From Malaciobacter mytili LMG 24559 (lineage in GTDB: Bacteria; Campylobacterota; Campylobacteria; Campylobacterales; Arcobacteraceae): a DNA stretch of 64,000 nt. Both the position numbers and the translations under genes were made by a program. Shown piece after piece: positions 1-64,000 of this stretch. The first letter of the stretch is position 1. Each line of letters starts with the position of its first letter. The DNA is taken from NCBI RefSeq assembly GCF_003346775.1, contig NZ_CP031219.1, positions 1,364,001 to 1,428,000 of the forward strand. The letters are read 5' to 3'. The notes under the pieces are model-generated. The model saw only the letters and a program-made list of their open reading frames with translations, ran no database searches and had not been told where the DNA came from.

Positions 1-1653
1 ATCAATTCTTCCATCGTGAACTCTTGGGAAGATTCTAAATAAATCTGCATTAAAAACCATATATGCAACATTTAATTTTTCATCTAAGCTTAAAATATCT
101 TTTTCAAATGTTCCTCTTTCAGTCGGTTTTGTAAGAGAGGCTTTTTGTGCTTCTTCTTGTAAAATATATTTACCTTCTTTTGTAAAAACCTCTGTAAAAG
201 AGATATATTTTCTTGATTCTTCAACACCTAATAGTTTTTTTAATTTTGGAGTTTTAATTTTTATCATCTTTACATGTCTCCAAATCTCAGGTCTAGTAAT
301 CATTCCTAGAATAATTTGATTTGGTTGCATTCCAAACATACTATTAGCAGAAGATAATTTATGTAAAATCTCTCTATTTAAAGTATCAATAGGCTTCATT
401 CTTCCACCATTACTTTGCGTAATTAAGTGTGAAAATTTTTGGGCTGTTAGTTTTGAATCCTCTTTAAAAGCATTCATATAGTTTAAAACCATATCTGTTG
501 GATTTTTTACCACATTAACTTGCTCTTGCGCTTTTAAATCAGTTGTAGTTGCAAATGCCATAAAACAGGCAACAGCAAAAGAAGCTATACTTTTATTACT
601 AACAAATTTAGATAATTTCCAAAATCTACTTTTTTTATCAAATAAATTCCAAATAAGACCTAAAGTTAATAAAAAATATCCAAGATAAGTTGGCCATTTC
701 CCTGGGTCATTGTTTACTGACAAAATAGTTCCTTTTTCATCTGGGAAATATGAACTTTGGAAAAATAAAAAGTTTCCTTCAAATAAAGTTCTATTCATAA
801 AAATTCTATAATCATAGCTTTTCCCATCTTTTTTTATAATAGTTACTTCTGAAGCATAAGAAGAAGGTGCCATACTTCCTGGGTATCTTTCAAGTTGAAA
901 ATCTCTTAATTTAATACTAAAAGGTAGCTCTAAAATTTTAGAACCATACTCAAGTGTTACTATTGTATCTCCAAAATCTTCTACTTTAACAACCCCTTGC
1001 TGACCTCTTTTCCCTGGAAGTTTTATAGTTTTTGTTTCTCCATTTACAGTAACATCAACTATTAATATTCCCATAGATGAACTATCTTTTTTTACATATT
1101 TATAATCATTATATTTAATATTTAATACTTTATTATTGTATTTAATATTATGGTCAAAATTATTAGCTAGTGTAACTAAACCTGCAAAAAACTTTTCAGA
1201 AAAATGCTCAATTTCTTGCCCATAAATAGTATTTGCAAACTCTTTTTGAAACTCTTTATAATAAGTTGCATCTTGTTGCTGAATTTTTACTTGTAAATAA
1301 GGCTCTAGTGAGATCATTCTATTTTCAGTTTGACCTTCTGGTATTTGAATAATTCCTTCATATCCAATATATCTAGTCATAGCTGCGCCAATTAGAATAA
1401 CTACAAATGAAGAGTGAAAGATAAACCTTGCAGGATGTTTCCACATTTTATATTTATATATAATACCACCTAAGTTAATAGTTGTTAAAACTAAAATTGC
1501 TTCATACCAAAGGTTATTATATACTAAAACTCTTGCTGTTGAAGTTCCATAATCATTCTCTATGAAAGTTGCAATTCCTGCACCAATTGCTAAAATTGCA
1601 AGAAGTACTAATGTAGTCTTAAAGGAGAATAAGACATCTATAACTTTTTTCAA
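1..1653 (-). CDS. ccsBA: CcsBA-type cytochrome c biogenesis protein (ResB-like N-terminal part, truncated by window edge)
   Basis: This is an open frame of 551 codons running off the left edge, so only the N-terminal part is present. It has membrane segments near residues 6-28, 43-62 and 70-88, a large extracytoplasmic ResB-like region (about 90-320) and further membrane segments near 325-370. CcsBA fusions export haem and attach it to apocytochrome c in the System II pathway of Campylobacterota. The haem-binding WWD domain of the CcsA half would lie beyond the edge. I chose the TTG start at 1653 because AAGGA sits six bases upstream; the ATG at 1660 is in another frame. The gene is divergent from cmoB across about 165 AT-rich bases that must hold both promoters. 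Family assignment is from remembered similarity and is fairly sure. Confidence 0.85.
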   Translation of the reverse strand, partial: MKKVIDVLFSFKTTLVLLAILAIGAGIATFIENDYGTSTARVLVYNNLWYEAILVLTTINLGGIIYKYKMWKHPARFIFHSSFVVILIGAAMTRYIGYEGIIQIPEGQTENRMISLEPYLQVKIQQQDATYYKEFQKEFANTIYGQEIEHFSEKFFAGLVTLANNFDHNIKYNNKVLNIKYNDYKYVKKDSSSMGILIVDVTVNGETKTIKLPGKRGQQGVVKVEDFGDTIVTLEYGSKILELPFSIKLRDFQLERYPGSMAPSSYASEVTIIKKDGKSYDYRIFMNRTLFEGNFLFFQSSYFPDEKGTILSVNNDPGKWPTYLGYFLLTLGLIWNLFDKKSRFWKLSKFVSNKSIASFAVACFMAFATTTDLKAQEQVNVVKNPTDMVLNYMNAFKEDSKLTAQKFSHLITQSNGGRMKPIDTLNREILHKLSSANSMFGMQPNQIILGMITRPEIWRHVKMIKIKTPKLKKLLGVEESRKYISFTEVFTKEGKYILQEEAQKASLTKPTERGTFEKDILSLDEKLNVAYMVFNADLFRIFPRVHDGRID

Positions 1654-1819
1654 AGTTCATCCTTTTTAGTCATAATATAATATTTATTATACTTTTTTTA
1701 GTGTGAATTTTATGTGTAGTTATTTGATAAAACTCATAAGGCCAAATTATATCAAACAACTATTTTATCTTTAGTTATTTCAAAGAATTTTTTAACAAAA
1801 TTCACAATATAATTGCGCT

Positions 1820-2734
1820 ATGAATATAGAAGAATTAAAACAAGAAAAATATAAATGTTTAGAATGGAAAAATGTTAAACCTTGGTATGAGCAATTAAAA
1901 CTTGCTTTTGAAATAAAAAAAGATAATCTTGAAATCTCTTATGAAGATTGGTTTAGTGTGGGAAAAAAAGAGGATTTAACACAAGAAGAACATAAGCTGA
2001 TTTTACAAACAGCTAAAAAGTTAATTCCTTGGAGAAAAGGTCCTTTTAATTTATTTGGATTAAAAATAGATAGTGAATGGCAAAGTAATATAAAATATAA
2101 TCTAATTAGACCATATTTTAATTTAAAAGATAAAGTTGTTGCTGATATTGGGTGCAATAATGGTTATTATATGTTTAGAATGTTAGAAGATAAACCTAAA
2201 AGATTAATAGGTTTTGACCCAAGTCCTTTAACTATGCTTCAATTTGATTTTATTAATCATTTTGTTAAATCAGATATTATTTATGAAAAACTTGGAGTTG
2301 AACATTTAGAAGCCTACAATCATAAATTTGATTTTATTTTTATGTTAGGGGTTTTATATCATAGACCAGACCCTGTTGGATGTTTAAAATCTCTTGCAAA
2401 AGGTTTAAATGAAAATGGAGAGATTTTAATAGATACTTTTATGATAGATGGAGAACAAGAGGTTGCTTTAACTCCAAATAGTAGATATTCTAAAATACCA
2501 AATATCTATTTTATTCCTACTGTTCCTGCTTTGAAAAATTGGCTAAATAGAGCAGGGTTTGAAGAGATTGAAGTTTTAGCTATTACTACAACAACAAATG
2601 AAGAACAAAGAAAAACATCTTGGTCTTTTGATCAAAGCTTAGAAGATTTTTTAGATAAAGATGACCCAACTAAAACAGTTGAAGGTTATCCCGCACCTAA
2701 AAGGGTATATGTAAAAGCAAGAAAGAAGAACTAA
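1820..2734 (+). CDS. cmoB: tRNA U34 carboxymethyltransferase CmoB
   Basis: CmoB transfers a carboxymethyl group from carboxy-S-adenosylmethionine to 5-hydroxyuridine at the tRNA wobble position, giving cmo5U. The 304-residue product has the family length. It shows the N-terminal WxNVKPWYEQ and RKGPFNLFG stretches and a Rossmann SAM-binding core with VADIGCNNGYYMFRM (around 110-125), then GFDPSPL and the MLGVLYHRPDP segment. CmoA, which makes the cofactor, is not in this window. The stop overlaps the stop region of the convergent GGDEF gene by four bases. The call is confident from these motifs. Confidence 0.93.
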   Translation: MNIEELKQEKYKCLEWKNVKPWYEQLKLAFEIKKDNLEISYEDWFSVGKKEDLTQEEHKLILQTAKKLIPWRKGPFNLFGLKIDSEWQSNIKYNLIRPYFNLKDKVVADIGCNNGYYMFRMLEDKPKRLIGFDPSPLTMLQFDFINHFVKSDIIYEKLGVEHLEAYNHKFDFIFMLGVLYHRPDPVGCLKSLAKGLNENGEILIDTFMIDGEQEVALTPNSRYSKIPNIYFIPTVPALKNWLNRAGFEEIEVLAITTTTNEEQRKTSWSFDQSLEDFLDKDDPTKTVEGYPAPKRVYVKARKKN

Positions 2735-3705
2735 AAAAGATCAATAGTATCTTCTTCTTGTAAATCTTTAAAATAAAATAATTGACTTCTTCCTCTATTT
2801 TTTGCTTCATATAAAGCAATATCTGCATTTTTAATCGTAAGGTCAATAGATTTTTCATCACTATATGTATAAACATCATATCCAATACAAATAGTCTTTT
2901 TTAAAATTTGTTCAGGTTTTGTTACAACTTTTACACCAACTTGTGCAAAATCATCAATAATTCTTTTACAAATATTAATAATTTCACTTTCATTAGAAGT
3001 GCTTAAAACTGAGATTAAGAACTCATCTCCTGTTAATCTTGCAACTAAATCAAATTCAGAAATATTAGCATGGATAACTTTTGCAAGTTCTATTAAAACT
3101 CTATCTCCTATATCATAATCAAACTCATCAATTACAGCTTTAAAATGGTCTATTCCTACCATTAGAAAAAATATTTGTTTATACTCTTTCCCTGAAAGAA
3201 CTATTTGTTTATTTAAAGTTTGAATTAAATAATGTCTATTATATACATTTGTAACAGAATCTAAAGATTGAGACTCTATATAATTTTTCTTAATTATTCC
3301 ATTTTGAATAATAGGAGAAATTTGAAAAAATGCTGATTCAATAATTGTATATTTATTATTGATTTCATCAAAGTGTTCTTTTGTACTTGCACAAAAAGAT
3401 ACTAAAGCATTTAGATTTGTATGTGTATTTATTACAAAGAAAAATGACAGATTATCATCTAAATAAAAAGAATTTCCTTTTACTAAAATATCCTCTTTTA
3501 TATTTTTTTCCAAATCAAATAAAGATATATTAACATTATCTATTTTGTAAGTATTATGAAGCCAATTATAAATATCTCCTGCCATTTGTTTAATATCAGA
3601 AGCATATTGTAGTTGGTCATATAGTGTAAAAATATCTTCTAATGCTTTATAATCTTCTTCATTTGTTGCAGACGATCTTATTAAATTTAATATATTTTTT
3701 CTCAA
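2731..3705 (-). CDS. GGDEF-domain protein (TGDEF variant, no inhibitory site)
   Basis: The C-terminal half (about 165-315) is a GGDEF domain, the fold that makes cyclic di-GMP from two GTP. The signature reads TGDEF rather than GGDEF, and the usual RxxD allosteric site five residues upstream is SEFD, so feedback inhibition is probably lost. The N-terminal 160 residues form no domain I can name; there is no signal peptide or membrane segment, so it should be cytoplasmic. The start is TTG at 3705, five bases after AGGAG. That ribosome site overlaps the stop of the upstream paralogue (3714-4676), so the two are co-transcribed and probably translationally coupled. Both end in the same TIDLF tail, showing tandem duplication. 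First-glycine variants can be active, so activity is uncertain. Confidence 0.8.
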   Translation of the reverse strand: MRKNILNLIRSSATNEEDYKALEDIFTLYDQLQYASDIKQMAGDIYNWLHNTYKIDNVNISLFDLEKNIKEDILVKGNSFYLDDNLSFFFVINTHTNLNALVSFCASTKEHFDEINNKYTIIESAFFQISPIIQNGIIKKNYIESQSLDSVTNVYNRHYLIQTLNKQIVLSGKEYKQIFFLMVGIDHFKAVIDEFDYDIGDRVLIELAKVIHANISEFDLVARLTGDEFLISVLSTSNESEIINICKRIIDDFAQVGVKVVTKPEQILKKTICIGYDVYTYSDEKSIDLTIKNADIALYEAKNRGRSQLFYFKDLQEEDTIDLF

Positions 3706-3713
3706 AACAACTC

Positions 3714-4676
3714 CTAAAATAGGTCTATTGTATGCATTTGTGTATCATTGAACACAAAATATTTACTTCTACCTTGATTTCTTGCCTCATATAATGCATT
3801 ATCTGAAGTTCTTAAAATTTCATCAATGTTTTCTGCATTATCTGGAAATAGTGAAATACCAATACAAATTGTTTTCATTAAAGTTTGATTTGTATTTTCA
3901 TTAACTAAAACTTTTTCTTCCCCAAATAAAGTAATTAGTTTTTCTGCAATCATTATTGCATTTTCTTCATTCCCTATATTTTGTAAAACTACTAAAAACT
4001 CATCCCCATCCACTCTTACAACAATATCAGAACTTCTTACAGTATGCTTTAATAATTTTGCCAAAGCAATTAATACTTTATCACCGATTTTATAATCAAA
4101 TTCATCAATTACAGCTTTAAATTTATCAATTCCAATTTTTAAAAAAGCTACTTTTTTATTTTCTCTTCTTGATAAAGCTAAAATATTATCTAAATATGTT
4201 TCTAAATATTTTCTATTATACAAACCTGTAATTTGATCTTTTAATGATAACTCTTTTATACAATCCTCTAAATATTTATTATATAAAGTTTGAGAAATTA
4301 TATCAAAAGTTGTAATTAAGCCTTCATAATTTTTTTCTAATTTACTTAAATGCTGTGTATTATTACAAAATATAATATAATTAATTTTTACATTTTGACT
4401 TAGTTCTACAAAATATTGTAATTTTAAGCTTTCTTCAAATATTCCATTTTCTGTTTCATATATACAGTCATTATAATTGTTTGTAATATCACAAAATTCA
4501 ATTTTTATATTTTCAACTTCATATGTATTATGTAAAGATATTGCTAAATATTTTAAAGACTCTTTAAATACTTTTATAATTTTTTTATCTTCATTTATTG
4601 AAAAATCTCCATGGGAAGAATCTTTTTGTTTATCTTCTATTATTTGTTTAAAAGAGTTGATCATTATATTACTCAT
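3714..4676 (-). CDS. GGDEF-domain protein (DGDEF variant with RxxD site)
   Basis: This is the 320-residue tandem paralogue of the downstream gene. The C-terminal GGDEF-like domain starts with DQITGLYNRKYLE (about 165) and carries a DGDEF signature. RSSD lies five residues before it, matching the RxxD product-inhibition site of diguanylate cyclases. The N-terminal half is unassigned and soluble, and it probably acts as the sensing module. The ATG at 4676 is preceded by GAGG at a suitable distance. The paralogues have diverged in different key residues (I-site kept here, lost in the partner), which suggests different regulation. Cyclase activity is inferred, not proven, because the first glycine is replaced. 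Confidence 0.8.
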   Translation of the reverse strand: MSNIMINSFKQIIEDKQKDSSHGDFSINEDKKIIKVFKESLKYLAISLHNTYEVENIKIEFCDITNNYNDCIYETENGIFEESLKLQYFVELSQNVKINYIIFCNNTQHLSKLEKNYEGLITTFDIISQTLYNKYLEDCIKELSLKDQITGLYNRKYLETYLDNILALSRRENKKVAFLKIGIDKFKAVIDEFDYKIGDKVLIALAKLLKHTVRSSDIVVRVDGDEFLVVLQNIGNEENAIMIAEKLITLFGEEKVLVNENTNQTLMKTICIGISLFPDNAENIDEILRTSDNALYEARNQGRSKYFVFNDTQMHTIDLF

Positions 4677-4688
4677 TTATAACCTCTA

Positions 4689-5282
4689 TTATAGATAATT
4701 TAACCAGTTTTTTAAAGAGTCTTTCTCTTGAAATAAAGAGGTATTAGACCCATGACCTGGATAGATTCTTATATTTTTTTCCCATTTTAAAATTTTATTA
4801 ATGCTTTTTTTCATATCACTTGGATTTGAAAATGGAAAATCGCATCTACCAATTGAATTTTGGAAAATAAAATCTCCTGAAAAAAGAGCATCTTCTATTT
4901 GTATTGCTGAACAGCCAGGAGTATGTCCTGGGAAATGATGAAATTTTACTTTTATTCCATCAAAATCAAACTCTTGGTCTGGTTCAACTAAAATATCTGC
5001 ATAAGAAGGAGTCATACCAAAACTGTATGGGTCTTTCTCTAACATAAAGTTATCGTCTTTTGGACAATAAATTTTTAAATCTAATTCTTTACTTAATTGA
5101 GCATTTGACCAAACATGATCAAAATGTCCATGAGTATTTAAAATAGCAAGAGGATTGCTTACATTTTGTTTTACCCATAACGTTGCGCCAACACCAGGAT
5201 CTATTATCAATTCCTTATTATTTATTTTAACAATATAACAATTAGTCTGATAATCTCCCATTGGTTGTTTAAGTATTTCCAT
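4689..5282 (-). CDS. Metallo-beta-lactamase-fold hydrolase, glyoxalase II-like
   Basis: The 197-residue protein has the metallo-beta-lactamase metal motif THGHFDH (about 50-56). Downstream metal ligands are visible in FPGHTPGCS, FSGDFIF and a C-terminal PGHGSNT. This spacing is that of the short YcbL/GloB-like hydrolases, which cleave thioesters such as S-lactoylglutathione, but the substrate cannot be fixed from sequence. There is no signal peptide, so it is cytoplasmic. It lies just upstream of and in line with the two GGDEF genes, so it may share their transcript. A glutathione-synthetase-like gene occurs elsewhere in the window (53009), which makes a thiol-dependent role plausible. Confidence 0.82.
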   Translation of the reverse strand: MEILKQPMGDYQTNCYIVKINNKELIIDPGVGATLWVKQNVSNPLAILNTHGHFDHVWSNAQLSKELDLKIYCPKDDNFMLEKDPYSFGMTPSYADILVEPDQEFDFDGIKVKFHHFPGHTPGCSAIQIEDALFSGDFIFQNSIGRCDFPFSNPSDMKKSINKILKWEKNIRIYPGHGSNTSLFQEKDSLKNWLNYL

Positions 5283-5358
5283 TATTTTAAACCTTACTTA
5301 GATAAAATTCATAAAATTTTCATTATATATAAATATTATAACAATTTAGAGGTAAAAT

Positions 5359-6177
5359 GTGGATTATTTTCAGCAGTTAGAAGAGATTTTATTGGCAAAA
5401 GAGCCTAAAAAAAAGTTTGAATTGTTTAAAAAGTTTTATAAAGTGTTCAAAGTGTCACAAATTGACTTTACTAACAACTATAAAGTTTGTGATTTAATTA
5501 AGCCTTCTTATGATGGCTTATTAAATGTTATCTTACCTAAAGATGTAAAGACTAGGAAATATTTTGATACAAAAGAGGGAAAAATATCTCTTTTACATAC
5601 AATTGCACATATTGAATATAGTGCAATTGATTTGGCTTTAGATGCTGCTTTAAGATTTAAAGGTTTGCCAAGACAATATTATGAAGATTGGTTAGAAGTA
5701 GCTGAAGATGAGATTAGACACTTTTTGATGATTGAAGAACTTTTGACTCAATTAGGTGCAAAATATGGGGATTTAGAAGTACATACAAATCTTTTTGAAG
5801 CTATGAAAAATACACAAACACTTCTAAGTAGAATGGCTGTAGTTCCTCGATATTTAGAAGCAAATGGTTTAGAGCAAAACCCAAAAATTATGGAAAAATT
5901 AAAATCAAATCCAGATAAATTTAATCAAAAAATATTAGCTGCTTTAAATATAATTTTAGAAGAAGAAATCACTCATGTAACTAAAGGTGATAAGTGGTTT
6001 AAATATGAGTGTGAAAGACAAAATTTACAGCCACAAAAAACTTATTTTCAAATTTTAGAAGAGGTTTATCCTGGATGTACAAATAAAAAATATGAACTAA
6101 ATTTTGAAGCTAGAAAGCAAGCGGGATTTTCTTGTGATGAGTTAAAGTTTTTATCAAAAAAAAGTGATTGTATATAA
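5359..6177 (+). CDS. DUF455 family ferritin-like protein
   Basis: The 272-residue product resembles the DUF455 family, a ferritin-like four-helix group of unknown function. Likely metal ligands are seen in HTIAHIEYSAIDLA (about 80-95), the AEDEIRHF segment (about 115-125) and EEEITHV (about 200-206), the E/ExxH pattern of a di-iron carboxylate centre. The start is GTG at 5359, because the ATG two bases earlier runs into a stop after a few codons. The gene is convergent with trpB and shares a hairpin containing both stop codons. Metal binding is inferred from the motifs; no function is assigned. Confidence 0.8.
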   Translation: MDYFQQLEEILLAKEPKKKFELFKKFYKVFKVSQIDFTNNYKVCDLIKPSYDGLLNVILPKDVKTRKYFDTKEGKISLLHTIAHIEYSAIDLALDAALRFKGLPRQYYEDWLEVAEDEIRHFLMIEELLTQLGAKYGDLEVHTNLFEAMKNTQTLLSRMAVVPRYLEANGLEQNPKIMEKLKSNPDKFNQKILAALNIILEEEITHVTKGDKWFKYECERQNLQPQKTYFQILEEVYPGCTNKKYELNFEARKQAGFSCDELKFLSKKSDCI

Positions 6178-6206
6178 GTTTTAAAAGAAAAATCTTTTAA
6201 AACTTA
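6175..6206. terminator. Shared bidirectional hairpin between DUF455 gene and trpB
   Basis: A perfect 14-bp stem (arms 6175-6188 and 6193-6206) closes an AAAA loop. Both convergent stop codons, 6175-6177 on plus and 6197-6199 on minus, lie inside the stem. The stem is AT-rich with no long U tract beyond it, so it may act as an mRNA end-stabilising structure as much as a terminator. Confidence 0.65.
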
Positions 6207-7414
6207 CTATTTGGAATAGGGTAGTTTTCAACTACGAAATCAATATCTTTATCACCTCTACCACTTAAACTTACTAAAATAGTTTTATCATTTGGTAAAG
6301 TTTTTGCTAATTTCATAGCAAACCCAACTGCATGTGCAGATTCAAGTGCAGGAATTATACCTTCTAGTTGTGATAATTTATAAAAAGCATCAACTGCTTC
6401 ATTATCATCACAAAGTCCAACTTTTGTTCTACCTTCAGTTTTTAAAAAGGCATGTTCTGGTCCAACTGAAGGATAGTCTATACCACTTCCAATAGAATAT
6501 ACAGGTGCAGGTTCTCCATTTTTATCTTTTAACATAATAGAGTTAAATCCATGCATAACTCCCTCTTCACCATATGTTAAAGAAGCAGAGTGTTCACCTA
6601 TTTTTTGCCCCTTACCTAAAGGTTCAACTCCATAAAGTTCCACTTCTTTATTTTCTATAAATCCAGCAAAAATTCCCATAGCATTACTTCCTCCACCAAC
6701 ACAAGCAACTACATTGTCTGGAAGTTTGTTTTCATGCTCTAAAAATTGTTCTTTTGCTTCAAATCCAATAACACTTTGAAAATCTCTTACCATCATAGGA
6801 AAGGGATGAGGCCCCACAACAGAACCTATACAATAAATAGAGTTTTTTGTATCATTTAAATATGCTTCAAAAGCACTATCAACTGCCTCTTTTAATGTTT
6901 TTAAACCATGAGTTGCAGGAACTACTTTTGCTCCTAAAATTTTCATTCTAATAACATTTGGATGTTCTTTTTTTATATCAACTTCACCCATATGAATTTC
7001 ACATTCTAATCCAAAATATGCTGCCGCTGTTGCAAGTGCAACTCCATGTTGTCCTGCTCCTGTTTCTGCAATTACTTTTTTCTTCCCTAAGTGCTTAGCT
7101 AAGATTACCTCAGCCATACAGTGGTTTAATTTATGAGCACCAGTATGATTTAAATCTTCTCTTTTTAAATAAATTTTAGCACCATTACAATGTTTAGTAA
7201 GATTTTTTGCAAAACTAATAGGTGTTGGTCTTCCTTGATAGTGTTTTCTTACATATTTTAAATCTTCAATAAATTGTTTAGAATTTTTTATTTCTTCATA
7301 TGCTTTTTTTATCTCTTCAAAAGGTTGCACTAGTTGTGGGGGGATAAAAGAACCTCCAAATTTTCCAAAAAAACCTTTTTCATCTGGATAAGATTCTAAG
7401 TATGGTTTGTTCAT
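6197..7414 (-). CDS. trpB: Tryptophan synthase beta chain
   Basis: TrpB condenses indole with serine on pyridoxal phosphate. The 405-residue length is normal. The PLP lysine is in [10 protein letters not shown] (about residue 92), with [11 protein letters not shown] following and the phosphate-binding GGGSNAMG loop near 240. The common HKxNN is HKLNH here. No trpA or other trp gene is adjacent; trpD is 24 kb away (31477), so the pathway genes are scattered. The gene is preceded by a short AT-rich gap and is convergent with the DUF455 gene. Identity is secure; whether it works in a TrpAB complex or alone cannot be told here. Confidence 0.95.
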
Positions 7415-7483
7415 CTATTTCTCTCTTATGTTATTTTTAAGGCAAATATTATAAACAAATAGCAGTTAAATAAAGATTATATT

Positions 7484-10126
7484 CTATTTAAATGGTATTT
7501 TTATTAAAACTTTTGTTGAAGTATTATTATAATTAGAAACTTCTAAATATCCTTTTAGATTTTGTGTAAGAATTTTATGAGACATATAAAGTCCAAGTCC
7601 TGTCCCTTGGCTTTGATGTTTAGTGGTAAAATATGGATCAAAGATTTTATCTATTATCTCTTTTGGAATTCCTCCTGCATTATCTATTATCTCAATTATT
7701 ACAAATAATTCTTCTTTATAAGTAGAAATTTTTATTTGTCTTTTAATCTCTGTTTTTTCAAAAGCTTCAATTGAATTTTTTAAGATATTTAAAATTATTT
7801 GTGAAAGTTCTTGTTCACAACTATTTATTTTTAACTTATTATTTAAGCTTGTAGTTATTGTAATTTTATGTAATAAAAATTCATCATTTAAAATACTTAA
7901 GGCTTGTTGTATACAATTACTAATATAAAATTGTTTAATTTCCCTATCACCTTTTAAATAGTTTTGAAAATCATTAATTGTTTTTGATAAAATAAGAGTT
8001 TTATTCATAATTTGTTCTATTGTAATATCTAAAATAGAATCTGTTAGTTGATTAAACTCTTTTTGAACTTTAAGTCCTGTAATTGAAGTGGAAATAAAAC
8101 TTAAAGGTTGTCTCCATTGATGTGCTATATTACTTAACATTTCACTTAAACTTGCTATTTTTAATTGTTGTAATAAAGCTCTTTCTTTCTGTTTTATTTC
8201 TGTTAAGTCAATAATTGAAATAAATAGAGTTTGTTCATTTTCAAAAATCATCTTTTTTGATTTTATCATTATAGGAAAAGATTCATTTTTAGAATTTAAA
8301 GCATTTAACTCTTTTATAGAATTTTGAGCATTTTGAACTACTGCATAAATATTTTGTGTTTTTTCACAAATAAATAGTTCTTCTAATGAAATATTTAAAA
8401 TATCTTCTTTTTTAAATTTAAAAATTTTAAGTATTTGATTATTTACAAAAACTATTTTTTTATCTTGCAAAATAATAATACCTTCAACTGTAAAATTTAA
8501 AAGTGTTTTAAAACTATTTAAACTATTTTCTAATTCTTGTTGAGTATTTTCAAGTTTATTTTTATAGTTTGATAATTGTCTATTTTTATATAAAATTATT
8601 AATAATATAAATACTATTGGCACAAAAATTTTTATTAATAGTTGATAATCAAAAGGTTTTATAAATTCTAAATTAGTCCATCTATTATATATGTCTTCTT
8701 TTTCTTTTAAACTCATACTATTTAAAGTTTTATTTATAATTGATTGAAGAATTTTATAATCATCTCTTATCATAATTTGTAAATTAAAATCTATATTAGC
8801 ATCACCTGATATTTTAATATTATTAAAGCTATATTTTTTAATATTATAAGCAAGTACAGGCATACTATCTATTAAAGCAAAAGCTTTATTTGATGAAAGA
8901 AATTCTAATCCTTCTTTTATATTACTTACAAAAACAAACTCTAAATAAGGGTAATTTTCTTTTAGTAATTTATGTGCAGTATAGTTTTCTCCAACTGCAA
9001 TTTTTTTCCCTTTTAATTGTGTAATTGAAGGAATATAGTTTTGATCTTTTAAAGTTGCTATTCCTATTGGCACTTTATAATATGTATCTGAAAAAATAGA
9101 GTATTCACCTCTATCTTTGGTTTTTCCTGTAGTTACTATTACATCTTTTGTTTTATTTTTAATCTCTTCTAAAGATTTATAAAATTTATTTTGCATATGG
9201 TATTGAACTTTTATACCTGTTTTATTAATAATATATTCCCAAAAATCAAAACCTAAGCCATAGGCTTTATTATTCTCTTTAAAGCTAATTGGAGCCCAAT
9301 TATCTGTAAAAGCTACTTTGATTATCTTATTTTTTATAAACTCTTGTTCTTCTTTTGTCAAAATTAGTTTATTTGATAAGTTTATCCATTTTTTCTCTAA
9401 GGCAACTAATTCTTCATCTGTAATTTTTTGCATACCTCTATTTAGGATTTGTTGAAGTTTTATATTATTTTTTTGTACACCAAAATATGAATTATGATTA
9501 TAATTTTTTAAATTGATATTTGTAAGTATTTTTAAGCTATTTAAATAGTTACTATTTACATAATATTTAGAAACAAGTTCATTTTGAATTGTGGCATCAA
9601 TTTTTCTATTTTTTATATCTTCAAAAATATTTTTTAAATCACTATACTCTTTGATTTTTATATTAGGATACTCTTTTTTTATAAGAGTTGTAGTCATCCA
9701 ATCTTTTAATTGTCCAATTGTATGTCCCTTTAAATCATCTAAATTTATTAGTTCATAACTATCTTGATGAGTAACTAAAGAGAGCTTTTGTTTATTTAAA
9801 ACATTTGTAAAAAGAATAAACTCTTCTCTTTTTTTTGAGTAACCTATAGCTGATAAAACATCAAGTCTTTTCTCTTTAAATCTTTTAAGATTATTATCCC
9901 AAGTATCATTTATAAAAATAGGTTCAAAGTTTTCTTTTTCTCCTAAGAGTTTTATATAATCAATTATATATCCTTTGGGTAGATTATCTTTATAAAAGCT
10001 ATATGGAATCCAATCAAGTTCAGCAGAGAAAAATATCTTTTCTTTTTTTGATATTAAATTATTAGCAAATAGTTCATTTGAAATAAGTGTAAAAAAAATA
10101 AGAGGTATATATATAACATATTTCAT
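7484..10126 (-). CDS. Sensor histidine kinase with two periplasmic solute-binding domains and a PAS domain
   Basis: The 880-residue protein starts with a signal-like hydrophobic segment (about 1-22). Two consecutive bacterial solute-binding family 3 domains follow (about 30-250 and 265-490), the second opening with VAFTDNWAPISF. Next come a membrane helix near 500-518, a PAS domain (about 540-645) and a kinase core with H-box HQWRQPL near 670. The ATP lid shows NAGGIP, DPYFTTKH and GTGLGLYMS. Tandem SBP domains resemble EvgS/BvgS-type sensors and suggest direct sensing of a small periplasmic ligand. There is no receiver domain and no adjacent response regulator gene, so its partner is unknown. 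It is divergent from phnF; a link to phosphonates is only positional. Confidence 0.9.
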   Translation of the reverse strand: MKYVIYIPLIFFTLISNELFANNLISKKEKIFFSAELDWIPYSFYKDNLPKGYIIDYIKLLGEKENFEPIFINDTWDNNLKRFKEKRLDVLSAIGYSKKREEFILFTNVLNKQKLSLVTHQDSYELINLDDLKGHTIGQLKDWMTTTLIKKEYPNIKIKEYSDLKNIFEDIKNRKIDATIQNELVSKYYVNSNYLNSLKILTNINLKNYNHNSYFGVQKNNIKLQQILNRGMQKITDEELVALEKKWINLSNKLILTKEEQEFIKNKIIKVAFTDNWAPISFKENNKAYGLGFDFWEYIINKTGIKVQYHMQNKFYKSLEEIKNKTKDVIVTTGKTKDRGEYSIFSDTYYKVPIGIATLKDQNYIPSITQLKGKKIAVGENYTAHKLLKENYPYLEFVFVSNIKEGLEFLSSNKAFALIDSMPVLAYNIKKYSFNNIKISGDANIDFNLQIMIRDDYKILQSIINKTLNSMSLKEKEDIYNRWTNLEFIKPFDYQLLIKIFVPIVFILLIILYKNRQLSNYKNKLENTQQELENSLNSFKTLLNFTVEGIIILQDKKIVFVNNQILKIFKFKKEDILNISLEELFICEKTQNIYAVVQNAQNSIKELNALNSKNESFPIMIKSKKMIFENEQTLFISIIDLTEIKQKERALLQQLKIASLSEMLSNIAHQWRQPLSFISTSITGLKVQKEFNQLTDSILDITIEQIMNKTLILSKTINDFQNYLKGDREIKQFYISNCIQQALSILNDEFLLHKITITTSLNNKLKINSCEQELSQIILNILKNSIEAFEKTEIKRQIKISTYKEELFVIIEIIDNAGGIPKEIIDKIFDPYFTTKHQSQGTGLGLYMSHKILTQNLKGYLEVSNYNNTSTKVLIKIPFK

Positions 10127-10192
10127 AATTTTGCTTTTAAATTTATATAGATATTAAAATTATACATAAAATTATTAAAATTGTATAGTTTA

Positions 10193-10206
10193 CTTGTATA
10201 GACAAG
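10193..10206. promoter_or_regulatory. Probable PhnF operator 1
   Basis: CTTGT-ATAG-ACAAG is a perfect 5-bp inverted repeat with a 4-base spacer, of the type bound by PhnF/HutC-class GntR repressors. It lies 76 bases before the phnF start and is repeated exactly 60 bases downstream. Binding is inferred from position and symmetry. Confidence 0.6.
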
Positions 10207-10252
10207 GTGTAATCATAATGTAACTGTGATACTTTAAAATTTCATAATCAAA

Positions 10253-10266
10253 CTTGTATAGACAGG
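10253..10266. promoter_or_regulatory. Probable PhnF operator 2
   Basis: This is the second copy of the ACTTGTATAGACA motif, 60 bases (about six helical turns) after the first, ending 15 bases before the phnF start codon. Its arms ACTTGT and ACAGGT pair with one mismatch. A regulator bound here would block initiation of the phn transcript, and the 60-base phasing would suit cooperative binding. Confidence 0.6.
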
Positions 10267-10281
10267 TAAAGGAGAGAGATT

Positions 10282-11007
10282 TTGACACAGCTTATTGATA
10301 AGCCAAGATATATACAATTATATGAAAATATTTTAGAAAAAATAGAGAATAAAAAATTTGATTCAGATTATCAATTACCTTCTGAAAATGAATTTGCTAA
10401 AGAGTTTAATGTAAATAGACATACAGTAAGACAAGCTTTACAGCTTTTAAAAGATGAGGGTTATATTTATACAAAAAAAGGAAAAGGTAACTTTATTGCT
10501 AATATAAAACTTCCATATAAAATTACAGATAAAAGCAATTATTCTTCACAAATATTAGATTTGGGTTATGAACCAAATACAAAATTTTTAAGTGCTGAAA
10601 TTATTAAAGGTAGTAATAAAATCTGTAAAGCTTTAGAATTAGAAAGAGATAGTGAAATAATAGAATTAAAACTTTTAAGGTTTGCAAATGAGTTACCTAT
10701 TTCTATAAGTATTTCATATTTTGATGCTTTAAAATTTCATAAAATATTAGACTATAAAGATATAAAACCTTTTTCTTTATATAAAGTATTAAGTATTTGT
10801 TATAAAAAGCTAGAAATTACAAAAGAATCTACAATCTTTGAAGCCTTAATGCCAACTTTAGAAGAGGCAAAACTTTTGCTTATGCCTCAAAGTAATCCAG
10901 TTTTATCAACAACGACAATTTCAAGGGATCAATTTGGGAATATAGTAGAGTATGGACAAGCTTTATTTAGAGCTGATATGTGTAAAGTAAAAGTAGATTT
11001 AATTTAG
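10282..11007 (+). CDS. phnF: GntR-family (HutC/PhnF subfamily) transcriptional regulator
   Basis: The 241-residue protein has an N-terminal GntR winged helix (about 10-75). It includes QLPSENEFAKEF, RHTVRQALQLL in the recognition helix and the wing YTKKGKGNF. A C-terminal UTRA ligand-binding domain follows (about 90-240). This layout is that of PhnF, the repressor of phosphonate genes. The start is TTG at 10282, after GGAGAGAG; no ATG lies close by in frame. It heads the phnCDE-GHIJKLM-NP series in the same direction, and two palindromes just upstream suggest autoregulation. The inducer, perhaps a phosphonate or phosphate-related compound, cannot be read from the sequence. Confidence 0.9.
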   Translation: MTQLIDKPRYIQLYENILEKIENKKFDSDYQLPSENEFAKEFNVNRHTVRQALQLLKDEGYIYTKKGKGNFIANIKLPYKITDKSNYSSQILDLGYEPNTKFLSAEIIKGSNKICKALELERDSEIIELKLLRFANELPISISISYFDALKFHKILDYKDIKPFSLYKVLSICYKKLEITKESTIFEALMPTLEEAKLLLMPQSNPVLSTTTISRDQFGNIVEYGQALFRADMCKVKVDLI

Positions 11008-11016
11008 GAGAAACTA

Positions 11017-11754
11017 GTGATAAAAATGAAAAATTTAACCTTAGGTTATAAAAAAGAAGTGATTTTAAAAGAGATAGATTTAAAAGTAAAAAAAGGAGAA
11101 TTTATAGGAATTATTGGTCCAAGCGGTGCTGGAAAATCTACATTACTTATGTCATTAACAGGAGGTATTAAGGTATTTGATGGGAAGTTTGATGTTTTAG
11201 ATTATGATTTAACAAAAATAAAAAAGAAACATTTAATACGATTAAGAGAACAAATAGGTGTAATTTTTCAAGGTTATAACTTAGTTGATAGATTAAGTGT
11301 AATTGATAATGTAATTAGTGGGATGTTGAAGGATATTCCATTAAGTAGGGCAATTTTAAAATATTATAAAGAACATGAAATAAAAAAAGCAAAAGAGTAC
11401 ATGGATATAGTTGATATTACTAAACACTCTTTAAAAAGATGCGATGAACTTTCGGGAGGTCAAAGACAGCGTGTTGCAATAGCTCGTGCTTTAGCCGCAG
11501 AACCAAAGATTATCTTAGCAGATGAACCTGTATCTGCACTTGATCCTAAAAGTGCAAAAAAAGTTATGGAGATTTTAAAGAAGGTTAATAAAACTTATAA
11601 TGTAACCGTAATTGCAAATCTACATCATTTGGAGTATGCCAAAGAGTACTGCGACAGAATAATTGGCGTTAATAATGGCACAGTAATCTTTGATGACAAC
11701 AGTGAAAAATTAACTGATAAAACAGTTGATAAAATCTACGCTGCCAAAGCGTAG
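11017..11754 (+). CDS. phnC: Phosphonate ABC transporter, ATP-binding protein
   Basis: PhnC powers phosphonate import through PhnE. The 245-residue ATPase shows Walker A GPSGAGKST (about 33-41), a Q-loop in IFQGYNLVD, the ABC signature LSGGQRQRVAIARAL (about 148-162) and Walker B IILADEPVSALD. The GTG at 11017 is preferred because AGGAG lies six bases upstream; an in-frame ATG at 11026 is too far from it. It follows phnF by nine bases and precedes phnD, the standard transporter order. It is soluble and membrane-associated through its partner. Confidence 0.95.
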   Translation: MIKMKNLTLGYKKEVILKEIDLKVKKGEFIGIIGPSGAGKSTLLMSLTGGIKVFDGKFDVLDYDLTKIKKKHLIRLREQIGVIFQGYNLVDRLSVIDNVISGMLKDIPLSRAILKYYKEHEIKKAKEYMDIVDITKHSLKRCDELSGGQRQRVAIARALAAEPKIILADEPVSALDPKSAKKVMEILKKVNKTYNVTVIANLHHLEYAKEYCDRIIGVNNGTVIFDDNSEKLTDKTVDKIYAAKA

Positions 11755-11786
11755 TTTAACAAGAAATAAGTAAAAGGAAACTAAAA

Positions 11787-12647
11787 ATGAAACTATTAAG
11801 AAAAGTATGTTTAACTGCGTTAGCTTTAGGTGCAACAACAATGTTTGCTCAAGAAAAATGGCCCGATTCTATAACTTTTAGTGCAATTCCTGTTGCAGGT
11901 TCTACTTCAATGAAGGAAAACTTTTCAAATTTAACTAATTATTTATCAAAACAACTTGGTATAAAAGTAGAACTTAAATTAGCTGGTGATTATACAAGTG
12001 TAATTACAGGTATGCAAAGAAATCATATTGATGTGGCATATTTAGGACCAAAATCTTATGTGGAAGCTGCAAAAAGAGCTAAAGCAGAAGCCTTAGTAGT
12101 TGAAGTTGATGCCCAATCTGGACTTGCAGGATACAATGGCACAATTATTACTAAAAAAGATAGTGGTCTTAAAACTTTAGAAGACTTAAAGGGTAAAACT
12201 TGGGCATTTACTTCTTCTCAATCTACTTCAGGAACTTTAGTACCTAGTGTAATGTTTTCTAAAAAAGCTATTGATCCTCAAAAATATTTTTCAAAAGTTA
12301 TTTATTCAGGAGGCCATGAAGCTTCAATTTTATCTGTAAAAGCAGGAAAAATTGATGCAGCTTCAACAAATAATTTAGATTTTAATAGGGGAGAGGGAAT
12401 ACATTGGAGTAAAGATGATTTTAATATTATTTGGACTTCTTCTTTAATTCCTGGTGCTCCAATTGCAGCTAGGTCTAATTTACCAACTTCTTTGAAAATG
12501 GCTTTAAAAGGAGCATTAGTTTCTTATAATGATAAAGAAGGGCTTAAAAAACTTAAAAACAAAGGTTTTATAAAAGTTGATGATAGTATGTATGATAGTG
12601 TAAGAGAGTTAATTGAATTAAAAAAACAATTAAAAAATAAAAACTAA
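11787..12647 (+). CDS. phnD: Phosphonate ABC transporter, periplasmic binding protein
   Basis: The 286-residue PhnD has a cleavable signal peptide (about residues 1-21, ending TMFAQ). The mature domain has the PhnD-family features SAIPVAGST near the start, HIDVAYLGPKSYVEA and the SQSTSGTLVPS phosphonate-binding region. It captures phosphonates in the periplasm and hands them to PhnE. The start has AAAAGGAAA upstream. A strong hairpin begins at its stop codon, a common way to stabilise binding-protein mRNA and raise its level over the permease. The ligand range is not predictable; some PhnD homologues bind phosphite instead, but C-P lyase genes next door favour phosphonates. Confidence 0.94.
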   Translation: MKLLRKVCLTALALGATTMFAQEKWPDSITFSAIPVAGSTSMKENFSNLTNYLSKQLGIKVELKLAGDYTSVITGMQRNHIDVAYLGPKSYVEAAKRAKAEALVVEVDAQSGLAGYNGTIITKKDSGLKTLEDLKGKTWAFTSSQSTSGTLVPSVMFSKKAIDPQKYFSKVIYSGGHEASILSVKAGKIDAASTNNLDFNRGEGIHWSKDDFNIIWTSSLIPGAPIAARSNLPTSLKMALKGALVSYNDKEGLKKLKNKGFIKVDDSMYDSVRELIELKKQLKNKN

Positions 12648-12668
12648 TAGAAGACTACTCTTCTATTA
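12645..12668 (+). promoter_or_regulatory. Intercistronic hairpin after phnD
   Basis: A perfect 10-bp stem (12645-12654 with 12659-12668) and a CTAC loop start exactly with the phnD TAA codon and end before the phnE ribosome site AGAAGG. There is no U tract, so it is more likely an mRNA 3' protector or a partial attenuator than a full terminator. Confidence 0.65.
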
Positions 12669-12681
12669 GAAGGATAAATTA

Positions 12682-13539
12682 ATGCAATTAGAAGAAATAA
12701 AAAGAAAAACCAATCCTTTTAAATTAAGTAATACAATAATAATTCTTGTAATAGTTATTATTTTTTTAAATAGTTGGAGTTCAACCAATATGGATATAGC
12801 TTCATTACTTGATGGTTGGAAATATATGAATGAATATATTAAAGGCAATGAAAATATAGAAAATAGTGGGTTTTTCCCACCAAATACAGATTTTGATGAT
12901 ATAAAAACATATGCTTTATCTATGTTAGAAACAATACAAATGGCAGTTGTTGCACTTGTTTTATCAATAATACTTGCAGTGCCATTATCATATATGAGTT
13001 CTAGAAATATCTTAAATATATTAATTCCTGGAAACTCTATTTTTCACCTAGCATTAAAAAAGAGTATTTATGCTTTTGCAACATTAATTGCAAATATATT
13101 TAGATCAATAAATGAAATAGTTTGGGCTTTAATTTTTGTAAGTGCAGTGGGACTTGGTCCAATGGCAGGTATTTTAGCCTTAGGAGTACATACAGCTGGA
13201 GTTTTAAGTAAGCTTTTAAGTGAAGGCAATGAATCAATAGATCCAGGTCCTGTTGAAGCTTTAACAACAACAGGGGCTAGTTTTTTCAAGGTTTTAGTAT
13301 ATGCCGTTATTCCTCAAACTATGCCACATTTTATCTCTATGGTTTTATATAGATTTGAAAGTGATGTAAGAAGTGCTTCAATTTTAGGTTTTGTGGGTGC
13401 TGGTGGAATAGGGTTTTATTTATTTGACAAGATTAGAGCCTTTGAAAATGGTGATGTATGTACGATTATTATAATTATAGTTATATCAGTTTGGATATTT
13501 GACAAAATTAGTGCCAAGATTAGAGAAAGGTTTATTTAA
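12682..13539 (+). CDS. phnE: Phosphonate ABC transporter permease
   Basis: PhnE forms the membrane channel of the PhnCDE importer. The 285 residues contain a first membrane helix near 15-32, a soluble stretch, then a cluster of helices (about 75-100, 125-170, 205-235, 250-275). The cytoplasmic EAA-type loop is EALTTTGASFFKVLVYAVIP, which contacts PhnC. The segment GFVGAGGIGFYLF near the end is typical of the family. Its stop shares one base with the phnG start (TAATG), so translation is coupled across the transporter/C-P lyase boundary. Confidence 0.94.
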   Translation: MQLEEIKRKTNPFKLSNTIIILVIVIIFLNSWSSTNMDIASLLDGWKYMNEYIKGNENIENSGFFPPNTDFDDIKTYALSMLETIQMAVVALVLSIILAVPLSYMSSRNILNILIPGNSIFHLALKKSIYAFATLIANIFRSINEIVWALIFVSAVGLGPMAGILALGVHTAGVLSKLLSEGNESIDPGPVEALTTTGASFFKVLVYAVIPQTMPHFISMVLYRFESDVRSASILGFVGAGGIGFYLFDKIRAFENGDVCTIIIIIVISVWIFDKISAKIRERFI

Positions 13540-13952
13540 TGAAAAGAGAAGATATAAATTATTTTGCACAAAAAGCAACTTTTGAAGAAGTGGAAAAGTT
13601 ATATAAAAAAATAGATACAAATTATAATATAAAGCAATTAACTGCTCCAACTCAACAAACACTATTAGTTCCTGTAATAGATCCAGTATCTAATAAACAG
13701 TTTTATAGTGGAGAGGTTTTAGTTACTTCAACTATAGTTCAACTTGAAGATGAAAAAGGTTGGTCTATGGTTATGGATGATTATTCGCAACTTTCTTTAT
13801 ATATAGCTGTTTTAGATGCAGCTTTTGCTAAAAATATATATAAAGATGAAATTGAAAAACTAATTAATAATACAAAAATTAGTTTAGAAAATCAACAAAA
13901 AATTTTAAATAAAAAAGTTAATTCAACAAAAGTTAGCTTTGATTTATTATAA
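13539..13952 (+). CDS. phnG: C-P lyase subunit PhnG
   Basis: PhnG is a small subunit of the PhnGHIJ C-P lyase core complex, which displaces adenine from ATP with a phosphonate and later cleaves the C-P bond. The product is 137 residues, slightly shorter than the roughly 150 of E. coli. The conserved GEVLVTSTIVQLEDEKGW region is near 60-78. The call relies on this region and on its fixed place before phnH. It overlaps phnE by one base. Confidence 0.9.
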   Translation: MKREDINYFAQKATFEEVEKLYKKIDTNYNIKQLTAPTQQTLLVPVIDPVSNKQFYSGEVLVTSTIVQLEDEKGWSMVMDDYSQLSLYIAVLDAAFAKNIYKDEIEKLINNTKISLENQQKILNKKVNSTKVSFDLL

Positions 13953-13963
13953 AAGAAGTAAAG

Positions 13964-14500
13964 ATGAAAAATATTGATATTGAAAAATTAAATAGAGATA
14001 ATTTTAAAGCCTTAATGAATGCTTTAAGTCTTCCTGGAACAATAAATAAAATTGAACCATTATTTCAATCAGGTCTTTTAGCAATTGCAAATACTTTATT
14101 ATACTCTCAAACTTCATTTTATTATAACGGGTTAGAAGAGTTTACTTTAATAGAAGCCATTACAAATTCAAAAAGTGAAAATAAAAATAATTGTGATTAT
14201 TTATTTGCAGATAATATTTGTAAAACTTTATTGGAAAATTCAAAAATAGGAACCGTAAAAGATCCAGAATTCTCAACTACGCATATTTTTAAATGTAAAG
14301 ATTTTAAAGGTTTAAATGTAAGATTAAGTGGACCTGGAATAGATGGAACTAAAGAGGTTTCTTTACCTATTGATAGGGAATTTTTAGAGGTTTTTAAAAA
14401 GAAAAATTCATTTTTCCCTTTAGGTAATGAGATATTTTTTCTAAGTGATAACCTAGAGATTTTAGCACTTAGTAGAACAACAAAAATAGAGGTGGTATAA
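13964..14500 (+). CDS. phnH: C-P lyase subunit PhnH
   Basis: PhnH belongs to the PhnGHIJ complex and is a PLP-transferase-like fold that lacks the catalytic lysine in known members. The 178-residue product carries the family start FKALMNALSLPGTI, the central LSGPGIDGTKEV and a C-terminal SRTTKIEV. An AAAGAAG ribosome site precedes it, and it abuts phnI with no spacer (TAA-ATG). It is a little shorter than the E. coli protein. Confidence 0.92.
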   Translation: MKNIDIEKLNRDNFKALMNALSLPGTINKIEPLFQSGLLAIANTLLYSQTSFYYNGLEEFTLIEAITNSKSENKNNCDYLFADNICKTLLENSKIGTVKDPEFSTTHIFKCKDFKGLNVRLSGPGIDGTKEVSLPIDREFLEVFKKKNSFFPLGNEIFFLSDNLEILALSRTTKIEVV

Positions 14501-15556
14501 ATGGCATATTATGCAATTAAAGGTGGTGAAGATGCTATTAGAAACTCACTGCATTTTTATAAAGATAAAATAGAAAATTCAAATAACTTAGAAGAAGAAA
14601 AAATTATAAACTCTTTAGGTTTTGCTATTGATAAAATCTTAAGCGAGGGTTCACTTTATAGTAAAAAGTTAGCTTCTCAAGCTATAAAAAGAAGTGCAGG
14701 GGATTTATTAAATGCTGCATTTTTTCTAAGAGCCCATAGAAGTTCTTGTCAAAGAATAGGTATATGTAAACCTTTAGATGTAAATAATATGAAAATAAAA
14801 AGAAGAATTAGTTCAAGTTTTAAAGATATTGAAGGTGGTCAAATCTTAGGAGCTTCAAATGATTATGAAATAAAACTTTTAATTGAACAAGAGTCATTAG
14901 AGTATAACTATGAAAATTATAGTGATAAAACAAATATTATAAAAAGTGCCTTAACTCCTTTAAGAGAGGATGGCTTAGTAAAAGTATTAAAAGAAGAAGA
15001 GGAACCTTGGGATATTACAAGAAGTTTCCCCCTTGCTCCTTATCCTAGAAGTGCTTTAATGCAAATGATGAGTAGAGGCGAGAGTGGTTCTATGTTAGGG
15101 TTTGCTTATACTTCTATGAGAGGGTATGGAGATGTACATCCTACTATTGGAGATTTAAGAGTTGGTAGTTTAGATATAAATTTTACACATCCTTTTTCTA
15201 ATAAGGAAGTAAAAATAGGTGAGATAGAAGCAACTTCTGTTGAATGTGTAGGAACTTTTAATAAAGATGAAGATGATGAAGTTAAACTAACTACAGGTTT
15301 TGGATTTTGTTTTGGAGAAAATGAAACTAAAGCTATTTCTATGTCAATTCTAGATTTAACTTTATATAACAATACATATAGTGTAGGAACTGAAAATATA
15401 ATTGCAAGTGATTTTGAAATGATTATGCAACATATTGATGGAATTGAATCTTTTGGTTTTGCAAACCATTATAAATTGCCTCATTATGTAACTTTCCAAA
15501 CAGATTTCCAAATATTTAAAAGTGCAAAGAAATATGCACAAGAAGAAAAGGAATAA
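14501..15556 (+). CDS. phnI: C-P lyase subunit PhnI
   Basis: PhnI is the subunit that, with PhnGHL, replaces adenine of ATP by the phosphonate to give ribose 5-triphosphate phosphonate. The 351-residue length is normal. Visible family segments are MAYYAIKGGEDAI at the start, QRIGICKPLDV, SFPLAPYPRSALMQMMSRGESG (positions about 179-200) and MRGYGDVHPTIGDLRVG. It starts directly after the phnH stop. Confidence 0.95.
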   Translation: MAYYAIKGGEDAIRNSLHFYKDKIENSNNLEEEKIINSLGFAIDKILSEGSLYSKKLASQAIKRSAGDLLNAAFFLRAHRSSCQRIGICKPLDVNNMKIKRRISSSFKDIEGGQILGASNDYEIKLLIEQESLEYNYENYSDKTNIIKSALTPLREDGLVKVLKEEEEPWDITRSFPLAPYPRSALMQMMSRGESGSMLGFAYTSMRGYGDVHPTIGDLRVGSLDINFTHPFSNKEVKIGEIEATSVECVGTFNKDEDDEVKLTTGFGFCFGENETKAISMSILDLTLYNNTYSVGTENIIASDFEMIMQHIDGIESFGFANHYKLPHYVTFQTDFQIFKSAKKYAQEEKE

Positions 15557-15558
15557 AA

Positions 15559-16383
15559 ATGAGATATGCATTTTTAGATGAAGAAGCAAAAAAAGAGATT
15601 AGAAGATCTATTTTAAAAGCAATTGCAATTCCTGGATATATTGTATCTTTTGCTTCAAGAGAGATGCCTGTAGCAAGAGGTTGGGGTACGGGTGGTTTGC
15701 AAGTAACCTTAGCAATTATAAATGAAAGTGATACTTTAAAAGTAATTGATCAAGGTTGTGATGGAAGTGTAAATGCTGTAAATATTAGAAATTTTATTCA
15801 TTCAGTTACAAATGTGAAAACAACAACAAGTACTAAAGAGGCTTCTATTATTCAAACAAGACATAGGGTTCCTGAAATTGAGTTAAAAGAAGGACAAACT
15901 TTAGTATATCAAGTGCCTATGCCTGATATTTTAGAAACCGTAGAGCCAAATACTGCAAAGGCAAAATTAATGCACGCAAATGCAAATTATTCAAAATTAT
16001 GGGTTTTACTATATGAAGATACTTCAATGTTTGGAGATAGTAGAATCTCAAATAGATACCCAGTATTAGTAAATAATAGATATGCAATGGATCCAAGTCC
16101 TATTCCTAAATATGATACTTTAAAATTAAATAATTGTAAGGCTTTACAACTATTTGGTGCAGGAAGAGAAAAAAAGATTTATGCTATTCCTCCTTATACA
16201 AAAGTAGAACCTTTAAAGTTTGAAGATAAAGAGTTTAAAGTTGAAAGTTTTCAAGGACATTTTTGTAATAGATGTGGAAGTAAAAATAGCTTTTTAGATG
16301 AAGTTTATTTAGATGATGGAAGAGTAAAGTATTTTTGTAATGATACAGATTATTGTGATATGAATTTACAAGGTAAATTATGA
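15559..16383 (+). CDS. phnJ: Radical SAM C-P lyase catalytic subunit PhnJ
   Basis: PhnJ performs the C-P bond cleavage using a [4Fe-4S] cluster and S-adenosylmethionine. The 274-residue product holds the cluster cysteines near its C-terminus, as expected for PhnJ and unlike ordinary radical SAM enzymes: Cys-x2-Cys, then 20 residues, Cys-x5-Cys (about residues 235-265, including FCNDTDYC). Core segments VARGWGTGGLQVT and DQGCDGSVNAVNIR match the family. The first long cysteine gap is about one residue shorter than I recall for E. coli. It overlaps phnK by four bases. Sensitivity to oxygen fits a microaerophilic host. Confidence 0.95.
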   Translation: MRYAFLDEEAKKEIRRSILKAIAIPGYIVSFASREMPVARGWGTGGLQVTLAIINESDTLKVIDQGCDGSVNAVNIRNFIHSVTNVKTTTSTKEASIIQTRHRVPEIELKEGQTLVYQVPMPDILETVEPNTAKAKLMHANANYSKLWVLLYEDTSMFGDSRISNRYPVLVNNRYAMDPSPIPKYDTLKLNNCKALQLFGAGREKKIYAIPPYTKVEPLKFEDKEFKVESFQGHFCNRCGSKNSFLDEVYLDDGRVKYFCNDTDYCDMNLQGKL

Positions 16384-17216
16384 TTTTAGATATTAAAAAC
16401 TTAAATAGAATTTTTGGAAAAGGGTGCAAGTTTTGTTTAGAAGAAACAGGAGCTTTATATAATAGTTCAATTTGTCCTAAATGTAAAAGTGTAGTTGGTG
16501 TAAATAAGGTTAATCTTTCTTTAAATAAGGGAGAAGTTTTAGGAATTGTTGGAGAAAGTGGTAGTGGTAAATCAACTTTACTTCAATTAATCTATCAAGA
16601 CCAAAAGGCTAGTAGTGGAGAGATTTTTATAAAAGAGTTTAGAAATGAAAATGGTGAAAAAAAGAATATTTTAGAGGCTAATTTAAATGAGTTGTCATAT
16701 TTAAAAAACTCTTTAATGTCTATGATATATCAAAACCCAAGATTAGGATTGAATTATAATTTTTCTGCTGGGGGTAATATTGCACAAAAAATAATTGGTA
16801 GTGGAAATAAAAATTATGAACAAATTAGAAAAAGAGCCTTATACTTTTTAGATAAAACTGAAATTCCAACAAGTAGAATAGATGATTATCCTGAGAGGTT
16901 TTCAGGAGGACAACAACAAAGAATTCAAATTTCTAAAGCTTTATCAAGCAATCCTAAGATTTTATTATTAGATGAACCAACAACAGGACTTGATTTATCT
17001 GTTCAAGCAAAAATACTTGATTTAATAAAAGAGTTGCAACATGAAATTGGTTTTTCAATGATTATTGTATCACATGACTTGGGTGTAATAAAACATTTAA
17101 CAGATATAACAGTTGTTATGAAAAATGGACAAATAGTTGAAAGAGGATTAACAGACCAAATCCTTGAAGACCCACAACATCCCTATACTCAACTATTAGT
17201 ATCTTCAATACTATAA
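16380..17216 (+). CDS. phnK: C-P lyase-associated ATPase PhnK, with zinc-ribbon-like insertion
   Basis: PhnK is an ABC-type ATPase that docks on the C-P lyase core. Walker A GESGSGKST, signature FSGGQQQRIQISKAL and Walker B LLLDEPTTGLD are intact, and HPYTQLLVSSIL ends the protein as in the family. At 278 residues it is longer than E. coli PhnK. The extra stretch near residues 15-40 contains CKFC and CPKC pairs, a probable zinc ribbon also found in many non-enteric PhnK proteins as I recall. It starts inside the last codons of phnJ (ATGA overlap). Confidence 0.93.
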   Translation: MILDIKNLNRIFGKGCKFCLEETGALYNSSICPKCKSVVGVNKVNLSLNKGEVLGIVGESGSGKSTLLQLIYQDQKASSGEIFIKEFRNENGEKKNILEANLNELSYLKNSLMSMIYQNPRLGLNYNFSAGGNIAQKIIGSGNKNYEQIRKRALYFLDKTEIPTSRIDDYPERFSGGQQQRIQISKALSSNPKILLLDEPTTGLDLSVQAKILDLIKELQHEIGFSMIIVSHDLGVIKHLTDITVVMKNGQIVERGLTDQILEDPQHPYTQLLVSSIL

Positions 17217-17233
17217 AAGGAGAGATTTATACT

Positions 17234-17917
17234 ATGAGATTAGAAGTTAAAAATTTAGATAAAACCTTTAAAATATATACAAGAGGTTCAATAGAAGTAA
17301 AAGGGTTTAATAATATTAATTTTAAGTTAAAAAAAGGGGAGTTTTTATCTTTGCATGGACCAAGTGGAGCAGGAAAGTCTTCTATTCTTAAAACTTTATA
17401 TAGAACATATACAACAACAAGTGGAAATATCAACTATTATAAAGATGATGGAACAGTTATTGATATAGCAAAAGTAGATGAAAGTGAAATTTTAAAACTA
17501 AGAAAAGAAGAAGTAGGGTATGTTTCTCAATTTTTACAAATACTTCCAAGGGTTAGTGCAGTTGATGTGGTAAGCCAACAATTGATTTTAAAAGGAGAGA
17601 GTCAAGAAATATCAAGACAAAAAGCAAAAGAGATGTTAGATTATCTTTCTATTAGAGAGGAGTTATTTGACCTTTCTCCTTTAACTTTTAGTGGAGGAGA
17701 ACAACAAAGAGTAAATATTGCAAAAGGAATAATTGCTCCAAAGTCTTTATTACTTTTAGATGAACCAACTGCTTCTTTAGATAAAAAAAACACTATAAGA
17801 GTTATCGAGAAGTTAAAACAATTAAAACAAAAAGGCGTGGCAATGGTTGGTATTTTTCATGATTTAGAAGCTATGGAAATGATAACAGATAAAATTTATG
17901 AATTAAAAAGAGTATAA
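17234..17917 (+). CDS. phnL: C-P lyase-associated ATPase PhnL
   Basis: The 227-residue ABC ATPase has Walker A GPSGAGKSS (about 41-49), QFLQILPRVSA after the Q-loop, signature FSGGEQQRVNIAKGI and Walker B LLLDEPTASLD. In the phn operon PhnL works with PhnGHI in the first step. The family trait KTFKIYTRGSIEVKG at the N-terminus separates it from PhnK and PhnC. AAGGAGAG precedes the ATG, and phnM follows after one base. Confidence 0.93.
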   Translation: MRLEVKNLDKTFKIYTRGSIEVKGFNNINFKLKKGEFLSLHGPSGAGKSSILKTLYRTYTTTSGNINYYKDDGTVIDIAKVDESEILKLRKEEVGYVSQFLQILPRVSAVDVVSQQLILKGESQEISRQKAKEMLDYLSIREELFDLSPLTFSGGEQQRVNIAKGIIAPKSLLLLDEPTASLDKKNTIRVIEKLKQLKQKGVAMVGIFHDLEAMEMITDKIYELKRV

Positions 17918-17918
17918 A

Positions 17919-19058
17919 ATGCAAACAATTTTAAGAAGTTCAAAGGTTTTAATTAATGAAGAGTTTATTCCTGCTGATATTGTTATTGAAGGGGAATTTA
18001 TAAAAAGAGTTGATAAATATGGGATAAATGAAGTTGCAATTGATTTAAAAGATAAAAAAGTAACTCCTGGAATTGTAGATTTACACTCTGATGCTTTAGA
18101 AAAAGAAATAGAGCCAAGACCAAATGCAACTTTTCCTATGCTTTTAGCTATTACAGAATTGGATAAAAAGCTTTCAATGGCAGGTGTAACTACAATGTTT
18201 CATGCTATTGGATTTGAAGAAAATCCAAAGAAAAAAAGAAGTATAGATTTAGCAAAACAACAAATTGAAGAGATTTATAAAGCAAATAAGAATCATCTTG
18301 GAGTTGATAATTTAATACATGCTAGATTTGAATTAAGTGCAACAGATGCAGTTGAACCCATAAAAGAGGTTATTTCAAAAAAAATGGTTAATTTAGTATC
18401 TTTAATGGACCATTCTCCAGGACAAGGACAATTTAAAACTTTAGAGTCTTTTAAAAGCTATTATTCAAAATATTATGGATTAAATGATGATGAGGTAGAT
18501 GAAATAGCAAATAAAAAAATAAATAAAGATGAAGAAAAAATAAAAGAGTTAATAAATTATGCTAAAAAGTATAATTTAACTTTATTAAGTCATGATGATG
18601 ATTGTATAGAAAAATTAGATGGCTTATTAAATTTAGGTGTACAAATTTCAGAATTTCCTTTATCTTTAGAAGTTGCAAAATATGCAGTAAGTAAAGCAAT
18701 TGCAACAGGAATGGGTGCCCCTAATATTGTAAGAGGAGGAAGTCAAGGTGGAAATATTGCTGCAATTGATTTGGTAAAAGAGGGTGTTTGTAAATATCTT
18801 TGTTCTGATTATCATCCAACTTCAATGCTTCAAGCTGTTTATAAGATGAAGCAAGATGCAAATTTAGACTTAGCAAAAGGTTTTTCAATGATTACTTCTA
18901 CTCCTGCAAAATATGCAAACTTAGAAGATAGAGGGGAGATAAAAGAGGGTAAGAGAGCAGATATAATAGTAATAGATGATTCATATATTCCAAAAGTAAT
19001 CTTAACTATAAAAGATGGAGAGTCTATTTATAATGCTATTAAAGGATTTAAACTTTAA
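17919..19058 (+). CDS. phnM: Alpha-D-ribose 1-methylphosphonate 5-triphosphate diphosphatase
   Basis: PhnM is an amidohydrolase-fold metalloenzyme that releases pyrophosphate from the ribose triphosphate phosphonate intermediate before PhnJ acts. The 379 residues match the family length. Metal-binding residues can be seen in DLHSDALEKE (about 50-60), LMDHSPGQGQ and LLSHDDDC. The C-terminal SDYHPTSMLQAVYKM and the ADIIVIDD end are typical. It follows phnL by one base. Confidence 0.95.
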   Translation: MQTILRSSKVLINEEFIPADIVIEGEFIKRVDKYGINEVAIDLKDKKVTPGIVDLHSDALEKEIEPRPNATFPMLLAITELDKKLSMAGVTTMFHAIGFEENPKKKRSIDLAKQQIEEIYKANKNHLGVDNLIHARFELSATDAVEPIKEVISKKMVNLVSLMDHSPGQGQFKTLESFKSYYSKYYGLNDDEVDEIANKKINKDEEKIKELINYAKKYNLTLLSHDDDCIEKLDGLLNLGVQISEFPLSLEVAKYAVSKAIATGMGAPNIVRGGSQGGNIAAIDLVKEGVCKYLCSDYHPTSMLQAVYKMKQDANLDLAKGFSMITSTPAKYANLEDRGEIKEGKRADIIVIDDSYIPKVILTIKDGESIYNAIKGFKL

Positions 19059-19067
19059 AGGATAATT

Positions 19068-19115
19068 ATGGTTACAATTTATAGAAGTATATTACATTTA
19101 ACAGTACAATATTAA
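19068..19115 (+). other. Possible 15-codon leader ORF between phnM and phnN
   Basis: An ATG with AAAGGA placed seven bases upstream opens a 15-residue frame (MVTIYRSILHLTVQY) in the phnM-phnN gap. It is too short to support as a gene by itself. It may be a chance frame, or a translated leader that affects the hairpin just downstream. Confidence is low. Confidence 0.2.
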
Positions 19116-19120
19116 AATCA

Positions 19121-19145
19121 AACTTACAGTTTTAAACTGTAAGTT
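19121..19145 (+). promoter_or_regulatory. Hairpin before phnN
   Basis: AACTTACAGTTT and its perfect reverse complement flank a single T, giving a stem of about 10-11 bp with a small loop. It ends 13 bases before the phnN ATG and is followed by A-rich sequence, not U-rich. It may be a processing or stability element dividing the phnG-M and phnN-P parts of the transcript. Confidence 0.5.
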
Positions 19146-19158
19146 AAAAAGAGAGAAA

Positions 19159-19683
19159 ATGAGTAAAAAAATTATATTAATTGTTGGACCTAGTGGAGTA
19201 GGAAAAGATACATTATTAAAAAATATTAAAAATAAAATAAAAGCAAATTTTGTTAAAAGATATATTACAAGAGTACCAGATGAAAATGAATCAAACTATT
19301 TTTTACAAGAAGAAGCTTTTAAAATTTTAGAAAAAAATAATTTTTTTATTTCTACTTGGAATGCACATAATAATTTTTATGGTATAGCAAAAAACTCAAT
19401 ATTAGAGGGTTTAAATATAATTAGTATTTCAAGAGCAAAAATAAAAGATTTTGAAAAACAGTATCAAAAAGTATATACAATAAATATAACTTTAAATAAA
19501 AATGATTTAAAACAAAGACTTAAAAAAAGAGCAAGAGAGAGTATAGAAGAAATAGAAAAAAGATTAAGTAGAAGCTATGAAAAAATAGAAGCAAGAAATT
19601 TAATTGAGTTTGAAAATAATAAAAATTTAACTGAAAGTGTAGAGGAATTTTTAAAACTTTTAGGGCAAATTAATGAGGATTGA
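19159..19683 (+). CDS. phnN: Ribose 1,5-bisphosphate phosphokinase
   Basis: PhnN phosphorylates ribose 1,5-bisphosphate to PRPP, recycling the sugar left by C-P lyase. The 174-residue guanylate-kinase-like protein has P-loop GPSGVGKDT (about 9-17), KRYITRVPD and the Lid-like RLKKRARES segment. It follows the hairpin after phnM, is preceded by AGAGAGAA and overlaps phnP by eleven bases. Guanylate kinase itself is the alternative, but the GKDT loop and the operon setting favour PhnN. Confidence 0.9.
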   Translation: MSKKIILIVGPSGVGKDTLLKNIKNKIKANFVKRYITRVPDENESNYFLQEEAFKILEKNNFFISTWNAHNNFYGIAKNSILEGLNIISISRAKIKDFEKQYQKVYTINITLNKNDLKQRLKKRARESIEEIEKRLSRSYEKIEARNLIEFENNKNLTESVEEFLKLLGQINED

Positions 19684-20413
19684 ATTTTTAGGTACAGCAG
19701 ATAGTGCAGGTATTCCTGTACATAATTGTAAGTGTGAGATTTGTAATTGTTATAGACAAAAAGGTCTTATAAATCTATCCACAAATGCTTTTATAAAAAT
19801 CAATGATAAAATTATTCTACTTGATTGTGGCATAGAAAATATTTCAAACATATTTGATGGTAAAGAGATAATAGCAGTATTACTTACACATTTTCATTCT
19901 GATCACTGTTTAGGGCTATTAAGACTTAGACACTCAAAACAAAATATAACTTGTTTTCATCCAAAAGATAAAGAAGGCTTTAGTGATTTGTTTAAACATA
20001 AGCATAGTATTACTTATATTGAAAATAAACCTTTTGAATCTTTTAAAATAGATGAACTTTTAATTACTCCAATATCTTTAATTCATTCAAAAAATACTAA
20101 TGGATATTTAATTGAATATAAAAATTTTAAGCTTGCTTATCTTACAGATTGTGCTGGCATTAAGTTTGAAACCATAGAGTTTTTAAAATCAAAAAATATT
20201 GATTTAGCTTTTTTAGATGCTTGTTATGATGAAAGGAAAATACAAGGAAATCATCTAAATTATTTGCAAGCTTCAAAGCTTTTAGATGAATTAGAAGTAA
20301 AAGAAGGATATTTAATTCATGCTTCTCATACTACATTGGAATATATAAAAAATAATAAAATTGTGTCAAAATATAAGTATATAAATAAGGGATTTTTTAA
20401 GGAAATAAAGTAA
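19673..20413 (+). CDS. phnP: Phosphoribosyl 1,2-cyclic phosphate phosphodiesterase
   Basis: PhnP opens the cyclic phosphate released by PhnJ to ribose 1,5-bisphosphate, the PhnN substrate. The 246-residue metallo-beta-lactamase-fold protein has the PhnP N-terminal signature GTADSAGIPVHNCKCEIC, whose cysteines form the structural zinc site in known PhnP. It also has the metal motif THFHSDH (about 77-83), a later LTDCAG and a C-terminal HASHTT. It overlaps the end of phnN and closes the operon. Its stop lies in a hairpin shared with dnaJ. Confidence 0.94.
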   Translation: MRIEFLGTADSAGIPVHNCKCEICNCYRQKGLINLSTNAFIKINDKIILLDCGIENISNIFDGKEIIAVLLTHFHSDHCLGLLRLRHSKQNITCFHPKDKEGFSDLFKHKHSITYIENKPFESFKIDELLITPISLIHSKNTNGYLIEYKNFKLAYLTDCAGIKFETIEFLKSKNIDLAFLDACYDERKIQGNHLNYLQASKLLDELEVKEGYLIHASHTTLEYIKNNKIVSKYKYINKGFFKEIK

Positions 20414-20431
20414 GGAAAAACCTTACTTTAT
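20405..20431. terminator. Bidirectional hairpin between phnP and dnaJ
   Basis: An 11-bp stem (20405-20415 with 20421-20431) with a five-base loop contains the stop codons of both phnP and the convergent dnaJ. The minus-strand side is followed by a short T run, so it should work best for dnaJ. Confidence 0.7.
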
Positions 20432-21549
20432 GAGAACCATTTTTTAACTTTATCAAACATATTTTCAAAGTTTGATACATGAGGTTTACTTTCAATTCCA
20501 AAACTCTCTTGTAGTTTTTCTAAAAGTTCTTTTTGTTCAGTATTTAGTGATTTTGGATAAGTGATTTTTATTTGTACTATTAAATCACCTTTTCCATAAC
20601 CTTGTACAGATTTAACCCCTTCACCTTTAAAAGTAAATTGTTGTTTATCTTTTGTTCCTGCTGGAATTTCAAGTTCTAATTCTCCCCTTAGACTTGGAAT
20701 TTTAATTTTTCCTCCAAGTGCTACTTGAGTAAAGAAAAGAGGAACTTCAATATAAATATCATCCTCATGTCTTACAAAATGAGAATCCTCTTTTACAGAA
20801 ATTTGAATATATAGATCTCCTCTTGTTCCATCTGGAGCAATATTACCTTTTTTTGATACTCTAATTCTATTTCCATCATTTACACCTTCAGGAATATTTA
20901 CTTCAAACTTATCAGAGTGTTCTTTATATCCTGTTCCTTTACAACTTTTACATTCTTCAGTTTTTGCCTCACCTGAACCATGACAAGTAGGACAAGTTTG
21001 AGCAAAAGTCATAAAACCTTGTCTCATATGTATCTGTCCTTGTCCTTTACAAGTTGGACAAGTAGAAAGTTTTCCATCTTTTGCACCAGTTCCTTTGCAT
21101 GAAGAACAAGCATCTTTATAAGTATAATTTACTTCTTTTTTACATCCAAATACAGCTTCATTAAACTCTACTTCAAGTTCAATTCCTATATCTAAATTAT
21201 AATTATATGACTTTCTTCTTTTTCTTCCTCCAAAACCAGAACCAAAAGCTGAACCAAACATCTCTTCAAAAACAGAGCTTAAATCATCAAAACCACCAGA
21301 GAATCCACCTCCTTGACCATGACCATCTAATCCTGCTTTTCCATATCTATCATAAATAGAACGTTTGTTCTCATCACTTAAAACTTGGTAAGCTTCATTT
21401 ATTGCTTTAAATCTCTCTTCGGCTTCTTTATCATCAGGATTTTTGTCAGGATGATACTTCATTGCCATTTGTCTATAAGCTTTTTTTATTGTACCTTTAT
21501 CGGCACTTTTACTTACTTCTAATATTTCATAATAATCTATTTCACTCAA
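20428..21549 (-). CDS. dnaJ: Chaperone DnaJ
   Basis: DnaJ stimulates the ATPase of DnaK and delivers unfolded substrates. The J-domain holds HPDKN (about residue 31). A glycine/phenylalanine-rich linker follows, then four zinc-binding repeats ([32 protein letters not shown]) and the C-terminal substrate-binding domain. I take TTG at 21549 as the start because AGGAG lies eight bases upstream and this gives 373 residues beginning [10 protein letters not shown], the usual form. The longer frame from ATG 21570 adds seven unlikely residues. No dnaK or grpE is adjacent. Confidence 0.95.
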
Positions 21550-21621
21550 TATACGTACTCCTAACGACATATTTTACGCGATTTTATCTAAAATATGATA
21601 AATCTTTGATATAATTGCCCT

Positions 21622-22194
21622 ATGAAAAAAGGATTAGAAAAATTTTATGAATTAGTTGAAGCTTTTGAGTCTTTACCCACAGTTGGTAAAAAATCAGCTT
21701 TAAGATTAGCTTATCATATTGTAATGAATGATAATTATTGTGGTATTAAATTAGCTCATAGTATTGAAAATGCTATAAAAAATATAAATAAATGTGTTAA
21801 ATGTGGTTCAATGAGTGAGCATGAGATTTGTGAATTTTGTTTAGATGATAGTAGAGATAAAAAAACTTTATGTATAGTTCAAAGTGCAAAAGATATTTTT
21901 GTAATTGAAGAATCAAAACAATTTGAAGGAATATATTTTGTAATTGAAGAGTTAGAAGAAGATAGTCTTGATAGGCTTATTGATACTGTAAGAGAAAATA
22001 GGGTAACTGATGTTTTATTTGCAATAACACCTTCTTTATCTAATGATGCTTTTATTTTATTTATTGAAGATAAATTAAAACAGTTTGAAATAAACTTTAC
22101 AAAAATAGCACAAGGTGTTCCAACGGGTGTTAGTTTAGAAAATGTAGATTTAATCTCTTTATCAAAAGCAATTCAAAGTAAGGTTGTTATTTAA
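21622..22194 (+). CDS. recR: Recombination protein RecR
   Basis: RecR works with RecO (and RecF where present) to load RecA at single-stranded gaps. The 190-residue product has the LPTVGKKSALRLAYHI helix-hairpin-helix region (about 18-33), a four-cysteine zinc finger (CVKC and CEFC, about 54-72) and a Toprim domain starting LCIVQSAKDIFVIE. C-terminal GVPTGVSLENVD fits the family. It is divergent from dnaJ with about 70 bases between them. Confidence 0.94.
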   Translation: MKKGLEKFYELVEAFESLPTVGKKSALRLAYHIVMNDNYCGIKLAHSIENAIKNINKCVKCGSMSEHEICEFCLDDSRDKKTLCIVQSAKDIFVIEESKQFEGIYFVIEELEEDSLDRLIDTVRENRVTDVLFAITPSLSNDAFILFIEDKLKQFEINFTKIAQGVPTGVSLENVDLISLSKAIQSKVVI

Positions 22195-22204
22195 CCTTAC
22201 TTTT
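22175..22204. terminator. Bidirectional terminator between recR and the PAS gene
   Basis: An 11-bp stem (22175-22185 with 22193-22203) closes a seven-base loop, and T-rich sequence follows on the plus strand. Both convergent stop codons (22192-22194 and 22197-22199) are in or next to the right arm. Confidence 0.7.
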
Positions 22205-22598
22205 CTTCTAATTTCCATTTTCTATAAAGTTCTTCAGAGGCTTTAATTTCATCTTCAGAAGCTCTTCTTCTGCATGATAAATACCCTTTTGAACCATCAC
22301 AACTCTCAAATGGATATACTGTTGCAAATACCCAGTAATATCCCCCTGATTTTGTCGCATTCTTTACATATCCTGTCCATATCTCACCTTTTTGTACACT
22401 ATCCCATAAACTTTTAAAGGCTTTCTTTGGCATATCTGGGTGTCTTACCATATTATGTGGCTGCCCCATTAATTCTTCTAAATTATATTCCGCTATTTTA
22501 CAAAAATCATCATTTGCAAATGATATTATCCCTTTTGAATCTGTCTCACTTACTAAAAATGCATATTCATCTAATACTGTCTCTTGTCCTGCTGCCAT
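22197..22598 (-). CDS. Aer-type PAS protein, CetB-like energy-taxis sensor
   Basis: The 133-residue cytoplasmic protein is essentially one PAS domain of the FAD-binding Aer class. It shows SETDSKGIISFANDDF, the hallmark GQPHNMVRHPDMP and the W and GYYWV positions conserved around the flavin in Aer. It has no membrane helix or methyl-accepting domain of its own. It lies 12 bases downstream of, and co-oriented with, a short-sensor chemotaxis receptor. This matches the bipartite CetA/CetB system of Campylobacter jejuni, in which PAS protein and receptor are separate chains that together sense redox state. Flavin binding is inferred from the motif. Confidence 0.87.
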   Translation of the reverse strand: MAAGQETVLDEYAFLVSETDSKGIISFANDDFCKIAEYNLEELMGQPHNMVRHPDMPKKAFKSLWDSVQKGEIWTGYVKNATKSGGYYWVFATVYPFESCDGSKGYLSCRRRASEDEIKASEELYRKWKLEEK

Positions 22599-22610
22599 AT
22601 CTCACCTCCT

Positions 22611-24008
22611 TTAAAACTTCTTACTTTTTGCATCATCTACTAACTCTTTTGCCATATATGATACATCTGAGGCTATATTTGATATTTGTGTTGCTTCATT
22701 TGCATTCTCTTGTGTTACTCTATCTAACATTGTGATTGTATCATTTATTTGTTCTATTCCTGTCATCTGTTCTTTTGATGCTGCACTTACATTCTCTATT
22801 ATATGTATTGTCTCATTTATATGCACATTTAGCTCTTCATATCCTTTTATCATATTATCAGATATTACTTTCCCTTCATTTGCTTTATTTGTTGCATTCT
22901 CTACTAAATCTTTTATCTCTTTTGCTGCTTGGGCACTTCTATTTGCTAAGTTTCTTACTTCTTGTGCTACTACTGCAAATCCTTTCCCTGCTTCTCCTGC
23001 TGTTGCTGCTTCTACTGCTGCATTTAAACTTAAGATATTTGTTTGAAAGGCTATTTGATCTATTACTGTTATTGCTTCATTTATTGAAGTTACTTGTTGA
23101 TTTATTTCATCCATTGATAGGGCTGTTTTACTTGCTAATTCTTGTCCATTTGTTACTGAGCCTCTTACTGTTGTACTTAGTTGTGCCATTTTATTTGCAT
23201 TTTCTGCATTATTTCTCGTTATTGATGTTATCTCTTCTACTGCTGCTGCTGTTTCTTCTAGTGAGGCTGCTTGTTCATTTGCTTTTGCTGCTAGATTATT
23301 CATTGATGCTTTCATTGTATTTGAGTTTCTTTCTAGCATTTGTCCATTTTCTAGGTTATTTTTTGCTCCGGTTGCTAATGCTTTTCCTAAAGCATTTACT
23401 CCTTGCATTACTGACAACATTCTTGCTTTTAGTGTTGGTGATATTTCTATTTGTTTTGTAAAATCATTATTTGAGTAGTTTTCTAATGTTGATTCTAAGT
23501 TTTTCATATGACTTTCTACTGAATCAAGCATTTTATTAATTGTTTTCTTTAATGTCATAATCATTGGATTATCTGTATTTGAATTAACTCTACATCTAAA
23601 GATACCTTGTTCTACTTTATTTAAAACAAGAACAATTTCTCCTAATACTCTCATATCATCTTTTCTCATTTTATCAAATGAATCAAAGTATTTATTTAAC
23701 TCTTCTAAGATAGTTCCTATCTCATCTTTTTTAATATATTCTGCTTTTCTTATTTTATTAGATTTCATAAATGCGTATAACATAAAATCATCTAAATATT
23801 CTCTTATTCTATGAATTCCACCTACAATTCTATTCATAGCAGAATAGTTAGTATAAGCAATAACTATACCAAAAATAATATTTACTGCTAAGATTGCAAT
23901 AATATCAGATGATGACACTATTGCAGTAATACTAATAATTGCAAATGCTATTTGAGAAATTAGCATATTTATTAGTATTTTATGTTTAGTATGAATATTT
24001 TTAAACAT
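22611..24008 (-). CDS. Methyl-accepting chemotaxis protein without a sizeable periplasmic domain, CetA-like
   Basis: From the ATG at 24008 the protein has 465 residues. It has two hydrophobic segments close together (about 10-35 and 38-60) with almost no periplasmic loop. A HAMP-like linker and a long methyl-accepting signalling domain follow, with the tip [20 protein letters not shown]. The upstream ATG at 24041 would add eleven residues but has no ribosome site, whereas GGGGGA precedes 24008. A receptor with no external sensor needs a partner, and the PAS gene directly downstream is the obvious one. The poly-leucine frames on the opposite strand are artefacts of its repetitive codons. Confidence 0.88.
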
Positions 24009-24102
24009 ATAAATCCCCCATAAAATCAAAATTGATGGCATTTTATTTAAAATACTCTTAATATCAAATGAAAATTATTTATTTTTTTGATATAATTAAT
24101 GT

Positions 24103-24273
24103 ATGAATGAGAGAATTATATGTCAAAAGTGTCAATATTACTATGTAACTTGGGAAAACAATCAACCTCATGGCTGTAAAGCATATGGATTTAAATCAAA
24201 AATAATTCCATCAACAATTGTGAAAAGTAGCAGTGGAGTAGAGTGTTCTTTTTATAAACCAAAACAAAGATAA
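24103..24273 (+). CDS. Small four-cysteine protein (56 aa)
   Basis: The frame encodes 56 residues with CQKC near the N-terminus, then PHGCKAYGFKSK, a PS...SSGVEC segment and CSFYKPK. The paired and spaced cysteines suggest zinc binding. I recall similar short conserved proteins in Campylobacterota but know no function. The ATG at 24103 follows a TATAAT-like element (24090-24095) closely and no clear ribosome site is visible. It sits between the divergent chemoreceptor and a PAS histidine kinase in the direction of the latter. The dense, ordered motif content makes a real gene more likely than not. Confidence 0.65.
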   Translation: MNERIICQKCQYYYVTWENNQPHGCKAYGFKSKIIPSTIVKSSSGVECSFYKPKQR

Positions 24274-24315
24274 TTAATTGTAAAATATCTTACAGTTATT
24301 TAAAATAGGGTATAA

Positions 24316-25806
24316 ATGTCACTAAGTAATTATATTAATCTTTTTAAAGAAAATAAGCCTACTATAATAAAATATTGGTTATCAAATGAGAAAGTTTCTG
24401 AAATTTTAGATTTGCATAGACTAGATAAAAAAAAGTTTATACAAGAGTATGCAAATGCGGTAATTGAATATTATATTGAAGTGGTTAATCAAACTAAAAA
24501 GATAGGTGATTGTCCTATTATAGATGAATTGTTAAAGTATCTAAAAATAAATAATGTTACTAGTGATGAATTATTTATTATTTGTTCAGGTTTTAAAAAT
24601 GCCTTAATTAGGTATTCTTATAAATTAGAAATAAATTCCTATGAAATTGATAAAGAAATTAACTTTATTTTTGAACAGAACTTTTCAGGAGTTTTAAATA
24701 GATACTCAAAAACTATAAAAGATGTTGAAACTGCCTTAAGCAAATCTCTTGATATTGCAAATAAATATATTATTATGTCTAGAACGGATAAAAGAGGAAT
24801 AATTACTGAAGTTACAGAAGCTTTTTGTGAAATTTCTGGATACAAAAAAGAGGAACTTATAGGGCAAGCTCATAATATAGTAAGGCATCCTGATACAAAT
24901 CCTTTAGTGTTTAAAGAGTTATGGAATACAATTCTTTCTGGAAAAATCTGGAAAGGTGAGATAAAAAATAGAAAAAAAAATGGAAGTTATTATTGGGTTT
25001 CTGCCACAATTGAACCAAATTTTAATATAAATGGCGAAATTACAGGCTTTGTAGCAATAAGGCAAGATATTACTTCTAAAAAAGAAGTTGAAGAACAACA
25101 AAATATATTAGTAGAACAATCAAAATCTGCTGCTATGGGTGAGATGATATCTATGATTGCTCACCAATGGAGACAGCCTTTACAAGCAGTTTCTATTTTA
25201 ATTCAAAAACTACCTTTAATGAAGATGATTGAAGGGGAAATTTCAGATGAAGTTTTAAATCAAGTTGTTGATGATGTGGCAGTACAACTTGAATATATGT
25301 CTAAAACTATTGATGATTTTAGAGATTTCTTTAAACCTGATAAGGAAAAAGAAGAGATTTATATTAGTAAAATTATTGATAAAGCTTTAGATTTTCTTGC
25401 ATATATGTTAAAAGTTGATACGATTAAACTAACTAAATTTGATTTAGAAGACTCTTTAGTTAATATTCATATAAATGAAGTTGTTCAAGTTTTAATAAAT
25501 ATTATTAAAAATGCAAGAGATGCCATGAATGAAAAGATTAAAGATAATAATAAAATATTAAATATTAAATATTATAAAGAAAACAACTATGCGATAATAG
25601 AAATTGAAGATAATGCTGGTGGAATACCAGAAAATATTATCAATAGAGTATTTGAACCATATTTTTCAACAAAAACAAATAAAAATGGAACAGGTTTAGG
25701 ACTTTATATGAGTAAGACTATTATTGAACAACATAGTCATGGAAGATTAAGTGTATCTAACTCAAATTTAGGTGCAGTATTTAAAATAGAATTACCATTA
25801 AATTAG
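24316..25806 (+). CDS. Cytoplasmic PAS sensor histidine kinase
   Basis: The 496-residue protein has no membrane segment. Residues 1-150 are a helical domain I cannot name with confidence; it is possibly a globin-like or RsbR-like sensor. A PAS domain with the Aer-type motif GQAHNIVRHPD follows (about 152-255), then the H-box HQWRQPL (near 282), an N-box NIIKNARDAM and the ATP lid (DNAGGIP, GTGLGLYMSK). It should therefore respond to an intracellular redox-type cue. No receiver gene is immediately adjacent; two lie at 27890 and 28701. The next gene starts after ten bases. Confidence 0.88.
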   Translation: MSLSNYINLFKENKPTIIKYWLSNEKVSEILDLHRLDKKKFIQEYANAVIEYYIEVVNQTKKIGDCPIIDELLKYLKINNVTSDELFIICSGFKNALIRYSYKLEINSYEIDKEINFIFEQNFSGVLNRYSKTIKDVETALSKSLDIANKYIIMSRTDKRGIITEVTEAFCEISGYKKEELIGQAHNIVRHPDTNPLVFKELWNTILSGKIWKGEIKNRKKNGSYYWVSATIEPNFNINGEITGFVAIRQDITSKKEVEEQQNILVEQSKSAAMGEMISMIAHQWRQPLQAVSILIQKLPLMKMIEGEISDEVLNQVVDDVAVQLEYMSKTIDDFRDFFKPDKEKEEIYISKIIDKALDFLAYMLKVDTIKLTKFDLEDSLVNIHINEVVQVLINIIKNARDAMNEKIKDNNKILNIKYYKENNYAIIEIEDNAGGIPENIINRVFEPYFSTKTNKNGTGLGLYMSKTIIEQHSHGRLSVSNSNLGAVFKIELPLN

Positions 25807-25816
25807 GAGAGAAGAG

Positions 25817-26737
25817 TTGTTATATGAAGATTTAAAAATAGCTACTAAATCATTAGGTTTTTTAACAATTGAAGATTTTGCAAAATATATTGGAGTTACA
25901 CCAAAAGATATTTTAGAGTGGGAACAAAAAGAAGAGGTTCCTTATACAATTTCACTTATTATTCATCTATTAAAAGGAGATAAATCCCTTCCAAATAATA
26001 GCACTTTGGATAATTTAGTAGAAGAGTGTTTACCTTTGGCAACACTTTTAGAAGAAGCATCTTCTTTCCCTCATAAATTAGAAGAGATGTTTTTATTACA
26101 AAAAGAGTTAAATGACTCAACAAACGGTAAAAACTGGGAACTAGGCATAAATAAGTTTGATAAAGAGATTAATTGGCTTAGATGTATTCATATGGAAGTT
26201 TCAGAACTTATTGAATCAACTCCTTGGAAACATTGGAAAAATATAAATGCTGAACCAGATATGAATAATATTCATGTGGAATTAGTAGATATTTGGCATT
26301 TTTTAATGTCTTATATTTTACAAGAGACAAATGTACCAAAGGCAGTATCTCTTGTAAATACACATTGTATCTATGAAGCAAATGAAGAGATTGATGTGAA
26401 AGCTATGGTTAAAGAAGCAGAAAAGTTATCATATATTGCTTTAGCTATTCAAACAAATAATATGCCATCTTTTAGTGGAATTGAAAGATTTATTGACCAA
26501 TTCTTTAGATGTTGTAAAATTTCAGGTTTATCTTTTACTTGGTTACAAAAGTTATATATTGGTAAAAATTGTTTAAATAAATTTAGACAAGACAATGGTT
26601 ATAAAGAAGGAACTTATAAAAAAGATTGGAATGGAAAAGAAGATAATGTTGTAATGGTCTCTTTTTTAGAAAAAATGGAAAATGTAAGTTTTAATGAGTT
26701 ATATAAACAACTTGAACTTTCTTATAAAAGTCTTTAA
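25817..26737 (+). CDS. dut: Dimeric dUTPase with N-terminal helix-turn-helix-like extension
   Basis: Residues from about 85 onward are a dimeric (all-alpha NTP pyrophosphatase) dUTPase as in Campylobacter. LQKELNDSTNGKNWE, HMEVSELIES and PWKHWKN are present, and HVELVDIWHF supplies the EXXE/EXXD metal residues. It hydrolyses dUTP to dUMP. Residues 1-75 are extra relative to the roughly 230-residue enzyme and look like a small HTH (FLTIEDFAKYIGVTPKDILEWE). The start is TTG at 25817 with AGGAGA six bases upstream, so the extension is translated. This could give DNA binding or autoregulation, but that is inference. Confidence 0.88.
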   Translation: MLYEDLKIATKSLGFLTIEDFAKYIGVTPKDILEWEQKEEVPYTISLIIHLLKGDKSLPNNSTLDNLVEECLPLATLLEEASSFPHKLEEMFLLQKELNDSTNGKNWELGINKFDKEINWLRCIHMEVSELIESTPWKHWKNINAEPDMNNIHVELVDIWHFLMSYILQETNVPKAVSLVNTHCIYEANEEIDVKAMVKEAEKLSYIALAIQTNNMPSFSGIERFIDQFFRCCKISGLSFTWLQKLYIGKNCLNKFRQDNGYKEGTYKKDWNGKEDNVVMVSFLEKMENVSFNELYKQLELSYKSL

Positions 26738-26762
26738 GATATAGAATTTTCTATATCTTAAA
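26733..26762. terminator. Bidirectional terminator between dut and PAS kinase
   Basis: A perfect 12-bp stem (26733-26744 with 26751-26762) with an AATTTT loop carries the stop codons of both convergent genes, TAA at 26735 and the minus-strand TAG at 26751-26753. Confidence 0.7.
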
Positions 26763-27818
26763 CTCTATAATAAAACAAGCTGCATTTTTTTCATTTTTCA
26801 CATCAATTGTTCCATTTAAATGTTTTTCTAAAATTATTTTACACATATGTAAACCAAGTCCTGTGCCATTTTTATTTATTTTTGTTGAAAAATATGGCTC
26901 AAAAATTCTATTTATTATCTCTTTTGGAACTCCACCTGCATTATCTTTTATATAAACTCTTTGATAATTATTTTTCTCTTCAAGTGTTATAGTAATTTTC
27001 CCTTCTTTAATTTCATTTTCAATTATTGCATCAATGGCATTATTTAAAACATTTAAAATTACTTGAATTACTTCATTTTTATATGCAAGTATTTTACTTA
27101 AAGCGATATTTTGTTTATCTAAAATTATATTATGGGATTCTAAAGTGGGCTTTAACATAGAAATAGCATTATTTATAGTTTCATTTAAATCTAAAAACTC
27201 TTTTTGTTTATCATCTTTAAAAAAGTTTCTAAAATCATCAATAGTTTTAGACATATATTGTAAATAATTATTTACTTCATTAAGCTTTTCATTTAAATCT
27301 TCTTTGTCTATTTTATTTGTAGCAAGTTTAAATTTTAATCTACTTACAACAGAACCAATTGCACTTAAAGGTTGTCTCCATTGATGAGCAATCATAGAAA
27401 TCATCTCACCCATAGCTGCTAATCTTGATTGTTTAAATAAAAGCATCTCTTTTTGTTTAAACTCTCTTAAATCTAAAATGGAAACTACTTTATAATTATT
27501 ATTTTTTAATTTTATATCTTTTATTTTTATAATTGCTGGAATTAAATCTCCATTATTTGAAACTAAAGTAACTTCTTGAAAAATATGTCTATTATATTCT
27601 ATAAATTTTTCAGTTGTTGAAGGGATTAATACTCCTGTTGCCAAATTTCCAATTAGTTCATCTTTTGTTTTATATTCTAATATTTGAATTAAAGAGTCAT
27701 TTACATTTACAATAAATCCTTTCTCAATAATTATTATTCCTTCAATAGTAGAATCTAAAATTATATTTATATCATCAAATATATTATTTTGTTTATTTTT
27801 TTGCATATATAATTCCAT
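26751..27818 (-). CDS. PAS sensor histidine kinase (soluble)
   Basis: The 355-residue protein has a PAS domain (about 14-120), an H-box HQWRQPL near 145, an N-box LNVLNNAIDAI and an ATP lid with DNAGGVP, EPYFSTK and GTGLGLHMCK. No membrane segment is present. It is divergent from the response regulator at 27890 across about 70 bases, so the two are good candidates for a cognate pair. ATG 27818 gives the full frame; an ATG four codons in is an alternative. Confidence 0.87.
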   Translation of the reverse strand: MELYMQKNKQNNIFDDINIILDSTIEGIIIIEKGFIVNVNDSLIQILEYKTKDELIGNLATGVLIPSTTEKFIEYNRHIFQEVTLVSNNGDLIPAIIKIKDIKLKNNNYKVVSILDLREFKQKEMLLFKQSRLAAMGEMISMIAHQWRQPLSAIGSVVSRLKFKLATNKIDKEDLNEKLNEVNNYLQYMSKTIDDFRNFFKDDKQKEFLDLNETINNAISMLKPTLESHNIILDKQNIALSKILAYKNEVIQVILNVLNNAIDAIIENEIKEGKITITLEEKNNYQRVYIKDNAGGVPKEIINRIFEPYFSTKINKNGTGLGLHMCKIILEKHLNGTIDVKNEKNAACFIIEFKI

Positions 27819-27889
27819 AATTGACTTTATTTTTAAAATAAGTATGTTATTGTATAACTTTTATTCTTATTCGTTATTAAAGGTAGAAA

Positions 27890-28645
27890 ATGATTGATTA
27901 TGTATTATTTGAGAAGTATGTCAAAGATATTTCAATATTATTTGTTGAAGATGATGAAAATATTAGAAAAGAGACAGAAGAGTTACTAAAAGAGATTTTT
28001 TCTTATATTGAAGTGGCCGTTGATGGAAAAGATGCTATTCAAAAATATACTGATTATTATGAAGACACAGAAAAGTATTTTGATATTATTCTTACAGATA
28101 TAAAAATGCCTCAAATGGATGGATTACAATTAACTAAAGAGATATATAAAAAAAATCCTGAGCAAAAAATTATAGTTTTATCTGCACATAGTGAAACTAA
28201 ATATCTTTTAGAATTTGTAAATATTGGAATTTCTCAATATCTTTTAAAACCTTTAAATTATGATGATTTTATTAGAGTAATGTTTAATGTTGCAAAAGAT
28301 ATTTATGAAACAAAACATTTAAAAGAAGAGAATAAAAGTAAAAAAGTAGTTTTAAATGAGAGTTTATTTTGGAATAAAGAGACAAAACAACTTTTAAGAG
28401 GAAAAGAAGAAGTAAAACTTACAAGAAAAGAGTTTTTACTTGTGGACTTACTTTTAAAAGTAATTGAAAAAACCCACTCAATTGAAGAGATTATATCTGT
28501 ATTATGGGAAGGAGAATATACTGTTAATGTTGATGTAAAAAATCTTAAAAATATAGTATCAAGATTAAGAAAGAAAGTTCCTGATTTAGATATTGAAAAT
28601 GTTTATAGTTTTGGATATAAAATTAATATAAAATATATTGAATAA
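27890..28645 (+). CDS. Response regulator, OmpR-type winged helix
   Basis: The 251-residue protein has an N-terminal receiver (about 15-130) with the acidic pair in FVEDDE, phospho-acceptor Asp in LTDIKMPQMDG and the conserved Lys in LKPLNYD. A C-terminal winged helix (about 160-250) with KLTRKEFLLVDLLLK follows. It should bind DNA when phosphorylated. AGGTAGAAA precedes the ATG. The divergent kinase at 26751 is the likely partner. Confidence 0.88.
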   Translation: MIDYVLFEKYVKDISILFVEDDENIRKETEELLKEIFSYIEVAVDGKDAIQKYTDYYEDTEKYFDIILTDIKMPQMDGLQLTKEIYKKNPEQKIIVLSAHSETKYLLEFVNIGISQYLLKPLNYDDFIRVMFNVAKDIYETKHLKEENKSKKVVLNESLFWNKETKQLLRGKEEVKLTRKEFLLVDLLLKVIEKTHSIEEIISVLWEGEYTVNVDVKNLKNIVSRLRKKVPDLDIENVYSFGYKINIKYIE

Positions 28646-28700
28646 ATAACACTTTTGTAGTACTTTTTTCATATATAATTTTTATAATAAGGAGATTATT

Positions 28701-29273
28701 ATGGAAAATAATACAAATAATAGTTTCAAAGATAAATTAAAAGAGCTTACTATTCTTTATGTGGAAGATGATAGTGTAATTAGAGAAAATCTAATTTCTT
28801 GTTTTAAACATATTTTTAAAAAAACAATTGTTGCAATTGATGGACAAGATGGATTAGCTAAGTTTAAAACTAATCATAAAAAAATTGATGTTGTAATAAC
28901 TGATATAAATATGCCTTATTTAAATGGTATAGATATGATTAAACAAATTAAAAATATAAATCCTAAAATAGCTTGCATAATTACAACTGCTTATTCGGAT
29001 AAACAATATTTACTTGATAGTGTTGATTTTGGGGTAAATCATTATATTTTAAAACCTTTTAAACTAGATATATTGTTAAAAGAGGTTGAAAAATCTTATA
29101 TGTCAAAATTTTATATTCAAGAACTTACAAAGAAAAATAGACAAATTGAACAGTTATCTAAGCTTTTTGGTTCTTCAAAAGAGCAGATGAAAGAGCTGAA
29201 AAATGAAGATAAAGAGTATAATGCTAAATTAACATTATTTAGTGAAATTATACAATTATTAGATAGAAGATAA
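28701..29273 (+). CDS. Response regulator receiver with C-terminal coiled coil
   Basis: A receiver domain occupies about residues 12-130, with YVEDDS, phospho-acceptor Asp in VITDINMPYLNG, and LKPFKLD. About 60 residues follow with heptad-like character (IQELTKKNRQIEQLSKL...) and no recognised DNA-binding or enzymatic output. It may act by protein contacts, dimerising or relaying phosphate. AAGGAG stands six bases before the start. Its place after the OmpR-type regulator suggests one signalling locus with the divergent kinase. Confidence 0.84.
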   Translation: MENNTNNSFKDKLKELTILYVEDDSVIRENLISCFKHIFKKTIVAIDGQDGLAKFKTNHKKIDVVITDINMPYLNGIDMIKQIKNINPKIACIITTAYSDKQYLLDSVDFGVNHYILKPFKLDILLKEVEKSYMSKFYIQELTKKNRQIEQLSKLFGSSKEQMKELKNEDKEYNAKLTLFSEIIQLLDRR

Positions 29274-29288
29274 TTCTTCTATCTTTTT
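29261..29288. terminator. Terminator after the receiver gene
   Basis: A 10-bp stem (29261-29270 with 29275-29284) with a TAAT loop containing the stop codon is followed by a T run on the plus strand. The stop of the convergent carbonic-anhydrase-like gene (29287) is immediately beyond. Confidence 0.75.
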
Positions 29289-29787
29289 AACTATAATCAT
29301 TTTTATAATCCACATAATGTCCAGCATGTTTAATAAGTCCTTCCACATCCTCTTGTGTTAATTCTTTTACTACTTTTGCAGGACTTCCCATAATTAAACT
29401 TCTTGGAGGAAATTTTTTACCTTGAGTTACTAAAGAATTAGCTCCTACAATTGAGCCTTCACCAATTACAGCATTATCTAAAATAGTTGCACTCATACCA
29501 ATTAGACAGTTATCTTCAATTTTACAGCCATGAAGCATAACTTTATGTCCTATTGTTACATTATCACCAATTATTGTTTGAGTATGTGTATCTGTATGAA
29601 TCATTGACAAATCTTGAATATTTGTTCTTTTCCCTATTCTTATTTTATTAACATCCGCTCTTAAAACACATCCAAACCAAATAGATGAATCTTCTTGTAT
29701 CTCTATATCTCCAATTAAATCAGCACTTGGTGCAACCCAAGCTTTATTATGAATTTTTGGATAAAACTCTTTAAATTTTAAAATCAT
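29287..29787 (-). CDS. Gamma carbonic anhydrase family protein (left-handed beta-helix)
   Basis: The 166-residue protein is made of hexapeptide repeats, for example VGANSLVTQG and IGDVEI-like units, forming a left-handed beta-helix. Histidines in SMIHTDTHTQT, TIGHKVMLHG match the three zinc ligands of gamma-class carbonic anhydrase-like YrdA/CaiE proteins. Many members are inactive or have unknown substrates, so carbonic anhydrase activity is only possible. The start region is KFKEFYPKIHNKAWVAPSA as in the family. Confidence 0.88.
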   Translation of the reverse strand: MILKFKEFYPKIHNKAWVAPSADLIGDIEIQEDSSIWFGCVLRADVNKIRIGKRTNIQDLSMIHTDTHTQTIIGDNVTIGHKVMLHGCKIEDNCLIGMSATILDNAVIGEGSIVGANSLVTQGKKFPPRSLIMGSPAKVVKELTQEDVEGLIKHAGHYVDYKNDYS

Positions 29788-29866
29788 TTACTTCCCTTTT
29801 TTAAAAAGTAAATTATTATAGCTTCAAAATATAGAAAAATCAAGTTTAAAAAAGTTAGAAAAGAAA

Positions 29867-29902
29867 GAAAAATAAGATTGAAAAAGCTCAATCTTATTTT
29901 TT
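29867..29902. terminator. Bidirectional terminator downstream of argG
   Basis: An 11-bp core stem (29871-29881 with 29888-29898) extends by A-T pairs to about 15 bp and has A runs on one side and T runs on the other. It is thus a Rho-independent terminator readable in both directions, and it lies just past the argG stop. Confidence 0.85.
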
Positions 29903-29909
29903 ATAAAAG

Positions 29910-31148
29910 TTATTTATTTTGAGTTTGTCCAGCAATAATAAATCTTAATGCATTAAGTCTAATAAACCCTTCTGCATCTTTTTGATTATATACTTCATCT
30001 TCTTCAAATGTTGAGTGTGCTTCTGAGAATAATGATTTTGTAGATTCTCTACCTACAACCATTACATTACCTTTATATAGTTTTAATCTTACTGTACCTT
30101 CAACATTTTTTTGTGTTTGGTCAATTGCTGCTTGAAGCATTTGTCTTTCAGGTGAAAACCAATATCCATTATAGATAAGTTTCGCATATCTTGGCATTAA
30201 TTCATCTTTTAAATGTGCTGCTTCTCTATCTAATGTAATAGACTCTATTGCTCTATGAGCTTTTAACATAATAGTTCCACCTGGAGTTTCATAGCAACCT
30301 CTTGCTTTCATTCCCACATATCTATTTTCAACTATATCAACTCTTCCAATTCCATGTTTATTTCCATAATCATTTAGAGTTTTTAAAAGTGTTGCAGGAG
30401 ACATTTCTTCACCATTTACAGAGATAGGGTCACCATTTTTATATCCAATAGTGATATATTCTGGTGTATCCGGAGCATTTTCAGGAGAAGTTGTCCATAA
30501 CCACATTGACTCTTCAGGTTCTGCAGCTGGATTTTCTAAATGTAAACCTTCATAAGAGATGTGTAAAAGATTTGCATCCATTGAATATGGACTAACTTTT
30601 GGATTACCATTTTCATCCACATGTTTTTTAGAGATTTCAATTCCATGCTCTTTTGCATATGCTAAAAGTTTTTCCCTTGAATTTAAATCCCATTCTCTCC
30701 AAGGTGCAATTACAGTAATATCTGGTCTTAATGCTAAATATCCAAGTTCAAATCTAACTTGGTCATTACCTTTCCCTGTTGCTCCATGAGAAACAGCATC
30801 AGCACCCATCTTATTTGCAATTTCAATTTGTTTTTTAGCAATTAAAGGTCTTGCAATAGAAGTTCCTAATAGGTATTCTCCCTCATAAATTGTGTTTGCT
30901 CTAAACATAGGAAAAACATACTCTTTTACAAACTCTTCTTTAATATCTAAAATAAAAATATTTTCAGGCTTAATTCCCATTGCTAATGCTTTTTGTCTAG
31001 CTGGTTCAACTTCTTCACCTTGACCTAAATCAGCTGTAAAAGTAATAACTTCTGCATTGTATTCATCTTGAAGCCATTTTAAAATAATAGAAGTATCTAA
31101 TCCCCCACTATAAGCTAAAACAACTTTTTTTACTTCTTTTTTGCTCAT
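29910..31148 (-). CDS. argG: Argininosuccinate synthase
   Basis: ArgG joins citrulline and aspartate with ATP in arginine synthesis. The 412-residue product has the P-loop AYSGGLDTS (about 11-19), [15 protein letters not shown], and [16 protein letters not shown]. Its length is normal. argF, which makes citrulline, is 17 kb away at 48079, so the pathway is dispersed. It is a stand-alone gene with its own terminator, divergent from the S4 gene. Confidence 0.96.
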
Positions 31149-31216
31149 TTCATCTCCATAAAATAATAAATATTAATTTGGAGGTATTTTATCTAAAATT
31201 AGCTATAATCATCATT

Positions 31217-31474
31217 ATGAGAATAGATAAATTTTTAAATGCCGTAAATATTACAAAAAGAAGAGCTGTTGCAGAAGATATGCTAGCTCATCAAGTTGTT
31301 TTTATTAATAACCAAAGTGTTAAAAAATCAAAAGAAGTTAAGGTTGGAGATATTATAGAGATAAAATATCTTGATAAAAGTGATAAATTTAAAGTTCTAC
31401 AAGTTCCAACTACTAAATCAACTCCAAAATCTAAAATGCTGGAGTATGTAGAAAAACTAAGTGATGAAGGATAA
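31217..31474 (+). CDS. S4-domain RNA-binding protein
   Basis: The 85-residue product begins MRIDKFLNAVNITKRRAVA, the opening of a stand-alone S4 RNA-binding domain as in HslR/YlmH-type proteins, and continues with VFINNQSVKKSKEVKVGD. HslR rescues stalled 50S subunits, but a general RNA-binding role is safer. I chose ATG 31217 because the frame upstream to 31178 is non-homologous and rich in isoleucine. It is followed two bases later by trpD. Confidence 0.85.
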   Translation: MRIDKFLNAVNITKRRAVAEDMLAHQVVFINNQSVKKSKEVKVGDIIEIKYLDKSDKFKVLQVPTTKSTPKSKMLEYVEKLSDEG

Positions 31475-31476
31475 AT

Positions 31477-32457
31477 ATGTTTAATCTAGCAAAATTAAAA
31501 TTTGATGATATTTTTGAAAATAGATTACCTGAAGAAGAAGTAAGAGAATATTTAATAGAACTTTATGAAAGAGGTGAAACTGTTGCAGAAATAGCAGGTG
31601 CAGTAAGTGCAATGAGAGATCATCTTATTCCTTTACCTGCTGATGTTGATTTATGTAAACAAGCAATAGATATAGTTGGTACAGGAGGAGATAAAAGTTA
31701 TAGTTTTAATATTTCTACAACAGTCTCTTTATTATTACCTTCATGTGGTTCATATGTTGCAAAACATGGGAATAGAAGTGTAACAAGTAAATCAGGAAGC
31801 TCTGATATGTTAGAGGCTTTAGGTTTTAATTTAAATTTAAGTTTAGAAAATAGTGCAAAACTTTTTGAACAAACAGGTTTTGTATTTATGCATGCTGCAA
31901 ATCACCATCCTGCAATGAAATATATTACTCCTATTAGAAAAACAATTAGTCATAGAACAATTTTTAATATAATAGGGCCTTTATCAAATCCTGCTTATGT
32001 AAAAAAACAGTTTTTAGGAGTATATCCTAAAGAGTTAATAGGAAAAATAACAGAAGCTTTAAATATGTTAGATACAAAAAAAGCATTGGTTGTAAGTTCA
32101 AATGATGGAATGGATGAAATCTCTATTTCAGATATTACTTATGCTAATAGTTTAGAAAATGGAAAAATTGAAGAGTTTATAATTGATCCACAAGAGTTTG
32201 GCTTTAAACTTGCACCAAAAGAGTCTATTGTTGGTGGAGATGGTAAAGAAAATGCAAATATTACAAGGGGTATTTTATCAGGAGAGATTACTGATTCAAA
32301 ATTAGATATTGTATTATTAAATGCAGCAGCAGCATTAATTGTTGATGAAAAAGCAAGTGATTTTAAAGAGGGTATTGAAATAGCAAGAGAAGCTATAAAA
32401 AGTAAAAAAGCTTTTGAAAAATTAGAAGAAATTATTAAAGTTTCTAACTCTTTTTAA
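31477..32457 (+). CDS. trpD: Anthranilate phosphoribosyltransferase
   Basis: TrpD attaches the phosphoribosyl group of PRPP to anthranilate. The 326-residue protein shows the PRPP and anthranilate sites DIVGTGGDKSYSFNIST (about 66-82), KHGNRSVTSKSGSSD and HHPAMKYITPIRKT. No other trp gene is adjacent; it sits between S4 and tsaE genes in one run of plus-strand genes. It is a normal-length, apparently intact gene. Confidence 0.95.
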   Translation: MFNLAKLKFDDIFENRLPEEEVREYLIELYERGETVAEIAGAVSAMRDHLIPLPADVDLCKQAIDIVGTGGDKSYSFNISTTVSLLLPSCGSYVAKHGNRSVTSKSGSSDMLEALGFNLNLSLENSAKLFEQTGFVFMHAANHHPAMKYITPIRKTISHRTIFNIIGPLSNPAYVKKQFLGVYPKELIGKITEALNMLDTKKALVVSSNDGMDEISISDITYANSLENGKIEEFIIDPQEFGFKLAPKESIVGGDGKENANITRGILSGEITDSKLDIVLLNAAAALIVDEKASDFKEGIEIAREAIKSKKAFEKLEEIIKVSNSF

Positions 32458-32468
32458 TTAGGTTTATT

Positions 32469-32882
32469 GTGCAAGAGACTTTACTATTAGATTTAGAAAA
32501 TATTAATAAAGTAGTTAATAAACTAAAAGCAGTTATTAAAAAAGATTGTGTAGTTTTATTAAAAGGTGATTTAGCAAGTGGTAAGACTACTTTAGTTAAA
32601 AATTTTGTTAAAAGTTATGGAAGTGATGATTTAGTAACTTCACCAACTTTTTCTATTCAAACACTTTATTCAAATAATATATATCATTATGATGTTTATA
32701 ATAAAGGTTTAGAAGAGTTTATCTCTTTAGGTTTATTAGAAGAGTTTGAAAAAGAGGGAATACATTTTGTAGAGTGGGGTGATAAAAGATTAGAAGATTT
32801 ACTTCTTTCATATGGTTTTAACGTAATTAGTGTTGAAATTGAAAAATTAGATAATAAGAGGCAATATAAAATTTATGCATAA
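32469..32882 (+). CDS. tsaE: tRNA threonylcarbamoyladenosine biosynthesis ATPase TsaE
   Basis: TsaE is the ATPase that supports TsaB/TsaD in making t6A37. The 137-residue protein has the P-loop GDLASGKTT (about 35-43), [16 protein letters not shown] and HFVEWGDK, all family features. The start is GTG at 32469. It overlaps lptB by eight bases, indicating translational coupling. Confidence 0.92.
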
Positions 32883-33597
32883 ATTAGAAATAAAAAATAT
32901 TACAAAAAAGATTAAAAAAACACAGATTTTACATGGTATTTCTTTAGAGATAAAAAGTGGGGAAATTGTTGGATTATTAGGTCCAAATGGAGCAGGAAAA
33001 ACTACTACTTTTTATACAGTTTGTGGATTAGTTAAACCTACAAGTGGAGATGTATTCTTTGATGGAGAAAATATTACAAATCTACCACTTCATCAAAGAG
33101 CTTTAAAAGGAATAGGCTACCTTCCTCAAGAATCTTCAATTTTCAAAGATTTAAGTGTTGAAGATAATCTATTTTTAGCAGCAGAAATTGTTACAAATGA
33201 TAAAGAAGAGAGATATAAAAGAGTAGAAGAACTTTTAGAAGTATTTAATATAGAACCAATAAGAAAAAGAAAAGGTATCTCTTTATCTGGTGGAGAAAGA
33301 AGAAGAACTGAAATTGCAAGAGCATTAGTATCAAAACCAAAGTTTTTACTTTTAGATGAACCTTTTGCTGGAGTTGATCCAATTGCAGTTAAAGATATTC
33401 AAGAAATTATTCATCAATTAACACTAAGAGGAATAGGGGTTTTAATAACTGATCATAATGTAAGAGAAACACTACAAATTTGCCATAGGGCATATGTTAT
33501 GAAAAGTGGAACATTATTAGCTTCTGGAAATAGTGAAGATATAAAAAATGATGGAAGTGTAAGGGAACACTACTTAGGAGAAGATTTTAACTTCTAA
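32875..33597 (+). CDS. lptB: Lipopolysaccharide export ATPase LptB
   Basis: LptB drives LPS extraction by LptFG. The 240-residue ABC ATPase has Walker [10 protein letters not shown], the family-specific [20 protein letters not shown] (about 79-98), signature [15 protein letters not shown] and Walker [13 protein letters not shown]. It is placed after tsaE, a common neighbourhood in this phylum as I recall. Its stop overlaps the convergent regulator gene by four bases. Confidence 0.95.
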
Positions 33598-34919
33598 GCA
33601 GTGTGAGAAACAACTTTGTTTCTTCCTTCACTTTTTGCTTTATATAAAGCTATATCAGCTTTTTTTACAAACTGTTCTTCATTGTCACCTTCATATAAAG
33701 TTGTAACTCCAAAACTAGCTGTAATATTTTTTGGAAGAGTATCATCTCTAAACTCTTCAATAGCAACTCTTATTTTTTCGGCAACTTTTAAAGCTCCTTT
33801 TAAATCTGTTTCAGGAAGTAAGATTAAAAACTCTTCTCCTCCCCATCTAACAATAGTATCATGTTCTCTAACATTTTTAGTTACTATTTCAGCAATAAAC
33901 TTTAAAACTTCATCTCCTAGATTATGTCCAAATTCATCATTAAAGTTTTTAAAGTGGTCTATATCAAAAAGAATTAAAGATAAATCATTATCATATCTTT
34001 TATCTCTTCTTATTTCTTTACCAAAAATATCATGGAATTTTTGTCTATTATAAAGTCCTGTTAATAGATCATGACTTGCTTGATATTCTAAAAGATTTGA
34101 TTTTTCTTTTAGTTCTGTAATATCAGTTAGTGAAATAACAAAATATTCACCTTTATGCTCATATTGGTCAATATTTACTGTAAAAACTCTATCAATTCCA
34201 TTATTGTTTTTAATTTTTACAACCCTATCTACTTCACTTAAATTTTGTAAATATTCAATCCAATTTTTATCACTTTTTTTTAAAGTCTCTAAACTAAAAA
34301 AGCCTTTTTCATTTTTAAATAGAGTTGATACACATTGATTTTCATTTAAAAAAGTATTTAAAGATGAGATTTTAAAAAACTCTAAAAATTTTTTATTTAC
34401 ATTTGTAATAGTTTTTGTATTACTTACAAATACAATATTATCTTGAGCATCTAAAATTGATTTGATTTTTTGAATACCTTCTTCAACTTTTTCTTCCAAT
34501 GAAAGATTAACAGCTTCAAGTTGTTTTCTTAAGAAAATTGGCTCAACAGCTTTAATCATACTCTCTATTAATTGATATAAATCTATTGGTTTCATAGCAT
34601 AAGCACTAACACCTACATCTATAGCTTTTTTTAAAAAATTTGGGTCATTATGGGCACTTGTAATCACGATAGGTATTTCAGGATTTATAGTTTTTATTTC
34701 AGCACACATTTCAAGTCCACCCATTTTAGGCATATTTATATCTGTAACAATTAAATCAATATCAGGATTTTCTTGAAATTTTTCTAAACCAACTTTACCG
34801 TTTTCTGCAACTATAATCTCTTTTACAATTGCTTTGATTGTTTTACCTGTAAACTCTCTTACATCATTTTCATCTTCAACGTATAAAACTTTTATATTTT
34901 TTAAAATTTCTTTATTCAT
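33594..34919 (-). CDS. Response regulator with PAS and GGDEF domains (diguanylate cyclase)
   Basis: From ATG 34919 the protein has 441 residues. A receiver (about 10-125; [25 protein letters not shown]) leads into a short coiled linker, a PAS-like domain (about 160-270) and a GGDEF domain with RWGGEEF and REHD at the inhibitory site. It is therefore expected to make c-di-GMP under phosphorylation control with product feedback. The frame extends upstream to 35003, but ATG 34919 follows AAGGGC and overlaps the stop of the upstream EAL gene by eight bases (ATGAATAA). This couples synthesis of the two enzymes. Confidence 0.9.
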
Positions 34920-36900
34920 TTTTGCCCTTAATACTTGTGTTATTAATCTCAGGTGTCTCTTTAGGTTCAGAGAAGTAGTAACCTTGAGAATAATCAGCTC
35001 CAAGTTTCTTTACAGTATTAAAAATCTCTTCATTTTCAACATATTCTGCAATAGTTTTTAATCCTAAACTTTTTGCAAATTCAATAATTGTTTTAGTAAT
35101 TTTTAAAGAGTTTTTGTCTGTAACAATATTTTTTATTAATGAAGCATCAATTTTTAAAAAATCAACATTCATTTTTAAAATATGTTCAAAATTTGAGTAT
35201 CCAGAACCAAAGTCATCAAGTGCAACTTTACATCCTAAATTTTTAATTTCATCAATAAACTTTATAAGTATATCGTAATTTTTTATACTTTCATCTTCAA
35301 GTATTTCAAAAACTACTTTATTTTTAACATTATATTTTTTCATTTTTTCTTTAATAAAATCAAGAAAGGTGAAATCTTCTATATCTTCATATGATATATT
35401 TATAGAAAATTCATAATCTAAAGTATCAAATTTTTTAAAAGCTTTATCAATTACAATTCTAGTTATTTTAGTATATTGATTTGATTTTTTTGAAATATCT
35501 AAAAAGAAAAAAGGTGAAATAACCTTATCTTCATCTATCATTCTAACTAAACATTCATATTTATCTACTTGTAAAGTTACATTATTTATTAAAGGTTGAT
35601 AATATACAATTATTTTATCTTCAAGAAGAGCATTTTTAAGTTTTTTAGTCCACTTCATATTATTTTCATACTCTTGTAAATTATCCAATTTATCATAAAA
35701 TACTAAGTAGTCTTTATTATCTTTTTTAGCTGCTTGTAAGGCTAAATCAGCAGTTATTAGCTTATTATTTTTAGTAGAAAAAGAAATACCTACTGTTACT
35801 CTTGTATCAATTTCATGTTGTTCTAAAATTATAGATTGTTTATAAATAGCAGAAACAATATTTTTAATAATTGCTAAAAAGTCATTTTTACCGATATTTT
35901 CCCCTGTAATACAATATGTATCAGAAGGAAATTTATATAGTTTTAAAGTAGCAAGCTTTTTAATTTCTTTTTCAATAATATTCGTTATTTCTATAAGAAC
36001 TAAGTCTCCAACTTTATTTCCAAAGAAATCATTTATCTCTTTAAAAGAGTTTATATCAATAATTGCTAAAGAGTTTATATTTATTTCATTATGTTGAAGT
36101 TCATCAATAAGTTTAGCTCTATTGGGTTTTTTTGTAAGATTATCAGTATAAAGAAGTTTAATTAATTCATTTTTATATTCTACTTCATGGGTTATATCAT
36201 CTAAAAAAATAAGATAATTTGCATCTTGTTTTAAATAATTGGCTTGAATTTTATAAATTCTTTCTTTATTTTTATAATCTTTAATTAACACTTTTAAATT
36301 ATTATTAGTTTCTAAAGATTCTAGCCAATTGTTTTTTTTATCACTAAATAAGAAACCTTCTCTTTTTTCAAAAATGCCAGATACACAAGGATGGCTTTTA
36401 TTTATTTCTTCTAAGCTTTCAAAGCCTAATATTTTTAAAAAATTTTTATTTGCAAATAAAAAACTATTTCCATCTGTTAAAAAAATAGGAGTTGCAATAT
36501 TATTTAAAATAATTGAAGAGAACTCTTTTTGTTTTAAAATCTCTTTTTCTTTTTCTCTAATTTTTACATAATGTTCAATTTTAAATAATAGTTTATTTTG
36601 AAAGATTGGTTTATAAATAAAATCAAAAACTTCAATACTATAGGCAATATCTAAAGTATTAGTATTATCAATTATAAAAATTACATCAATATTTTCATTT
36701 CTACATTTTTTAGCAAGAGAAATTGAATTTTGTGTATTTATATTTATTATTAAGAGATTTAAAGATAGAAGTTTTGAAATAATTTCTTCTTCGTTTGTTG
36801 TAAAGGATAGATTTACATTCTTTAAAGTTTTTTGCATTGATTTGATTAGTTTTTTATCATTTATAATCTCATCATCTGCTATAAGAACATCAAAATGCAT
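34912..36900 (-). CDS. Pseudo-receiver-PAS-degenerate GGDEF-EAL protein (c-di-GMP phosphodiesterase)
   Basis: The 662-residue protein begins with a receiver-like domain (about 1-115; IADDE and YKPI kept). The phospho-acceptor position reads LLIINI, so it probably cannot be phosphorylated. A PAS domain (about 125-235) and a GGDEF fold whose signature is lost (KFPSDTYC) follow. The EAL domain (about 405-650) keeps the catalytic set: ECL for EAL, INIS, FEILEDE, DDFGSGYSN, LKIDASL, AEYVE and QGYYF. It should hydrolyse c-di-GMP. It is the first gene of a coupled pair with a diguanylate cyclase. Confidence 0.89.
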   Translation of the reverse strand: MHFDVLIADDEIINDKKLIKSMQKTLKNVNLSFTTNEEEIISKLLSLNLLIININTQNSISLAKKCRNENIDVIFIIDNTNTLDIAYSIEVFDFIYKPIFQNKLLFKIEHYVKIREKEKEILKQKEFSSIILNNIATPIFLTDGNSFLFANKNFLKILGFESLEEINKSHPCVSGIFEKREGFLFSDKKNNWLESLETNNNLKVLIKDYKNKERIYKIQANYLKQDANYLIFLDDITHEVEYKNELIKLLYTDNLTKKPNRAKLIDELQHNEININSLAIIDINSFKEINDFFGNKVGDLVLIEITNIIEKEIKKLATLKLYKFPSDTYCITGENIGKNDFLAIIKNIVSAIYKQSIILEQHEIDTRVTVGISFSTKNNKLITADLALQAAKKDNKDYLVFYDKLDNLQEYENNMKWTKKLKNALLEDKIIVYYQPLINNVTLQVDKYECLVRMIDEDKVISPFFFLDISKKSNQYTKITRIVIDKAFKKFDTLDYEFSINISYEDIEDFTFLDFIKEKMKKYNVKNKVVFEILEDESIKNYDILIKFIDEIKNLGCKVALDDFGSGYSNFEHILKMNVDFLKIDASLIKNIVTDKNSLKITKTIIEFAKSLGLKTIAEYVENEEIFNTVKKLGADYSQGYYFSEPKETPEINNTSIKGKNE

Positions 36901-36990
36901 TAGGTACCTTCATATAAATTAATTATTATTTTACAAAAATAACCTTTAAAGATACTTTATTTGCATTTTTTTAATTAGAATTTATAATAG

Positions 36991-37713
36991 TTAAACTGTA
37001 AAAATCTTTAGTGCATTTACTAAGTCCTCTTGCGTATCAATACCAAAAGATTTAGATTCTACCTTAACCATAGCAATTTTATGTGCATTATCTATTGCTC
37101 TTAGTTGTTCTAATTTTTCAATTGTTTCTAATTTTGAAGGCTCTAAGCTACAAAAAGTATTTAATGATTTTTTTGTAAATCCATAAATTCCCAAATGTCC
37201 ATTATATTCTGAGTTTTCATAATGATCTCTATGATATGGAACTTTAGCTCTTGAGAAATAAATTGCATTTGAATTATTATCCAAAACTACTTTTACATGA
37301 TTTGGGTCATCTGCTAAATCTGAACTTATTTTTTTATAGCAGCTAACTATCATTATATCTTCATTTTTTACTTCTTTTACCTTATTAATTACTGCTTGTA
37401 CAACTTCTGGTTCTATAAAAGGTTCATCAGCTTGTACATTTACAATAACCTCATCTTCATTTAAACATAATTTATTAACTGCTTCATTAATTCTATCTGT
37501 TCCACTTTGATGTTCCTTTGAAGTTAAAACTGCATCAAAACCATATTTAGAAGCTAAATCTACTACTTCTTGTGAATCAGTTGCAATTACTACTTTATCT
37601 AAAGAACTAACTTGCTTTGCAGTTCTTATTACCATTGGTAATCCTAAAATATCCACTAAAATCTTATTTTCAAATCTACTAGAATTTAATCTTGCAGGTA
37701 TTATTATCATCAT
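36991..37713 (-). CDS. kdsB: 3-deoxy-manno-octulosonate cytidylyltransferase
   Basis: KdsB makes CMP-Kdo for LPS inner core synthesis. The 240-residue product has IIPARLNSSRFENK at the start (nucleotide binding), VIATDS, QADEPFI (about 93-99) and YFSRAKVPYHRD. Its length fits the family. It lies directly downstream of the PAS kinase at 37722 (eight-base gap) in the same direction, so they share a transcript, though no functional link is evident. Confidence 0.94.
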   Translation of the reverse strand: MMIIIPARLNSSRFENKILVDILGLPMVIRTAKQVSSLDKVVIATDSQEVVDLASKYGFDAVLTSKEHQSGTDRINEAVNKLCLNEDEVIVNVQADEPFIEPEVVQAVINKVKEVKNEDIMIVSCYKKISSDLADDPNHVKVVLDNNSNAIYFSRAKVPYHRDHYENSEYNGHLGIYGFTKKSLNTFCSLEPSKLETIEKLEQLRAIDNAHKIAMVKVESKSFGIDTQEDLVNALKIFTV

Positions 37714-37721
37714 ATTTCCTT

Positions 37722-39194
37722 TTAATTTATAGGTAAAGCTATTTTAAATGTTGCTCCACTATTATGATTTTTTACACTAATTTCACCTTTTAAGTGCATT
37801 TCAACAATGATTTTACACGTATATAAACCAAGTCCTACTCCATGCTTAGACTCTTTTGTTGAAAAATATGGCTCAAAGATTTTATCAATTATCTCTTCTT
37901 TTATTCCCCCAGCATTATCACTAATTTCAAAATATATAGTTTTATCAACATAATAGCATTTTAATTTAATTACACCATTTTTTATTTTATTTTTTAAAAT
38001 AGCCTCTTTTGCATTTATTAGAATATTTACTAAAATAGTAGTAAGTTCATTTTTATATGTTCTAAACTCAGGTATCTGCATAATATCTTTAATAAAATCA
38101 ATCTCTTGTGTTTGAGGATCTTTTTTAAAAATCTCAATTGCTTTTAAAACAATATCTTTTGCAATAACTTTAATTTTTTCACTTTTTAATTGTACAAAGC
38201 TTTGAAACTCTTCTATTGTATTTGAAAGCTTTTGTGCATCATTTTTAATATCTTCTAAGGTTTGAATGATTTTTTGTGAATCATTTGCCAAGCCTAAAGA
38301 GAAATCTAACTCTAATTTTTGTGCTCTAATAGAGATGATATTTAAAGGTTGTCTCCATTCATGAGATAACATTTGTAAAGTCTCTGTCATAATTGCAAGT
38401 TTTGATTGTTGAAGTAAAATACTATCTTTTTGTACAACTTCTTTTTGTAAACTTTTTGTTTCAACATCTAAATTAATTTCATTTGTAATATCAAACATTA
38501 GTGAAGTATACCCTGTAATATCCCCGTATTTATTAAATGTTGGTTTTACTTTAATATCAACCCAAAAAGGCGAATTGTTTTTTCTTTTACCTTCAATTCT
38601 TCCTTTCCACTCTTTTTTATTTTTAATAGACTCAAAAATTGAATTAAAAATTTTTTCATCTTCTTCTTTTGCTTTTATAATAGAATGGGGCTTATTTATT
38701 AGTTCATTTTGCTCATAGCCACTTAAAAGACAAAAAGCTAAACTTGCTTTTGTAATAAGTCCTTGCATATTAACATGAGTTGAAGCCACATAGTTATTTA
38801 AAATTTCATCATCAGAAATCTCTTTTGTAATATCTTTTGCATTTATTACAAAAAACTTTTTATTTAACATTGTTGATAGGGTGATTTTTAAATATACCTT
38901 TTGTTTATCTTTTCTAATACAAACAATATTCATATCTGAATCATATTTGTTTTCTAAATTTTTTTTCATTAATTCAACAAAAGGTTTTAAATAATCATCT
39001 TGTATTACAGAAATAAAACTTTTATTTATTAGTTCCTCTTTTGAAAAACCTAAAATAGGAATAAAAGCATTATTAAAATAGATAAATTTACCTTTTAAAT
39101 CAATAATTCCTATCCCATCCCAAGAATTATTGATTATTTCTTTTAGTTCATTATTACTTCTTTTTAATTTAGTAATATCGTACTCTTCTGACAT
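37722..39194 (-). CDS. Multi-PAS sensor histidine kinase (soluble)
   Basis: The 490-residue protein has at least two PAS domains (about 15-130 and 135-245), the second of the Aer-like type with KPHSIIKAKEED replacing the usual NIVRHPD. The kinase core has SHEWRQPLNI as the H-box (near 277) and a lid with DNAGGIK, EPYFSTKESK and GVGLGLYTC. There is no signal peptide or membrane segment. It is divergent from polA with a 65-base gap. No response regulator lies next to it. Confidence 0.88.
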   Translation of the reverse strand: MSEEYDITKLKRSNNELKEIINNSWDGIGIIDLKGKFIYFNNAFIPILGFSKEELINKSFISVIQDDYLKPFVELMKKNLENKYDSDMNIVCIRKDKQKVYLKITLSTMLNKKFFVINAKDITKEISDDEILNNYVASTHVNMQGLITKASLAFCLLSGYEQNELINKPHSIIKAKEEDEKIFNSIFESIKNKKEWKGRIEGKRKNNSPFWVDIKVKPTFNKYGDITGYTSLMFDITNEINLDVETKSLQKEVVQKDSILLQQSKLAIMTETLQMLSHEWRQPLNIISIRAQKLELDFSLGLANDSQKIIQTLEDIKNDAQKLSNTIEEFQSFVQLKSEKIKVIAKDIVLKAIEIFKKDPQTQEIDFIKDIMQIPEFRTYKNELTTILVNILINAKEAILKNKIKNGVIKLKCYYVDKTIYFEISDNAGGIKEEIIDKIFEPYFSTKESKHGVGLGLYTCKIIVEMHLKGEISVKNHNSGATFKIALPIN

Positions 39195-39259
39195 ATAAAA
39201 CCTTATTTTTAGTATTGATATTATATTATAAAAACATTAAAAATTTATAAGTAGGTAAT

Positions 39260-41941
39260 ATGAGAAAAACAATAACAATTATTGATACATTTGGATTTTT
39301 ATTTCGAAGTTATTATGCTTTACCACCTTTAAAATCAAAAGATGGATTTCCAACTGGTTTATTAACTGGTTTTATGAATTTTATTGCAAATATAGGAAAA
39401 GATTTTCAAACAGATTATTTAGTATTTGCTTTAGATTCAAAAGGAGATACTTTTAGAAATGAATTATTTGACCAATATAAAGCTAATAGGCAAGAAGTTC
39501 CTGAAGATTTATTAAGACAATTACCAATTGCAATTGAGTGGGTAGAAAAAATGGGTTTTAAAACTGCTTCCAAAGTTGGTTTTGAAGCTGATGATATTAT
39601 TGCTTCAATTGCTTTTGATGCTAAACAAAAAGATTTAGAAGTTAGAATAGTATCCCATGATAAAGACTTATATCAATTAATTGATGATGATACAATATAT
39701 CTTTTTGATCCAATAAAAAAAAGTATTATAAATGAAGATAAATGTATAGAAAAATTTGGAGTAACTCCTAAACAATTTACTGATTATCAAGCATTAATTG
39801 GAGATAGCGCAGATAATATTCCTGGAGTAAAAGGAATAGGGGCTAAAACAGCTGAGGCTTTAATTAAGGAGTTTGGAACTTTAGATAATATTTATAATAA
39901 TTTAGAAAATATAGAAAAAGCTAGATGGAAAACTCTTTTAGAAACAGGTAAAGAAATGGCTTTTATTTCTAAACAGCTTGTTACTTTAAAAGTGGATTGT
40001 CATGCAATTGAAGAGATTGAACACTTTGAATTACCAAAAGAGAATCCTATTTTAAAAATAGCTGATACTTTAATAGAGTTTGATTTAAATAGAATTATTG
40101 ATAGGGTAAATAAAGAGGGTTTAAATTATAAAACACAAATTCCAAAAAAAGTTGAAAGTTTTCAATTTGAAACGATTTTACTAAATGAAAAAAATAGACT
40201 ATTTGAAGTAATTAGTTCTATTAAAGAAGATAGTTTTGTAGCTTTTGATACAGAAACAACTGATATTGATGCAAATAATGCAAAAATTGTTGGTTTTTCA
40301 TTTGCTTATGATGATAAAAAGGCCTATTATGTTCCAATCTCTCATTTTTATTTAGGAGTTTTGGAGCAAATCTCACTTGAAGATGCAAAGGAAGCTTTAA
40401 AACTTTTAAATAACTTTAAATTAATTGCTCAAAATTTTAAATATGATTATCAAATTATTAAAAATAATTTTGATTTAGAGATGAATATTTATGCAGATAC
40501 AATGCTAATGTCTTGGCTTATAGACCCAAGTTCTAAAATAGGATTAGATTTTGTTGCACAAAAATATTTTAACCATACGATGATTGCTTTTAAAGATATA
40601 GTAAAAAAAGGTGAAAATTTTTCTAGTGTAGAGATTGAAAAGGCTGCTTTATATGCCAGCGAAGATGCTATTATTACTTATAAATTATATTTTAAATTAT
40701 TAGAGTTATTTAAAGAAGAGAAATTAGAACATCTTTTAGAGTTGGGAAAATCTTTAGAGTTTGAATTTACTAAAGTTTTAGCAAATATGGAAGCTAATGG
40801 TGTAAAAATTGATATAAAGATTTTAGAAGAACTAAAAGTTAAAAATGCTTCTTATATTCAATCTTTAACAAAAGAGATTTATACACAAGCACAATGTGAA
40901 TTTAATATTAACTCTCCAAAACAATTAGGGGAAATTTTATTTGATAAACTTTCTTTAAAAGCTTCTAAAAAGACAAAAAGTGGTTATAGCACAAATGAAA
41001 TGGTACTTCAAAGTTTATATGAAGAGCATAATATTGTTCCTTTATTATTAAATTATAGAGAAGCTTATAAGCTTCAATCAACTTATATAGAACCTCTTTT
41101 ACAATTGGCTTTACAAACAAATGATAATAGAATTTATACTTCTTTTTTACAAACAGGAACAGCAACAGGAAGATTAAGTAGTAAAAATCCAAACTTACAA
41201 AATATTCCTGTAAAAAGTGAAGCAGGTGCACAAATTAGAAGTGCTTTTATTCCAAAAGAGGGGTATTCTTTAGTGGGAATAGATTATTCTCAAATTGAGT
41301 TAAGATTACTTGCACATTTTAGCAATGATGAAGCTTTAGTTGAAGCTTTTAATAATAATCTTGATATTCATAGACAAACAGCTGTTAAAATTTTTGGTGA
41401 AGAGCAAGCAGATAGTAAAAGAGCTATTGCCAAATCAATTAACTTTGGATTATTATATGGTATGGGAAGTAGAAAACTAGCTGATACATTAAAAATAGAT
41501 CCTAAAGAAGCAAAAGGTTATATTCAAGCTTATTTTGAAGCTTTTAAAAGTGTAAAAGATTATTTAAAATCAATTGAGGATTTTATTTTACAAAATTGTT
41601 ATGTGGAAACTTTATTAAAAAGAAGAAGAGTATTTGATTTTGATAGTGCAAATGGTATGCAAAAAGCAGCGTTTTTAAGAGAAGGTGTAAATACAAAATT
41701 TCAAGGAAGTGCAGCTGATTTAATTAAACTATCAATGTTAAAAATCTGGGAGAAATATAAAAACAATAATGATATTAAAATGTTATTACAAATCCATGAT
41801 GAACTTATTTTTGAAGTAAAAAATGAAAGAATTGATGAAATTACAAATGATTTAGTAAATATTATGGAAAATATAGTTAAATTAAATATACCATTAAAAG
41901 TGTCAAAAAATGTCGGTAAAAGTTGGCAAGAATTGAAATAA
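39260..41941 (+). CDS. polA: DNA polymerase I
   Basis: The 893-residue enzyme has a 5'-nuclease domain (about 1-290; FRSYYALPPL, FEADDIIA, GDSADNIPGVKGIG) and a 3'-5' exonuclease domain with catalytic residues in FDTETTDID (about 330). The polymerase domain contains the TATGRLSSKNPNLQNIPV segment, GIDYSQIELRLLAH, KSINFGLLYGMG and QIHDELIFE. The proofreading acidic residues are kept, unlike many Gram-positive PolA proteins. It fills gaps in repair and Okazaki fragment processing. It is a stand-alone gene; AGGTAAT precedes the ATG. Confidence 0.96.
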   Translation: MRKTITIIDTFGFLFRSYYALPPLKSKDGFPTGLLTGFMNFIANIGKDFQTDYLVFALDSKGDTFRNELFDQYKANRQEVPEDLLRQLPIAIEWVEKMGFKTASKVGFEADDIIASIAFDAKQKDLEVRIVSHDKDLYQLIDDDTIYLFDPIKKSIINEDKCIEKFGVTPKQFTDYQALIGDSADNIPGVKGIGAKTAEALIKEFGTLDNIYNNLENIEKARWKTLLETGKEMAFISKQLVTLKVDCHAIEEIEHFELPKENPILKIADTLIEFDLNRIIDRVNKEGLNYKTQIPKKVESFQFETILLNEKNRLFEVISSIKEDSFVAFDTETTDIDANNAKIVGFSFAYDDKKAYYVPISHFYLGVLEQISLEDAKEALKLLNNFKLIAQNFKYDYQIIKNNFDLEMNIYADTMLMSWLIDPSSKIGLDFVAQKYFNHTMIAFKDIVKKGENFSSVEIEKAALYASEDAIITYKLYFKLLELFKEEKLEHLLELGKSLEFEFTKVLANMEANGVKIDIKILEELKVKNASYIQSLTKEIYTQAQCEFNINSPKQLGEILFDKLSLKASKKTKSGYSTNEMVLQSLYEEHNIVPLLLNYREAYKLQSTYIEPLLQLALQTNDNRIYTSFLQTGTATGRLSSKNPNLQNIPVKSEAGAQIRSAFIPKEGYSLVGIDYSQIELRLLAHFSNDEALVEAFNNNLDIHRQTAVKIFGEEQADSKRAIAKSINFGLLYGMGSRKLADTLKIDPKEAKGYIQAYFEAFKSVKDYLKSIEDFILQNCYVETLLKRRRVFDFDSANGMQKAAFLREGVNTKFQGSAADLIKLSMLKIWEKYKNNNDIKMLLQIHDELIFEVKNERIDEITNDLVNIMENIVKLNIPLKVSKNVGKSWQELK

Positions 41942-41985
41942 ATTGAAAAAAATGTACATTTTTTTTATTTATAAATAATTTTTCT

Positions 41986-42014
41986 TTGACAAATGTAATA
42001 TTTTTTGCTATTAT
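41986..42014 (+). promoter_or_regulatory. Strong sigma70-type promoter for the regulator gene at 42047
   Basis: TTGACA (41986-41991), a 17-base spacer and TATTAT (42009-42014) with an extended TGC form a near-consensus promoter. It ends 32 bases before the start codon. An AT-rich palindrome at about 41947-41966 upstream could terminate polA. Confidence 0.75.
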
Positions 42015-42046
42015 TTTAATAAAAATTAATATCGAAAGAGTGAAAG

Positions 42047-42745
42047 ATGTTAAAAACTGAAAAAAATATAAGAAAATTATATAACGCAAAATTACTAGTA
42101 ATTAGTAATGATGACAATGTTAAAAATACAATTGAAAATGAGTTTGATGACTATTTTAAAGAGTTAAAATTAGTAAAAGGTTCTAAAGAGGCAGTTGAGC
42201 TTGCTAGTTCTAATAGTTTTGATATAGTTATTATTGATACGGATGTTAAAGAGTATTCTTTTAGTGAACTTTGTAGTGAAATTACAAGTAGAGCTCCAAC
42301 TTTACCTAAAATTATTATCTCTGATGATGAAGACAGTGAAAATATTATTATAGCTGTTAATAATAGTGCATATACATTTATGTCTAAGCCTTTAAGAGTT
42401 AAAGATATAAAATTAGCAATTATTATGTGTTTAAATCAAACAAAAAGAGGAGATAAAGTAGAGTTTCAAAATGGAATCTATTTTGATGAATATAGAGATC
42501 AATTCTTTAAACCAGGTGGAGTGCTAATAGACTTTACAAGATTAGAAAAATCATTTTTAAAACTTCTTATTCAAAAAAGAGGTGAAATTATTGATTATGA
42601 TACAATTAAAGATGTGGTATGGAAAGGCAAAAATATGTCTATTTATACTATGAGAAATATTGTAAATAAAATTAGGCAAAAAACTTATTATGAAATTATT
42701 AGAAATCACTCTAATAAAGGTTACATCATTGAGGAAAGTAAATAA
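42047..42745 (+). CDS. OmpR-type response regulator with atypical receiver
   Basis: The 232-residue protein has an N-terminal receiver fold (about 15-130). The usual acidic pair is SNDDN, the likely phospho-acceptor is in VIIDTDVKEY, and MSKPLRV holds the conserved Lys. The C-terminal winged helix (about 145-230) has LIDFTRLEKSFLKLL and SIYTMRNIVNKIRQK. Degenerate receiver features suggest it may work independently of phosphorylation, like other orphan regulators of this phylum. No kinase gene is adjacent. A strong promoter is present, so it is probably abundant. Confidence 0.85.
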   Translation: MLKTEKNIRKLYNAKLLVISNDDNVKNTIENEFDDYFKELKLVKGSKEAVELASSNSFDIVIIDTDVKEYSFSELCSEITSRAPTLPKIIISDDEDSENIIIAVNNSAYTFMSKPLRVKDIKLAIIMCLNQTKRGDKVEFQNGIYFDEYRDQFFKPGGVLIDFTRLEKSFLKLLIQKRGEIIDYDTIKDVVWKGKNMSIYTMRNIVNKIRQKTYYEIIRNHSNKGYIIEESK

Positions 42746-42760
42746 TTTTTGAGAGAATAA

Positions 42761-42952
42761 ATGGAAGAAAAAATACTTTCTAAAGAAGAGCTTATTAAGC
42801 TTTTTAAAGATGAGGAAATTGTCGATTCCGGAAAGGGATGGATGATGGGAAACAAAGAGGTCGAAATCATAGCATTGCATGATGTCGACCCAAAATTCCT
42901 TCAAGATGTAGCAAATGCTAAATTTTATAAATTAATCATTAAAGGAAAATAG
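42761..42952 (+). CDS. Small conserved-looking hypothetical protein (63 aa)
   Basis: The 63-residue acidic/basic protein (MEEKILSKEELIKLFKDEEI...) has no membrane segment or metal motif and a GKGWMMGNKEVEII centre. I do not recognise the family. It lies 15 bases after the regulator and two bases before the next gene, in tight co-directional spacing, which supports it as a real gene. Function unknown. Confidence 0.7.
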   Translation: MEEKILSKEELIKLFKDEEIVDSGKGWMMGNKEVEIIALHDVDPKFLQDVANAKFYKLIIKGK

Positions 42953-42954
42953 TA

Positions 42955-43215
42955 ATGTCTCACTGCCCATTTTGTAAAAAAAAGATTGCTATGAGTAAAG
43001 CTTTTTGTTCAAGAAGTTGCAAAGAAAATTACTTTCAATTAATTGCAATTCAAGTACCTAAACCTTTCTTAAAGAGAATTTTTGTTTTTTGTACAAATGA
43101 ACAAAGAGAAAAAGAAATAGAAGAATTTGCAAATAGGCATGGCTGGAGATTAGATCTACTTAAAAATAAAATCAACGAATTAGCAATTGAATATGGGTAC
43201 AGAACAGATTATTGA
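42955..43215 (+). CDS. Small zinc-binding hypothetical protein (86 aa)
   Basis: The N-terminal part has CPFC (residues 4-7), then CSRSC (18-22), a plausible four-cysteine zinc site of the treble-clef kind, followed by a basic helical tail. I do not recognise a named function. AAAGGAAAATAGT provides a ribosome site and the gene overlaps the next by about 23 bases, so both probably belong to one operon starting at 42047. Confidence 0.72.
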   Translation: MSHCPFCKKKIAMSKAFCSRSCKENYFQLIAIQVPKPFLKRIFVFCTNEQREKEIEEFANRHGWRLDLLKNKINELAIEYGYRTDY

Positions 43216-44479
43216 TGATCTTTTAGATCTTAATATCTTAAAAGAGAGTACTCTTTTTTATATTGAAAGTGATAAAAATATCATAAATGAATCTTTAAAC
43301 TTTTTTCAAAAATATTTCAAAAATGTTATTATTTCAAATGATGAAAATAATATTTTTGAATTATTTTCAGCTAATCAAAAAAAAATAGATATTATTTTAT
43401 TTGATTTAGATTTTGAAAAATCAGTTATTTGTGTCTCTAAAATTAGAGAACTTACTACTTTACCTCTTATTTTAACAACAAAACAACTTGATTTTAAAAC
43501 TTTAGAAAAAGTAATACATTATAGAATTGCAGATTATATAATCAAACCTATTAAGTATAATACTACTATTAAGATTTTAAATAATATTTTAGTAGAAAGA
43601 TATAATATAAAACTAATTAAACAGCAAAAAAAAGAGTTAGAAATATATAAAGATATTCTTGATAAAGAGAATTTAATAAGTGAAACAGATTTAAAAGGAA
43701 ATATAATATATGCAAATGATATTTTTTGTGAAGTTTCAGGTTATACTAAAGAGGAGCTAATTGGGCAACCTCATAATATAGTAAGACATCCAGATAACTC
43801 TTCTAAAATTTTTGAAAATATTTGGGAGACTATTCAAAGTGGAAATGTATGGAAAGGTAAAATAAAAAATAAAGCAAAAGATGGAAGTTCTTATTATATT
43901 AAATCTACAATTTTTCCTATTTTTGATGAAGAAGGAAATATAAAAAAATATGTTGCAAGTAGATTCTTAATAACTCAAGATGAAGAAGAAAAGCAGACTT
44001 TAAAAAGATATATTTTACAGCAAAAATCTCAAAAAGTTAGAACAGAGCAGGAGATTGAACAAAAGTACCAAGATTTATTAAAAGAGGCCTTAGAGAGCAA
44101 AGATAAAAAGATTAGTTCATTTGTGTCTGAATTACAAAAAGAGATAAAAATTTTAAGAGGGCGAATAAATGATGATAAAGGAAGAATTTTAAATTTAGAA
44201 CATAAATTAAAAGATTCTGAAAATAATGCAGAAAAAGCCCATGATGATTTCTTAGAAAAAATATCAAAACTTAGAACAACAACTAGAATTAGTTATGAAA
44301 AATATGAAAAATTCAAAAAACTAAATGATAATTTAAAAGAGAAACTATTAAAAGCCCAAGAATCTATTAAAGTATATCAAGAGTACATTGATGAATATAG
44401 ACATAAAATAGATGATTTAAATGATGTAATAAAATCTTATGAAGATGATAAGAAAAAAGCTGAAGCTGCTAAGAAATAG
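43193..44479 (+). CDS. Receiver-PAS protein with long C-terminal coiled coil
   Basis: The protein (428 residues from ATG 43193; a TTG two codons earlier is possible) has a receiver-like domain (about 10-130; FYIESDKN, IILFDLDF, IIKPIKYN). An Aer-type PAS domain with GQPHNIVRHPDNS follows (about 155-260). About 150 residues of charged heptad-rich coiled coil (roughly 275-428) complete it, and there is no kinase, GGDEF, methyl-accepting or DNA-binding output. It may relay a redox signal by oligomerisation. The start lies inside the preceding gene, implying coupling. It ends convergent with lgt, overlapping by eleven bases. Confidence 0.82.
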   Translation: MGTEQIIDDLLDLNILKESTLFYIESDKNIINESLNFFQKYFKNVIISNDENNIFELFSANQKKIDIILFDLDFEKSVICVSKIRELTTLPLILTTKQLDFKTLEKVIHYRIADYIIKPIKYNTTIKILNNILVERYNIKLIKQQKKELEIYKDILDKENLISETDLKGNIIYANDIFCEVSGYTKEELIGQPHNIVRHPDNSSKIFENIWETIQSGNVWKGKIKNKAKDGSSYYIKSTIFPIFDEEGNIKKYVASRFLITQDEEEKQTLKRYILQQKSQKVRTEQEIEQKYQDLLKEALESKDKKISSFVSELQKEIKILRGRINDDKGRILNLEHKLKDSENNAEKAHDDFLEKISKLRTTTRISYEKYEKFKKLNDNLKEKLLKAQESIKVYQEYIDEYRHKIDDLNDVIKSYEDDKKKAEAAKK

Positions 44480-44485
44480 CAGCTT
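44463..44485. terminator. Bidirectional terminator between the PAS-coiled-coil gene and lgt
   Basis: A 9-bp stem (44463-44471 with 44477-44485) with an AGAAA loop contains the stop codons of both convergent genes and is followed by a T-rich run on the plus strand. Confidence 0.75.
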
Positions 44486-45287
44486 TCCTTTTTGTTATTA
44501 TATATAAAACTATACATAATATAGCAAAAAATGAAGATTGTAGCATTCCCATTGTTAGCCAATTGCTATAAATAAATCCTAATTGAATATCAGGTTGTCT
44601 AAAAATTTCAGCAATTATTCTTGCAATTGAGTATAAAATACCATATAGAAGTGCCAATTGTCCCACAAATGTTTTATGCTTCCTAATTGCAACTAAAATT
44701 ACAAAAATTAAAATACCTTCTAACACTGCTTCATATAATTGAGAAGGGTGTCTTAATGTATTTCCAACGTAAATTCCCCAAGGAACATCTGTTGCTCTTC
44801 CTATTAGTTCTTGATTAAAGAAATTTCCAATTCTTCCAAATACATAACCAGCAGATACCCCAATAACAGCAATATCAGCTAAAAAGTAAAAAGATACTTT
44901 GTTCTTTTTACAAAATAAGTATGAAGCAATAATAAATCCAATTACAGCTCCATGGTAGCTCATCCCCGAAATTCCTGCATAAACACCATCAATAAAAGGA
45001 TTGAAAATTTGCCAAGGATGAGTTAAATAATACATTGTATGTGTATCATAAAAAAGAATATAACCTAATCTTGCACCTAAAATAACACCAATTTCTGCCC
45101 ACCAAATATAAGAATCAAAAACTTCTTCTTTAATAGGGATTTTATCATATTTAATAAACCATTTTGCAACTATTATTGCACTTAATAAGGCTAAAGCATA
45201 CATTATTCCATACCAATGAACAGCTATATCTCCTAAATTAAATGCTACTGGATCAAAAGTTGAATATATATTTTGCCAAGTTTCCAT
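44469..45287 (-). CDS. lgt: Prolipoprotein diacylglyceryl transferase
   Basis: Lgt transfers a diacylglyceryl group from phosphatidylglycerol to the lipobox cysteine of lipoproteins, in the inner membrane. The 272-residue protein is largely hydrophobic with about seven helices. Family segments are ARLGYILFYD, SYHGAVIGF and the signature GRIGNFFNQELIGRATD (about 142-158). The HPSQLYEAVLEG motif and C-terminal arginine region are present. Several candidate substrate lipoproteins are encoded in this window (54261, 61125, 61480). It starts two bases after the Fe-S gene stops in the same direction. Confidence 0.95.
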   Translation of the reverse strand: METWQNIYSTFDPVAFNLGDIAVHWYGIMYALALLSAIIVAKWFIKYDKIPIKEEVFDSYIWWAEIGVILGARLGYILFYDTHTMYYLTHPWQIFNPFIDGVYAGISGMSYHGAVIGFIIASYLFCKKNKVSFYFLADIAVIGVSAGYVFGRIGNFFNQELIGRATDVPWGIYVGNTLRHPSQLYEAVLEGILIFVILVAIRKHKTFVGQLALLYGILYSIARIIAEIFRQPDIQLGFIYSNWLTMGMLQSSFFAILCIVLYIITKRKAAIS

Positions 45288-45289
45288 AA

Positions 45290-46588
45290 TTAATCTTCTA
45301 AAGCTTCTGCTATTAACTCAATAGGATTTTTAAATTCTACATCTACATCTGCTTGATGTAATGAGTTTGTAATTTGCATTCTACATGCACTACATTCTGC
45401 ACTTACAATTTGTGCTTTTGTCTCTTTTATCATAGCTGCCTTTGGAAGTCCAGCTGCTTTTGCAAACTCATATTTTTCTGTTTGCATAGTAACTCCACCA
45501 AATCCACAACATCTATTTGAATCACTCATCTCTTTTAATACATAGTTTTTTGATAAAAGATTTCTAGGTTCTTTCCATACTCCTTGCATTTTTTTAGCAT
45601 GGCAAGGATCATGGTATGTAATAAGAGTATCTATTTTTTTATTTGACTTTTCTAAAAGTTGTAATAAATCTGTATTATTTTCTAACCATTTTGTAGCCAT
45701 AAATACTTTTTTAGCAATTTTACTTGCTCTTTCTTTCCATTGGGGTTGATCATGTAAATAATGTTCCCAATCTTGACTTATCATTGCACTACAAGTCGCT
45801 TCTGGAATAATAATAGCATCAACTTCCTCAATCCAAGTTTCAAAGTATTCAATATTTTGTTTTACTAAATAATCAACTGTATCAAAAGCTCCTGTAAAAT
45901 ATGCAGGTGCTCCACAACATAACTGTTTTTTAGGAATAAAAATATCAAGTTCAAGTTTCTTTAGAATTTTTACTAAAGAATCACCTGTATTTGTATAAGT
46001 ATAGTTACTCATACAACCAATAAAAATTGCTACTTTATTCTTTTTATTTTCTTCTTGTTTTTTATGTTTTGCATAGATATTTTCAGGATATTTTCTTAAA
46101 AAGCTTTTTGAATCAGCAAATGGTAAAGCTCTATCTTTTTTTACTATTGGTAGGGAAAACCTAGGCATTGCTGTTTGTTTTTGCTTATCAAGTTTTAAAG
46201 CACATGTTTGAAACATCCATCCAAGTTTTGAAAGAAAATCCATAGTTTTTCTATGTCTTAATAAAAAGAAAAATAGTTTTTTATACCAAGCAAGACCATA
46301 TTTTTTTGCAATATCACTTCTTACTTGTTCTATTATCATATCTGTTGGTAAATCATTTGGACAGGCTTCAACGCAGTTTGTACATAAAAAACATGATTCA
46401 AATATATCTTTTGCATTTTTATCAAGTTCTAATTCATTTCTTTTATATGCTCCAAGTAAATCAATAAATCCCCTTGGACTTGTTGTTTCATCTTGATTTA
46501 TATTAAAAATAGTACATACAGGTTTACATTTACCACATTTTACGCAATCATCACTTATTTTTGTATAGTCAAATTTATTATTATTCAC
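45290..46588 (-). CDS. CCG-domain Fe-S oxidoreductase (GlpC/GlcF-like)
   Basis: The 432-residue soluble protein has two ferredoxin-type cluster motifs (CVKCGKCKPVC, about 15-25; CFLCTNCVEACP, about 66-77). Two cysteine-rich CCG domains follow (CCGAPAYFTGAFD, and CCGFGGVTMQ near the C-terminus). This is the architecture of GlpC, GlcF and heterodisulfide-reductase-like subunits that pass electrons from a flavoprotein dehydrogenase to quinone. No dehydrogenase partner is adjacent, so the substrate is unknown; lactate or glycolate are options. I recall a similar ferredoxin-type protein near hemN in Campylobacter. Confidence 0.86.
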   Translation of the reverse strand: MNNNKFDYTKISDDCVKCGKCKPVCTIFNINQDETTSPRGFIDLLGAYKRNELELDKNAKDIFESCFLCTNCVEACPNDLPTDMIIEQVRSDIAKKYGLAWYKKLFFFLLRHRKTMDFLSKLGWMFQTCALKLDKQKQTAMPRFSLPIVKKDRALPFADSKSFLRKYPENIYAKHKKQEENKKNKVAIFIGCMSNYTYTNTGDSLVKILKKLELDIFIPKKQLCCGAPAYFTGAFDTVDYLVKQNIEYFETWIEEVDAIIIPEATCSAMISQDWEHYLHDQPQWKERASKIAKKVFMATKWLENNTDLLQLLEKSNKKIDTLITYHDPCHAKKMQGVWKEPRNLLSKNYVLKEMSDSNRCCGFGGVTMQTEKYEFAKAAGLPKAAMIKETKAQIVSAECSACRMQITNSLHQADVDVEFKNPIELIAEALED

Positions 46589-46711
46589 TTTTTATAAACC
46601 TTTAATTATTAAAAAATTTTTATTTTTATAAAGGTAGGTAATATACTAAAAATATAGTTAATTTTTGATGAATTGTGACAGTAAATTAAGTATTAAAAAA
46701 GAGTTCAAAGA

Positions 46712-48079
46712 CTAGATAGTCTTTGAAAATCTTCTTTTGTTTTCTGGGATTTTTTTAAGATAAGCATCAAAAGGCATACAAATATTTCTAATAAGCATTG
46801 TTCCTGTTTGAGATACTTGAATTTTTTCATTTGTTATAGAAACTAGTTGTGCTTCTATAAACTCTTCAAGCTGTGGTAAATCTTCTTTAAAATATTCATT
46901 AAATTCTATATTAAATTTTTCTTCTACTCTTTTAATATTTAATGAGAAATTACTCATAAGTTCCATAATAACAAATTGTCTAATTTCATCATCTTTACTT
47001 AATTTATAACCTTTAAAAGTAGGTAGTTTACCTTCATCAAGTGCTGCTTCATACTCTTTTAAATCTTTAAAATTTTGTGCATAATAATCAACACCATTTC
47101 CAATAGAAGTAAGACCAATTCCAATTAAATCAGCACCACCTTTAGTAGTATATCCTTGGAAATTTCTATGTAATTCACCTTTTTGTATAGCTTTAAATAG
47201 TTCATCTTCAGGTTTTGCAAAATGATCCATTCCTACCATTTTATAGCCGTTATTAGTAAAAAAATCAATTGTATCTTTTAAAATTACAAGTTTTTCACTA
47301 GCAGGTGCAAAAGTTGATTCATCAAATTTTCTCATTGTTTTCATAAGCCAAGGAACATGAGCATAATTAAATACTGCTAATCTATCAGGATTTAGTTTAA
47401 TTACTTGTTCTATTGTATTATGAAAAGTTTGTGCAGTTTGATGAGGAAGTCCATAAATTAAATCAATATTAATAGATTTTATCCCTGCATTTCTTGCAAT
47501 ATTCATTACATTTAAAGTTGTTTCATATGGTTGAACTCTATGGATTGTTTTTTGAACTTGTGAGTCAATATCTTGAACTCCAAAGCTTAACCTATTAAAA
47601 CCACCTTCTTTTAAAACATCCATATGTTCTTGAGTAAAATATCTAGGATCTACTTCACATGAAATTTCCGCATCACTACTAAAGTTAGGAAAAGTGCTTT
47701 TTAAAGCATTTATTACTTCTTTTAATTGCTCTGCTGAGAAATATGTTGGTGTTCCACCACCAAAGTGCATTTGAGTTACTACTCTTGAAGTATTTAAATA
47801 TTTCTTTAAGATTTCTAACTCTTTTTTTAAATATTGTATATATCTTACTTTTTTATCTTCTTTTGATGTAAAAATTACATTACATCCACAAAAATAACAT
47901 GCACTTCTACAAAAAGGAAGATGAATATATAAAGATAGATTTCTTTTATCATCTTGATTTTTATAAAAACTAATTAAATCTTCTTGGGTAAATTTATCTG
48001 TAAACTCAGGTGCTGTTGGATAAGAAGTATATCTAGGACCTGGTTTAGAATATTTTTCAAACTTTTTAAAATCTATCAT
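46712..48079 (-). CDS. hemN: Oxygen-independent coproporphyrinogen III dehydrogenase
   Basis: HemN converts coproporphyrinogen III to protoporphyrinogen IX without oxygen by radical SAM chemistry. The 455-residue length is normal. Cluster cysteines are in CRSACYFCGCN (CxxxCxxC plus the fourth HemN cysteine, about 58-68). GGGTPTYF, SFGVQDID and YGLPHQT follow. It shares one base with the argF stop. hemB is 8 kb downstream on the same strand. It suits a microaerobic lifestyle. Confidence 0.94.
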   Translation of the reverse strand: MIDFKKFEKYSKPGPRYTSYPTAPEFTDKFTQEDLISFYKNQDDKRNLSLYIHLPFCRSACYFCGCNVIFTSKEDKKVRYIQYLKKELEILKKYLNTSRVVTQMHFGGGTPTYFSAEQLKEVINALKSTFPNFSSDAEISCEVDPRYFTQEHMDVLKEGGFNRLSFGVQDIDSQVQKTIHRVQPYETTLNVMNIARNAGIKSINIDLIYGLPHQTAQTFHNTIEQVIKLNPDRLAVFNYAHVPWLMKTMRKFDESTFAPASEKLVILKDTIDFFTNNGYKMVGMDHFAKPEDELFKAIQKGELHRNFQGYTTKGGADLIGIGLTSIGNGVDYYAQNFKDLKEYEAALDEGKLPTFKGYKLSKDDEIRQFVIMELMSNFSLNIKRVEEKFNIEFNEYFKEDLPQLEEFIEAQLVSITNEKIQVSQTGTMLIRNICMPFDAYLKKIPENKRRFSKTI

Positions 48080-49008
48080 TAGTTACTATCTCTTTTTCTA
48101 TCTAACCAAACCATTACACCTTTTTGTGCATGTAGTCTATTTTCAGCCTCTTCAAAAATTAGACTTTGAGAACTTTCCATAACTTCATCACTTACTTCAT
48201 ATCCTCTATATGCAGGTAAACAGTGTAAGAAAATAGCTTTATTATGGGCTAATTTCATCATATCTGAATCAACCATATACCCTTTAAAATCTTTTATTCT
48301 TTTCTCTTTTTCATCTTCTTGACCCATAGAAACCCAAGTATCAGTTGTAACTACTGTTGCTCCTGTTATAGCTTCTTTTGGATTATTTGAAATAGTAATC
48401 TTTGCACCAGAAACTTTAGCCATAGTTAAAGCATTTTCTAAAATTTGTGCATCAACTTCATATCCCTTTGGTGTTGCAATTCTTAATTCAAAACCTAATT
48501 TAGCTGCCATATTTAGCCAAGAATGTGCCATATTATTCCCATCACCCACATAAGCAACAACTAAGTCTTCTTCTAAGTTTGCTTCTTGTATAGTCATATA
48601 ATCAGCCATTAATTGAACAGGGTGATACTCATTTGTTAATCCATTAATAACAGGAACTTTTGAATATTTAGCAAATTCTTCTAATTTGCTTTGTTCAAAA
48701 GTTCTAATCATAACCATATCAACCATTCTTGAAATAACTCTACTTGTATCACTCATAGGCTCACCTCGTCCTAATTGAATATCATTTGCTGATAAAAATA
48801 GTCCTATTCCACCTAATTGATAAATTCCTGTTTCAAAACTTACTCTTGTTCTTGTACTACTTTTTTCAAAAATCATTCCAAGTGTTTTTCTTGGCATATA
48901 ATCTTTAAAAACTCTATTTTTAGTCTCTTTTTTTATTTGTTTTGCAAGATCTAGTATCTCTAAAATCTCTTCTTTTGTATAATCTGATAATGTTAAAAAA
49001 TGTCTCAT
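48079..49008 (-). CDS. argF: Ornithine carbamoyltransferase
   Basis: ArgF makes citrulline from ornithine and carbamoyl phosphate. The 309-residue protein has the carbamoyl-phosphate loop SSTRTR (about 53-58), [13 protein letters not shown], and [11 protein letters not shown] near the end. The ornithine-binding segment reads VDSDMMKLA. It is divergent from nrdD across about 215 bases and is followed by hemN with a one-base stop/start overlap. Confidence 0.95.
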
Positions 49009-49111
49009 AATATTTACCTTTTATTGTAAAGCGTACATTATATATAAGTTGTGTTTATTTATTTCTTAATTAAGTTTATACATTAAATTTTTTTTTATTT
49101 TATTATTAAAT

Positions 49112-49154
49112 AAAGTGTGATAAATAGGCTGGAAAGCCCGTAAAATAACACTTT
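49112..49154 (+). promoter_or_regulatory. Structured leader upstream of nrdD
   Basis: A 7-bp outer pairing AAAGTGT/ACACTTT (49112-49118 with 49148-49154) encloses GGCT-GGAA-AGCC (49127-49138), a small stem capped by a GNRA-type tetraloop. This G+C patch stands out in an AT-rich gap. It could be a protein or RNA control element for the anaerobic reductase, or a divergent operator. It matches no riboswitch I know. Confidence 0.4.
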
Positions 49155-49224
49155 TGTGACTTTTGTTGTTATTGTTATTTAAGAGATACTGTCTTAGAAT
49201 TCGTCATATTTAAAAGGAAGTAAG

Positions 49225-51348
49225 ATGTTAAAAGAAGTACTAAAAAGAGATGGAACCACAAAAGAATTTCAACGTTTTAAAATAGAAGATGCAATAAAAA
49301 AAGCATTTAAAAGTGTGCATATCAAATATGATAATAAAGTTTTTTTTAATGTATTAGAAGTATTAGACCAAAAAAGGGTTATTGCTGTTGAGGATATACA
49401 AGATTTAATTGAAAATGAATTATATAAAGCAAGATACTTTGAGGTAATGAAATCATTTATGCTATATAGACATATGCATAAAATGCAAAGAGAACATATT
49501 TTAGGCTTAGATAAAGATACTACTTATATTAATTGTACACAAACTATTGAAGAGTATACAAGTAAAACTGACTGGAGAATTAATGCAAACTCAAATACTG
49601 GGTATTCTCATGCAGGTTTAATTAATAATAGTGCAGGAAAAGTAATTGCAAATTATTGGTTAGATAAAATCTATTCAAAAGAGGAAGGCTATGCCCATAG
49701 AAATGCAGATTATCATATTCATGATTTAGATTGCTTAAGTGGATATTGTGCTGGGTGGAGCTTAAGAGTCTTATTAGATGAAGGATTTAATGGTGTAAGA
49801 GGAAGAGTAGAAAGTGATGCACCAAATCATTTTAGAGAAGCTTTAGGTCAAATGGCTAATTTTTTAGGTATCTTACAAAGTGAATGGGCTGGTGCACAGG
49901 CTTTTTCTTCATTTGATACATATTTAGCACCTTATGTTTTTAAAGATAAACTTTCATTTAGTGAAGTAAAAAAGAATATTAGAAGTTTTATTTATAATTT
50001 AAATGTTCCTGCAAGATGGGGACAAAGTCCTTTTACAAATATAACTATTGACTGGACTGTGCCAGCTGATTTAAAAGATCAAATTCCAACAAGAAGACAA
50101 GAACATCTATTAAAAGACTTTTCTGATGAAGAGTTATTTGAAGAAATAAAGAAAAAAGGTTATTTTTCTTTTGAAGAATTAACATATAAAGATTTCCAAA
50201 AACAAATGAATATGATAAATAAAGCTTATTATGAAGTTATGACAGAAGGGGATAAAACAGGACAGCCTTTTACTTTTCCTATCCCTACTGTTAATATTAC
50301 TGAAGATTTTGATTGGTATGGAGAAAATACTGATATATTATTTGAAAATACTGCAAAAATTGGTTCTTCATATTTTCAAAATTTTATTGGAAGTCAATAT
50401 ATCAAAGATGAAAATGGAAAATTAATTCCAAATGATAAAGCTTATAAACCAGGACATGTAAGAAGTATGTGTTGTAGGCTTCAACTTGATTTAAGAGAGC
50501 TTTTAAAAAGAGGAGGGGGACTTTTTGGAAGTGCAGAGATGACTGGAAGTATAGGTGTAGTTACAATTAATATGGCAAGACTTGGATATTTATATAAAAA
50601 AGATAAGCACTCTTTATATGAAAGACTTGATGAATTAATGGAACTTGCAAAATCAACTTTAGAGAAGAAAAGAGATTTTATTCAAAATTTATATGAAAGA
50701 GGGCTTTTTCCTTATACAAAAAGATATTTGCCTCATTTTAATAACCATTTTTCAACAATTGGGGTAAATGGTATAAATGAAATGATTAGAAACTTTTTTG
50801 ATTTAACAGAAGATATTTCTACAAAAAATGGAATAAAATTTGCTTTAGAGATACTTGATTATATGAGAAAAAGAATGATTCATTTTCAAGAAATTACAGG
50901 AAATTTATATAATCTTGAAGCAACACCAGCAGAGGGTACAACATATAGATTTGCAAAAGAAGATAAGAAAAGATATAAAGATATTGTCCAAGCAGGATTT
51001 AATAAAAATATCTATTATACAAACTCTTCTCAATTACCTGTTGATTATACAGAAGATGTATTTGAAGCTTTAGATTTACAAGATGAATTACAATGTAGAT
51101 ATACAGGTGGTACAGTACTTCATTTATATATGAAAGAGAAATTAAGTTCAATAGAAGCTTGTAGAAAATTGGTTAAAAATGTAATAACAAATTACAAATT
51201 GCCTTATATTACAATAACACCAGTATTCTCAATTTGTCCAAATCATGGATATTTAAGTGGAGAGTTTGAATTTTGTCCAAAATGTGATGAAGAAATCTTA
51301 AAAAAGGAGTTAGAAGAATGGAAAGTTACGCAATCCCAAAACATTTAG
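49225..51348 (+). CDS. nrdD: Anaerobic (class III) ribonucleoside-triphosphate reductase, large part lacking the glycyl-radical domain
   Basis: NrdD reduces ribonucleotides anaerobically using a glycyl radical made by NrdG. The 707-residue frame has an N-terminal ATP-cone (KRDGTTKEFQRFKIEDAI) and the barrel with NTGYSHAGLIN, TFPIPTVNIT, CCRLQLDL and GGGLFGSAEMTGSIG. A metal-site remnant CPNHGYLSGEFEFCPKC (about 671-687) lies close to the end. It then stops after about 20 unrelated residues. It therefore lacks the RVxGY glycyl-radical segment that ends known NrdD proteins; this is encoded in the overlapping -1 frame at 51318-51479. The main ATG follows AAAAGGAAG. The enzyme family is certain; the way the two parts are joined or associate is open. 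Confidence 0.93.
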   Translation: MLKEVLKRDGTTKEFQRFKIEDAIKKAFKSVHIKYDNKVFFNVLEVLDQKRVIAVEDIQDLIENELYKARYFEVMKSFMLYRHMHKMQREHILGLDKDTTYINCTQTIEEYTSKTDWRINANSNTGYSHAGLINNSAGKVIANYWLDKIYSKEEGYAHRNADYHIHDLDCLSGYCAGWSLRVLLDEGFNGVRGRVESDAPNHFREALGQMANFLGILQSEWAGAQAFSSFDTYLAPYVFKDKLSFSEVKKNIRSFIYNLNVPARWGQSPFTNITIDWTVPADLKDQIPTRRQEHLLKDFSDEELFEEIKKKGYFSFEELTYKDFQKQMNMINKAYYEVMTEGDKTGQPFTFPIPTVNITEDFDWYGENTDILFENTAKIGSSYFQNFIGSQYIKDENGKLIPNDKAYKPGHVRSMCCRLQLDLRELLKRGGGLFGSAEMTGSIGVVTINMARLGYLYKKDKHSLYERLDELMELAKSTLEKKRDFIQNLYERGLFPYTKRYLPHFNNHFSTIGVNGINEMIRNFFDLTEDISTKNGIKFALEILDYMRKRMIHFQEITGNLYNLEATPAEGTTYRFAKEDKKRYKDIVQAGFNKNIYYTNSSQLPVDYTEDVFEALDLQDELQCRYTGGTVLHLYMKEKLSSIEACRKLVKNVITNYKLPYITITPVFSICPNHGYLSGEFEFCPKCDEEILKKELEEWKVTQSQNI
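51300..51309 (+). promoter_or_regulatory. A-AAA-AAG heptamer overlapping a strong Shine-Dalgarno inside nrdD
   Basis: In the nrdD frame, codons TTA-AAA-AAG create A AAA AAG (51300-51306), the classic bacterial -1 slippery heptamer. A slip here enters the frame of the glycyl-radical ORF, which is open from this point. The overlapping AAGGAG (51304-51309) is also an ideal ribosome site for ATG 51318, eight bases away. Slippage, re-initiation or both are possible. A-rich heptamers are common in AT-rich DNA, so the slip is only a hypothesis. Confidence 0.5.
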
Positions 51349-51479
51349 AAAAGAAAAGAACAAAGTGTGTGGTTTACACAAGAGTAATGGGTTATCATAG
51401 ACCAGTAGAGAGTTTTAATATAGGAAAAAAAGGTGAGCATAAACAAAGAGTTAAATTTATCGAAAAAGATTGTGTATGA
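51318..51479 (+). CDS. Separate glycyl-radical domain of class III ribonucleotide reductase (53 aa)
   Basis: The 53-residue product contains VYTRVMGYHRPVESFNIGKK followed by a GEHKQR stretch (residues 19-44). This aligns by eye with the C-terminal tail of E. coli NrdD (RRVCGYLG..., then FNAGKQEEVKRR), where the glycine of RVCGY carries the radical. Gly25 here is thus the predicted radical site. The ATG lies 30 bases before the nrdD stop, eight bases after AAGGAG. The frame is -1 relative to nrdD and overlaps nrdG by 47 bases. It could act in trans as a free radical subunit, as YfiD does for pyruvate formate-lyase, or be fused by frameshifting. It is not decayed: both ends and the ribosome site are intact. 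Confidence 0.82.
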   Translation: MESYAIPKHLEKKRTKCVVYTRVMGYHRPVESFNIGKKGEHKQRVKFIEKDCV

Positions 51480-52131
51480 TATAACAAAATTTACAACACT
51501 AGATTATAAAGAAAATTTAGCTTGTATTGTTTGGTTTGTCTCATGCAATATGAGATGCCAATATTGCTATAATTGTAATATTATAGAAGCAAAAGAGGGC
51601 AATTACTTATTAAGTGATTTGTTCTCTTTTTTAGAAAAAAGAGTTGGGTTGTTAGATGCTGTTGTATTAAGTGGTGGAGAGGCAACTGTACATAATTTAA
51701 TACCAATTTGTAAAAAAATTAAAGCAATGGGCTTTAAAATAAAGCTTGATACTAATGGAGTTAATTTTGATTTAATTAAACAGTTAGTTAAAGAGAATTA
51801 TTTAGACTATATTGCTTTAGATTTTAAAGCAACAAAAAGTAAATTTAAAACTATTACAAACTCTAATTGTTTTGAAGATTTTTTAAAAACATTAAAATAC
51901 CTTTTAAAAATTAATTTTGAGTTTGAAGTAAGAACAACTTTACATGGGGATTTACTACAAGAAGAAGATATAAATGAAATAATTGATATTTTGTTTAACT
52001 TAGGATATAAAAAAGATTTTTATATCCAAAATTTTTTAAATGTAGAGACTTATGCAAATTTAAATGAAGCTAAAAATACTTTTAATAAAAATAAATTATC
52101 AAATAAATTAAATATTATCTGGCGAAATTAA
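51433..52131 (+). CDS. nrdG: Anaerobic ribonucleotide reductase activating protein (radical SAM)
   Basis: NrdG generates the glycyl radical on NrdD. The product has CNMRCQYC (the CxxxCxxC cluster motif, about 36-43), LSGGEATVHN and KLDTNGVNFD. The GTG at 51433 has AGGA seven bases upstream, giving 232 residues and an overlap of 47 bases with the glycyl-domain gene. A GTG near 51474 giving a shorter protein that starts close to VYDITKFTTLDY is possible but lacks a ribosome site. At about 230 residues it is longer than E. coli NrdG, resembling the larger NrdG-type activases of other phyla. It is convergent with the regulator at 52108, overlapping by 24 bases. Confidence 0.92.
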   Translation: MSINKELNLSKKIVYDITKFTTLDYKENLACIVWFVSCNMRCQYCYNCNIIEAKEGNYLLSDLFSFLEKRVGLLDAVVLSGGEATVHNLIPICKKIKAMGFKIKLDTNGVNFDLIKQLVKENYLDYIALDFKATKSKFKTITNSNCFEDFLKTLKYLLKINFEFEVRTTLHGDLLQEEDINEIIDILFNLGYKKDFYIQNFLNVETYANLNEAKNTFNKNKLSNKLNIIWRN

Positions 52132-52806
52132 ATACCCTTGTCCAGAAATATTTTTTATTAAAATTTTTGAAGTTTTATTTCTAAATCTTTTAATAAAAGT
52201 TCTTAGTCTTTCATCTGTAACTTCTTCATTTTCCCATAAGGTAGTTTTAATCTTTTCAACATCAACTACATTTGGATAATTATCAATTAATAAACGCAAA
52301 AACTCTTTTTCTCTTTTTGTTAGATTTATAATTTTTTCTTCACTAAATAAATTATTTTTATTTTTATCAAAAATTAAATTTTTAGATAAATTAAAAACTC
52401 TTTTTTTATCTAATTTATCACTTAATTCTTTTAAATATTCAAGTAATTCCTCAGGATCAAAAGGTTTAATAAAGTATTTAGTAATTCCTATGTCAATAGC
52501 TTTTAAAAGTTTCTCTTTTTCAGAAAAAGCACTTAAAACAATTACAGGTATTTCTTCATTTTCTTCTCTAATTTGTTTTGTCATAGATAAACCATCTAAT
52601 TTAGGCATCATAATATCAGTTATTATAATATCAGGCTTAATCTTTTTAAATTTTTCTAATCCTTCCTTACCATCTTTTGCAATAGTAAAACTATAAAAAT
52701 ATTCACCAATAGCACTTTTTAATAGTTTTGCAATATTTGTTTCATCTTCCACAAGTAAGATTTTAAACTCTTTTAGTAACTCTTCATTTTGCATGGTGCT
52801 CTCCAA
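52108..52806 (-). CDS. Response regulator, OmpR-type winged helix
   Basis: The 232-residue protein has a canonical receiver (about 12-128; LLVEDETN, IITDIMMPKLDG, IKPFDPE). The C-terminal winged helix (about 145-230) contains NLTKREKEFLRLLIDNYP and ERLRTFIKRFRNK. All phosphorylation residues are present, so it should be kinase controlled. No kinase gene is adjacent (nearest at 54514). Its 3' end overlaps nrdG by 24 bases in convergent orientation. Confidence 0.88.
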   Translation of the reverse strand: MESTMQNEELLKEFKILLVEDETNIAKLLKSAIGEYFYSFTIAKDGKEGLEKFKKIKPDIIITDIMMPKLDGLSMTKQIREENEEIPVIVLSAFSEKEKLLKAIDIGITKYFIKPFDPEELLEYLKELSDKLDKKRVFNLSKNLIFDKNKNNLFSEEKIINLTKREKEFLRLLIDNYPNVVDVEKIKTTLWENEEVTDERLRTFIKRFRNKTSKILIKNISGQGYLISPDNI

Positions 52807-53008
52807 AATTAATAAATATTTAAAAAAGTATTATAGAATTTTTTTTTAAAAGATAGATAAAAATAAAATTTATTTTTTAAAGAAAGATAAAAAATCTTTT
52901 TCTACAAAAGAATTTAAGGCTATTTTGATTGATTAAGTTTTATTTTATACAATAGTTTCAAAAAATACAATATAATTATATTTCAATATTTTATTTAAGA
53001 GGAAAATT

Positions 53009-54040
53009 ATGCATATAGGTTTTATTATTGAACATTGGAATAATATTGAACCCATTAAAAGTTCAACATTAGCCATTATTAAAGAGTGCATTACAAGAAA
53101 ACACAAAGTTTCAATATTATATACAAATAATTTAACAGTAAGAAATAATATAGTACATGGATTTATTTTAACTATAAAAGATATGGATAAAATACCAGAA
53201 AATATTACATCATTTTATAAAAAAGTGGAATTTGAAAAAAAACTTATTGCTTTACATGCTTTTGATTGTATTATGTTAAGAAAAGATCCACCTATAAATC
53301 CTTTAGTATTAAATTTCTTAGATGCCATAAAAGATGAAACAGTAATAATTAATGATGTTGATGGAATTAGAAAAGCAAATAATAAACTATATACAACGAC
53401 ATTTCATGACCCTAATAATGACTTTTTACCTGTTACACATGTTTCTGGAAGTAAAAAATATATTAATAAAATAATTGATGAATCTCCAAATGAAAAAATG
53501 ATTTTAAAACCTCTTGATGGTTCTGGAGGAAGAGGGGTTATTGTTTTAGAAAAAAATGCTAAATCAAATATTAACTCTTTATTAGATTTTTATATTGATG
53601 ATTCAGGTGATAAATATGTAATCTTACAAGAATATGTAAATGGTGCAGAAGATGGTGATGTTAGAGTTTTAATGTTAAATGGTAAATATATAGGAGCTTA
53701 TCATAGAAAGCCAGCAGCAGGAGAAATTAGAGCAAATATTCAAGCTGGTGGAACAGCACATAAATATACTTTAACAGAGAGTCAAAAAAGAGTTTGTAGA
53801 AAAATAGGTACAAAATTATTAGCTGATGGATTATTTTTTGTTGGACTTGATATGATAGGAGATAAAATCCTTGAAGTTAATGTTTTAAATCCAGGTGGAA
53901 TTACAAATATAAATAGATTAAATAAGTTAAAATTGCATCAAAATGTGGTAGATTTTCTTGAAGAAAAAGTAGATGAGAAAGTTGAAAGAAGAGCAGAATT
54001 AGAATACTTATTAAAAAGATTAAATGAATTAAGGGAATAA
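53009..54040 (+). CDS. Glutathione synthetase-like ATP-grasp protein
   Basis: The 343-residue protein resembles GshB in layout: a pre-ATP-grasp region with MLRKDPPINP (about 89-98), then KPLDGSGGRGVI (about 171-182) and the metal/phosphate end LEVNVLNPGGITNI. GshB joins gamma-glutamylcysteine and glycine. No gshA-like ligase is adjacent, and the N-terminal HIGFIIEHWNNIEP differs from classical GshB, so another amide ligase activity is possible. AAGAGGAAAA precedes the ATG. The small gene at 54048 follows after seven bases. Confidence 0.78.
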   Translation: MHIGFIIEHWNNIEPIKSSTLAIIKECITRKHKVSILYTNNLTVRNNIVHGFILTIKDMDKIPENITSFYKKVEFEKKLIALHAFDCIMLRKDPPINPLVLNFLDAIKDETVIINDVDGIRKANNKLYTTTFHDPNNDFLPVTHVSGSKKYINKIIDESPNEKMILKPLDGSGGRGVIVLEKNAKSNINSLLDFYIDDSGDKYVILQEYVNGAEDGDVRVLMLNGKYIGAYHRKPAAGEIRANIQAGGTAHKYTLTESQKRVCRKIGTKLLADGLFFVGLDMIGDKILEVNVLNPGGITNINRLNKLKLHQNVVDFLEEKVDEKVERRAELEYLLKRLNELRE

Positions 54041-54047
54041 GTGTGCT

Positions 54048-54254
54048 ATGCAAACAGTTGATGTAAATAACAGCAATAATGCTGTTGTAACTGTTGTAAA
54101 CCTAATTAAAAAAGAGAATAATTTCGAAAAAGCTGCTCAAATTTTAATAGAAAATAATATTTCAATTACTCAGTTAGTTGGAAGAACTTTTAGATTATCT
54201 ATGTTTGATGTTGCTAAATTAAGTGATGCAATAATAATTTTAAAGAAGAGGTAA
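54048..54254 (+). CDS. Small hypothetical protein (68 aa)
   Basis: The protein (MQTVDVNNSNNAVVTVVNLIKKENNFEKAA...) is predicted helical with no membrane segment or cysteine. Its C-terminal half, with NNISITQLVGRTFRLSMFDVAKLSD, looks like a small HTH or helical bundle, but I do not recognise it. It follows the ATP-grasp gene closely and in line. Function unknown. Confidence 0.65.
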   Translation: MQTVDVNNSNNAVVTVVNLIKKENNFEKAAQILIENNISITQLVGRTFRLSMFDVAKLSDAIIILKKR

Positions 54255-54270
54255 ATAGTTTTACTTCTTC
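54245..54270. terminator. Bidirectional terminator at 54.25 kb
   Basis: An 11-bp stem with one G-U pair (54245-54255 with 54260-54270) holds the plus-strand stop codon and adjoins the stop of the convergent lipoprotein gene. T-rich sequence follows on the plus strand. Confidence 0.7.
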
Positions 54271-54440
54271 TCTATACAAATATCTTTGATTACATATTTA
54301 CCTGTTCTATAATTTAAACTTTTAATTTTTTTATATGAATGACCTTGTTTCAAACACTCATCTTTTGATAATTTTGAAATATCTTGACTACAACCTGTTA
54401 ATATACCTAATAATATCAGTGATAATATAGAAGTTTTCAT
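54261..54440 (-). CDS. Small lipoprotein (59 aa)
   Basis: The protein begins MKTSILSLILLGILTGCSQD, a type II signal peptide with lipobox LTGC, so it should be anchored to a membrane after Lgt/LspA processing. The mature part (about 40 residues) has two further cysteines (DECLKQG and KDICIE), perhaps a disulphide in the periplasm. I chose ATG 54440, which follows AAGGAG by six bases; the ATG at 54455 overlaps that ribosome site and lacks its own. I do not recognise the family. Confidence 0.8.
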   Translation of the reverse strand: MKTSILSLILLGILTGCSQDISKLSKDECLKQGHSYKKIKSLNYRTGKYVIKDICIEKK

Positions 54441-54513
54441 AATACACTCCTTCATATACTATAACTATACTATTTAATTGTAATAAAAAAGTGTCAATTA
54501 ATAAAAAATAATA

Positions 54514-55728
54514 TTAAAGTGGAATATTTATAATAAATTCTAAGCCATTTAAGTTATTTTGAGCAAAAATTGTACCATTTAGACTTTTTTCAATAATCAT
54601 TTTTGACATAAATAATCCAAGTCCTGTACCATTACTTTGATGTTTTGTTGTAAAATAAGGTTCGAAAATTTTATCTAAAATGTTTTCATTTACTCCTAAG
54701 GCATTATCTTTATAAATAACTTGTGCATAACTAAGATTTTCTATTTTTACTTTTTTTATATTAATAAAAATAACTTTATTTTTAATATCTTTTGTTTTAA
54801 AAGCATGTGCAGAGTTTTGTAGAAAATTTATAATTACTTGAGATAATTCATTTGATACTCCAAAAACTTCCAACTCTTCATACTCTTTTTTTACAGTTAT
54901 ATTTTCTTTTTGTATTAATTTTTTAGTAATATTTAAACTCTCATCAATTGCTTCTTTTAAATTAAATTTTTCTTTTTCTTTATTTGGATTAAAAAAGTTT
55001 GAAAAATCATCTATAGTTTGAGACATATTTTTTATAATCTCAGCACTTTCTTTATAATACTTTTCAATCTCTTCAATATCAGTTTTTTTAGCTGATTTTT
55101 TTAAATTAAATAGTGCTAAATTTAATTCAGTTAAAGGTTGTCTCCATTGATGGGCAATATTTGCTAACATTTGACCAAGACTTGCCATTCTAGATTGCCA
55201 AAAAAGAATTTTTTGTTTTTGTTTATTTTTTTCGATTTCTGTTTTAACTCTTTGTTCTAAAGTTTGATTTAGCTCTTTTAGTTGTTTTGTTTGTTCTTGA
55301 ACTCTCATCTCTAAAGTTTTATTTAAAAGTTTTAATTCTTTATCTTTTTTTTCTAAATCTTTTTTTAGTTCAACTTCTTTTGTTACATCATAACGAATTG
55401 CAATAAACTCTTTAATTTGTCCATTTTCATCTAAAATAGGGGTAATTGTAGTATTTAAATATACACTTCTTCCATCTTTTGTTAAATTTTTAACAGTTGA
55501 TTTATAAGTTTGTTTTTTATTTTTAATAATATCCCAAAGATTTTTAAAGTGTTCACAAGGAATATCAGGGTGTCTTACAATATTGTGATTTTTCCCTAAT
55601 AGTTCCTCTTTACTATATCCAGAAATTTTGCAAAACTCATCATTTACAAAAGTAATAATTCCATCAATATCTGTTTTTGATACAATGTTGCTATTTTCAA
55701 TTGCTTCTTGATAAGTATTTTTTTGCAT
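54514..55728 (-). CDS. PAS-coiled-coil sensor histidine kinase (soluble)
   Basis: The 404-residue protein opens with an Aer-type PAS domain (about 10-115; SKTDIDGIITFVNDEF, GKNHNIVRHPDIP). A coiled coil follows (about 120-185), then an H-box HQWRQPL near 200, an N-box NFLQNSAHAF and a lid with DNALGVN, EPYFTTKH and GTGLGLFMSK. The usual NAGG glycine pair is NALG here, a mild change. It has no membrane segment. It shares one base with the hemB stop (start in the last base), so it is coupled to haem synthesis at least transcriptionally. Confidence 0.88.
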   Translation of the reverse strand: MQKNTYQEAIENSNIVSKTDIDGIITFVNDEFCKISGYSKEELLGKNHNIVRHPDIPCEHFKNLWDIIKNKKQTYKSTVKNLTKDGRSVYLNTTITPILDENGQIKEFIAIRYDVTKEVELKKDLEKKDKELKLLNKTLEMRVQEQTKQLKELNQTLEQRVKTEIEKNKQKQKILFWQSRMASLGQMLANIAHQWRQPLTELNLALFNLKKSAKKTDIEEIEKYYKESAEIIKNMSQTIDDFSNFFNPNKEKEKFNLKEAIDESLNITKKLIQKENITVKKEYEELEVFGVSNELSQVIINFLQNSAHAFKTKDIKNKVIFINIKKVKIENLSYAQVIYKDNALGVNENILDKIFEPYFTTKHQSNGTGLGLFMSKMIIEKSLNGTIFAQNNLNGLEFIINIPL

Positions 55729-56705
55729 TAGTTATTTCTATTTAAGTATTCGCAAGCTTCTTTTGCATGGTATGTGATAATTATATCTGCACCTGCTCTT
55801 TTAAAGCCAGTTAATGTTTCAATCATTATTCTTTCATAATCAATTAATCCAGCAGCCCCTGCATGTTTAAGCATAGCATATTCACCACTTACATTATAAG
55901 CACAAACTGGTAAATTTGAATTATTTCTTATATCTCTAATTACATCCATAAATGCTAAAGCTGGTTTAACCATTAAAATATCAGCACCTTGTCTTTCATC
56001 TTCTAAAGACTCTTCTATAGCTTCAAGTCTATTTGCAGGATTCATTTGATAAGTTCTTCTATCTCCAAAACTTGGAGTTGATTCAGCAACATCTCTAAAT
56101 GGTCCATAATATGCACTTGCAAATTTTGTTGAATATGCCATAATAGGTAGGTCTTTAAAACCATTTTCATCTAATGCAACTCTTAGTGTTTGAATAATTC
56201 CATCCATCATACCACTAGGAGCAATCATATCAGCACCTGCTTTTGCATGTACTATTGCTTGTTGCGCAGAGATTTCTAAAGTTTTATCATTATCTACAGT
56301 TTGAGTTTTAGGGTCTAAAATACCGCAATGTCCATGGTCTGTATATTCACAAAAACATAAATCAGTTACTATAAACATATCAGGGAATTTTGCTTTAATA
56401 GCTTTTATTGTTCTTGCTATAATACTTTCTTCACATAAACACTCACTTCCAACTGAATCTTTTACATCTGGAATACCAAATAAAATAATAGATTTTAATC
56501 CAATTGAATAGATATATTCACACTCTTTAATAATTTCATCAATACTCATTTGAAAAACACCAGGCATAGAATTTACTTCAGTTTTAATATTTAAGCCTTC
56601 TTTTACAAATAAAGGATAAATAAAATCATTTTTAGTTAAATAATTTTCTTGTACTAAATTTCTTAAATTTTCATTGATTCTTAATCTTCTAAAACGTTTA
56701 AACAT
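55728..56705 (-). CDS. hemB: Delta-aminolevulinic acid dehydratase (porphobilinogen synthase)
   Basis: HemB condenses two aminolevulinates to porphobilinogen. From ATG 56705 the protein has 325 residues beginning MFKRFRRLRINENLRNL, as in the family; the frame upstream to 56792 is non-homologous and would overlap ribA. The metal-binding cysteines are in DLCFCEYTDHGHCGIL (about 115-130). The two active-site lysines lie in AYSTKFASAYYG and MVKPALAFMD. It is divergent from ribA with 59 bases between starts, which must hold both promoters. Confidence 0.95.
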   Translation of the reverse strand: MFKRFRRLRINENLRNLVQENYLTKNDFIYPLFVKEGLNIKTEVNSMPGVFQMSIDEIIKECEYIYSIGLKSIILFGIPDVKDSVGSECLCEESIIARTIKAIKAKFPDMFIVTDLCFCEYTDHGHCGILDPKTQTVDNDKTLEISAQQAIVHAKAGADMIAPSGMMDGIIQTLRVALDENGFKDLPIMAYSTKFASAYYGPFRDVAESTPSFGDRRTYQMNPANRLEAIEESLEDERQGADILMVKPALAFMDVIRDIRNNSNLPVCAYNVSGEYAMLKHAGAAGLIDYERIMIETLTGFKRAGADIIITYHAKEACEYLNRNN

Positions 56706-56764
56706 ATTTTTACCTTTGTTAGATATAATCTTGCTTATTTTAACACTATAAGGTTTAAAGGCGA

Positions 56765-57340
56765 ATGAAGATAGAACAATCAAATATTGCAAGCTTACCT
56801 ACAAAATATGGAAAATTTAAGATAAAAGCGTATAAAGAAGGGAATCAAGAGCATTTAGCAATAATGAGTTTAGATTTTAAAGAAATAGAAACACCATATG
56901 TAAGAATACACTCAGAATGTCTAACAGGAGATACCTTAGGAAGCTTAAAATGTGACTGTCAAAATCAACTAGATTTAGCAATGAGATTTATAGCAAAAGA
57001 GGGCGGATTAATAATCTATCATAGACAAGAAGGAAGAAATATAGGATTATTAAATAAAGTAAATGCATATGCCTTACAAGACCAAGGAAGAAATACAATA
57101 GAAGCAAATTTAGAATTGGGATTTAAAGAAGATGAGAGAGATTATAAAGTAATAGGGCATATATTTAAAGATTTAGGGATAAAGAAGATAAAACTAATAA
57201 CAAATAATCCAAAGAAGATAGAGTATGTGGAAAGTTTAGGGATAAATATAGAAGAAAGAATACCAGCAATAACAAAAATAAATAAATATAATGAACACTA
57301 TTTAAATACTAAAAAAAATAAAATGGGACATCTTTTATAA
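56765..57340 (+). CDS. ribA: GTP cyclohydrolase II
   Basis: RibA opens GTP in the first committed step of riboflavin synthesis. The 191-residue protein has the zinc cysteines in HSECLTGDTLGSLKCDCQNQ (about 50-69), the catalytic YHRQEGRNIGLLNKVNAYALQ segment and VIGHIFKDLGIKKIKLITNNP. It is a stand-alone RibA, not a RibBA fusion; the start of ribB is at 63651. It shares one base with rsmG. Confidence 0.95.
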   Translation: MKIEQSNIASLPTKYGKFKIKAYKEGNQEHLAIMSLDFKEIETPYVRIHSECLTGDTLGSLKCDCQNQLDLAMRFIAKEGGLIIYHRQEGRNIGLLNKVNAYALQDQGRNTIEANLELGFKEDERDYKVIGHIFKDLGIKKIKLITNNPKKIEYVESLGINIEERIPAITKINKYNEHYLNTKKNKMGHLL

Positions 57341-57924
57341 TGCTAAATTTAAAAGAAAAATTTGAAAAAGAAAATCTTTTTTTTGATGAACTATTTTATA
57401 AAAGATGTGAAGACTTTTCTATTCTTCTTCAACAATGGGGTAAGATACATAATTTAACAGGAAGTTTACACTTTGAAGATATTTATGAAAATATTTTAGA
57501 TTCTGTTTATCCTGTAAATTTTATAGATGATTTTGAAAGTTTTGCAGATGTGGGTACAGGTGCTGGGTATCCTGGATTACTTTTAGCAATTGCTAATCCA
57601 GATAAAAAATGCTATTTAATAGAACCAAGAGTAAAAAGAGTCTCTTTTTTAAATTTTGTTAAAAACTCTTTGGGATTAAATAATGTTGAAGTTCTTTGCA
57701 AAAGAGTTGAAGAAGTAAAAGATATAAAAGTAGATTTAGTTACTTCACGAGCTGTTACAAATACTTCATTACTTCTTAAACTAACAAAAAATATAATTAA
57801 AGATGAGTGTAGTTTTCTTTTTTATAAAGGAAGTATGCTAGATGAAGAGATAAAACAAGCAAAAATAAATAATGTAAAAATTGTAAGTAGAAAAGATAGA
57901 AATTACTTATATTTAAAGGTATAA
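57340..57924 (+). CDS. rsmG: 16S rRNA (guanine527-N7)-methyltransferase
   Basis: RsmG (GidB) methylates G527 of 16S rRNA. The 194-residue protein has the NLTG motif near 40, the SAM-binding FADVGTGAGYPGLLLAI (about 68-84) and LIEPRVKRVSFL, and a VTSRAV segment. The length is normal. It overlaps the ribA stop by one base (TAATG) and is followed two bases later by a small membrane protein gene. Confidence 0.94.
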   Translation: MLNLKEKFEKENLFFDELFYKRCEDFSILLQQWGKIHNLTGSLHFEDIYENILDSVYPVNFIDDFESFADVGTGAGYPGLLLAIANPDKKCYLIEPRVKRVSFLNFVKNSLGLNNVEVLCKRVEEVKDIKVDLVTSRAVTNTSLLLKLTKNIIKDECSFLFYKGSMLDEEIKQAKINNVKIVSRKDRNYLYLKV

Positions 57925-57925
57925 A

Positions 57926-58150
57926 ATGTTATTAAAAATTTTAGCTGCAATAGTAGTATTTGCATTGGTATATATTATCTTTTTTAAAAAAGATAGAGAA
58001 AAAAATATTTCAAATACAAAAAAGCAAAATGATAGTATTGAAGATATTATGGTTGAGTGTCCATCTTGTGGAACTTATGTTTCAAAAAAAGAGGGTATTT
58101 TAAGTAATGGTAAATATTTTTGTTCTAAAGAGTGTTTAGAAGGGAACTAG
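57926..58150 (+). CDS. Small membrane-anchored zinc protein, PP0621-like
   Basis: The 74-residue product has one N-terminal membrane helix (about 1-20; MLLKILAAIVVFALVYIIFF) and a C-terminal pair of cysteine motifs, CPSCGTYV and FCSKEC, likely binding zinc. This resembles the PP0621 family of small proteins, function unknown. It sits tightly after rsmG and before another small gene, so it belongs to the same operon. Confidence 0.8.
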   Translation: MLLKILAAIVVFALVYIIFFKKDREKNISNTKKQNDSIEDIMVECPSCGTYVSKKEGILSNGKYFCSKECLEGN

Positions 58151-58159
58151 GAGATAGAT

Positions 58160-58531
58160 ATGATACTACTTGGTGATAAAAACATACCCTATGAAGTAAT
58201 TACAAAAATAACTAAAATTGATGAAATAGTAAATACAAAAGCAAATAGTACGCTTTTATTTGAGTATAATCAAGAATTTTTAGATTATTGTTGTAAAAAC
58301 TCTTTAAAATATGCAGTTATTATTAAAAATTTAAAAGAAGCTATTTATGCAAATGCCTTAGAAGCAAAATATATTATTTGCAATAAAGAATTTGCAAAAA
58401 CTATTCAAGAAATAGCTGATAATTATATGTTTGATTCAAAAATTTTAGCAATTATACAATCAAATGAAGAGTTTGAAGAAGTAGTTAAAAATCAAATTGA
58501 TGGAATAATATATAAAGAAATAATAAATTAA
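58160..58531 (+). CDS. Hypothetical protein (123 aa)
   Basis: The protein (MILLGDKNIPYEVITKITKI...) looks like a compact alpha/beta fold with repeated FAKTIQEIADNYMFDSKILAI-like helix/strand pattern and no signal or metal motif. I do not recognise a function, although I recall similar proteins next to rsmG-type genes in this phylum. GAGATAGAT provides a weak ribosome site. It shares one base with the next start (TTAATG). It is cytoplasmic. Confidence 0.75.
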   Translation: MILLGDKNIPYEVITKITKIDEIVNTKANSTLLFEYNQEFLDYCCKNSLKYAVIIKNLKEAIYANALEAKYIICNKEFAKTIQEIADNYMFDSKILAIIQSNEEFEEVVKNQIDGIIYKEIIN

Positions 58532-58866
58532 TGAAATATCTTTTATTATTTTTGCTTTTTTTTGCTTATTTATTCTCTTGTAGTGGAGATTGTTTAAGCT
58601 GTCATCCCATTTTAAAACAATCTATACAAAAATCCTTTCATAAGGATTTAACTAGTTGTGTAACTTGCCATAACAAGCTCTCTTCATCAATGAGTCAATG
58701 TGGAGGAGATTGTTTTTCTTGCCATTCTCAAAATAAACTTATAAAAAGTGATATTTTATCACATCAAAATTTAGCTTCATGCAAGCAGTGTCATATTAAT
58801 AAAGAGGATTTTTTAAGCTTTCCAAATAGTGAAAATACCTTAATTGATTTACTAAAAAATAAGTGA
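58531..58866 (+). CDS. Small periplasmic multihaem cytochrome c (four CxxCH)
   Basis: The 111-residue protein has an N-terminal signal segment (about 1-17). The mature part holds four haem c attachment motifs, CLSCH, CVTCH, CFSCH and CKQCH, so it should bind four haems in about 90 residues. Two further histidines (SFHKD, LSHQNL) are candidate axial ligands. Such compact tetrahaem proteins shuttle electrons in the periplasm. The CcsBA maturation system needed to attach the haems is encoded at the left edge of this window. The partner reductase is unknown. Confidence 0.87.
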   Translation: MKYLLLFLLFFAYLFSCSGDCLSCHPILKQSIQKSFHKDLTSCVTCHNKLSSSMSQCGGDCFSCHSQNKLIKSDILSHQNLASCKQCHINKEDFLSFPNSENTLIDLLKNK

Positions 58867-58916
58867 TTTTTAGATAAAATATTTACCTTTTAATAAAGCG
58901 TTTTAATAGGATTAAT

Positions 58917-59066
58917 GTGAAAGAGATATTAGATATTATAGTTTTAATACTGTTTGTTTTTATGTTAGCTATGTTTATAATTGGTTTTAATAAACAACAA
59001 ATAAAAAAACACAAAGATAAGTTAGATGAGATTGAAAAAGGTAAAAAGGATAAAATAGATGAATAA
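58917..59066 (+). CDS. Small single-helix membrane protein (49 aa)
   Basis: The frame starts with GTG at 58917, five bases after AGGA. It encodes a 49-residue protein with one hydrophobic helix (about 6-24) and a charged basic tail (KKHKDKLDEIEKGKKDK). Its stop overlaps the glyS ATG by eight bases (ATGAATAA), the same coupling pattern seen elsewhere here, which supports it as a real gene. I know no function for it. Confidence 0.7.
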   Translation: MKEILDIIVLILFVFMLAMFIIGFNKQQIKKHKDKLDEIEKGKKDKIDE

Positions 59067-61074
59067 ACCATTATTAATTGAGATTGGTGTTGAAGAACTA
59101 CCAGCAATTCCATTTTTAAATGAACTTCCTAATATTGAAAAGAAGTGGATGAATATCTTAGAAAAAAATCAACTTTTATGTGGATTTGATTTCTTTTACA
59201 CACCAAGAAGATTAGTTTTATGGCATAGAGAGTTTCCTCTTTCTCAACCAAATAGTATTGTAGAACAATTTGGTGCACCTGTAAAAATTGCATATAAAGA
59301 TGGAGTTGCAACTCCTGCAGCAGTTGGTTTTGCAAAAAAATGTGGAGTTAATATTGAAGATTTAGAGCATAAAGATACTCCTAAAGGTCCAGTATTATAT
59401 TTTAAACAAGAAGTTTTAGGTAAAGAGAGTAAAGTATTACTTAATGAAATGATAAATGAATTTATTGCCTCTTTAAATTTTGGAAAATCAATGAGATGGG
59501 GAAGTAGAACTGATAGTTTTATTAGGCCAATTAGAAGTTTAAGTATAATGCTTGAAAATGAAGTAGTTGAGGGTGAACTTTTTGGAATAAAATCTTCAAA
59601 TTTTTCATTTGCACATAGAATGGTTTCTTATGAACCTTTTACTTTTGATTTTGCTGGAGATTATTTTTGTAAATTAGATAAAAGTGGAGTTATTTTATAT
59701 CCAGAAGAAAGAAGAAAAATCATCCTAGAGCAAATGAAAGAGATTGAAAAAACTTATAATGTTAAAATTGAAATTGATACAGAACTTTTAGAAGAAGTTG
59801 TAGCAATTACAGAATATCCAACTGCTTTAATTGGACAGTTTGATAAAGAATTTTTAGAATTACCAGAAGAGGTAATTGTAACTTCAATGAAAGAACATCA
59901 AAGATATTTTGCAGTTTATAAAGATGGTGAATTAACAAATAATTTTATAGTTGTATCAAACTCAAAAACTAATGATTTTTCAGCAATTATTGCCGGAAAT
60001 GAAAAAGTTTTAAGACCAAGACTTGCAGATGCAATGTTTTTTTATAAAAATGATATTGCAAAGGGGTTAAATAATGAAGGACTTAAAAAACTAGTTTTTG
60101 TTGAAGGTTTAGGTTCAATGTATGAAAAATGCCAAAGAGAAGCTAATATTGCTTCTTATTTAGCAGATTTATTTGAACTTAATGAAAAAGAATTATTGCA
60201 AAAAGCTGTTATGTTAAGTAAAGCTGACTTAATGTCTGAAATGGTTTATGAATTTACAGAACTTCAAGGACTAATGGGATATTACTATGCAAAAATTGCA
60301 AATGAAGATAAATTAGTTTATACAGCTTTAAAAGAGCAATATTTACCTGATGGAGAAGACTCTGAGTTACCTTCAAATAAGTTTTCAAGTATTGTAGCAC
60401 TTGCTTATAAATTAGATAACTTAATGGGATTATTTTCTATTGGTAAAATTCCTACTGGTTCAAAAGATCCATTTGCCCTAAGAAGAGCAGCAGCAGGTAT
60501 TGTTAAAATAGCAATTGAGCATAAACTTCCAATGAATATAAATAAAATAATTGATGATTTAGCAGTAAATTATCAAAATTTAGATAAAGCTTTATTATTA
60601 GAGTTTTTTAATGAAAGATTATTTAAAATTTTTGAAGTTAATCCTTCTGTATTAAAAGCAGTATTAGGAAGTGGAGAAACTGATATTTATAAAATTTCAT
60701 TAAAATTATGTGCTTTAAATCCAATAGTTTTAAGTGATAATTTTAAAGATTTCTCAGCAACATTTAAAAGAGTTGCAAATATTATTAAAGACTTAGATTT
60801 TTCTATAAATATTGATGTAAATATACAATTATTTGAAGATAAAGAAGAAAAAGAACTATTTGAAGCATATAGTAATGTAATTTCTAAAGAATTTAATAAT
60901 TATGAAGAAGAATTAGATGCTTTATTTAGTTTAAAACTACAATTAGATAACTTCTTTGATAATGTTTTTGTAAACCATGATAATGAACAAATTAAACAAA
61001 ATAGAAAAAATCTTATAGGTTTAGTTTATAAAGCTTTTAAAAATATTGCAGATATTAAAGAAATTACAATATAA
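59059..61074 (+). CDS. glyS: Glycyl-tRNA synthetase beta subunit
   Basis: GlyS is the beta chain of the alpha2-beta2 bacterial glycyl-tRNA synthetase. The 671-residue length fits. It begins KPLLIEIGVEELPA, with FDFFYTPRRLVL, GKSMRWGSR, VTSMKEHQRYFAV and GSKDPFALRRAAAGIVKIA as family landmarks. The alpha subunit gene glyQ is not in the window. The ATG overlaps the stop of the small membrane protein gene. It ends in a strong terminator. Confidence 0.96.
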   Translation: MNKPLLIEIGVEELPAIPFLNELPNIEKKWMNILEKNQLLCGFDFFYTPRRLVLWHREFPLSQPNSIVEQFGAPVKIAYKDGVATPAAVGFAKKCGVNIEDLEHKDTPKGPVLYFKQEVLGKESKVLLNEMINEFIASLNFGKSMRWGSRTDSFIRPIRSLSIMLENEVVEGELFGIKSSNFSFAHRMVSYEPFTFDFAGDYFCKLDKSGVILYPEERRKIILEQMKEIEKTYNVKIEIDTELLEEVVAITEYPTALIGQFDKEFLELPEEVIVTSMKEHQRYFAVYKDGELTNNFIVVSNSKTNDFSAIIAGNEKVLRPRLADAMFFYKNDIAKGLNNEGLKKLVFVEGLGSMYEKCQREANIASYLADLFELNEKELLQKAVMLSKADLMSEMVYEFTELQGLMGYYYAKIANEDKLVYTALKEQYLPDGEDSELPSNKFSSIVALAYKLDNLMGLFSIGKIPTGSKDPFALRRAAAGIVKIAIEHKLPMNINKIIDDLAVNYQNLDKALLLEFFNERLFKIFEVNPSVLKAVLGSGETDIYKISLKLCALNPIVLSDNFKDFSATFKRVANIIKDLDFSINIDVNIQLFEDKEEKELFEAYSNVISKEFNNYEEELDALFSLKLQLDNFFDNVFVNHDNEQIKQNRKNLIGLVYKAFKNIADIKEITI

Positions 61075-61095
61075 AGAGAAACTTTCTCTTTATAT
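61069..61095 (+). terminator. Terminator of glyS
   Basis: A 12-bp stem (61069-61080 with 61084-61095) with a three-base loop contains the glyS stop codon and is followed by TTTTC on the plus strand. Confidence 0.8.
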
Positions 61096-61124
61096 TTTCA
61101 AATTAATTTAAATAAGGAGTTATT

Positions 61125-61469
61125 TTGAAAAAATTACATTTTTTATTTATATTAATTTTTCTACTTATTATCTTTTCTGGCTGTGAAGAAAAACAAAATA
61201 AAATTAATAGATATATTCAAAATTGGACTGGTGTAAATGGTGTTTTAGAAGTTTATGCTGGAGAAAAATTAGTTAAAAGGTTTATTAAAATTGATAAACT
61301 TTCTACTGCTGTTGCAACTGAAAATACATTTCAACGACCTTATCGGTATGGTTATGGTATACTTGATGAAAATTTAAATTTTAAAAAAGATGAGAATGAG
61401 AAAAAAGTATATTTTGAATTTAGTGATTATTCAACTAACTATATATTTTTTGAAAACCCAAACAATTAA
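61125..61469 (+). CDS. Putative lipoprotein (114 aa)
   Basis: The start is TTG at 61125, after AAGGAG. A hydrophobic signal segment ends in the lipobox IFSGC (cysteine about residue 20), so this is a lipoprotein of about 95 mature residues. The rest is polar and likely a small beta fold (VNGVLEVYAGEKLVKRF...). I do not recognise a family. It lies beyond the glyS terminator and heads a pair with the next lipoprotein gene. Confidence 0.8.
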   Translation: MKKLHFLFILIFLLIIFSGCEEKQNKINRYIQNWTGVNGVLEVYAGEKLVKRFIKIDKLSTAVATENTFQRPYRYGYGILDENLNFKKDENEKKVYFEFSDYSTNYIFFENPNN

Positions 61470-61479
61470 AGGATAAATT

Positions 61480-61644
61480 ATGAAAAGTTCTATTTTTTTA
61501 GTTTTATTAATAATTTTATTTACAGGTTGTGCTACTTGGAAAGGTATAAAACAAGATAGCAATGATGCATGGGAAGCAACAAAAGAGGGTACGTCAAAAG
61601 CTTATAATAAGACGAAAGAAGCTATTCATGAAGCAACTGAGTAA
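61480..61644 (+). CDS. Very small entericidin-like lipoprotein (54 aa)
   Basis: The 54-residue frame opens MKSSIFLVLLIILFTGCAT, a lipobox FTGC signal. A mature tail of about 38 polar helical residues rich in Ala, Lys and Glu (DAWEATKEGTSKAYNKT) follows. Such short amphipathic lipoproteins resemble entericidin-type or YgdI-like membrane proteins, but identity is not secure. AAAGGATAA supplies the ribosome site, and it begins ten bases after the previous lipoprotein gene. Confidence 0.75.
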   Translation: MKSSIFLVLLIILFTGCATWKGIKQDSNDAWEATKEGTSKAYNKTKEAIHEATE

Positions 61645-61668
61645 AAAACTTTAACAATAAAGTTTTTT
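61643..61668. terminator. Bidirectional terminator after the small lipoprotein gene
   Basis: An 11-bp stem (61643-61653 with 61658-61668) with an ACAA loop has A and T runs on either side. It overlaps the stop of the convergent gene at 61651. Confidence 0.75.
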
Positions 61669-61857
61669 CTCAACTTTTCTTTTAATATATGATAAAGTAA
61701 GATTTATTATCTCTTCTTTATCCTCTTCTGGAATAGCTTTAATATAATTTATTGTTTTTTGGATAGTCTCTTTTATTTCACTATCTGTTGAATATATACT
61801 AACAACTAAAGTCTTACTTAATTGGGAAACAATATGTTCTTTTAGAGTTTTATTCAT
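61651..61857 (-). CDS. Small hypothetical protein (68 aa)
   Basis: The protein (MNKTLKEHIVSQLSKTLVVS...) is predicted mainly helical and charged, with a lysine-rich end (RKVEKKLYC). There is no signal, and one cysteine lies near the end. I do not recognise it. The stop lies in the shared terminator. It is a plausible small gene, but coding support is moderate. Confidence 0.55.
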   Translation of the reverse strand: MNKTLKEHIVSQLSKTLVVSIYSTDSEIKETIQKTINYIKAIPEEDKEEIINLTLSYIKRKVEKKLYC

Positions 61858-62153
61858 TATATATTCCTACAATATTTATTATATATAATAAAATAATATA
61901 AGAAAAAGGTATTAAAAAAGTATCATTTTAAAAGAAATTTCATCAAAGGAACACAATTTATTAAATTTGTAGGTTTGTTGAATGATTACAATTTATAAAG
62001 GAGAACAAATGTTCCTAAGATGAAATTGATGAAATAAAACTTAAAAGAAAAAATGGTTTGAATTTTTTAAAAAAGAAAAATAAATTAATATAATATAATT
62101 TTGAAGTTTTATTTCATCCATTGCAGAAAATTATCAAATTTTACTACTTTAAA
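61858..62153. other. Gene-free stretch with repeated GATGAAAT motifs
   Basis: These 296 bases contain no supportable gene. They hold a 15-bp inverted repeat (62028-62042 with 62104-62118). The core of its left arm, GATGAAAT, is also directly repeated at 62019-62026, and its reverse complement (ATTTCATC) occurs at 61937-61944. A frame with AAGGAG (61998-62003) before ATG 62010 is only four codons long. The stretch lies downstream of the tRNA array, so it may hold its terminator, or it may be an RNA or a remnant. Confidence 0.4.
62028..62118. repeat. Inverted repeat downstream of the tRNA array
   Basis: GATGAAATAAAACTT (62028-62042) is perfectly complementary to 62104-62118, with a 61-base spacer. 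A long stem of this size is unlikely by chance in a single gap, but no transcript or element is identified. Confidence 0.55.
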
Positions 62154-62228
62154 TGGATGGGGTAGCAGGATTCGAACCTGCGAATGACGGTACCAAAAAC
62201 CGTTGCCTTACCGCTTGGCGATACCCCA
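62154..62228 (-). tRNA. tRNA-Gln (UUG), copy 1
   Basis: The 75-base gene, CCA included, folds as a tRNA: acceptor TGGGGTA/TACCCCA and the anticodon loop TTTTGGT giving UUG. The T-arm GTTCGAATC is intact. Discriminator T and CCA are encoded. It differs from copy 2 (63462-63536) by one base near the variable loop. On the minus strand it is the last gene of the array. Confidence 0.95.
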
Positions 62229-62231
62229 AAA

Positions 62232-62308
62232 TGGAGCTGGTGAAGGGACTTGAACCCCCGACCTGCTGATTACAAATCAGCTGCTCTAGCCAACTGAGCT
62301 ACACCAGC
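62232..62308 (-). tRNA. tRNA-Thr (UGU)
   Basis: The 77-base gene has acceptor GCTGGTG/CACCAGC, the TAGCTCAG D-arm, anticodon loop TTTGTAA (UGU), a GTTCAAGTC T-loop and an encoded CCA. It lies three bases from tRNA-Gln copy 1 and five from tRNA-Met, so they are co-transcribed. Confidence 0.95.
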
Positions 62309-62313
62309 AATAG

Positions 62314-62390
62314 TGGTGTCAAGAGAGAGACTTGAACTCTCGACCTCCGGCTTATGAGACCAGCGCTCTAGCCAGCTGAGCTACCTTGAC
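62314..62390 (-). tRNA. tRNA-Met (CAU), elongator type
   Basis: The 77-base gene has acceptor GTCAAGG paired with TCTTGAC (one G-U pair), D-arm TAGCTCAG, anticodon loop CTCATAA and encoded ACCA. Position 1-72 is paired, so it is not the initiator. A CAU anticodon could also belong to tRNA-Ile2 after lysidine modification, which sequence alone does not settle. Confidence 0.93.
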
Positions 62391-62406
62391 ACTATATATT
62401 TGCTAA

Positions 62407-62452
62407 ATTGGTTGCGGAAACAAGATTTGAACTTGTGACCTTCGGGTTATGA
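62407..62452 (-). pseudogene. Truncated tRNA-fMet remnant (3' half), left copy of a 46-bp direct repeat
   Basis: These 46 bases are identical to 63371-63416, the 3' part of the intact tRNA-fMet, from the anticodon through the T-arm to CCA. The 5' half of the tRNA is missing; the adjoining sequence (from 62453) does not resemble it. The remnant sits 17 bases from tRNA-Met, where the end of the fMet gene would have been before an insertion. It cannot fold as a tRNA. Confidence 0.88.
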
Positions 62453-62537
62453 AAAACTTGTACACCCAAACAACGGACAGAATTATAATAAAAAAAACTT
62501 AGCAAAAACTTAAATTTTTTGATTTTTTAAATTAAAT

Positions 62538-63068
62538 TTATAAAATTACTTGATAGTTTATTTCTATATTTTGGTTTTTTTGAAGTTCATATTTTGCTTT
62601 ATTAATTGCTTCAATAAAAGCTTCATTTATTTCATTGTAGTTACTTTTTTCAATTATATTAAGTTCTGACAATTCATTATTATCATTAATTCTGAATTTT
62701 ATTGAGATAAATTCATTGATTTTTCTTTTGTATATTTTTTTTAATTCTAAATATTTTAATACAATAATATGTGGCTCATTGCTTTTTATATTCTTTACTT
62801 TATTTTCATACTCTTTTTTATAGAACATATTTGCTTGACTTATATTATTTCTTATAAAGTTCATTCCATTTATAAGACCTTCTATTTTTTCTGCTTCTAT
62901 TTTTCCATCTTCTATTGTTACATTTTTTTCTTCTTCTCTAATAACAAGGTATTTTTTAGTTTTAGGTTGTTCTAATTTAGATAAATCTTGATTTAATATA
63001 CTATCTTCTAGACTACTACTAAATAAAATATTTGATGTTAATAAGCTTATTATTAATATTTTTTTCAT
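62538..63068 (-). CDS. Exported protein with TonB C-terminal-like domain
   Basis: From ATG 63068 the protein has 176 residues and starts MKKILIISLLTSNILFSSS, a signal peptide. The C-terminal part (about 110-176) has the TonB-C pattern: SIKFRINDNNELSELNIIEKS, then NEAFIEAINKA and a final strand INYQVIL. The N-terminal anchor helix of true TonB is replaced by a cleavable-looking signal, and there is no proline-rich linker, so it is TonB-like rather than a classical energy transducer. The frame extends to 63146 without a ribosome site. It is the only gene in the DNA separating the two fMet repeats. Confidence 0.72.
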   Translation of the reverse strand: MKKILIISLLTSNILFSSSLEDSILNQDLSKLEQPKTKKYLVIREEEKNVTIEDGKIEAEKIEGLINGMNFIRNNISQANMFYKKEYENKVKNIKSNEPHIIVLKYLELKKIYKRKINEFISIKFRINDNNELSELNIIEKSNYNEINEAFIEAINKAKYELQKNQNIEINYQVIL

Positions 63069-63370
63069 TTTTTTACTGTTTGTACCTTTTCTAAGTCTAT
63101 AAATATTATATATGTTGGAGGAATAATTAATAAAGAAAAAAAACAATAATATTTTAAAAACTTAGCTATTTATTATAATTTATGTTTTAACGCTAATTAT
63201 ATATACCTTTTTGTATATTTTCCCTTAAAAAATGGTTTAAAAAATGTCAAGAATATTATATGAATATAGTTGTATAAATTAAAATAAACTTTCATTTCGT
63301 TTACTTCCAAATGAAACATAAAAACTTAATTTTGATTTTAATTTAAAGTTGTAGAATTTTATTAGATTTT

Positions 63371-63449
<79 letters not shown>

Positions 63450-63461
63450 ATATGCTTAAAA

Positions 63462-63536
63462 TGGATGGGGTAGCAGGATTCGAACCTGCGAGTGACGGTA
63501 CCAAAAACCGTTGCCTTACCGCTTGGCGATACCCCA
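63462..63536 (-). tRNA. tRNA-Gln (UUG), copy 2
   Basis: The 75-base gene is identical to copy 1 except for one base (63492 versus 62184) and carries the same UUG anticodon and encoded CCA. It is the first gene of the array behind the consensus promoter at 63553-63581. Confidence 0.95.
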
Positions 63537-63552
63537 ACTTTTAAGTGACGAA

Positions 63553-63581
63553 ATTATAGTAAAAAATGTCACTTTTGTCAA
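63553..63581 (-). promoter_or_regulatory. Consensus sigma70 promoter of the tRNA array
   Basis: On the minus strand TTGACA (63576-63581), exactly 17 bases, and TATAAT (63553-63558) make a perfect consensus promoter. It is placed 17 bases before tRNA-Gln copy 2, as expected for a strong stable-RNA promoter. Confidence 0.88.
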
Positions 63582-63650
63582 GGCTTTTTATGGTAAATTT
63601 TGAAATTTTCGCTATAATTTATCTATAAATTTAATATAAAGAGAATTATT

Positions 63651-64000
63651 ATGTCAGAAGCTATTAAAAGAGTACAAGAAGCAATAGAAGAGATTCGAAA
63701 AGGTAATATGGTTATCATGCTTGATGACGAAGATAGAGAAAATGAAGGTGATTTAGTTTATGCTGCAGCTTTAAGTACACCTCAAAAAGTTAATTTTATG
63801 GCAACACATGCAAAAGGTTTAATATGTGTTTCTGTTACTAAAGAGACTGCAAATAAATTAGAATTAAATCCAATGGTAAATGCTAATACTTCTTCATATG
63901 AAACAGCATTTACAGTTTCAGTTGATGCTGCAAATGCAAGTACAGGTATTAGTGCAGGGGAAAGAGATGATACTATTAAAATTTTAGCAAATCCTGTATC
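63651..64000 (+). CDS. ribB: 3,4-dihydroxy-2-butanone 4-phosphate synthase (partial, runs off right edge)
   Basis: RibB makes the four-carbon unit of riboflavin from ribulose 5-phosphate. The visible 116 residues contain the catalytic and metal segment MLDDEDRENEGDLVYAA (about 23-39), KGLICVS, and GISAGERDDTIK. A TATAAT element lies at 63613-63618. The gene is cut by the window edge, so whether it continues into a RibA-like domain cannot be seen; a separate ribA is at 56765. Confidence 0.94.
   Translation, partial: MSEAIKRVQEAIEEIRKGNMVIMLDDEDRENEGDLVYAAALSTPQKVNFMATHAKGLICVSVTKETANKLELNPMVNANTSSYETAFTVSVDAANASTGISAGERDDTIKILANPV

Follow-up and report, generated by a model that had tools for sequence, protein, structure and literature searches.

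The window analysed here is a 64,000-nucleotide stretch of the Malaciobacter mytili LMG 24559 genome (3.04 Mb), and it contains four closely packed genes, g1 to g4, that lie behind a predicted promoter (Table 1). An earlier reading of the DNA, hereafter the original prediction, had described four genes with two short gaps (15 and 2 bases) and an overlap. The open reading frame coordinates agree with this, with 15 bases between g1 and g2, 2 bases between g2 and g3, and an overlap of 23 bases between g3 and g4. For g4, the mechanical list of open reading frames places the start at a TTG six bases before the ATG.

Table 1. Features of the g1-g4 cluster, given as positions in the window.
Feature	Position	Strand	Description
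Predicted promoter	41985..42014	+	TTTGACA-17-TATTAT with extended -10 (TGC); -35/-10 pattern
g1	42047..42745	+	232 aa; atypical OmpR-like response regulator, pseudo-receiver and C-terminal winged-helix-like domain
g1 pseudo-receiver residues			S20/N21 (acidic-pair positions), D64, S92, K114
g2	42761..42952	+	63-aa orphan protein; small alpha/beta fold predicted
g3	42955..43215	+	86 aa; four-Cys treble-clef-like part and three following helices (predicted)
g4	43193..44479	+	428 aa from ATG; receiver, Aer-type PAS and coiled coil; optional add-on
g4 receiver-like domain	43238..43597	+	DD1 E25 kept, DD2 replaced by S26; D, T and K kept (window copy)
g4 PAS domain, Aer/MmoS FAD type	43655..43984	+	R198, H199, D201, W211, R257 (residues after available parts of PMC2628428 and PMC9668731)
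g4 coiled coil	43985..44443	+	3.5-residue periodicity
g4 C-terminal tip	44363..44452	+	I..L..V motif, then E in most; common to paralogues

In three congeneric comparisons third codon positions differed most often in all four genes, so g1 to g4 behave as real genes under purifying selection. Against these three congeneric copies dS was ~0.8 or more (one g2 value was saturated), and dN was 0.08-0.10 for g1, 0.08-0.14 for g2, 0.05-0.07 for g3 and 0.20-0.34 for g4. Among ten genes of the block compared with other genera, g3 was the most conserved with a median identity of 84.8%, followed by glcF (79.7%), hemN (78.9%), argF (78.0%), lgt (72.8%), polA (69.0%), g1 (65.9%), g2 (64.7%), a PAS kinase (54.5%) and g4 (40.9%). 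The g1-g4 cluster is likely to be co-transcribed.

We surveyed the neighborhood of these genes in 37 genomes (G000-G036) of the Arcobacteraceae, the family to which the window belongs. Orthologues of g1 were present in 31 of the 37 genomes, g2 adjoined g1 in every one of them, and g3 accompanied the g1-g2 pair in 29, the usual order being polA-g1-g2-g3-(g4)-lgt-glcF-hemN-argF. Named records with g1-g2-g3 include Malaciobacter halophilus, Poseidonibacter lekithochrous, P. ostreae and Arcobacter caeni. The two exceptions, G015 and G031, have g1-g2 with no g3 alongside and carry a g3-like gene at another place. Four records (L185, L192, L195 and L121, the last being the same place as L198) have g2-g3 without g1 beside them, and among these g1 was seen to be absent from the whole genome only for G011, the genome of L121, where the gene preceding g2-g3 looks dapE-like by reading; a further record, L196, begins within the cluster and is uninformative. 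We also found g3 without g1 and g2 in G028 (the genome of L137) and in G024, where the contig ends at this point, g3 relatives at other places in G012 and G029, and extra copies of g2 outside the cluster (L146-L148). Since g2-g3 lack g1 in four records and these extra copies exist, g2 must act beyond serving g1.

The fourth gene behaves differently from the other three. g4 adjoins g3 in 14 of the 31 g1-bearing genomes, at a distance of -29 to +6 in all 14 and with an overlap in 11, and it is not beside g3 in the remaining 17, one of which (G035) has a contig that ends just past g3. In a midpoint-rooted tree without support values, built from 48 of 54 loci (six had too little sequence, and some genomes appear twice under two locus ids), the g4 carriers are confined to one half, in which lineages without g4 also occur, and this tentatively suggests one gain and at least three losses. 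From these gene orders, the core is g1-g2-g3 between polA and lgt, g4 is optional, and the four genes do not form one obligate unit. The original prediction had joined all four into a single redox or polarity signaling unit; in relatives, g4 occurs independently, g1 and g3 do so in part, and the g1-g2 link survives. The packing of g4 against g3 is tight in all 14 family genomes in which g4 is present here, as a single unit would have it. However, g4 is missing from this place in more than half of the g1-bearing genomes, it evolves faster (dN 0.20-0.34 compared with 0.05-0.14 for g1-g3), and its relatives are encoded elsewhere in the same genomes, outside the operon, so we consider a four-gene unit highly improbable. 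For the polarity role, we found nothing beyond the resemblance of g4 to FrzS described below.

Beyond the family, g2 and g3 had no match in 23 further genomes of the order. Among 397 genomes of the class, the g3 profile matched 42, all Arcobacteraceae, and the g2 profile matched 40, of which 39 were Arcobacteraceae and one was a marginal match in another family. This last match (E 6e-4, 38 residues within a 225-aa frame) was taken as chance. Across these 397 genomes g2 and g3 are orphan families almost confined to the Arcobacteraceae. Among atypical regulators g1, too, forms a group of its own, which we found only in this family.

The near-consensus promoter noted in the original prediction (TTGACA, 17 bases, TATTAT, with an extended -10 TG) starts, counted from its TTGACA, 61 bases upstream of g1 and proved to be far above chance in our controls. 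With the relaxed pattern, a -35/-10 pair with a spacing of 16-18 was found in all 53 distinct g1 upstreams and the extended -10 in 52 of them, this set being what remained after removing duplicates and excluding L118, L173 and L176, whose upstream sequence was too short. As a control, the 30 loci from the first set with usable upstreams were compared with 247 upstreams of other mechanically called open reading frames of at least 100 aa: the relaxed pattern matched 30 of the 30 g1 upstreams and 10 of the 247 others, while the strict pattern matched 27 and 1, respectively, and the sole strict match among the controls lies before the g3 frame of L137. Shuffled g1 upstreams matched the relaxed pattern in 5% and the strict pattern in 0.03% of cases. 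The strict TTTGACA-TATWAT pattern has five matches in the whole genome (reversed control, four), and a full -35 and extended -10 are kept across the family in a genome with only five strict-pattern occurrences.

Such a promoter also stands before g2 in the records where g1 is not beside it (L121/L198, L185, L192 and L195), and it is still found upstream of g3 (4748-4776) in G028, from which g1 and g2 are gone. Given its presence before g2 where g1 is not adjacent, the promoter seems to be the cluster's rather than g1's own, and this argues for strong expression of g2-g3 in its own right. It is possible that the promoter is all that these genes share, that is, a very strong constitutive promoter drives g2 and g3 as small housekeeping-type genes, with g1 placed in between and unconnected, and with no common pathway. 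The displaced promoters just described, the persistence of g3 on its own and a degree of g3 conservation that resembles a highly expressed basic protein would all suit this explanation. However, it does not account for the adjacency of g2 to g1 in 31 of 31 genomes, and the rates of g1 and g2 correlate more highly than those of the other 20 gene pairs compared, albeit by a small margin. We regard a shared promoter alone as a serious alternative that is nonetheless somewhat unlikely.

g3 is a four-cysteine protein, as the original prediction had stated, with the cysteines at C4, C7, C18 and C22. All 42 members of the g3 family matched the Pfam family DUF2116, a probable treble clef, weakly at E <=0.1 (best 7.6e-7), with the window copy scoring 24.7 bits, which is below the gathering score of 26.8. 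g3 shares the N-terminal four-cysteine pattern with DUF2116 but has an extra helical tail. In the structural model (pLDDT 85.3) a short hairpin and a helix surround the cysteines and three further helices follow. A search with this model using Foldseek and VIA-align gave no match at E <=0.001, the best Z of 4.9 being below the meaningful level, and such an absence proves nothing. The tail may also look like a helix-turn-helix, judged from a reading of the sequence and from weak matches to three-helix proteins such as homeodomains. No paper on DUF2116 was found in the literature available. g3 may bind zinc, and a nucleic-acid- or protein-binding role would be possible.

The degenerate receiver that the original prediction had seen in g1 is a feature of the whole group. 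g1 matches Response_reg with an E-value of 1.4e-10 (41.8 bits, cut-off 30.2) and Trans_reg_C with 1.6e-4 (22.1 bits, below the curated cut-off of 26.2), the latter alignment covering positions 4-76 of 77. In 55 distinct g1 sequences, the first acidic position (DD1) was never acidic (S, T, G or C) and the second (DD2) was non-acidic in 52 (S, N, Q or A) and D in three. The phospho-accepting Asp was kept in 53 and the Lys in 50, and the Thr position was Ser in 46. A pseudo-receiver is defined, in the part of a review available to us, as a receiver from which any of DD1, DD2, D, T/S or K is missing (PMC12632262), and since the acidic pair is lost, g1 is by this definition an atypical response regulator with a pseudo-receiver. 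Over 23 loci the mean distance was 0.27 for the DNA-binding half and 0.72 for the receiver, so the former is much better conserved. As the receiver has lost residues for normal Mg-dependent phosphorylation, the activity of g1 is probably set another way, without phosphorylation, although D64 and K114 are kept, so that some phosphorylation may persist or D64 may serve the structure.

Atypical response regulators such as HP1043 and Rem likewise join a receiver without active-site residues to a DNA-binding domain, in the same available part of the review (PMC12632262). As to orthology with HP1043/CosR, ten chains were listed for g1 at E <=1e-5 and, judged by chain name alone, none was HP1043. We also considered CemR (HP1021 / Cj1608 / Abu0127), an orphan atypical regulator of Campylobacteria of which Abu0127 is the HP1021 homolog (PMC11334517, in the passages available). 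CemR is regulated through a cysteine at DD+19, according to the review passages (PMC12632262), and g1 has no Cys at this position (aligned positions 39 or 40) in 55 of 55 sequences, so the identification of g1 as CemR was rejected. A related possibility is that g1 is a redox switch by itself, similar to RitR or CemR, in which a conserved cysteine controls dimerization, with g2 and g3 as its targets or as bystanders. Two cysteines of g1 are widely kept: 45 of the 55 sequences have Cys128, located where the receiver ends, and 42 have Cys76. RitR is described in the available passages as using one Cys in the linker between its receiver and DNA-binding domain (PMC12632262). However, the residues at position 128 (Cys 45, Ser 5, Ala 5) would also fit simple packing and the CemR cysteine is lacking throughout, which makes a switch built into g1 alone rather improbable.

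We hypothesize instead that g1 is controlled by the binding of g2. The second gene had been called unknown in the original prediction, and we found no trusted family match for it either: the window copy had no usable Pfam or NCBIfam match (best NCBIfam row E 0.16) and the g2 profile gave only chance-level rows against PDB sequences. Matches to three families, each in one to three of 37 members with best E-values of 0.005-0.06, were treated as chance. The model of g2 is a small strand-helix-strand-strand-strand protein, with a best mean pLDDT of 91.4 and values of 74.6-86.2 for the other four models. Foldseek and VIA-align gave no match to it at E <=0.001, and the best Z, 3.3, is below the meaningful level; here too, absence proves nothing. 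In a first rate comparison the g1 receiver correlated with g2 at 0.60, g2 with g3 at 0.46 and the g1 receiver with g3 at 0.36 (label-shuffle p of 0.0005, 0.006 and 0.026, respectively). When shared signal was removed, the partial rate correlation of g1 and g2 was 0.60, the highest of 21 gene pairs over 21 loci, and the next highest were polA-hemN (0.55) and g1-glcF (0.52); as these control pairs come close, the g1-g2 signal is only a hint. Control of a pseudo-receiver regulator by a bound protein has a precedent in Rem, which is inhibited by the binding of MirA, as described in the accessible text of the review (PMC12632262). For g1, the putative partner would be the 63-aa orphan product of the very next gene. 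Our proposal can also be likened to SipA of cyanobacteria, which is small in size. As the available passages describe it, SipA connects the NblS and NblR pathways and is a distinct factor whose interaction partners are two kinases, NblS and Hik33 (PMC7760821). SipA acts on kinases, whereas g2 is proposed to act on g1, and the likeness is one of description.

For g4, the redox-type PAS domain and the coiled coil without an output domain that the original prediction had described were both borne out. The PAS domain matches PAS_3 at 1.9e-17 and aligns with Aer (8dik, 1.4e-28) and MmoS (3ewk, 1.4e-39), and the receiver match is weak. In Aer, R57, H58 and D60 are required for FAD binding (PMC2628428) and W70 and R115 are further FAD contacts (PMC9668731), as given in the available parts of these papers. 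The equivalents of R57, H58 and D60 are all kept in the window copy, as R198, H199 and D201, and among 20 distinct g4 orthologues these columns hold R in 17, H in 19 and D in 16. W70 corresponds to W211 (18/20 orthologues), and R115 corresponds to R257 (only 11/20). The receiver of the window copy has one acidic residue missing and keeps the Asp, which was also kept in 17 of 21 aligned sequences, including the non-adjacent L186, and was lost in some copies. The ~160 residues after the PAS domain (150 in the original prediction) show a hydrophobic periodicity with a peak at 3.5 residues and contain no Pro and two Gly. Only receiver and PAS families were found above chance in g4, followed by the coiled coil, with no output, transmembrane, HAMP or MCP part.

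Further proteins of this layout are encoded elsewhere in these genomes, and we read 17 such paralogues of g4. Judged from sequence and layout, g4 belongs to a wider receiver-PAS-coiled-coil family, of which it is a rapidly evolving member. A conserved C-terminal tip ends 12 of the 17 paralogues and 17 of the 19 g4 orthologues listed, and L129 and L182 have a partial tip. A profile of the tip gave ten strong matches (E <=1.7e-7) in four genomes, each ending a receiver-PAS-coiled-coil frame (seven of these ten had served to build the profile), and three weak matches (E 0.005-0.03) in other frames. Three members with the tip are encoded in the window genome. Two more frames, L271 (G000) and L272 (G003), were found through the tip and assigned to this layout by reading; their PAS domains, also by reading, are without the Arg-His-Pro-Asp motif. 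We hypothesize that g4 senses redox state through a flavin and docks on a partner through its tip.

Several known proteins resemble parts of g4. Both Aer/Tlp chemoreceptors and g4 may be compared through the PAS domain, but the HAMP and MCP signaling domains of these chemoreceptors were not found in g4. CetB of C. jejuni is described, in the accessible text, as a PAS protein that has no other functional domain (PMC2628428), and g4 is also without output; compared with Aer, MmoS and CetB, g4 adds a receiver-like domain before the PAS and a long coiled coil behind it. FrzS of Myxococcus xanthus has two principal domains, a pseudo-receiver and then a coiled coil (PMC3158785, available passages), and g4 shares both, including the long C-terminal coil. 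In FrzS the phospho-Asp is missing, and those passages mention no PAS (PMC3158785), whereas the window copy of g4 keeps the Asp and misses one acidic partner. By analogy, g4 would be a cross between CetB (an FAD-PAS protein with no output of its own) and FrzS (a receiver-like domain with a coil), and by the features tested it is neither.

A role as a CetB-like adaptor in chemotaxis or energy taxis, passing redox signals from its FAD-PAS domain to chemoreceptor arrays through the tip of the coil, has to be weighed here. The Aer type of the PAS domain is in line with such a role, and so is a paralogue subfamily (L234-L238) that lies directly behind genes for CheW and a single-domain receiver at five of five loci (neighbors assigned by clustering in all five, and by Pfam for L234 only). 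However, these five paralogues are tip-less, and no chemotaxis gene was found beside g4 in the loci read. We therefore view g4 as an unlikely taxis adaptor. A search for literature joining Arcobacter with coiled-coil and PAS domains found none.

The original prediction could name no pathway for this combination of genes, and none turned up in our searches of titles, abstract starts and passages; nothing in the titles and abstract starts pointed to a g1-g2-g3 operon. The explanation that we prefer, and hold tentatively, is that the activity of g1 is set by g2 and not by phosphorylation, g3 is a zinc protein made at a high level, and g4 came later as a redox adaptor. The core would then be a three-gene, strongly transcribed operon of the Arcobacteraceae. 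Its g1 product would be an OmpR-type DNA-binding protein, most likely controlled by binding of the g2 product, which is encoded directly behind g1 and never missing from its side in the genomes surveyed. On the same transcript, g3 would supply a predicted zinc treble clef with a three-helix tail, possibly nucleic-acid-binding, that is kept almost unchanged and is probably needed in quantity. g4 would have been acquired behind the operon by one section of the family, with probable later losses in several lineages; FAD is the most likely ligand of its PAS, which may read the redox or respiratory state, its coil may pair two copies, and its conserved tip may dock on a common partner. This history, together with its membership of a wider family, suggests that g4 is a redox adaptor that the operon may carry or lack, and not its central part.

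It is conceivable, if doubtful, that two novelties meet here, both an atypical OmpR-type regulator (g1) set by a dedicated 63-residue partner, with a zinc protein co-transcribed, and a family of output-less receiver-FAD-PAS-coiled-coil adaptors that signal redox state only by docking a shared C-terminal tip on a partner. A recent review, in the part available to us, describes the on-off control of pseudo-receiver regulators as a mystery (PMC12632262), and g1, with one small gene alongside in 31 of 31 genomes, would provide a simple two-protein system in which to test one answer. For the output-less receiver-PAS-coiled-coil proteins, the tip motif may offer a handle for finding their partners.

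Besides the receiver-PAS-coiled-coil protein g4, we identified a further subfamily with the same architecture at five loci (L234-L238), whose proteins of 451-457 aa lack the tip motif, the C-terminal end that g4 shares with some paralogues elsewhere in the genome. At all five loci the gene lies behind two others, one encoding CheW and the other a single-domain receiver (Pfam assignments are for L234 only), and this arrangement suggests that the tip-less subfamily is linked to chemotaxis.

Coordinates of the additional candidate signalling genes
Feature	Location	Remark
Receiver-PAS-coiled-coil subfamily without tip, CheW/receiver locus	L234:4261-6549	
PAS histidine kinase gene	window 37722-39194	divergent from polA

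In genome G028 (L137), the strong promoter is still present at 4748-4776, 224 bases upstream of the ATG of g3 (the four-cysteine protein), although g1 (the atypical OmpR-like regulator) and g2 (the orphan small protein) are missing. A g3 paralogue, 69% identical, lies apart from the cluster in the window's own genome (L149:4400-4651; also L003), upstream of a putative thioredoxin/DsbC-like gene; TTGCAT appears to serve as the -35 of a promoter for both this paralogue and the relative at L201. At L129:5621-6079, L144:5922-6380 and L182:6001-6456, g3 is 152 aa long, the C-terminal helical part being apparently repeated.

Additional g2 copies were found downstream of histidine kinase-response regulator pairs (L146:3573-3758 and L147:4535-4720), the former followed by a long, possibly haemagglutinin-like gene and the latter immediately preceded by a short tandem repeat. 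A further copy (L148:4292-4504) is flanked by predicted SppA-like peptidase and radical-SAM-like genes.

Arcobacteraceae-type g2/g3 clusters or neighbours also occur at L185, L177 and L197, in records that bear the names Helicobacter pylori, Sulfurospirillum and Desulfosporosinus, and these MAG names look wrong.

Finally, among the 35 loci of relatives that were compared, 18 contain a counterpart of the PAS histidine kinase gene beside polA; this gene could be an additional signalling neighbour.
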